The notes under the pieces were generated by a model that worked only from the letters and a program-made list of their open reading frames with translations, searched no databases and was not told the origin of the DNA. A DNA stretch of 24,404 bases from a virus. This document shows positions 1 through 24,404 of the stretch, in pieces; position 1 is the stretch's first letter, and each line of letters opens with the position of its first letter. The position numbers and the translations under genes were made by a program. Where the stretch lies: positions 1 to 24,404 of IMG/VR virus record IMGVR_UViG_3300044640_002987; one strand, given 5' to 3'.

Positions 1-844
1 CGATGCCGAACTGACTGTCGTCTTCGAACACGCCGTCGAGAAGCCTGGTCACAAAGGTTCGCACCTCGTAGCAAATGCCAGAGCGGTTGCTGCCTGCGGT
101 GGTGATCACCCAAAGAAGTGAGTTGTCACGCTTGCCGGTTCCTGTCTCCACCACGTCGTAGACGGTGCGGGTTTTGTGGGCATGCAGTTCATCAATGCAG
201 CCGAAGTGAATGTTCAAGCCATCTAGCGTCGACCCTTCAGCCGAGAGTGCTTCAAACTTGGAGCCGGTCTGCAGCACGTTCATGTTGTGCGCGCCGACGT
301 TGACAGAAAACCGGGTGCGAAAACCTTGAGACCTGCGCGCCATGGTCTGCGCATCACCAAATACGATTCGAGCCTGGTCACGGGTGGTGGCCAGGGAATA
401 GACCTCAGCCCCGCCTTCGCCGTCAGCGGCCAGCATGTACAGCGCAAGCGCAGAAGACAAGGTCGACTTGGCGTTGCCGCGTGGCACTTCAATGTACGAG
501 CGCCGAAAGCGGCGGTTGCCGTCGGGCTTGACCCAGCCAAAGACAGTGGTCAGAATGAACACTTGCCAAGGTTCCAACTTGATCGTCTCGCCTGCCAGCG
601 GCCCTTTGACATGGGGCAGCCGCTCAATGAACGCGCACAGGTTATCGGCGGGTCGGAACTCCCGTCCGTCCTTGTCGGTGAGCTTCGGGTTGAACTGGTA
701 AGGACTTGCTTTGCCTTTGAACTTTGCCAGATCGTTCAACTGTCGTTGGCATGCCCGCTGGACCCATTTGCAAGTCAGGATGTCACCGGCAACGACTGCC
801 TGCGCATACTTGCGGGCAACATCAACGTAATTCTCGGTCGCCAA
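1..844 (-). CDS. Phage terminase large subunit, 3' part cut by the window edge
   Basis: ATPase/nuclease motor that packages phage DNA into the procapsid. Reading leftwards from 844 there are 281 open codons with no stop before the edge. Walker A is PRGNAKS at about residues 121-127 and Walker B is FGCIDELH with the acidic pair at 218-219, the layout of Terminase_1-type (HK97/YmfN-like) large subunits. The C-terminal nuclease domain lies outside the window. The start is set by an in-frame TGA two codons upstream, so the first usable codon is TTG at 844-842. It lies 9 bases after the small-subunit stop, so the two are surely co-transcribed. Its position after a P27-type small subunit and an HNH nuclease fits a cos-packaging phage. 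The family is certain; the exact start is less so because TTG has no strong Shine-Dalgarno. Confidence 0.93.
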   Translation of the reverse strand, partial: MATENYVDVARKYAQAVVAGDILTCKWVQRACQRQLNDLAKFKGKASPYQFNPKLTDKDGREFRPADNLCAFIERLPHVKGPLAGETIKLEPWQVFILTTVFGWVKPDGNRRFRRSYIEVPRGNAKSTLSSALALYMLAADGEGGAEVYSLATTRDQARIVFGDAQTMARRSQGFRTRFSVNVGAHNMNVLQTGSKFEALSAEGSTLDGLNIHFGCIDELHAHKTRTVYDVVETGTGKRDNSLLWVITTAGSNRSGICYEVRTFVTRLLDGVFEDDSQFGI

Positions 845-853
845 AGTTCAGTC

Positions 854-1312
854 TCAGCCTGCAATATCCGCCCAAGGATCGAGATCAATCTCGGTCTCTG
901 TGGGTTGTGTGATCCGCGAACGTGAAGCAGGCGTAAATCCCATCTCCACCGCTGCCTTGGTCATGATCTGGGCCTGCTTGTTCGCAATGGCCAGGTACGG
1001 CGACTGCATTGGCACTCCGGTGTTCGGCGCTTTGATCAATAGGCCAGTTTTGGTAATGCCGATCTGAGCCTTGCGGTACAAATCCGCAGCGCAGGACCAG
1101 ACTTCCAGCACCGACATATCGAGTTTGCGCAGCAAATGTTCAGGCGCGCTCTCAATGGCATAACGCCAGGCCTGCTTGGCACCATCTGACATGTACTCGG
1201 GCGGTGCAACCAGATCCCCTTGAGGCTGTGGCTCATGCGGGTTGGTCCTGCACTTTTGCAGGGTTCCCCTGAGCTTTTTGATCTCCGTGGGGAGCGGCTT
1301 TCTTCCGGCCAT
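854..1312 (-). CDS. Phage terminase small subunit, P27 family
   Basis: DNA-recognition subunit of the packaging terminase, 152 aa. The N-terminus MAGRKPLPTEIKKLRGT, followed shortly by NPHEPQP, is the standard opening of the P27/Terminase_4 family. A helical middle (about 45-85) and a C-terminal stretch ending in DLDPWADI complete it. The length is normal for the family. The ATG has GGAAG about 5 bases upstream. It lies between the HNH gene and the large subunit on the same strand, the usual HNH-TerS-TerL order. No defect seen. Confidence 0.93.
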   Translation of the reverse strand: MAGRKPLPTEIKKLRGTLQKCRTNPHEPQPQGDLVAPPEYMSDGAKQAWRYAIESAPEHLLRKLDMSVLEVWSCAADLYRKAQIGITKTGLLIKAPNTGVPMQSPYLAIANKQAQIMTKAAVEMGFTPASRSRITQPTETEIDLDPWADIAG

Positions 1313-1426
1313 TAATCTTCCGTTCTGGGGGACCCCCCCTTGGTTTCAATTTGCACGCGCAAAAATCTCGGCAGGCGCACGCATCTTTGGCCGCCGTCTG
1401 TAGAGATTCAGACCCCCTAGGGGGCG
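1313..1426. other. GC-rich palindromic gap between HNH and terS; candidate cos region
   Basis: Non-coding gap of 114 bases. It contains two short GC-rich palindromes: five G, A, five C at 1327-1337 (the C run continues to 1339) and CCCCCTAGGGGG at 1413-1424. In several HNH-TerS-TerL phages the cohesive-end site lies next to these genes, so this is a plausible cos. That is inference from position and symmetry; the cut positions cannot be read from sequence alone. A simple transcription signal is an alternative. Confidence 0.35.
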
Positions 1427-1792
1427 TCAGCTGCGCCGTGCGGTCTCTCGCGCCGTCTTTCGGTTGTGACATGAGACGCAAAGGCCTTGCAGGTTCACCC
1501 AATCAAAGCGCTCACCGTCGTCCTTGAGCGGCCTGATGTGGTCAGCAACCTTGGCAGCCACCACCAGTCCAGTCGCCTTGCAAGCCACACACAACGGGTG
1601 TTCTCGCAGGAATGCGGCACGCACCTCACGCCAGCGCACTGACTGGTAAAAGCCCACCTCGGCATCAAAGCCACGCCTGGCTCGCCCGTAGTCCCGGTGC
1701 ACTTGGGTACGGTGTTGATCGCAGTAGCCCGGTTTGTCCAGCACCAACGCACAGGCGGGATGTCGGCAGGGTGTTGGAGCACTGCGGGGCAT
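1427..1792 (-). CDS. HNH endonuclease, phage packaging type
   Basis: Small metal-dependent nuclease, 121 aa, of the type that works with terminase during packaging in HK97-like phages. The HNH fold is clear: structural zinc cysteines C68/C71 and C105/C108, catalytic D84-H85 in VADHIRPL, N100, and H109-N110 in CVSCHNRKT. An extra N-terminal C-x4-C-x9-C-x2-H cluster (C9, C14, C24, H27) looks like a second zinc site. ATG at 1792; no good Shine-Dalgarno is visible. It is transcribed toward the terminase genes and separated from them by the possible cos region. Confidence 0.92.
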   Translation of the reverse strand: MPRSAPTPCRHPACALVLDKPGYCDQHRTQVHRDYGRARRGFDAEVGFYQSVRWREVRAAFLREHPLCVACKATGLVVAAKVADHIRPLKDDGERFDWVNLQGLCVSCHNRKTARETARRS

Positions 1793-1921
1793 GGCGGCTT
1801 GTTATTGGCTTATTGCCAACTCTTTCAAAAAACCAATCGCAAATGATGCAGATAAAGCTTGGCTTCACTGGGAATCAGAGCGTTCATAGGAACGTCATCA
1901 ACAACCCAAGGAGCTTTGCAA

Positions 1922-2128
1922 ATGACCTACACCACACAGTTCACCGTCGATGAGGTCGGGTTCATCCAGATCGCACTAACCAAGGTGCTGGCAGCCGCCG
2001 CACGCGGCGAACTTGACCTCAACCTGCTGGCCCGCGAGGAGCTGGCCTCACGCGGCCTTAACACACAAGGCGAGTGGGTCGGCTTTGACCGCGCTCGCCA
2101 GATTCACAAGGTGGGGGGAGCCAAGTGA
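1922..2128 (+). CDS. Small conserved protein of unknown function (68 aa)
   Basis: First gene of a three-gene plus-strand island inside an otherwise minus-strand phage region. The ATG at 1922 is chosen over the upstream in-frame one at 1859 because AAGGAG ends 8 bases before it. The protein begins MTYTTQFTVDEVGF and carries the stretch ELDLNLLAREELASRGL followed by WVGFDRARQIH. I recognise this as a pattern seen in small accessory proteins of proteobacterial phages and plasmids but cannot name a function. It overlaps the next ORF by 4 bases (ATGA), so the two are translationally coupled. Function unknown. Confidence 0.72.
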   Translation: MTYTTQFTVDEVGFIQIALTKVLAAAARGELDLNLLAREELASRGLNTQGEWVGFDRARQIHKVGGAK

Positions 2129-2316
2129 TGGACGCCAAAACATTGGAGCGTCTGCTCAACCAAATCGCCGCAGAACATCTGCACATCGACACGCTGGCAA
2201 CACGCAACAGCGACCGACTGGACTTTCATGAAGTCAGCGTCTGGGGCCTCAAAGAAGCCCTGCAAGCCGCATTCACGGCTGGCCAGCAATCCAAACAAAC
2301 AACTCAACCAAACTGA
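2125..2316 (+). CDS. Small conserved protein, DUF6900-like (63 aa)
   Basis: 63 aa with the pattern LLNQIAAEHLHIDTLATRNSD, then LDFHEVSVWGLKEALQAAF and AG. This resembles the small family I remember as DUF6900; the family number is from memory and may be off. Two adjacent methionines open it, at 2125 and 2128; the first overlaps the stop of the preceding gene as ATGA and GGGGGAG lies upstream. Its TGA shares bases with an upstream ATG of the next gene, so all three island genes form one operon. No membrane segment or signal peptide. No known function. Confidence 0.7.
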   Translation: MMDAKTLERLLNQIAAEHLHIDTLATRNSDRLDFHEVSVWGLKEALQAAFTAGQQSKQTTQPN

Positions 2317-2330
2317 TGTCGGAGATCAAC

Positions 2331-2804
2331 ATGAAACTCACACCCAGCCAAACCTTGCTTCTCAACGCTGCAGGCAGCCATCCTCAGCATGTGTTGACCG
2401 ACTTCCCGCCCAACCTCAAAGGTGGTGCGTTGATCAAGGTGCTGACCAGCCTTGGCAATGAAGGCCTGATCCGCCCGCACAGCAAAGGCGCTGCGGGTTC
2501 AACCCGCTTTGCCCTCACCACCGCAGGGTTGAAGGCCATTGGCATTGAGCCACCGGTCAAATCCAAACGCGAAGGTAGCAAGCAGTCGGTGCTCATCGAT
2601 CTGATGAAGCGCCCAGAAGGTGCAACCCTTCCGCAAATGGTGGAGGCCACAGGCTGGCAAGCGCACACGGTGCGCGGATGCATGGCCGGGACTTTGAAAA
2701 AGAAACTGGGCCTGACCATCGACTCCGTCAAGGAGAGCGGTGGTGAGCGGGTCTACAGGGTCTCACCCTCCAGCTCGCTCCCCACAACATCCAAAACAGA
2801 CTGA
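2331..2804 (+). CDS. DUF3489 domain protein (157 aa)
   Basis: The C-terminal half matches DUF3489: a KREGSKQSVLIDLMKRPEGA stretch, then QMVEATGWQAHTVRG and a KKKLGLTI segment ending in GGERVYRV. It reads like a winged-helix DNA-binding fold. The N-terminal half, with SQTLLLNAAGSHP and ALIKVLTSLGNEGLI, looks like a second winged helix. I place the start at 2331 because GGAG lies 6 bases upstream; an ATG at 2316 overlapping the preceding stop would add five residues. The 3' end overlaps the convergent methyltransferase gene by 52 bases. DUF3489 genes often occur near DUF2924 and serine recombinases, and both are present here about 14 kb away. A regulatory role is inference. Confidence 0.85.
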   Translation: MKLTPSQTLLLNAAGSHPQHVLTDFPPNLKGGALIKVLTSLGNEGLIRPHSKGAAGSTRFALTTAGLKAIGIEPPVKSKREGSKQSVLIDLMKRPEGATLPQMVEATGWQAHTVRGCMAGTLKKKLGLTIDSVKESGGERVYRVSPSSSLPTTSKTD

Positions 2805-4036
2805 CCTTGCGGCGCAAGATCCGAAAACGCAGAGCCATCCGATTCACGGGTGGCTTTCTGTCCTGTGAAGTCCTCCCAGCGCTTGACGATCACGTCCACA
2901 TACTTGGGATCCATCTCCATGAGTCGTGCCTGTCGATTGGTTTTTTCGCAGGCAATAAGCGTGGTGCCAGAGCCGCCAAACAAGTCGATCACGATGTCAC
3001 GCGTCTTCGATGAGTTCTTAATGGCACGCTCTACCAACTCCACCGGTTTCATCGTCGGGTGCAGGTCGTTCACGCGAGGCTTGTTGTAATTCCAAATGTC
3101 TGACTGGTCGCGGTCGCCGCACCAGAAGTGTTTAGCCCCGTCCTTCCATCCGTAAAGGATGGGCTCGTACTGGCGCTGGTAGTCGGCGCGACCGAGTGTG
3201 AAAGTGTTCTTGGCCCAGATCACAAATGTCGACCACTTGCCACCCGCATCAAGCCAGGCTTTTTGCAGTGTGTGCAACTCGGATGAGCTCATGCACACGT
3301 AGCAGGCACCTTTGGTGACTACCAACAAGTTGACACAGGCGTCATAAAGGAACTTGTAGAACCCGTCACCGAGCGCATCGTTCATGATGCGGCGGTCCTT
3401 GCCGCGCATCTTGTCTTTGGCGTTGTTGCCGTAGTCCACGTTGTAGGGTGGATCAGTGAACGCCATGTCGGCGAGTTGACCGTTCATCAGGCGCTCGACA
3501 TCAGAGAGCACTGTGGAATCACCACACAGCAAACGATGCTGACCCAAGACCCACACATCACCTGTTTTGGAAACAGGTTCGGCTGGCAATTCGGGTACTG
3601 CATCGTCTTCGGTCAGACCCGTGGTGTCGCCGTCGCCGTTGAGCAAACGCTCGAGTTCTTCGTCACCAAAGCCCATCAACTCCAGATTGAAGTCAGCCTC
3701 ATCGAGTTCGGCAATCTCAAGCTTGAGCAACTCTTCGTCCCAGCCAGCGTTTGCAGCGATGCGGTTGTCGGCCAGGATGTAGGCTTTCTTTTGAATTGCA
3801 GTGAGGTGGCCCAGCTCAATCACGGGCACTTGTGTCAGTGCAAGTTTGCGCGCAGCAGCCAAGCGGCCATGCCCTGCGATCACGCCTTTTTCGCCGTCTG
3901 TCAGGATGGGATTGGTAAAACCAAACTCGGAGATGGATGCGGCAATTTGTGCCACCTGGTCTTCGCTGTGGGTGCGGGCGTTTCGCGCATACGGGATGAG
4001 CGAATCCACCGGGACCATTCGGATCTCGGGTGTCAT
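2753..4036 (-). CDS. ParB/Srx-domain DNA methyltransferase (N4/N6, beta class)
   Basis: Two-domain protein of 427 aa. Residues 1 to about 110 form a ParB/Sulfiredoxin-like domain (SLIPYARNARTHS, GHGRLAAARKL). A methyltransferase follows with catalytic DPPY at 195-198 and the SAM-binding FGGSGTT at 353-359. Catalytic motif before SAM motif is the beta-class order for N6-adenine or N4-cytosine methylation. No restriction nuclease is adjacent, so it is an orphan phage methyltransferase, probably protecting phage DNA or adjusting host expression. ATG at 4036 matches the family start; a TTG two codons upstream is possible. A minus-strand promoter and a hairpin lie in its leader. Its tail overlaps the convergent DUF3489 gene. 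Confidence 0.93.
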   Translation of the reverse strand: MTPEIRMVPVDSLIPYARNARTHSEDQVAQIAASISEFGFTNPILTDGEKGVIAGHGRLAAARKLALTQVPVIELGHLTAIQKKAYILADNRIAANAGWDEELLKLEIAELDEADFNLELMGFGDEELERLLNGDGDTTGLTEDDAVPELPAEPVSKTGDVWVLGQHRLLCGDSTVLSDVERLMNGQLADMAFTDPPYNVDYGNNAKDKMRGKDRRIMNDALGDGFYKFLYDACVNLLVVTKGACYVCMSSSELHTLQKAWLDAGGKWSTFVIWAKNTFTLGRADYQRQYEPILYGWKDGAKHFWCGDRDQSDIWNYNKPRVNDLHPTMKPVELVERAIKNSSKTRDIVIDLFGGSGTTLIACEKTNRQARLMEMDPKYVDVIVKRWEDFTGQKATRESDGSAFSDLAPQGQSVLDVVGSELEGETL

Positions 4037-4129
4037 TGGCAAGCTTTCGGGTTGGAGCGCAGCGTGTAAGTCGACCGGTAGCGGGTACTTGCAAGCGCGA
4101 TAGATGTGAGAGGTGAAGACCCAAACAAA

Positions 4130-4159
4130 ACGCCCACAAGGCGTAAACCGTGTGGGCGT
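4130..4159 (-). terminator. Hairpin with U-tract, terminator or leader attenuator
   Basis: Perfect 9-base arms ACGCCCACA (4130-4138) and TGTGGGCGT (4151-4159) with a 12-base loop. On the minus strand the stem is followed by TTTTGTTTGGG, which makes a Rho-independent terminator for transcripts coming from the DUF6456-like/RuvC pair. A promoter-like sequence at 4179-4208 lies upstream of it, so it could also act as an attenuator in the methyltransferase leader. Confidence 0.6.
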
Positions 4160-4178
4160 AATTTGAGTGATTAGCAGA

Positions 4179-4208
4179 ATGCTACCTCTTCGATATATAC
4201 CGCGTCAA
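4179..4208 (-). promoter_or_regulatory. Candidate promoter for the ParB-methyltransferase
   Basis: Minus-strand TTGACG (4208-4203), 18-base spacer, TAGCAT (4184-4179). The expected start is near 4172, giving a leader of about 135 bases that contains the 4130-4159 hairpin. The match to the sigma-70 consensus is 5/6 and 4/6. Unproven. Confidence 0.4.
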
Positions 4209-4224
4209 TAGGTTATTTGATGAT

Positions 4225-4746
4225 TTATCGCGAGTACCCGTAATGCACCGCCAACACCCCCAAAGCGCCAACCAAAATACCCTTGGCTTCATATTGATTG
4301 AGTGATCGTCCGTTCCACCCTTCTTGGGCAGACCACTCCTTCACGCTTTGTCCCAAACCGGCCACGTGCCAGACAGCGCAACCACCGGGGCTGCTGATAC
4401 CGCCCACCGCATCGAGCGCCTCACCTAACCGCTTTCTGGCCCAAGCACAGCGCTCAGTCATCGTGTCCTGCCAATGACCGCCAGGAATGCGATCAAGCGG
4501 TGGAGAGCCCGCTGAACTTAGCTGAGCAAAGACAAATGTGCGAGAGAAGTCCTGACCCGCATCGTGCATCTGTGCCGTGATCGCGCCGTTGCGCATCAAA
4601 AGACCGAGCGAGTCGACAGTCCGAAAATGCTCGGTGCGAAAGCTGGTGCCTTCCTCCGCCTCACTGATCCACTCACCAACCCGACCGCCGGGCAGACTTA
4701 CCAAAGTGCCATGGGTCAATGGCTGTGCAACTTGCTTTTTAGCCAT
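4225..4746 (-). CDS. DUF6456-like phage protein, possible HTH (173 aa)
   Basis: The C-terminal third has RCAWARKRLGEALDAVGG, a CAVWHVAGLGQSVKEWSAQ segment and a final KGILVGALGVLAVHYG helix. That pattern resembles the DUF6456 domain found in phage and alphaproteobacterial proteins, where an HTH-like core precedes a terminal helix ending near HYG. The N-terminal 60 residues (LVSLPGGRVGEWISEAEEG) look like a beta-rich extension. The start overlaps the end of the RuvC-like gene by 8 bases, so the two are co-translated. No catalytic motif. A DNA-binding role in replication or late gene control is possible, but function is unknown. Confidence 0.68.
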   Translation of the reverse strand: MAKKQVAQPLTHGTLVSLPGGRVGEWISEAEEGTSFRTEHFRTVDSLGLLMRNGAITAQMHDAGQDFSRTFVFAQLSSAGSPPLDRIPGGHWQDTMTERCAWARKRLGEALDAVGGISSPGGCAVWHVAGLGQSVKEWSAQEGWNGRSLNQYEAKGILVGALGVLAVHYGYSR

Positions 4747-5281
4747 GGCGCACCTCCTTGCTCAAGGCGGGATCCGTACCCTGCGCCAGCGCCCAGTGCA
4801 AGAGCGCAAGAGCATCCGCCTCGTTGTCGTCGGTGACCGGGTGGCCCAGCGCTTTCATGGCCGCAATCACCTCGGCCTTGCCCGCGTTGCCCTTGCCAGT
4901 GGCATGGCGTTTGATGGTGCCCACAGGCACACCTTGGTACGGTATCTGGTGACGCTCACACCATGCGGTCAGCGTGGCCAGCAAGCCGCCGTAAACGTGC
5001 GCCGCATCTACGCCAAGGTGACAACGCACCTCTTCAAAGTAAACGGCTCCAATGGCCGCTGAATCGGTTGGTGCGTCACTCTCTGAGCCACTCAAGGCGA
5101 GCATGTCATCGAGCCAACGTCCAAAGCGCAGATAGCGCATGCCACCGCCTTCAAAGCGCTGGGACTTGAAGCTCACGAAGCCATGCGCCACAGGACCGTT
5201 TGCCGAGCGCAGCGCCCAGCCGGTGGTCGTGCCCAGGTCAAGAGCCAGGATGACGAGGCGTGGGGTTGGTTTGTTATTCAT
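4739..5281 (-). CDS. RuvC-like Holliday junction resolvase (phage)
   Basis: 180 aa RNase H-fold nuclease expected to cut branched DNA before packaging. The acidic catalytic set is visible: D15 in LALDLGTTTGWA, E83 in VYFEEV, and D152/E154/D156 in TDDNEADALALL. A GKAEVIAAMKALG helix precedes the last motif as in RuvC. ATG at 5281 has GGAGG 9 bases upstream. It overlaps the DUF6456-like gene and appears to have its own promoter at 5410-5437, separate from the long early operon. It is divergent from bacterial RuvC, so no symbol is given. Confidence 0.88.
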   Translation of the reverse strand: MNNKPTPRLVILALDLGTTTGWALRSANGPVAHGFVSFKSQRFEGGGMRYLRFGRWLDDMLALSGSESDAPTDSAAIGAVYFEEVRCHLGVDAAHVYGGLLATLTAWCERHQIPYQGVPVGTIKRHATGKGNAGKAEVIAAMKALGHPVTDDNEADALALLHWALAQGTDPALSKEVRHG

Positions 5282-5302
5282 CAGGGATTTCCTCCAAGGG
5301 TT

Positions 5303-5322
5303 CGTACAAGTTTTCTTGTGCG
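5303..5322 (-). promoter_or_regulatory. Small hairpin in the RuvC-like leader
   Basis: Arms CGTACAAG and CTTGTGCG around a TTTT loop (one T:G position) lie about 10 bases upstream of the GGAGG of the RuvC-like gene. In the minus-strand transcript this could fold and affect ribosome access. Short, so only suggestive. Confidence 0.3.
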
Positions 5323-5387
5323 ACCTGGAGGAGCACTGGCACCAAAGCCGTGTCAGGGCGGGTGCGGCTCCCTCATGTCTGTCATTT

Positions 5388-5437
5388 CCGATTTGTTCAA
5401 TCGGATGCGGTTATCAGGGCTTGCAAAAAGTCGTCAA
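5388..5437 (-). promoter_or_regulatory. Candidate promoter with overlapping operator for the RuvC-like operon
   Basis: On the minus strand TTGACG (5437-5432), 16-base spacer, GATAAC (5415-5410). The predicted start near 5403 falls inside a palindrome, CCGATT-tgttc-AATCGG at 5388-5404. A palindrome over the start site is a typical repressor site. The leader to the gene at 5281 is about 120 bases. Confidence 0.45.
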
Positions 5438-5449
5438 CAGATGACGGGG

Positions 5450-5666
5450 CTTATTTCAATACTTCATCTTTCAAAGGTGGAGTCCGGGTCTGGTGGGGTA
5501 CTTATTTCAATACTTCTTCTTTCAATTTATATACCTATGTCTCTCTCTGACCACCTCCAGGGCAGGCGTTTCGCGCGCGCGAGGATTTTTGGATGCGTAT
5601 AGGTACCCCTGTATTTATTTGTATATAGAGGCACCCCCTTTGAAAGAAGGTCGTAATTGAAAGAAG
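5450..5666. repeat. Repeat cluster with CTTCTTTCAA-type units; candidate origin or control region
   Basis: Non-coding, comparatively AT-rich. A 25-base direct repeat occurs at 5450-5474 and 5501-5525 (start-to-start 51) with few mismatches. Its last ten bases, CTTCTTTCAA, also occur inverted at 5640-5648 (TTGAAAGAA, 9 of 10 plus flanking G) and 5657-5666. Two units facing two opposite units, next to the 3' end of the primase/ATPase gene, is an arrangement seen at iteron-type origins. No ORF in this gap (5282-5680) looks coding. It could equally be a regulatory array. Confidence 0.45.
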
Positions 5667-5680
5667 TCCTCATAGACCGT

Positions 5681-8002
5681 TCACTGATCAGTTGGGACAT
5701 CATTTCCCGCCAGCTTGATCCACTGGCTGGGTCTGCCGCCCGTTGGCATGGCGAACACCTCAACCAGGTGGGCGTCCGTTAAGGTACGTAGCACGCCATC
5801 TCGCTGGCGGTGGTCCATGAACTGGGTGCGCCGCGTGAACTCGCTCTTTGACATACCAGCGGCATCGCCATCACGCAGGATTTGCAAAGCGCGCTTGTGG
5901 TTGGACTCGACTTGGTTTTCTGAAACGCGCGCGCTTGCCTCTCGAATAGTCAGCTCGGCACAGTGGCGCGAGAGCGCAATTCCCCAGTGCGCATCGTGGT
6001 CCTCGATCTGGGGTGTCACCGCGTCGCGCGACACAGCGCGAATGAGAGCCAATTTGGTGGCGTTCTCTTCAATGCGCGCCAAGATCGATGAAAAACCGGT
6101 GCCTCGCGACAAGCGAAGCTTTGTCAACAACTCATGGTCAAGCAAGCGAAACGCGTCACGCGCTTGCGCGGTCATCGGGACGACACGCGGATCCACCAGC
6201 ACTTCATCAATCGCGCCCACATCCGTGAGGTTGCCGTTCAACTGACCACCTCCCTGGTGGATCAGCAGCAGTCGGTCGATGAGGTCTTGCGGGGGATCAA
6301 TCGTGCCAAAGAGTTCGTTGCTATTGGGGAAATCGTCCTCGCTCTCCAGAATCAGAAAGCGCGCCAATGAACCGTCGGCCACATTAGACGCCTGTAGCGC
6401 CTGCCAAAAGTGCAAGGGTGTGGTGGTGCCGTAGATGCAAGCGCAGGGCTGGTGAATGGCACGGTGCGCGTTGTTGAGTTGGTTGCTTGCGTACTCAATG
6501 CCAAAGTAAGTCGTGCCTGATGTGGTGTACAGCTCGGTCATCAGGTCCAGGATTTCACACACGTAGCGTGGGGAGCGTTTGCGGTCAGCGGCTGCCGACA
6601 AAAACATACCGAACTCATCTAGCTGAAAAAGAATGGCGGGCTGACGCTGGATGGCCGTCAAAAGACCCGAGCCCGATGCGATCTTGTTGCCACCCAGGTA
6701 TTGCAGCAACCCGGCCTTACGGAACAGCTCATTGATCACGACGCGGCTGTGGTTCTTGCCTGCGCCGCTCTCAGCGATACCTACGACATAAAGGTTCGAG
6801 CGCGTGTTGCTCTCGGTGCGGTACTTGCGCCCCATCAGCGCGCCGATTGCACACAAACTCGCTCCGAGCGCCAGCACGGGTTGTGGACGCTTGGCCGTCG
6901 TTACCATGAGCGCCATCATGTCGGCAATCACGCCGCCCACTTGGTCCCAGCCCGTCGGCAGTGGTTTGGGTGGTGGCAGCACGGGCGGTGCACCTGACAC
7001 ATCAATCGTGATGGGGTTTGTTGTTTGGAGCGTTTGCAACATCTCCTTGGCCGGGTGGTGTCCGTTCATCACAATCTCACCATTGAGCTGTAGATCAGCA
7101 TCCGGAATCCAGCCGTTGTCCAGCGCCAGCTTGTAGATGGTTCCCGCCCCAATGCGCTGAGGCGAAAAGCTCCCCCAACTTTTAGCGGTTGTCTTGGCAT
7201 CGTTTTTACTGGACGACGCAGACCAGGACTCAAAGAGCGGCCACCCCTGCTCGGCAAGCGCACCTTTGATGGCCATGCCAATGCGCACCCAGCTGTCGTA
7301 GTCCAGATCCTGGTTGGGGATGTACTGAAGCGCGTCCTGCACTGCCTCGAACGTGCCGCGTTGCTCGGGCAGATTGGCGAACGCCTCTGGAGACTTCAAA
7401 CCTACAGCCAGACTTTTGGGGCGCATAGATTCGGGGACCATCTCGTACGCCTGGCGCGCAAACTCTCGAGCCTGTTCCTCGGTGATGACAGGCAGTTCTT
7501 CGATTTTCAGGTCGGCCAAGGTTTGCACGGGCCACTCGTAGGGCTTGCCGGTATCCGGGTGAATGCCATAGGCGATGAACTGCTGCCCCACACCCAAGAC
7601 CTCAATGGGCGGGAACTTAAAGCCACTGAAAGGCTGGGCCGCACGGTACACCAGCAATCGCTTGGGGGCGTTGCCGATACGAACTGCAGGTGTGTCGCCC
7701 AGCAGCCGCTTGGCCAAGCCCTCAATCTGAACAGCGATGTCTTTGGACTGCAGCACATCAATGTCGATGCCAATCACCTTGCCTGCGGCAATACCAATGC
7801 CAGCCTCGGGCCAGTCGCCCCAAATGTCGACTTCGTTTTCTGTAGTGTCGCGCTCACAGTGACGGCTCCACTTGGGATAGTCTTGCCAGGCACCCAGGCG
7901 AAACATGCCCGGCTTCTTAGTGCTGGGTTGGATCGGCAAAATGGCATAGCCGCGATCTACGAGCGTGGCCCCAAGATGGGCCATGTAATTATTTGGATTC
8001 AT
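5681..8002 (-). CDS. Phage primase-polymerase / DUF3987-like ATPase
   Basis: 773 aa replication protein. The N-terminal prim-pol domain (to about 190) has the metal-binding IGIDID (D80, D82) and KRLLVYR. A PriCT-2-like primase C-terminal domain follows (YDSWVRIGMAIKGAL, about 235-280). The C-terminal half is a DUF3987/YfjI-type P-loop ATPase with Walker A ESGAGK near 414-420 and Walker B ILFQLDEFG near 458-465. It should prime and possibly unwind phage DNA. ATG at 8002 is chosen because AAGGAA lies just upstream; a TTG at 8014 would overlap the preceding stop. Last gene of the long early operon, 8 bases after the DUF6511-like gene. Intact. Confidence 0.9.
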   Translation of the reverse strand: MNPNNYMAHLGATLVDRGYAILPIQPSTKKPGMFRLGAWQDYPKWSRHCERDTTENEVDIWGDWPEAGIGIAAGKVIGIDIDVLQSKDIAVQIEGLAKRLLGDTPAVRIGNAPKRLLVYRAAQPFSGFKFPPIEVLGVGQQFIAYGIHPDTGKPYEWPVQTLADLKIEELPVITEEQAREFARQAYEMVPESMRPKSLAVGLKSPEAFANLPEQRGTFEAVQDALQYIPNQDLDYDSWVRIGMAIKGALAEQGWPLFESWSASSSKNDAKTTAKSWGSFSPQRIGAGTIYKLALDNGWIPDADLQLNGEIVMNGHHPAKEMLQTLQTTNPITIDVSGAPPVLPPPKPLPTGWDQVGGVIADMMALMVTTAKRPQPVLALGASLCAIGALMGRKYRTESNTRSNLYVVGIAESGAGKNHSRVVINELFRKAGLLQYLGGNKIASGSGLLTAIQRQPAILFQLDEFGMFLSAAADRKRSPRYVCEILDLMTELYTTSGTTYFGIEYASNQLNNAHRAIHQPCACIYGTTTPLHFWQALQASNVADGSLARFLILESEDDFPNSNELFGTIDPPQDLIDRLLLIHQGGGQLNGNLTDVGAIDEVLVDPRVVPMTAQARDAFRLLDHELLTKLRLSRGTGFSSILARIEENATKLALIRAVSRDAVTPQIEDHDAHWGIALSRHCAELTIREASARVSENQVESNHKRALQILRDGDAAGMSKSEFTRRTQFMDHRQRDGVLRTLTDAHLVEVFAMPTGGRPSQWIKLAGNDVPTDQ

Positions 8003-8010
8003 GCGTTCCT

Positions 8011-8334
8011 TCAAAATGGTGGGTCATCTGCATAGGCAGTGCGAAGTGAGTCTTGAAAGGCGGTCACGACCACATCAATCAAGGTTGACCACTCCACTGC
8101 GGTGAAGGTGGCCAAGTCTGTTTTGGCAAGTGACTCGACGTACTCGCCCCCTGTCTGGCAGGCCGCCGCCAGAGCATTGGTTTCATGTTGGTTTGGATCA
8201 ATCATTCCCTTTAGCCTTGCTGCAATGTTTTGACAGCGCCTGGAACACAACTTCACGCTGGGCGCATCGATACGGATCAAACAAGGCGCGAACCCATACC
8301 CTCGGGCATCGCGCCTGCAAATGGCGCACATCAT
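8011..8334 (-). CDS. DUF6511-like small cysteine-rich phage protein (107 aa)
   Basis: The N-terminus MMCAICRRDARGYGF with a later KLCSRRCQNI gives a C-x2-C ... C-x3-C pattern suggesting a zinc ribbon. It is followed by GMIDPNQHETNAL and a helical C-terminal part with WSTLIDVVVTAFQDSLR. I recognise the layout as the phage family DUF6511 (from memory). Function is unknown. It sits between the helicase and the primase/ATPase with gaps of 14 and 8 bases, so a replication accessory role is reasonable inference. Two adjacent ATG codons (8334 and 8331) open it. Confidence 0.78.
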   Translation of the reverse strand: MMCAICRRDARGYGFAPCLIRIDAPSVKLCSRRCQNIAARLKGMIDPNQHETNALAAACQTGGEYVESLAKTDLATFTAVEWSTLIDVVVTAFQDSLRTAYADDPPF

Positions 8335-8348
8335 TTATGCGCCCGACA

Positions 8349-9923
8349 TCAAAAGCGCGCGCCAACGATTTCTGTGTAACGCCCGCTGGGGCGCACCGCG
8401 ATCTGAGAGGGGCACTTGAGACGCTGCGATACTGCCAAGGCTTCATCAACACCACGCGGAAGTGGCAAGCCCGGTGCGCGGTTGGCCCACCAACTGGCAG
8501 CCTTTTGCCGCGCATAGCCCTGGTGCTCAATGCAAACCCACTCACTGTGGGAACTCAGTCCACTCCAGTAATCGACTCGAAGTGACGGCGGCTTGCCAGT
8601 CTTGTCGTGCCGGGCATAGCTGACCCGTGTCACGGGCACCCACTCGGGTGGACCGCCAGAGAGGATGTCCAAAGTGCTGGCTTTGGCGTCAATCTTGATT
8701 TGTGGCTCCGGGAACATGTGGCCACAGTCGGGGCACTGACGTACCGCCGCGTGCACGATGCTGTCGCACTCAGGGCAGGCTTTGGTGGGCGCATCGCCGT
8801 CTTCACCCGCTTTGGGCGTCTTGGGCTTGATGGCGTCAATGGGACCGTGTCGCGCAATGTTCCCGGCGAAGTCGAGCACCAAGCAGTCGGTCTTGCCCGG
8901 TGCAAGGCGGCAACCACGCCCCACGATCTGTACATACAAGCCCGCCGACTTGGTCGGACGCAGCATGGCAATCAGGTCTACCGCAGGAGCGTTAAAGCCC
9001 GTCGTCAAAACATTGGCATTGGTCAGGCACTGAATCCGTCCGGCCTTGAAGTCATTGATGATGGCCTCACGCTGGGCGCTGGGCGTATCGCCCACAATCG
9101 TCTCGCAGGTAACTCCTCTGCTGCGCACCGCATCACGCACGTGGTACGCATGGTCCACGCCAGCACAGAAGATCAGCCAGCTTTTGCGGTTTGTTGAGTA
9201 AGAGAAGATTTCATTGACTGCGCTTTGTGTGATCGAGTCCTGGTCAATGGCCGCTTCCAAATCCTTCGGAATGAACTCACCGCCGCGCGTACCCACACCA
9301 GTGAGGTCAATTTGCGTTGCCATGCGTTTGGAGATCAGTGGCGAAAGGTAGTGGTCATCAATCAACTCACGCACCGAAACCTCGTAGGCGATGTCAGTGA
9401 AGATGGCCTCACTACCTTCATGCAGCAACCCAGAGTCCAGGCGGTATGGCGTGGCCGTCAGGCCAATCACCTTGAGCATGGGGTTAATGCGCTTCAAGCC
9501 ATCAAGAAACTTGCGGTACATCGTGTTTGAGGAACGCGGGATCAAATGCGCTTCATCAATCAACACCAGGTCGCACTGCTGAACGTCATACACACGCTTG
9601 TGAATGGACTGGATGCCAGCAAACAAAATCTGCGCACGAATCTCTCGCTTCTTAAGTCCAGCTGAATAAATCCCTGCCGGGGCTTGCGGCCAAAGCTTTT
9701 TGAGTTCGGCAAAGTTCTGCTCAATCAGCTCACGCACATGAGTCACGATCAGGATGCGCTGATCTGGAAAGGCTTTCAGTACGCCTTCAACAAAGGTGGC
9801 CATGACGAGGGACTTGCCACCAGCGGTGGGAATCACCACCAGCGGGTTACCGCTCTCATCTTGGAAATAGTTGTAGATGCCTTGGATGGCAGCACTTTGG
9901 TAGGGGCGGAGGGAAAAGCTCAT
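8349..9923 (-). CDS. DEAD/DEAH-box superfamily 2 helicase
   Basis: 524 aa SF2 helicase. Motif I is TAGGKS (33-38), motif II DEAH (123-126), motif III TATPYR (156-161) and motif VI QIVGRGCR in the second RecA-like domain. A C-terminal zinc-ribbon-like segment CPECDSIVHAAVRQCPDCGH follows, then a domain with AARWW-like repeats (KAASWWANRA) as in phage UvsW/XPB-like helicases. It likely remodels replication or recombination intermediates. ATG at 9923 with AAGGAG 7 bases upstream. Downstream of the Cas4/RecB-like nuclease by 45 bases, same operon. Confidence 0.93.
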   Translation of the reverse strand: MSFSLRPYQSAAIQGIYNYFQDESGNPLVVIPTAGGKSLVMATFVEGVLKAFPDQRILIVTHVRELIEQNFAELKKLWPQAPAGIYSAGLKKREIRAQILFAGIQSIHKRVYDVQQCDLVLIDEAHLIPRSSNTMYRKFLDGLKRINPMLKVIGLTATPYRLDSGLLHEGSEAIFTDIAYEVSVRELIDDHYLSPLISKRMATQIDLTGVGTRGGEFIPKDLEAAIDQDSITQSAVNEIFSYSTNRKSWLIFCAGVDHAYHVRDAVRSRGVTCETIVGDTPSAQREAIINDFKAGRIQCLTNANVLTTGFNAPAVDLIAMLRPTKSAGLYVQIVGRGCRLAPGKTDCLVLDFAGNIARHGPIDAIKPKTPKAGEDGDAPTKACPECDSIVHAAVRQCPDCGHMFPEPQIKIDAKASTLDILSGGPPEWVPVTRVSYARHDKTGKPPSLRVDYWSGLSSHSEWVCIEHQGYARQKAASWWANRAPGLPLPRGVDEALAVSQRLKCPSQIAVRPSGRYTEIVGARF

Positions 9924-9968
9924 GACGGGACTCCTTTTTCAATTGCGTTTAGGTTTGCGGTTGGGGAT

Positions 9969-10922
9969 TCAGTTGGCGGCGTGCTTGTTCAAACCGGCAT
10001 CGCGCCAGCGAACTCCATTGGTAAATTCGTAGTCAACCCAGTCGTCACCCGCATCGACTTGTAATGCAGGAACAAGTGGCGGCAGGTACAGGTGTTGCTC
10101 ACAGCCCGTACGCTGATCAACGTCGGTCAGACGTTTTTGATGCCGGTCGCAATGCCAACCGCCATCCACGGGTGTTGAGTGCATGCAAGTACGGCAATTG
10201 ATCGCAGGTGCCAACACGCTGTTACCGCTTGCATGGCAAACCGGTGCGTGATCACACATGCGGCACTGATACCAACTGGGGTCCTCGCTGATGCGTGGCA
10301 GTGGGGTTTGGGCAAAGATGATTCGCCGCGCTTTTTCCAGAAGTTGCTCTGCATAAGTGACATCTGCCTCCACGCGTTCGACATACAGGTCATCGGTGTC
10401 CTTGTTCACAGCCAAGTACATCGCTCGGGAAATGCCCATCAGGTGCATGTAGATTTGCATCTGGGCAAAGTGCTGCGGTTTGGACTCGCGTACCTTCTTG
10501 GCCACCAGATCGCCAAAGCTCTTGTTGGAGTGCGTCTTGAACTCCAGCACGTGCCAGGCTTTAGGTGCTTCAAGCAAATTGATGGCAACGCCATCGAGCG
10601 AACCTCCAAAGTGGCCGCCATGGGCTTGCACACGAAACTGGCGTCCAGTCTCTGGATCGACTTCGAGCACAGTGGCACCGGTGCGCCGCAGGTTCAGCAC
10701 CAGGCGCGCCTCCTCCAATTGACCGGTTTCAAACAAGCGAAGAAGTCGGCCTGGGTGCTTGCTGCGCGTGACCCAGCGAAAGTCGTACCAAAGCGCTCGC
10801 TCGCATTCCTTGCCGATCAGGGACGCGCCAAGGTGGCTGCGAAACCCATCACTGGCATCTGCTTCATAGCCAGAGAAAATGGCCTCGCGGGTAAGACTTG
10901 TGATGGCGGGCAGGTCAGCCAT
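9969..10922 (-). CDS. PD-(D/E)XK nuclease with Cas4/AddB-like cysteine set
   Basis: 317 aa. Nuclease core: D110 in GGSLDGVAIN, E127-x-K129 in VLEFKTHS, then QMQIYMHLMG (QxxxY). C40 in GKECERALWY together with C220-x2-C223-x5-C229 forms the split four-cysteine pattern that holds a 4Fe-4S cluster in Cas4, AddB and related exonucleases. A second C-terminal cysteine cluster (NCRTC, WHC, GCEQH) may bind zinc. No Cas genes are nearby, so this is a phage recombination exonuclease partnered with the Sak4-type ATPase and DUF669 protein. ATG at 10922 overlaps the preceding stop by 8 bases and has AGGGGG upstream; a longer reading to 11012 is not supported. Confidence 0.88.
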   Translation of the reverse strand: MADLPAITSLTREAIFSGYEADASDGFRSHLGASLIGKECERALWYDFRWVTRSKHPGRLLRLFETGQLEEARLVLNLRRTGATVLEVDPETGRQFRVQAHGGHFGGSLDGVAINLLEAPKAWHVLEFKTHSNKSFGDLVAKKVRESKPQHFAQMQIYMHLMGISRAMYLAVNKDTDDLYVERVEADVTYAEQLLEKARRIIFAQTPLPRISEDPSWYQCRMCDHAPVCHASGNSVLAPAINCRTCMHSTPVDGGWHCDRHQKRLTDVDQRTGCEQHLYLPPLVPALQVDAGDDWVDYEFTNGVRWRDAGLNKHAAN

Positions 10923-11316
10923 GGTGTCCCCCTTGGCTCGCATGCAAGTCACGCGCACGCTGCACCAAGCCCGCCCACTCTTGGTCATTGCAGTTTTCAC
11001 GGACCACTTCAATCAAGGTGTCTTTGAAGGCATCACGGTGCTTGGGCGCAGCGCGCTTATCAAAGGTCGCAAGATGCACAGTCACCTGCGCCAGCTCCTG
11101 CTGCTTTAAACGCAGCGCGGTTTTGGCGCGGTGGAACCAGGCAGCATCAAGCGTCTTCTTCTCCGTTTGCCGCCGGATGTCAGTCGTTGCGATCTGAATA
11201 CGAATGGAAGCAATCTCGCCTTGCAGCGCCGCCATTCGCTCGCGACAGCCCTGCGCAGAGTCCGGCAGGTGAACCGGCTCAAGCGCGTGTTGATGCAATG
11301 TGAAGTGTTCGTGCAT
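10915..11316 (-). CDS. Coiled-coil phage protein of unknown function (133 aa)
   Basis: The central part (about 25-90, MAALQGEIASIRIQIATTD through RLKQQELAQVTVHL) is strongly helical and coiled-coil-like. The C-terminus has RDAFKDTLIEVVRENC and WAGLVQRARDLHAS. ATG at 11316 with GAGG 9 bases upstream. It lies between the DUF669 and Cas4/RecB-like genes and overlaps the latter by 8 bases. I do not recognise the family. Its place in the cassette suggests an accessory to recombination, which is inference only. Confidence 0.75.
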   Translation of the reverse strand: MHEHFTLHQHALEPVHLPDSAQGCRERMAALQGEIASIRIQIATTDIRRQTEKKTLDAAWFHRAKTALRLKQQELAQVTVHLATFDKRAAPKHRDAFKDTLIEVVRENCNDQEWAGLVQRARDLHASQGGHHG

Positions 11317-11327
11317 GCAGTGGGACC

Positions 11328-11840
11328 TCAGGCTTGGCGCTTCCAGGGCAGTCCGTTGGCAGCAGGCGTTGCTGTAGCAACGGCAGGACGCGCTGGCGGG
11401 TTGGCTGGACCAGTGCTGAATGTGGGGGCGTTTGCAGCCTGACCGCTGCGAGGCAGGTAGCGGACCGAGTTGCTCTCGCCGTACATGCCCTTCGGGGGGC
11501 GCACACGCACATCAGCAATCAATGGAATGAGGTGCAACTGCTCCGAATTGCTGACCTGCAACTTGCCAACGGCACGGCAGATAGATGACAGCGTGCGCTG
11601 TGCGATTTGCACAGCATCTGCATTGGCATTGATGAGGTTCAGGCGATCAAAGAGCTTGCGGCCTGCGTACTGCCCCTCAATGACATCCACCTCAAGGTAG
11701 AGGTACTGGCCCATGCCGTCTTTGGTTGCACGCATTTCGCTTGCAACAATTTGGGCGAGGTATTTACCGGGTGGCAGGACTTCGTAGCCGCTGCTGGGTT
11801 CAACTGAGGATGCGTCGAAAGTTTGTCCGAATGAAGCCAT
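11328..11840 (-). CDS. DUF669 single-stranded-DNA-binding-like protein
   Basis: 170 aa. It opens with MASFGQTFDASSVEPSSGYE and continues LPPGKYLAQIVASEM, GQYLYLEVDVIEGQYAGRK, LFDRLNLINANADAVQIAQR. That is the DUF669 pattern, a phage OB-fold family regarded as an SSB substitute. The C-terminal tail is Pro/Ala-rich and disordered. It should coat ssDNA and load the Sak4-type ATPase encoded just upstream. The gap to that gene is 22 bases. No catalytic motif is expected or seen. Confidence 0.9.
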   Translation of the reverse strand: MASFGQTFDASSVEPSSGYEVLPPGKYLAQIVASEMRATKDGMGQYLYLEVDVIEGQYAGRKLFDRLNLINANADAVQIAQRTLSSICRAVGKLQVSNSEQLHLIPLIADVRVRPPKGMYGESNSVRYLPRSGQAANAPTFSTGPANPPARPAVATATPAANGLPWKRQA

Positions 11841-11862
11841 GGTGTTTTCTCCTATTTCAATT

Positions 11863-12657
11863 TCAGGTGGTGGGGTTGGTGGGGGTGACTGGGTTGGCGA
11901 TCAACATGGGCTTGATCACATCGGGCATGGCCTGGGCAAAGGACTGCCAGTCCAGTGGCAGGGTCTCAGGAAGGCCATAGCGGTTCTTGGCCAAAAAGGC
12001 TGGGCGCTCGGCGGTGTGAATCACCCGCTCGCCCGAGCCCATGGCGCGGTTTACTTTTTTGTTGAAGCCGACATCGGCCTTCACGGTGGAGATGCGGTAG
12101 TTGGCAAACAGCACGATGTCGGAGTGCTCTTGCATCAGCGCCGCTGCGCGGGTGTGCAACTTGATGACGTACCGGTCGTAGGGGTCGTGCTCAGGCGAGT
12201 CAAAACGCTTGATGTCGGTGTGCGCGATTTGCACAACAGTCATGCCACGGTCGTCACGCAGGGCGTTCAGGCCGTCGATGTACTGACGCCACAGGCTCAA
12301 AGCGGCCACGTAGCCTTTGCCATACCCGGCGTCTTCAATCGATCCCCAGCCGTTGTCGCGGCAGGCCTTGCCCCAAACCAAGGGTTCAAGCCAGTCCACG
12401 CTGTCGATCACCACGGTTTTGAAGTCATGGTCTTCGGTGTACAGCGAGGCCAGTGACTCAAGGACTTCCTCAAACGTGCGTGCAAGCGGAAAGCTAGCTG
12501 CCGGAATTGTTCCCAGACCGTCTTCCGTTTGCACGAACACAGGTTTGCTGGCTTCTGCGGCGAAGGTGGTTTTACCAACGCCTGCAACACCGTGAATCAG
12601 AATGCGGGGTGGCTTGGGCGTATTGGCGCGTGTAAGTTGTGCAAGTGAAATGGCCAT
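11863..12657 (-). CDS. Sak4-type RecA-like ATPase (AAA_24)
   Basis: 264 aa P-loop ATPase. Walker A is GVAGVGKT (23-30) and Walker B FKTVVIDSVDW with D85. Later come VVQIAHTDIKRFDSP and the KLHTRAAALM helix. This is the pattern of phage Sak4/AAA_24 proteins, which act as single-strand annealing or strand-exchange recombinases with a dedicated SSB. The true start is the ATG at 12657, which overlaps the preceding TGA by one base; the reading frame is open further upstream to 12861 but only through the neighbouring gene. Recombination module with DUF669 and the Cas4/RecB-like nuclease. Confidence 0.9.
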   Translation of the reverse strand: MAISLAQLTRANTPKPPRILIHGVAGVGKTTFAAEASKPVFVQTEDGLGTIPAASFPLARTFEEVLESLASLYTEDHDFKTVVIDSVDWLEPLVWGKACRDNGWGSIEDAGYGKGYVAALSLWRQYIDGLNALRDDRGMTVVQIAHTDIKRFDSPEHDPYDRYVIKLHTRAAALMQEHSDIVLFANYRISTVKADVGFNKKVNRAMGSGERVIHTAERPAFLAKNRYGLPETLPLDWQSFAQAMPDVIKPMLIANPVTPTNPTT

Positions 12658-13181
12658 CACACACCCCCACCAAAGTGACTGTCGTTGGCAGCGTCGGGGA
12701 TTTCTCCGGCCTTGATCTGCTCGAGCTTGTAGCTTGGCTTGCCCGTTTTGAGCGTGCGTGCAGGTTCGAACAGATCGCGGATGCCGGGTGGCCAGGCGTT
12801 GTACTTGGACTCGGCGACTTTGATTTCGATGCCGACATAGTTCTCCGGGTCCTCGCCCCACTTGCGCAACGCTTCCACGGCTTCTTTGAGCTTGACCTGG
12901 TTGTATTCAGGTCGCTTGGGCAAATCGGCGACGACCATGTAGCCATCGACCTCAAAGCGCACAGTGCCGGTGGACTTGCCAGCCTCTTGGCGAAGCTGCT
13001 GGGCATGACCGCCCAAGCGACTGTGCAAGGTGGACTGCAATGCGTTGAGGTACAAAGCGGCAGTGTCTTTGGCAGCAGTGACCTGCTTGATCATCCGGTC
13101 AAGGTCTGGTAGCGGGAGCTTTTCAAGCTCGTTCATGTAAAGCTGGCCTATTTCATCCAGCACTTCTGGTTCGGGCGTCAT
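12657..13181 (-). CDS. Conserved phage protein of unknown function (174 aa)
   Basis: The N-terminal half is helical (DLDRMIKQVTAAKDTAALYL). The middle has a beta segment STGTVRFEVDGYMVVADLP followed by KLKEAVEALRKWGEDPENY, and the end has AWPPGIRDLFEPARTLKTG. I have seen this arrangement in proteins encoded beside Sak4-type ATPases in proteobacterial phages but cannot give a function. ATG at 13181 with AGAGGA just upstream. Stop and next start overlap as TGATG, so it is translationally coupled to the ATPase. A role in recombination is inference. Confidence 0.8.
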   Translation of the reverse strand: MTPEPEVLDEIGQLYMNELEKLPLPDLDRMIKQVTAAKDTAALYLNALQSTLHSRLGGHAQQLRQEAGKSTGTVRFEVDGYMVVADLPKRPEYNQVKLKEAVEALRKWGEDPENYVGIEIKVAESKYNAWPPGIRDLFEPARTLKTGKPSYKLEQIKAGEIPDAANDSHFGGGV

Positions 13182-13195
13182 GGGTCCTCTTTCTT

Positions 13196-13621
13196 TCAGT
13201 GGGGCTTTGGGTTGCTTGGAGCCATCTGCGCGATACGCAGCTGGGTACGGATTTCGGGGGGCTTCAAAGGGGAGCTGGAGCGCATGGCCATGTATCGGTA
13301 GTGGTCGTCGCCCACCTTTTGGCTAAACAGGTGCACCAGCCCAAGTTCACAGGCGATCCAGGCGCGCCGTGCGACGGAGTGAATTCGTGCGCGATCTTTG
13401 GTGGTCAGGTCGCTGCTGGTCTCAGAGCGATCGCGCAGCAACAGGCCTTCGTGGTACTGAATGCAATGGCCAACGAGCGCACTAGCTACCCAGTCACACA
13501 GATTGGCCTCTGACAGTTTTTCAATAGGTACGTAAACCGGCTGCAGCGCTGCGCGGCCAATATCAACACCCAGACCCAAGTGGCTGCGTGAGGTTTCAAT
13601 CAGGTCGTTTTTGTAATTCAT
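13196..13621 (-). CDS. Phage protein of unknown function (141 aa)
   Basis: Start placed at the ATG at 13621 (MNYKNDLIETSRSHL) because GGAG lies 6 bases upstream; the frame is open to an alternative start at 13651. The protein has LCDWVASALVGHCIQYHEG and RARIHSVARRAWIACELGLVHL, both amphipathic helices, and a Pro-rich tail. No motif recognised. It lies 14 bases upstream of the 174 aa gene in the same operon. Confidence 0.72.
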   Translation of the reverse strand: MNYKNDLIETSRSHLGLGVDIGRAALQPVYVPIEKLSEANLCDWVASALVGHCIQYHEGLLLRDRSETSSDLTTKDRARIHSVARRAWIACELGLVHLFSQKVGDDHYRYMAMRSSSPLKPPEIRTQLRIAQMAPSNPKPH

Positions 13622-13704
13622 CAAATCTCCGGGCGTGAGTTGGCCTACCACCGCTGCCCAAGGGGGCGCGGAGTTTGCAGGTGTTAAAGGTTTTTACTGA
13701 GCGA

Positions 13705-13728
13705 GGGTGCTGTTTTTCTCAGCCACCC
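13705..13728 (-). terminator. Bulged hairpin after the sigma-like gene
   Basis: On the minus strand GGGTGGCTG, a 7-base A-rich loop, then CAGCACCC pair with one bulged G. No U-run follows, so a true terminator is doubtful. It may be a partial terminator or an RNA processing structure separating the sigma-like gene from the recombination genes. Confidence 0.3.
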
Positions 13729-13737
13729 CGCGATCGG

Positions 13738-14436
13738 TCAGGCAGCAGTCCTGATGCCGAACATGCGCAGGTGCATTTGCAGGTCGGCGACGCGGCGGTA
13801 AAACGTGGCGGTGGACATACCGCAGGCTTTGGATGCCGTCGGAAGGTCCTGGTGCGAAGCAAGCAAGTCCAAGAGTTCGACTTGTTCTTCGCTCATGTGC
13901 GCCAGCGCTGTCTCCAGGTCGTGAAGAGTGTTGGAGTTTGAAAAGAGATCGTCGTCCCCATCAAACCATTGCGTTCTGTGATTTGATTCGCTTGAACCGA
14001 TGGGCGCAGCATCGTCGTCATTGGCCGCGTCCTGTGTCTGGTCCATACCTTGTCGTACTTGGCTGATGTTGACGATCTCCAGCGTGTCAACGTCCGCACC
14101 CGATGCAAAGGTCAAGCGCTCTCTGTCTGTTTTGCGGGCCTTGAGAAATTCAGCAGTGCGGTGCTCGGACACCAAACCGGTAAATGTGCCGGGGCTGCCC
14201 TTCTCGGGGTTAAATTGAGCTTCACGTTCAAGAAGGTCAAGCAAGATTTCTTGATACAGATCTTCCCGCTCGGATGTGCTCAGCCGGGCTGAAACAGCTG
14301 CTCTGTATGTGCGGGTCTTGGCTGCATTGACTGCAGCGCGGAAGTACGGGTCGTTGGCTGCATCACGGATGATGCGGGGACTGCGCACGACAGTCGTGTA
14401 TGAAGTATTTTCCTGGCCGTCTTCGAATTGCAACAT
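13738..14436 (-). CDS. Sigma-70-like transcription factor of phage origin (232 aa)
   Basis: Residues 55-100 (EREDLYQEILLDLLE, FNPEKGSPGTF, RTAEFLKARK) match sigma region 2 in style, including the DLxQE-like core-binding helix. The C-terminus (about 190-225) has LLDLLASHQDLPTASKACG, then MSTATFYRRVADLQMHL, a region 4-like HTH. Between them is an acidic linker (DDDAAPIGSSES, DGDDDLF). Layout and size fit ECF-type sigma or late-gene regulators. It may redirect RNA polymerase to phage promoters. ATG at 14436 with AAGG upstream. Two matched palindromes lie upstream at 14499-14531, so its expression is probably regulated. Confidence 0.78.
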   Translation of the reverse strand: MLQFEDGQENTSYTTVVRSPRIIRDAANDPYFRAAVNAAKTRTYRAAVSARLSTSEREDLYQEILLDLLEREAQFNPEKGSPGTFTGLVSEHRTAEFLKARKTDRERLTFASGADVDTLEIVNISQVRQGMDQTQDAANDDDAAPIGSSESNHRTQWFDGDDDLFSNSNTLHDLETALAHMSEEQVELLDLLASHQDLPTASKACGMSTATFYRRVADLQMHLRMFGIRTAA

Positions 14437-14461
14437 GTCATTACCTTTTCGTTTTCGTGTA

Positions 14462-14492
14462 CATGAAGCAATTGGACCGGGGTTACTTCATG
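14462..14492. repeat. Inverted repeat CATGAAG/CTTCATG upstream of the sigma-like gene
   Basis: CATGAAG at 14462-14468 and CTTCATG at 14486-14492 are exact inverted copies separated by 17 bases. They lie between the sigma-like ATG and the paired palindromes. This could be a second operator or a leader hairpin. Confidence 0.4.
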
Positions 14493-14498
14493 AAATCA

Positions 14499-14531
14499 CC
14501 GCAATTGCGGAAAGCACCACCGCAACTGCGG
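14499..14531. promoter_or_regulatory. Paired 12-base palindromes, likely operator
   Basis: CCGCAATTGCGG at 14499-14510 and CCGCAACTGCGG at 14520-14531 differ by one base. Their centres are 21 bases apart, two helical turns, so two dimers would bind the same DNA face. They lie 63 bases upstream of the sigma-like gene and 20 bases past the stop of the coiled-coil gene, where an internal promoter would be expected. I could not identify convincing -35/-10 boxes. Confidence 0.55.
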
Positions 14532-14551
14532 TAGCAGGGTATTTGTTTGGA

Positions 14552-15319
14552 TTACTGGTCAAGACTTTTCTTGGCATCTGCGAACTTGGTTTCAAGCCCT
14601 CGTTTTGAGATTCCAGGCTTGTTCCCAAAGTTAATTACTAGTGCTTCAATCACTGATGCCTGGTTAGAGAACAACGAATGCGCTTTACCTGCAGGACTTT
14701 TCATCAGGAACAAGTTCAGCATTCCACCGATGATGTTCAGGTAGGTAGTCTCAGCTCTGAGCCCAAGGTCTTTGGCGGGCTTAATCTGGTCAGTGAGTTT
14801 TGCTTTTTCGGCAATCAGCTCGTCCCGTTCGTTCCTCAACTTACGGTACTCATCCGCTGCTTTTTCAAGTCGCGCCCGTAATCCATCGCGTTCGGCCTGC
14901 AATGCCTGGTAGGCATCTTTATTGATGGCCGTATGTGTGTTGCGCTCAATGTCGTCAAACAAAAATTCAGGCTTGTCAGACGGGAACTGCGCCGCAATCC
15001 AGTCCTTGAGGTGTTGTCGCGAAATGTGACGTCGCTCTGGAGCGACATGCTCTTCGGTCGGCACGACTTTTCCGTTTTCCCTGCTGCAAGGCAGCAGTCC
15101 AGTCACGATCGCATCGTGGATCGCGCGGCACCTCGGCTCCAGGCAGTTGATGTAAGGGTGCTTCAGAACGCCCCTTGCAACTTCCGTGGACAACGCCAAG
15201 TGTTCTTCCACTTCTCCTGGCTCGATGCCACACCACAAAGCTGCAGCAACCGGCACGCGGTACACAGTGAAGTAAGACTGGACCGCTTCACAACTGTCGT
15301 TTTCCCATGCTTTTTTCAT
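14552..15319 (-). CDS. Coiled-coil protein of unknown function (255 aa)
   Basis: The N-terminal region (SYFTVYRVPVAAALWCGI, then HPYINCLEPRCRAIHDAI) and HLKDWIAAQFPSDKPEFLF (104-122) resemble regions common in uncharacterised proteobacterial accessory proteins. A long coiled coil covers about 137-185 (AERDGLRARLEKAADEYRKL). The C-terminal part (IEALVINFGNKPGISKRGL, ETKFADAKKSL) is a small helical domain that looks like a compact DNA-binding or oligomerisation unit. ATG at 15319; only a weak AGAG precedes it. Second gene of the early operon. No function known. Confidence 0.78.
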   Translation of the reverse strand: MKKAWENDSCEAVQSYFTVYRVPVAAALWCGIEPGEVEEHLALSTEVARGVLKHPYINCLEPRCRAIHDAIVTGLLPCSRENGKVVPTEEHVAPERRHISRQHLKDWIAAQFPSDKPEFLFDDIERNTHTAINKDAYQALQAERDGLRARLEKAADEYRKLRNERDELIAEKAKLTDQIKPAKDLGLRAETTYLNIIGGMLNLFLMKSPAGKAHSLFSNQASVIEALVINFGNKPGISKRGLETKFADAKKSLDQ

Positions 15320-15359
15320 ATTCGTCTCTTTCGTTTACTTGCCTGTGCTGGCGCTACTG

Positions 15360-15899
15360 TTAGGTTGGCTTGCTTTCTTCGGCAGGCTTTGAGGGCACCA
15401 TGTCGCTTGCACCAATGGCGATGGCACGGGTTTGCAACTCCCTGAAGATGCCCTCCTGGATGCGGTCCTTCAGATCCCAAACCACCTTATGTGGATTGAA
15501 GAGCAGCACGTAGTGGTGCGCGCCCGTGGGGCCTTCCTTGGCATCGATAAAGCCCAGTTCAACCAAGGAGCGCATCCGGTCTTTCCAGGTGCTCAATGCC
15601 CTCTCCCCGGTAAATCCGGACTCAAACGCCAAGGTCATCGGGTTGTCTATGGCCAACAGTGACTCGTCAAAAGTGCGGCACCACAAAACGAAATAGACCA
15701 TGCCTGCTGGCTTGTTCTTGGTCAGCGAGTCGATGATGTTCATGATCAAGGGCATCGTGCGGGGGATGGTGGTAAAGCCCTTCACCAGTTTTCGGTTCCA
15801 GAGCTTTTCATCGTCCAGGTCTGGCCAGCAGCTGTCGCGCAGCGCTTTGGCCTTCTCTTGGCCCTTGGAGATCTTTTTGGCGTTTGATGCAGCGGACAT
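15360..15899 (-). CDS. Possible winged-helix protein, first gene of the early operon (179 aa)
   Basis: Start at the ATG at 15899 (MSAASNAKKISKGQEKAK), with AAGGAA 6 bases upstream; the frame is open further upstream to 15935. The core (GFTTIPRTMPLIMNIIDSL, VYFVLWCRTFDESL, TWKDRMRSLVELGFIDAKEG, HYVLLFNPHKVVWDL) alternates helices and strands like plasmid or phage Rep-type winged helices. Its place at the head of the operon beside operator-like repeats suggests a regulatory or replication-initiation role. That is inference; I do not recognise the family. Confidence 0.75.
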   Translation of the reverse strand: MSAASNAKKISKGQEKAKALRDSCWPDLDDEKLWNRKLVKGFTTIPRTMPLIMNIIDSLTKNKPAGMVYFVLWCRTFDESLLAIDNPMTLAFESGFTGERALSTWKDRMRSLVELGFIDAKEGPTGAHHYVLLFNPHKVVWDLKDRIQEGIFRELQTRAIAIGASDMVPSKPAEESKPT

Positions 15900-15910
15900 T
15901 TGGTTTTCCT

Positions 15911-16028
15911 TTGAGTTTTCGATTTCAGTGCCCAAATTCTAGGGCCAAATACTCAAACTCGCTATGATTAAAGCAGCGCTTTTGGCATTCAGTAACCGTC
16001 TAATATGTGTAACTCAAATGTTGAGTTA
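15911..16028. promoter_or_regulatory. TTGAGT/ACTCAA operator-like array between the two divergent operons
   Basis: A perfect 19-base palindrome TAACTCAAATGTTGAGTTA lies at 16010-16028. Its half-site recurs as ACTCAA at 15951-15956 and TTGAGT at 15911-15916, the last next to the ribosome site of the first early gene. Four copies of one hexamer in 118 bases of non-coding DNA suggests repressor binding. The regulator is not identified. Confidence 0.5.
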
Positions 16029-16061
16029 GTTATTTTCATCGCTTTGAAAGAAATTCAGATG

Positions 16062-16075
16062 CGCAAAATTTTGCG
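16062..16075. repeat. 14-base palindrome
   Basis: CGCAAAATTTTGCG is a perfect palindrome just upstream of the plus-strand promoter candidate at 16088-16116. It may be an operator or bent-DNA element. No other copy was seen in the window. Confidence 0.35.
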
Positions 16076-16087
16076 ATAAAAATGGAC

Positions 16088-16116
16088 TTTACCCATATAA
16101 ATCAAGGGCTTATAAA
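16088..16116 (+). promoter_or_regulatory. Candidate sigma-70 promoter of the integration module
   Basis: TTTACC, 17-base spacer, TATAAA. This is a good match for spacing and -10 (5/6), and moderate for -35 (4/6). The transcript would start near 16123 and read through the CTGTGCT repeats and the large palindrome before the 64 aa ORF, leaving a leader of about 200 bases. Confidence 0.5.
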
Positions 16117-16133
16117 ATTTTTGCTGTGCTCAA

Positions 16134-16201
16134 TGTACTCAGTGGTCCTGTGCTTCTGTGCTCCTTAGTTATCCTGTGCCCGCCCATGGCGGGCACAGGA
16201 T
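16134..16201. repeat. CTGTGCY repeats and a 31-base palindrome in the integration-module leader
   Basis: CTGTGCT occurs at 16134-16140, 16148-16154 and 16156-16162, and CTGTGCC at 16174-16180. The last belongs to a perfect inverted repeat with 14-base arms (left arm ATCCTGTGCCCGCC, 16171-16184; right arm 16188-16201) around a 3-base centre CAT. No U-run follows, so it is not a normal terminator. It could be an operator, a recombinase accessory or attachment site, or a leader hairpin. The repeated motif and its inverted copy point to protein binding. The remaining 120 bases to 16321 show nothing clear. Confidence 0.6.
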
Positions 16202-16321
16202 GCAGCGGAATTGCCCAAATACCCCCGTCAAACCCCATCTGACATTGCAGGTGGGCGTGGGTTTGGCCCTCTAAGTGCTGCCCTCCTGAGAAAACACCCC
16301 CCTGCGGCGGTATGAACCTTC

Positions 16322-16516
16322 ATGACCGCCCCAAAACACACCCCACAACCAACTCCGCCCGCAGAGCGCAGCCCCATGGCCGTCATCGGCGCAATCCTGG
16401 CCCAGGGGGCAATTCGCCTTCTGGACCGCCAAAAGCGCGAAGCTCAACTTGCTAACCGTACCGAAGAGAGCGTTCATACAGGTGTTTTGACTACCAAGGA
16501 CAACACCCATGAATGA
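16322..16516 (+). CDS. Small ORF of 64 aa heading the integration module
   Basis: Pro-rich N-terminus (APKHTPQPTPPAERS) then MAVIGAILAQGAIRLLDRQK, an amphipathic helix, and a polar tail. Its last bases overlap the DUF2924 start by 8 (ATGAATGA), which favours a real, coupled gene. No clear Shine-Dalgarno precedes the ATG. Small ORFs in this position are common upstream of DUF2924-recombinase pairs. Function unknown; a recombination directionality factor is one speculative possibility. Confidence 0.5.
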   Translation: MTAPKHTPQPTPPAERSPMAVIGAILAQGAIRLLDRQKREAQLANRTEESVHTGVLTTKDNTHE

Positions 16517-16952
16517 CTCACTTGTTGCACGCGTTGCAGCCCTTAAAACCTCGCCCACTCCGGACCTCAAGCAAATGTGGCGGGAAATGTTTCTGACTGA
16601 ACCCCCGCCCTTTAACCGGCGTTTCCTTGAAACACGTCTGGCCTACCGCATTCAGGAGCTGGCCCTTGGCGGCCTGAGGCGCGAGACCATAAAGCGCCTA
16701 GAGAAGTTGGGCGAGCAGCTCGACGGAGGCAAACCGGATGTGCGCCGCCGCCGGATTGACGGCAGGCCCCTTGCAGGAACTCGCCTGATAAGGGAATGGG
16801 ACGGCCAGCGCCACGAAGTAGTGGTGCACGTCGACGACTTTGAATACGCAGGCCAGCGCTACAAGTCAATTTCGCGCATCGCCATGGTGATCACCGGCAC
16901 CAACCGAAACGGTTGGACGTTCTTTGGCATGTCTACCGGAAGGAGCATTTGA
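16509..16952 (+). CDS. DUF2924 domain protein (147 aa)
   Basis: Key stretches are LVARVAALKTSPTPDLKQMW, PPPFNRRFLETRLAYRIQEL, LAGTRLIREWDGQRHEVVV and YKSISRIAMVITGTNRNGW. This is the DUF2924 pattern (residues about 5-140). The family is nearly always encoded immediately before a large serine recombinase in proteobacterial mobile elements, but its role is not established. AGGA lies 8 bases before the ATG. Its stop overlaps the recombinase start by one base. The normal length suggests it is functional. Confidence 0.9.
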   Translation: MNDSLVARVAALKTSPTPDLKQMWREMFLTEPPPFNRRFLETRLAYRIQELALGGLRRETIKRLEKLGEQLDGGKPDVRRRRIDGRPLAGTRLIREWDGQRHEVVVHVDDFEYAGQRYKSISRIAMVITGTNRNGWTFFGMSTGRSI

Positions 16953-18295
16953 TGACCGCCACACCTAAAGTTCTTTGTGCGATCTACACGCGCAAGTCCA
17001 CCGAAGAAGGGTTGGACCAAAACTTCAACTCACTGGACGCCCAACACGATGCCTGCGCCAATTACATTGCCAGCCAAAAGTCTGAGGGCTGGGTAACGCT
17101 CAAGGACCGGTATGACGACGGCGGCTTCTCAGGAGGCACACTTGACCGCCCGGCCATCAAGCGTCTGCTCGAAGACGTCCGTAAGGGACTGGTCAACACC
17201 ATCGTGGTTTACAAGATTGATCGGTTGTCTCGTTCGCTTGCCGACTTTGCAAAGCTGGTCGAGCTGTTTGATCAGCATAAGGTGACCTTTGTATCGGTCA
17301 CCCAGTCATTCAACACCACCACGTCCATGGGGCGGTTGACGCTCAACATACTGCTGTCCTTTGCACAGTTTGAGCGTGAGTTGTCCGGTGAACGGGTGCG
17401 CGACAAGATCGCCGCCTCACGCAAGCGTGGCATTTGGATGGGTGGCATGCCCGCTTTGGGCTATGACGTGGTTGAGCGCAAGCTTGTAGCCAATCCGCAG
17501 GAGTCGCCCATCATCCAAGAGATGTTCTCCCGCTTTGCCGCAACGCCATCGATGTCCACCATTGTCAAAGACCTGCGCAAACGCGGCATCACTTCCAAGT
17601 CGTGGACAACGTCCAAGGGTGTGGAGCGCCAAGGCAAACTGATCACCAAGGGAGCGGTCTACAAGATCTTCAGCAACCCGGTCTACATCGGCATTGCTGC
17701 CTATAAGGGACAGCACTTCCCCGGCGAGCACGAGGGCATCATCACCCAGGAGCTTTGGGACACAGTGCAGACGCACCTGAAAAACGGTACCCCAATGAAT
17801 AAGGCGAGACTGGCGGGTCGCGGCAGCGCCCCCTCTCTTCTGCGGGGCCTTCTGTTCTCGGAGCAAGGACGGGCCTTCACGCCTGGCTGGACGCGCAAGC
17901 AGCACAAAACCTACCGCTACTACATCAACACCGACTCGATCAAGATCGGCAAAGAAAGCTGCGACATCTGCCGCATCCCCGCCGGTGAGATCGAACAGGT
18001 GGTTGTTGAAAAGATGCGTGGCATCCTGCGCTCACCAGAGGTGCTGGCCCACGCGGTGCGTGAGGTCAATACGCAGCGGCCCAAGGTTGAAGAGACAAAA
18101 GCAATTAGCGCATTGCAATCTGTCGACGAGGTCTGGGACGAACTCTTCCCTGCGGAGCAGGCCAAAGTTCTTCATACCCTGGTTGAACGCATCACTGTGC
18201 GCAAGGACGGCATATCAATCAAATGGCACGACAAGGGGTTGAACAAGCTGTTGCGCGACACACTCGAACCACAAAAAGAACTGGAGGCTGCATGA
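16952..18295 (+). CDS. Large serine recombinase (prophage integrase)
   Basis: 447 aa. The resolvase/invertase catalytic domain (8-158) has nucleophile S16 in AIYTRKSTEEG, R14, and the D90-R91/R94 cluster in YKIDRLSRS; helix E is FAQFERELSGERVRDKIA. A Recombinase domain follows (about 165-275, GYDV, ITKGAVYKIFSNPVYIG), then a zinc-ribbon-like region (RGLLFSEQGRAFTPGW) that keeps only one C-x2-C pair (CDIC), and a C-terminal coiled part. It should integrate and excise the prophage at short att cores. ATG at 16952 is favoured by AGGAG 6 bases upstream. It is coupled to DUF2924 before and the HTH gene after (ATGA overlap). Catalytically intact by sequence. Confidence 0.95.
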   Translation: MTATPKVLCAIYTRKSTEEGLDQNFNSLDAQHDACANYIASQKSEGWVTLKDRYDDGGFSGGTLDRPAIKRLLEDVRKGLVNTIVVYKIDRLSRSLADFAKLVELFDQHKVTFVSVTQSFNTTTSMGRLTLNILLSFAQFERELSGERVRDKIAASRKRGIWMGGMPALGYDVVERKLVANPQESPIIQEMFSRFAATPSMSTIVKDLRKRGITSKSWTTSKGVERQGKLITKGAVYKIFSNPVYIGIAAYKGQHFPGEHEGIITQELWDTVQTHLKNGTPMNKARLAGRGSAPSLLRGLLFSEQGRAFTPGWTRKQHKTYRYYINTDSIKIGKESCDICRIPAGEIEQVVVEKMRGILRSPEVLAHAVREVNTQRPKVEETKAISALQSVDEVWDELFPAEQAKVLHTLVERITVRKDGISIKWHDKGLNKLLRDTLEPQKELEAA

Positions 18296-18708
18296 GCAAC
18301 GATACCGACGCGGGTCTCACGACCGAGATTCCGATGACTTTTCGCAGGCGTGGGGGCAAGGCAGTGATCGTGATGCCCGACGGTTCTCGGGCGATCGAGC
18401 GGCGTGAGGCACTGATTGACAACGCCATGATCAAACTCTTGGCACGCGGACACCGCTGGCACCGAAAACTATTTGATGGCACTCACGCCTCCATTGAGGA
18501 CATGGCCAAGTCCGAAAACATCAGCCCATCTTTTGTGAGCCGCATTTTGCGCCTGGCATATTTGTCACCGACGGTCGTTGAAGCCATCCTGGACGGTAAA
18601 TATCCGGCGCAACTAACGATGAAAGATCTGATGGAGCCGTTTCCCATGGAATGGGAGCTGCAGGCTGAACATTTCTTTAACCGGCCCAGTACCATCAACG
18701 ATAGATGA
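18292..18708 (+). CDS. HTH protein linked to the serine recombinase (138 aa)
   Basis: Start at the ATG at 18292, overlapping the recombinase stop as ATGA, with GGAGG 5 bases upstream. The N-terminal part (FRRRGGKAVIVMPDG) is beta-like; then ALIDNAMIKLLARGHRWHR and a helix-turn-helix at about 66-90 (ASIEDMAKSENISPSFVSRI) followed by VVEAILDGKYPAQLTMKDL. This KorB/ParB-like HTH arrangement is frequent directly after such recombinases. It may regulate the module or assist recombination; there is no direct evidence for either. Last recognisable phage gene before the metal-resistance locus. Confidence 0.82.
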   Translation: MSNDTDAGLTTEIPMTFRRRGGKAVIVMPDGSRAIERREALIDNAMIKLLARGHRWHRKLFDGTHASIEDMAKSENISPSFVSRILRLAYLSPTVVEAILDGKYPAQLTMKDLMEPFPMEWELQAEHFFNRPSTINDR

Positions 18709-19006
18709 TCCTGACTCAACCTCCAACTCTCTGGTTTCTGGATTTATTCTCTAGCAATCAAACTCATTAAGCTGACTAATCACAAGAACTAGATTTAGGA
18801 ATAAATATTCAGAAAACGCTACATCCGCTTTGTCGTATTCATCGCACAAGCCCGAGAGGCAACTCCGCAGCGGTAGTCGTCTTTCATGACGAAATCCTGA
18901 ATGATCGGTTTCTGCCAAAAGCTGACTTAGGCTTAAAAAGCCTAACTGGTTGGTTCGAACCGATTGACTGCCTTTCTGCGTATTTCGGTCTCAGGGCGTC
19001 TGAATA
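18709..19006. other. Gene-free junction, likely prophage right boundary
   Basis: About 300 bases without a plausible gene. The first 120 bases are AT-rich; after about 18825 composition returns to that of the flanking genes. Two exact palindromes are present: TTAGGCTTAAAAAGCCTAA at 18927-18945 and GGTTCGAACC at 18952-18961. An attachment core should lie here or just right of the HTH gene, but without the left prophage end the duplicated core cannot be identified. Confidence 0.4.
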
Positions 19007-19432
19007 TTAAGTTGGATGGCATGCGCAAGACTCCCCTTGAGCGGCGGACACTAGCTCTTCAAGAATGCCGCAGTGCGCCCCCTCGTGGGTACCGGAGCAT
19101 CGCGCCCGCAGCCTTACCAACTGCTTCTCCAGTGCCCTCATGCTCTTGAGGCGGGCGCGCACACGGGCCAACTGGTCGTCCACGAGAAGATCGACATCGC
19201 CGCAGTTTGTGTCCGGTTTATCAACGAATCGCAGTAGCCGGTTCACATCGCCCAGCGGCATGTCCAGGGCCCGGCAGTGGCGGATGAACGACAGGCGCTC
19301 AAGGTGAGCCGCCGCGTAGTCGCGGTAGCCGTTGTCGCGCCGAGCTGGCGCGGGCATCAAGCCCTGTTTTTCGTAGTAACGGATAGTTTCGACATCCACG
19401 CCGGTGGCGCGGGCAAGTTCCTTGATCTGCAT
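19007..19432 (-). CDS. cadR: Cd(II)/Pb(II)-responsive MerR-family regulator (CadR/PbrR type)
   Basis: 141 aa. The N-terminal winged HTH is MQIKELARATGVDVETIRYY with RRDNGYRDYAAAHLERLSFI; a dimerisation helix follows (about 80-110). Metal-binding cysteines C77, C112 and C121 are present as in CadR and PbrR, and a C-terminal Cys-rich tail (CACHPT) adds possible ligands. ATG at 19432 is the family-standard start. It faces away from the CDF transporter and shares a promoter region with a MerR-type operator, so it should activate the transporter when Cd, Pb or Zn is present. Cd versus Pb preference cannot be read from sequence; the symbol is tentative. Confidence 0.9.
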   Translation of the reverse strand: MQIKELARATGVDVETIRYYEKQGLMPAPARRDNGYRDYAAAHLERLSFIRHCRALDMPLGDVNRLLRFVDKPDTNCGDVDLLVDDQLARVRARLKSMRALEKQLVRLRARCSGTHEGAHCGILEELVSAAQGESCACHPT

Positions 19433-19458
19433 GACATGATCCTGCTTTAAATAAGTAT

Positions 19459-19489
19459 TTGACACTGTAGCGGCTATAGGGTTTCCAAT
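19459..19489 (+). promoter_or_regulatory. MerR-type promoter/operator of the CDF transporter
   Basis: TTGACA (19459-19464), 19-base spacer, TCCAAT (19484-19489). The spacer holds the dyad CTGTAG-cgg-CTATAG (19465-19479). An overlong 19-base spacer with a central dyad is the hallmark of promoters that MerR-family activators untwist. It lies between the divergent cadR-like gene and the transporter, whose ATG is 22 bases downstream. Confidence 0.85.
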
Positions 19490-19511
19490 GCAAGTATTGA
19501 AAGGAAAACCC

Positions 19512-20168
19512 ATGTCCGCCCACTGTTCTAGCCACGACACACCAAAACTTGATGCCATTGTCAACCTGGCCCGTTACCGCAAGATCCTCTGGATCGCCCT
19601 CGTGGTCAATGCCGCGATGTTCCTGGTCGAAATCGTTGCTGGCGTTCAGTCTGGGTCACTTTCTTTGCTGGCCGACGCGGTCGATTTTGCTGGAGATGCA
19701 ACGAACTACGCCGTGTCGCTCGCAGTGCTGGCTTCGGCGCTGGCATGGCGAGCGCGCGCAGCCATGCTCAAAGCCATGAGCATGATGGGTTTTGGCCTGT
19801 ATGTGCTGGGTGCAGCACTGTGGTCGGTGTGGAACGGCGGCGTGCCTCTGGCCACCACCATGGGTACGATAGCCCTCCTGGCGCTGATGGCCAACATCAC
19901 GGTGGCATGGATGCTCTACGCCTTCCGCGAAGGCGATGCCAACATGCGAAGCGTGTGGTTGTGCTCTCGCAACGACGCCATCGGCAACCTTGCCGTGTTC
20001 ATCGCGGCCTTGGGTGTGTTTGGTACCGGCTCGGCCTGGCCCGATCTTGCAGTAGCCAGCCTCATGGCGGCGCTGGCATTGCATGGCGGCTGGTTGGTGC
20101 TAAGGCAGGCTCGCAGTGAACTGGGCGAAGACACGGCAAAGAAAGACCACCATGACCAACTCCACTGA
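19512..20168 (+). CDS. Cation diffusion facilitator-family transporter (218 aa)
   Basis: Inner-membrane cation/proton antiporter of the CDF type, without the long cytoplasmic C-terminal domain. About six membrane segments start at KILWIALVVNAAMFLVEIVA. The usual TM2 H-x3-D is D58-x3-D62 (LLADAVDFAGD) and the TM5 H-x3-D is C151-x3-D155 (LCSRNDAIGN). Short His/Cys-containing tails occur at both ends (SAHCSSHD; KKDHHDQLH). ATG at 19512 with AAAGGA upstream. Driven by the MerR-type promoter; overlaps the DUF3703 gene by 17 bases. Likely exports Cd/Zn/Pb-type ions to the periplasm. Its usual annotation would be cation transporter. Confidence 0.88.
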   Translation: MSAHCSSHDTPKLDAIVNLARYRKILWIALVVNAAMFLVEIVAGVQSGSLSLLADAVDFAGDATNYAVSLAVLASALAWRARAAMLKAMSMMGFGLYVLGAALWSVWNGGVPLATTMGTIALLALMANITVAWMLYAFREGDANMRSVWLCSRNDAIGNLAVFIAALGVFGTGSAWPDLAVASLMAALALHGGWLVLRQARSELGEDTAKKDHHDQLH

Positions 20169-20523
20169 GCCATCGGGCAATCGCCGATTTGACGGAACTG
20201 CCCACGCCCAACTGATCCAGAGCGCAAAAACCGCAGTCTCCGTGGATCAAGCTTGGCTTTATCTGGAAGCGGCCCATGTCGTGGGACAGTTGCACATCAG
20301 GCCACACTTGCAGACCCACGCACAGATGTTTAACTTGTCCGTACGCACACGCGACTGGTCTGAGACAGTGGGGCAGTTGTTTCGCTTGGTTTTGGTGCCG
20401 CTGGGGCACCTGAGCGGGCGTCTGCCGTTAGGCAATCCAGGGCGATCTACTATGAGCGCATTCAAGTCGTTGCCAGTGCGTCCTGAGCTGTCTGAGCTGA
20501 TATCCCGTGCACGCGGCCATTGA
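20152..20523 (+). CDS. DUF3703 domain protein (123 aa)
   Basis: The pattern WLYLEAAHVVGQLHIRPHLQ, THAQMFNLSVRTRDWSETVG, QLFRLVLVPLGHLSGRLPLG, then NPGRSTMSAF matches DUF3703. The family is commonly found beside CDF transporters and MerR regulators in metal-resistance loci; its role is not established. Several histidines (AAH, RPH, THAQ) could be metal-related. ATG at 20152 lies inside the 3' end of the transporter gene, so it is coupled to it. No signal peptide. Confidence 0.85.
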   Translation: MTNSTEPSGNRRFDGTAHAQLIQSAKTAVSVDQAWLYLEAAHVVGQLHIRPHLQTHAQMFNLSVRTRDWSETVGQLFRLVLVPLGHLSGRLPLGNPGRSTMSAFKSLPVRPELSELISRARGH

Positions 20524-20604
20524 AATGGCTGACGCCTAAGGCTTGCCAAGAATCAGAGTTCCTCTTCATTGACCTCAAGCTCTTCGAGGACAAACGCACA
20601 TTCG

Positions 20605-20640
20605 GTGACCTTGAAAATTTAAGTCATTACAATCAACTAT
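20605..20640 (+). promoter_or_regulatory. Candidate czcI promoter giving a leaderless or near-leaderless mRNA
   Basis: GTGACC (20605-20610), exact 17-base spacer, TACAAT (20628-20633). Transcription would start around 20640, at or next to the czcI ATG at 20641. No Shine-Dalgarno precedes that ATG, and an in-frame TAA upstream excludes an earlier start. Confidence 0.5.
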
Positions 20641-20994
20641 ATGAGACGGTACCTGGCTATTTTTTTGCTGGTGTTGTTGCCCTTGCAGTTCAGCTGGGCA
20701 GCAGTTGCTAGCTATTGCCAGCACGAAACTGTTGAAACTGTTGAGCATCCGGGTCACCATAGCCATGTAAATGCGTCAGATGACCACCAAGAGACCCACA
20801 AAAATTCTTCTCAATCCGCAGGCATGGACCATGACTGTGCCACTTGTCATATGGGTTGTACAGCTGCTCTGACCAGCGATATGAGTCCGACTACAGTAGC
20901 GACCTCTAACAATCACCCACTTCACCTTCAGGCCTTTCCTTCTCCGCTTTCAAGAGAACGTCCTGAACGGCCTAAATGGCCCGTGCTTGCCTGA
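20641..20994 (+). CDS. czcI: CzcI-family periplasmic metal-resistance protein
   Basis: 117 aa. Signal peptide MRRYLAIFLLVLLPLQFSWA, then VASYCQHETVE, a His-rich stretch (HPGHHSHVNASDDHQ) and a C-x2-C pair in CATCHMGC, ending ERPERPKWPVLA. Start, Cys pair and tail match CzcI from Cupriavidus czc clusters. It is a small periplasmic protein that modulates czcCBA expression; the mechanism is unclear. First gene of the plus-strand czc cluster, 152 bases before czcC. Confidence 0.88.
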   Translation: MRRYLAIFLLVLLPLQFSWAAVASYCQHETVETVEHPGHHSHVNASDDHQETHKNSSQSAGMDHDCATCHMGCTAALTSDMSPTTVATSNNHPLHLQAFPSPLSRERPERPKWPVLA

Positions 20995-21146
20995 TCGGCG
21001 AGCCTCGGGTTTCCTTACCTCTTTCTCTTTTCGAATCCCCTGTGTGCGGGTGATCATGACGCTTTGTGCGTTGTGTGTCATCGCCTAGCGACGTGTTGTC
21101 GCTGCTCGCTGATCTCCTTGGATGTTTTCACCATTGGAGATTAGTT
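20995..21146. other. czcI-czcC gap with a small hairpin
   Basis: Non-coding leader before czcC. One hairpin, AGCGAC-gtgtt-GTCGCT at 21087-21103, is not followed by a U-run. No promoter stands out, so czcC is probably read through from czcI, or the hairpin tunes expression between them. Confidence 0.3.
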
Positions 21147-22415
21147 ATGAGTTTGAACAAAAAAAGATCGACACCGATTCGTTTCGTGCTGTCGGTCATG
21201 ACCCTGAGTGGCTTGGTGCTGACGGCCCAAGCTCAAGGCACATCCGCTGGAGCGTTGAGTGGACCGGTGTCCTTGAAAGATGTTTTTCATACTGCATGGC
21301 AACGGCAGCCCGAGGCGCATGCGCTTCAATCCCGTCGCGATGCCGCGCAGGCACAAGCCAAAGCTGCTTCGATGCTGTCACCCGAGCCGCCATCGCTGGA
21401 GATCAGTCAGCGATCAGACCGGATGAGCGGTAACAGCGGTGCTCGAGAAGCCGAGGTGGGTATCGCTGTTCCCATTTGGCTACCTGGGCAACGCACGGCC
21501 AGTGCCAATCTGGCTCAAGCTGAAATCTCGTCAGTTGAGCGCACGCTGCTCGCCTCACAACTGCGGCTTGCTTCTTCCGTAAGGGATGCTTGGTGGGGCT
21601 GGCTGCGAGCTCGCGTCGATACTGAACTGGCGAGCGAACAACTGGTCAATGCACAACGGCTGGCTGCTGATGTTGCCAAGCGAACCAACGCGGGAGATCT
21701 GGCCAAGTCAGACCAGCATCAAGCCGAAGGCGCTGTGGCTGCGGCCCAGGCGCAAGCCGCCCAAGCTCAAGCTGTATCTGCCTCAGCTTTGGCACAAGTG
21801 ATGGCGCTGACAGGCAAGATGGCTCCGCCTGACTTGACAGTCAACGCAGCAGGTGAGCCGACCCCAAGCTCGGGTGCGTCAATTGGCCATCCATTACTGG
21901 CTGAATTGGAAGACCAAATCACTATAGCCGAACGTACGGCTCAGCTGATCAGCACCCAGAAACGATCTAACCCCGAACTCACTGTAGCAACCACCCGTGG
22001 ACGTGGGGCTTTTGGAGAGCGGTACGGCCAGACTGTCTTGGTTGGAATTCGCGTGCCCTTTGGTGCAGGCCCCAGGCATGACGCCCGTATCGCGACAGCA
22101 CAAGCCGAAGCGATAGAAGTGCAGTCAAGGCTGATCCTAGAGAGGGATCGAATCCAAGCTGATCAACGAGGCGCTGCCTCTCGCCTAGATGCCGCACGCA
22201 CCCAACTCGACGCCGCGCAGCGACGAGCCAAGCTAGCCAACGAGTCAAGGGGCTTTTTCGACAAGTCGTTCAGGCTGGGCGAGACGGATCTGCCCACCCG
22301 CTTGCGGGTCGAGGCCGAGGCCACGGAGGCTACTCGACAAGCCGCTCGCAGCCAAATTGACCTGGCAAGCGCCATTTCGGCATGGCGGCAGTCCTTGGGC
22401 TTGCTGCCTGAGTGA
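21147..22415 (+). CDS. czcC: CzcC-type outer-membrane factor (TolC family)
   Basis: 422 aa. Signal peptide to about residue 30 (SVMTLSGLVLTAQAQG). Two repeated outer-membrane-efflux domains follow, rich in long amphipathic helices (LQSRRDAAQAQAKAAS, RDAWWGWLRARVDTELAS, AAARTQLDAAQRRAKLA-like stretch) with LSPEPPSLEIS and VGIRVPFGAG. It forms the outer-membrane channel of the tripartite metal pump. ATG at 21147 with GGAGA upstream; earlier in-frame starts lack a ribosome site. Followed 32 bases later by the small periplasmic protein gene. Confidence 0.92.
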   Translation: MSLNKKRSTPIRFVLSVMTLSGLVLTAQAQGTSAGALSGPVSLKDVFHTAWQRQPEAHALQSRRDAAQAQAKAASMLSPEPPSLEISQRSDRMSGNSGAREAEVGIAVPIWLPGQRTASANLAQAEISSVERTLLASQLRLASSVRDAWWGWLRARVDTELASEQLVNAQRLAADVAKRTNAGDLAKSDQHQAEGAVAAAQAQAAQAQAVSASALAQVMALTGKMAPPDLTVNAAGEPTPSSGASIGHPLLAELEDQITIAERTAQLISTQKRSNPELTVATTRGRGAFGERYGQTVLVGIRVPFGAGPRHDARIATAQAEAIEVQSRLILERDRIQADQRGAASRLDAARTQLDAAQRRAKLANESRGFFDKSFRLGETDLPTRLRVEAEATEATRQAARSQIDLASAISAWRQSLGLLPE

Positions 22416-22447
22416 TGCTGACACCCCTCAAAAATTCAAGGAACACC

Positions 22448-22984
22448 ATGAAACTCATTCATTCAACCGCCGCCGCCCTTATGGCGCTGATATTCACACT
22501 GCTCAGTCCCCTGGCCATGGCTGGCCCCGGTCATGATCATGGCGAAGCTGCGCCACAAGCGCAGGGTATAGCACTGCCGCGTTTCGTGGCAGTTTCAGAG
22601 GATCTGGAAATGGTCGGCATCGTCGATGGCAAACAGTTGACGATTTACCTGGACCGTTTTAGAGACAACAGTCCCGTCAATGATGCCCAAATTGACATTG
22701 ATATTGAAGGCAGCAAATACAAGGCCGAAAAACATGGCGCAGGTGAATACGAAGTCATCCTTAAGGACATGCTCAAGCCTGGCGTCATTGCCATCACCGC
22801 CACCATTCAGGCCGGTGAATTGAACGACTTGCTTGCTGCCGAGCTCGATTTACACGAAGACGAAGAGGAGCCCAGCCATGGTTCTTCTTGGAAAGGCATC
22901 GCCCTGTGGACCGGCGCGGGTTTATTTGCCCTGATCGCTCTGGGCGCGATCGTCCGCACTCGTCAACAAACTCGTACGGCTTAA
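22448..22984 (+). CDS. Small periplasmic protein with His motif and C-terminal anchor (178 aa)
   Basis: Start at the ATG at 22448 with AAGGAA 5 bases upstream. Signal peptide (to about 25, LIFTLLSPLAMA) is followed by GPGHDHGEAAPQ. A beta-rich domain covers about 40-130 (LTIYLDRFRDNSPVNDAQID, GEYEVILKDMLKPG), then an acidic DLHEDEEEPSHG stretch and a C-terminal membrane helix (IALWTGAGLFALIALGAIV) with a basic end. Such genes sit between czcC and czcB in other clusters; function is not established. The mature start resembles that of CzcB, so metal binding and hand-off to the pump is a reasonable inference. Confidence 0.82.
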   Translation: MKLIHSTAAALMALIFTLLSPLAMAGPGHDHGEAAPQAQGIALPRFVAVSEDLEMVGIVDGKQLTIYLDRFRDNSPVNDAQIDIDIEGSKYKAEKHGAGEYEVILKDMLKPGVIAITATIQAGELNDLLAAELDLHEDEEEPSHGSSWKGIALWTGAGLFALIALGAIVRTRQQTRTA

Positions 22985-22996
22985 GGAGCCATCAGC

Positions 22997-24127
22997 ATGA
23001 AAAAAATCAACACTCTAAAAACACGCCAATGGATGGCACTGGCCACGGCTGTGACCCTTGCAGGTGCTGCAATGCCTACATACGCGGGCGAAGGTCATGA
23101 CCATGGCCCAGCGCCTGCGATGGCCAATGCCAATGGCCCACAGCGCATGGCCGATGGCAGCGTGATTTTGCCCAAGCCAGCCCAACGCCAACTCAATGTG
23201 CGCACGCTGGTGGTCGAAACCGCCGAACTGCCACGCGCCTTTGAACTAAATGGTCAGGTGCTGATGGACCCCAACGCAGGGGGTAAAGTCCAACCTATCA
23301 ACGCCGGACGCATTGAACCTGGCCCTAATGGCCTGCCCAACGCAGGGCAAACCGTGAAAAAGGGACAGGTGCTGGCCTACGTAATCAACGGGGTTGCCCC
23401 ACTGGAGCGGTCCAGCCAGACCGCTCAATTGGCCGAATTTCGCGCGGCCAAAGCGCTTGCCGAAAAGCGTTTGGCACGTTTGCGCGAGTTGTCGGACACC
23501 GTGCCACGCAAAGAAGTGGAAGCCGCTGAGAGTGAGGTGCTCAGCTTGACCGAGCGCATGTCGGCCGTCAGTGGTGGCCTCAGCAGCAAGGAAGCACTGG
23601 TAGCGCCCGTTTCTGGCGTGATTGCCTCGGCGCATGTCGTGGCAGGCCAAGTGGTGGACTCACGTGAATTGATTTTCGAAATCGTCGATCCGAAGCGCCT
23701 GCGCATCGAAGCCTTGGCTTTTGATAGCGCTCTGGCCAACAACATCGGCGGTGCTACGTTGGCTGTCGGTGAACAGCGAACGCCACTGTTATTTATCGGT
23801 GCAGCGCGCAGTTTGCGGGAACAAGCGCTGCCGCTGAACTTCCAGGTGCAAAGCCCGGAGCAGCTGGGCTTGGCCGTTGGACAGCCGGTCAAGGTCTATG
23901 TGCAGTCCAAGCAAAAGACGCAAGGCATTGCGGTTCCCCAATCGGCGCTGATGAAAAACGCGACCAACCAGAACGTGGTCTGGGTCAAGTCGGCACCTGA
24001 GCAGTTTGAACCCCGCACGGTGACGTTTGAGCCCCTCGATGGCGCGCGCGTCACGGTGATCTCGGGCTTGAAGTCTGGCGATCGTGTGGCGACCCAGGGT
24101 GCCACGCTTATCAATCAAGTACGTTAA
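22997..24127 (+). CDS. czcB: CzcB-type periplasmic adaptor (membrane fusion protein)
   Basis: 376 aa. Signal peptide to about 30 (MALATAVTLAGAAMPTYA), then His-rich GEGHDHGPAPAM. Barrel-sandwich hybrid halves are LNGQVLMDPNAGGKVQPINA with GQTVKKGQVLAYV, and APVSGVIASAHVVAGQVVDS, around an alpha-hairpin (ERSSQTAQLAEFRAAKALAE). Beta-barrel and membrane-proximal parts end at GDRVATQGATLINQVR. It links CzcA to CzcC. It lacks the long N-terminal extension of Cupriavidus CzcB. ATG at 22997 with AAGGAG 9 bases upstream; 12 bases after the preceding gene. Confidence 0.93.
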   Translation: MKKINTLKTRQWMALATAVTLAGAAMPTYAGEGHDHGPAPAMANANGPQRMADGSVILPKPAQRQLNVRTLVVETAELPRAFELNGQVLMDPNAGGKVQPINAGRIEPGPNGLPNAGQTVKKGQVLAYVINGVAPLERSSQTAQLAEFRAAKALAEKRLARLRELSDTVPRKEVEAAESEVLSLTERMSAVSGGLSSKEALVAPVSGVIASAHVVAGQVVDSRELIFEIVDPKRLRIEALAFDSALANNIGGATLAVGEQRTPLLFIGAARSLREQALPLNFQVQSPEQLGLAVGQPVKVYVQSKQKTQGIAVPQSALMKNATNQNVVWVKSAPEQFEPRTVTFEPLDGARVTVISGLKSGDRVATQGATLINQVR

Positions 24128-24139
24128 AGGGGTCACGAT

Positions 24140-24404
24140 ATGTTCAAGTGGCTACTCGATAACAGCCTAACGAACAGGCTGCTGGTGATCATCGCCAGCG
24201 TCGTTCTGATGGCCTACGGCGCGTTCACGCTCTCGCGCACCCCGGTGGACGTGTTCCCGGACCTCAACAAGCCGACCGTCACGATCATGACCGAAGCGGG
24301 TGGCATGGCCGCCGAGGAGGTGGAGCAGCTCATAACCTTCCCGCTGGAGACGACCATGAACGGTCTGCCCGGCGTGGAGAGCGTGCGCTCAACCTCGTCA
24401 GCCG
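24140..24404 (+). CDS. czcA: CzcA-type HME-RND efflux pump, 5' end only
   Basis: The first 88 codons are visible before the window ends. MFKWLLDNSLTNRLLVIIAS is the first membrane helix; TPVDVFPDLNKPTVTIMTEA and AAEEVEQLITFPLETTMNG are diagnostic of heavy-metal RND pumps (CzcA/CusA group). It is the proton-driven inner-membrane pump of the CzcCBA complex. ATG at 24140 with AAAGGGG upstream, 12 bases after czcB. Which metal it moves cannot be decided from this fragment. Confidence 0.9.
   Translation, partial: MFKWLLDNSLTNRLLVIIASVVLMAYGAFTLSRTPVDVFPDLNKPTVTIMTEAGGMAAEEVEQLITFPLETTMNGLPGVESVRSTSSA

Follow-up and report, generated by a model that had tools for sequence, protein, structure and literature searches.

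The window analysed here is a virus record from IMG/VR, 24,404 bases long, in which a perfect palindrome sits between two divergent gene sets. This position raises the question of which set the palindrome serves, and in what capacity. Phage genes run leftward as far as the gene at 15360-15899, and a rightward integration module comes next. The features that bear on the question are the following.

14552-15319, minus strand: second leftward gene, 255 aa, coiled-coil-like
15360-15899, minus strand: left gene, the first of the leftward phage operon, 179 aa, encoding a probable winged-helix DNA-binding protein of an unnamed family (from a structure model and homologues)
16010-16028, no strand: separate conserved inverted repeat, TAACTCAA-ATG...TTGAGTTA, nearer the start of the left gene
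16096-16116, minus strand: conserved ATATAAATCAAGGGCTTATAA block adjoining the array, from reading of the sequences
16124-16163, minus strand: degenerate direct-repeat array, GAGCACAG / AAGCACAG / GACCACT / GAGTACA / GAGCACAG, spaced 7-9 bp
16164-16170, no strand: 7-bp link between array and palindrome
16171-16201, no strand: the palindrome (class A dyad), 31 bp, perfect, with 14-bp arms and a CAT centre
16286-16324, plus strand: conserved 5' edge of the integration module, CTGAGAAA...GGTATGAACCTTCATG, common to loci with differing left neighbours (BLAST and sequence comparison)
16322-16516, plus strand: small ORF, 64 aa, first of the integration module
16509-16952, plus strand: DUF2924 protein (profile match, E 1.3e-44)
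16952-18295, plus strand: large serine recombinase
18289-18708, plus strand: ParB/SopB-type HTH protein of the integration module

The palindrome reads ATCCTGTGCCCGCC-CAT-GGCGGGCACAGGAT, and its arms are complementary at 14 of 14 positions. It is the only perfect hairpin in the window with arms of at least 10 bases and a loop of at most 8. A perfect hairpin with 14-bp arms appeared in none of 300 dinucleotide shuffles of the window, the longest shuffled arm being 13, seen once. No second copy was present in the window at up to three mismatches, and the intergenic region gave no DNA match in phage or plasmid collections; on these grounds we rejected a dispersed repeat. Exact copies of CTGTGCT begin at 16124, 16148 and 16156; they are array units (GAnnACAnn, with a period of about 9 bases) read on the other strand, and the units in the window are spaced 8-8-7-9 rather than strictly 9. 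A near-copy of the array core, GGGCACAG, which has one mismatch to GAGCACAG, lies in both arms of the palindrome (16174-16181 and 16191-16198). The original prediction had described a perfect palindrome around CAT, a repeat motif within each arm and three preceding CTGTGCT copies, and all of this holds, except that the first copy falls just outside the interval 16134-16201 that it had given. It was also right that the site is not a standard terminator. An intrinsic (Rho-independent) terminator combines a GC-rich stem-loop with a U-run, and we rejected this candidate because the stem is present and a T-run after it is absent on either strand; no terminator-like site was found.

To assign the palindrome to an operon, we compared loci that carry relatives of the recombinase. 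Using the recombinase as the query, we collected 65 viral and 42 genome loci. The linkage comparison covered 72 of these 107, and the other 35, which were distant or had their upstream region cut, had no left-gene match. When the intergenic region was compared by BLAST, some loci aligned throughout and these have a left-gene homologue, whereas others aligned only rightward from ~16285. The class A palindrome was found in 12 of the 72 loci, and the left gene was present in all 12. The left gene was missing from 46 of the 72, and none of these 46 had the class A palindrome. At a recombinase identity of 94% or more there were 24 loci, of which 10 had both the palindrome and the left gene and 14 had neither. 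The palindrome was absent from loci with a 95-99% identical recombinase and another left neighbour (L002, L009, L011, L068 and L070), while the outer arms were unchanged in L076 and L016 despite recombinases only 76-85% identical; L076 keeps the palindrome with a recombinase 76% and an HTH protein 61% identical to those of the window. An independent pattern scan of 2.9 million viral contigs (IMG/VR) found class A in 15 contigs, all among the 34 with a left gene, and the pattern of a second form, class C, in two, both also among the 34. The palindrome follows the left gene across loci and contigs, and the site therefore belongs to the upstream region of the left operon. Neither class A nor class C was found in 11 of the 26 left-gene loci, so the palindrome is not needed for the gene or the array. 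From these sequence comparisons, we conclude that the palindrome is part of the control region of the leftward operon and not of the integration module.

This assignment bears directly on the original prediction, which had tied the palindrome to the integration module as a site for the recombinase or the HTH protein, possibly near attP, or as an operator. The location upstream of the integration genes speaks for a site of the serine recombinase or the ParB-like HTH protein, or for a part of attP. Against it stand the linkage counts above, with the palindrome absent beside many recombinases that are at least 94% identical and present beside a 76% identical one, and the finding that sequence common to modules with differing left neighbours begins only at ~16285. 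The end of the element is also distant. Similarity to relatives ends at ~18680 and host-like similarity begins at ~18955; the right end of the element lies between these two points, at least 2.4 kb from the palindrome. An attP of the serine integrase was rejected, since the palindrome at 16171-16201 is not at the element junction and is not inherited together with the recombinase. We regard this whole reading as extremely improbable. The comparison of the same intergenic region in relatives, which had been proposed as a check, did find the palindrome to be conserved, so the refutation that had been named, absence of conservation in relatives, does not apply. Of the original ideas an operator remains the best one, with the change that it would serve the left operon.

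We then examined how the site is constrained. Among 14 distinct class A upstreams, which are close relatives in which invariance overstates the independent evidence, the outer 12 positions of both arms were invariant (24/24), as were the link (7/7) and 29 of the 40 array positions. The corresponding counts were 16/64 for the AT-rich stretch, 16/80 for the flank towards the integration genes and 2/7 for the centre of the palindrome. All but one of the 14 keep the 31-bp frame, the exception being L128 with 30. Class C comprises three distinct upstreams, with left genes 77-78% identical and arms ATCGCGTGCCGA/TCGGCACGCGAT; in each of the three, 13 of 15 pairs form within an unchanged 31-bp frame, and both arms differ in sequence from those of class A. 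Five class D upstreams retain outer pairs 1-4 and 6 in that frame and two others retain pairs 2-4 and 6, but the inner arms of this class do not pair. The remaining left-gene lineages showed no consistent dyad. This comparison of geometry left out L144, L146 and L147, where truncation of the gene means that the sequence before it is not its genuine upstream, and L022, which offered no anchor. An arm resembles an array unit well in class A only; the class C arms have GGCACGC, compared with GATTACA/GAGTACA in the class C array. By these alignments, the palindrome is a lineage-specific addition that is strongly constrained where it is present.

GAnnACAnn arrays occur upstream of many left-gene homologues, on small plasmids and in other phages. 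At least three GAnnAC units at 7-10 bp spacing were found upstream of 21 of 28 homologues, and in each case no more than 1 of 200 shuffles had such a chain. Six units spaced 9-9-10-9-9 precede the homologues on a 5775-bp E. coli plasmid (L109) and a Gemmobacter plasmid (L167). Six units were also counted in L110, L113 and L152, and five in phage Musica (L112) and L166. The other seven upstreams (L111, L138, L160, L161, L163, L168 and L169) had no chain of three units; those of L163, L169 and L161 looked repetitive by eye with another motif. In a motif-free test over lags 6-20, lag 9 was best in 14 of 24 upstreams, lag 18 in three, lag 8 in four and other lags in three. For 10 of the 14 lag-9 upstreams no more than 8 of 200 shuffles did as well, and for the other four more than 8 did.

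At E <=1e-5 the left protein has homologues in 164 plasmid records, many of them small plasmids of Enterobacterales such as a cryptic 3789-bp E. coli plasmid, and in a single phage record; others are in 34 viral contigs and in 6/399 and 6/300 genomes sampled around two hosts. The plasmid records examined give the gene with its array no annotation beyond hypothetical. The protein had no match in PHROGs, NCBIfam or PADLOC and no Pfam match above the cut-off; weak HrcA_DNA-bdg matches were seen in 4 of the 23 members of the family alignment (A2). The family profile matched no PDB sequence at E <=5. The structure model has a mean pLDDT of 60 and is usable only in its core, residues ~45-135 (pLDDT 54-91 per block of ten), which is a winged helix. 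PDB matches to this core were generic, with Z of at most 8.3 and many ties (VIA-align), and Foldseek likewise returned generic winged-helix matches, none decisive, with a best E of 0.018. With this model, we regard the left protein as probably a DNA-binding protein of the winged-helix kind, in a family that has no name.

We propose that the palindrome is a putative DNA dyad bound by a homodimer, most likely of the left-gene winged-helix protein, and that it controls the leftward operon, maintenance of the element, or both. We give this reading a probability of roughly 0.45. The half-sites are conserved at a fixed spacing and the centre is free, as in a dyad operator. From the observed association, constraint and geometry, we infer binding and effect along the following lines. 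The palindrome, which starts ~270 bp from the first gene of the leftward operon, would be a lineage-specific dyad docked at the outer edge of the conserved array upstream of that operon. A homodimer could place one subunit on each arm, each contacting an inverted copy of the array motif. The winged-helix protein might load on the dyad and then spread along the array as a multimer, and the protein bound to array and dyad would control the leftward operon, help to maintain the replicating element, or do both. The same cassette of gene plus array may act likewise on small plasmids. The binder of the dyad could also be another protein of the left operon.

The same inverted repeat could instead act as RNA. 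Transcribed from either side, a hairpin might block or process transcripts at the boundary of the divergent operons, as a terminator without a U-tract or as a stability or antitermination element. The predicted stem is strong (-30.9 kcal/mol on the plus strand, z -5.5; -32.5 on the minus strand, z -6.8), and constant arms with a variable tip would suit a hairpin. However, the region lacks a U-run and a terminator-like site, as described above, and has no Rfam match. Geometry also bears on the choice, because the frame is fixed at 31 bp in 13 of 14 class A and all three class C upstreams while a loop would vary, the tip having 1-7 unpaired nucleotides. Fixed frame and free centre thus favour, by a small margin, a dyad recognised as DNA by a dimer over an RNA hairpin, and we consider the RNA reading unlikely.

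A replication origin of phage or plasmid type was also considered, in which array, AT-rich block and palindrome act together and the palindrome serves as hairpin, cruciform or inverted iteron. In favour, the region upstream of the winged-helix gene combines direct repeats with an adjacent AT-rich block and an IHF-like motif; this motif, AATCAAGGGCTTA within 16096-16116, fits the IHF consensus, WATCAANNNNTTR. The structure model resembles the winged helices of replication initiators (4pt7 and 5kbj, Z 6.6-6.8), although these were tied with unrelated structures. Against an origin, the prophage has a primase-type replication gene of its own (5681-8014), and 8 of the 9 complete homologue-bearing plasmid records that were scanned carry another replicon: RNAI (ColE1-type) in five (L109, L162, L163, L164 and L166), RepM in L110 and L165, and TrfA in L111. 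No other replicon was recognised in the ninth, L113. A role as plasmid Rep is disfavoured by these replicons, and because eight of nine plasmids have one, the left protein is unlikely to be a replication initiator. We consider an origin a good deal less than likely. A further explanation is mutational, with template switching at replication turning one arm into a copy of the other and leaving a perfect palindrome without function. The array-side arm can be aligned in classes A, C and D and complementarity of the opposite arm is confined to A and C, as such copying might produce, but across 14 distinct sequences neither outer arm varies, whereas the adjacent DNA diverges. This origin of the palindrome appears very unlikely.

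Returning to the dyad of the left operon, its reassignment from the integration module links the palindrome to the gene-plus-array cassette of the 164 plasmid records. Tentatively, and as a possibility that we consider rather unlikely, the winged-helix family and its array of about six repeats with a 9-bp period may form a single-gene maintenance cassette, for segregation or copy control, spread over temperate phages and over plasmids both small (ColE1-type and others) and larger, to which one prophage lineage would have added a 31-bp inverted-repeat loading site at the array edge. If the cassette is a single-protein maintenance system, it would bear on how these elements persist. The downstream genes differ between plasmids, which speaks against a two-gene toxin-antitoxin system.

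Our literature search returned nothing that we recognised as this array or protein family, and we compared the locus with systems of similar form. Iteron-type plasmid origins share the direct repeats, the AT-rich block and the IHF-like motif upstream of a winged-helix gene, and in iteron plasmids inverted iteron copies can serve as operators. They differ in that left-gene homologues sit on plasmids with other replicons, and classical iterons are longer than units of ~9 bp. Operators of phage early operons are similar in having a dyad within a divergent control region. Here, however, the dyad is ~270 bp from the left gene start and adjoins a repeat array, and the separate AACTCA...TGAGTT inverted repeat at 16010-16028 is nearer that start and is a candidate for a conventional operator. 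A third likeness is with stbA of plasmid R388. In the excerpted account of that system (PMC3098194), the promoter of the gene for a DNA-binding protein is surrounded by the stbDRs, 9-bp direct repeats in two sets of five; the units are spaced by 2 nt, have the consensus TTGCATCAT and belong to a single-protein plasmid segregation system. Both cases place a short direct-repeat array before a DNA-binding gene in a setting of plasmid maintenance, a likeness of form only. The units here recur every ~9 bp (GAnnACAnn), in contrast to 9-bp units with 2-nt spacers, and the excerpted account of stbA mentions no 31-bp palindrome. The resemblance is one of plan and not of demonstrated descent.

Several further observations concern the surroundings of the site. 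In phages that have the integration module but an HTH left gene (XRE-like by eye), another palindrome, GTCGTTGC-ATTATAnC-GCAACGAC, occupies the same place before the divergent gene, a further likeness to early-operon operators. Examples are L011:5260-5283, L020:4949-4982, L074:5260-5293 and L025:2119-2150, among others, and the core was matched in 14 of the 72 loci. The spot upstream of the integration module is a regulatory exchange point. On the module side, the block CTGAGAAA...CGGTATGAACCTTCATG at 16286-16324, conserved across modules with differing left neighbours, abuts the ATG of the small ORF and could be a promoter for a leaderless transcript. Among class D upstreams, several (L037:5242-5272 and others) have one half-site whose inner part mirrors that of the other rather than complementing it, as in ACGGCT and TCGGCA, which may be chance.

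Beyond the module, a MerR-type gene and efflux-type genes (efflux named by eye) follow from ~18955, and this DNA is probably host DNA. A contig with a relative of the integration module has the same MerR/efflux DNA beyond the module (L072:6183-6966, 91% identical to 18955-19738 of the window), and related elements may share an insertion neighbourhood. Small plasmids have a variable second gene of 164-187 aa after the left-gene homologue (L162:1997-3013, L109:1186-2193, L164:2826-3902, L166:1949-3027 and L163:2819-3881). A weak resemblance to YjaZ was seen in two of these second genes, and the L164 and L166 copies are mutually related; homologue and second gene together are possibly an arrangement of regulator plus cargo. 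The 3356-bp Serratia plasmid L162 has two annotated genes, and by our reading its ORF list contains just two entries that look like real proteins, the homologue and one ORF downstream of it.
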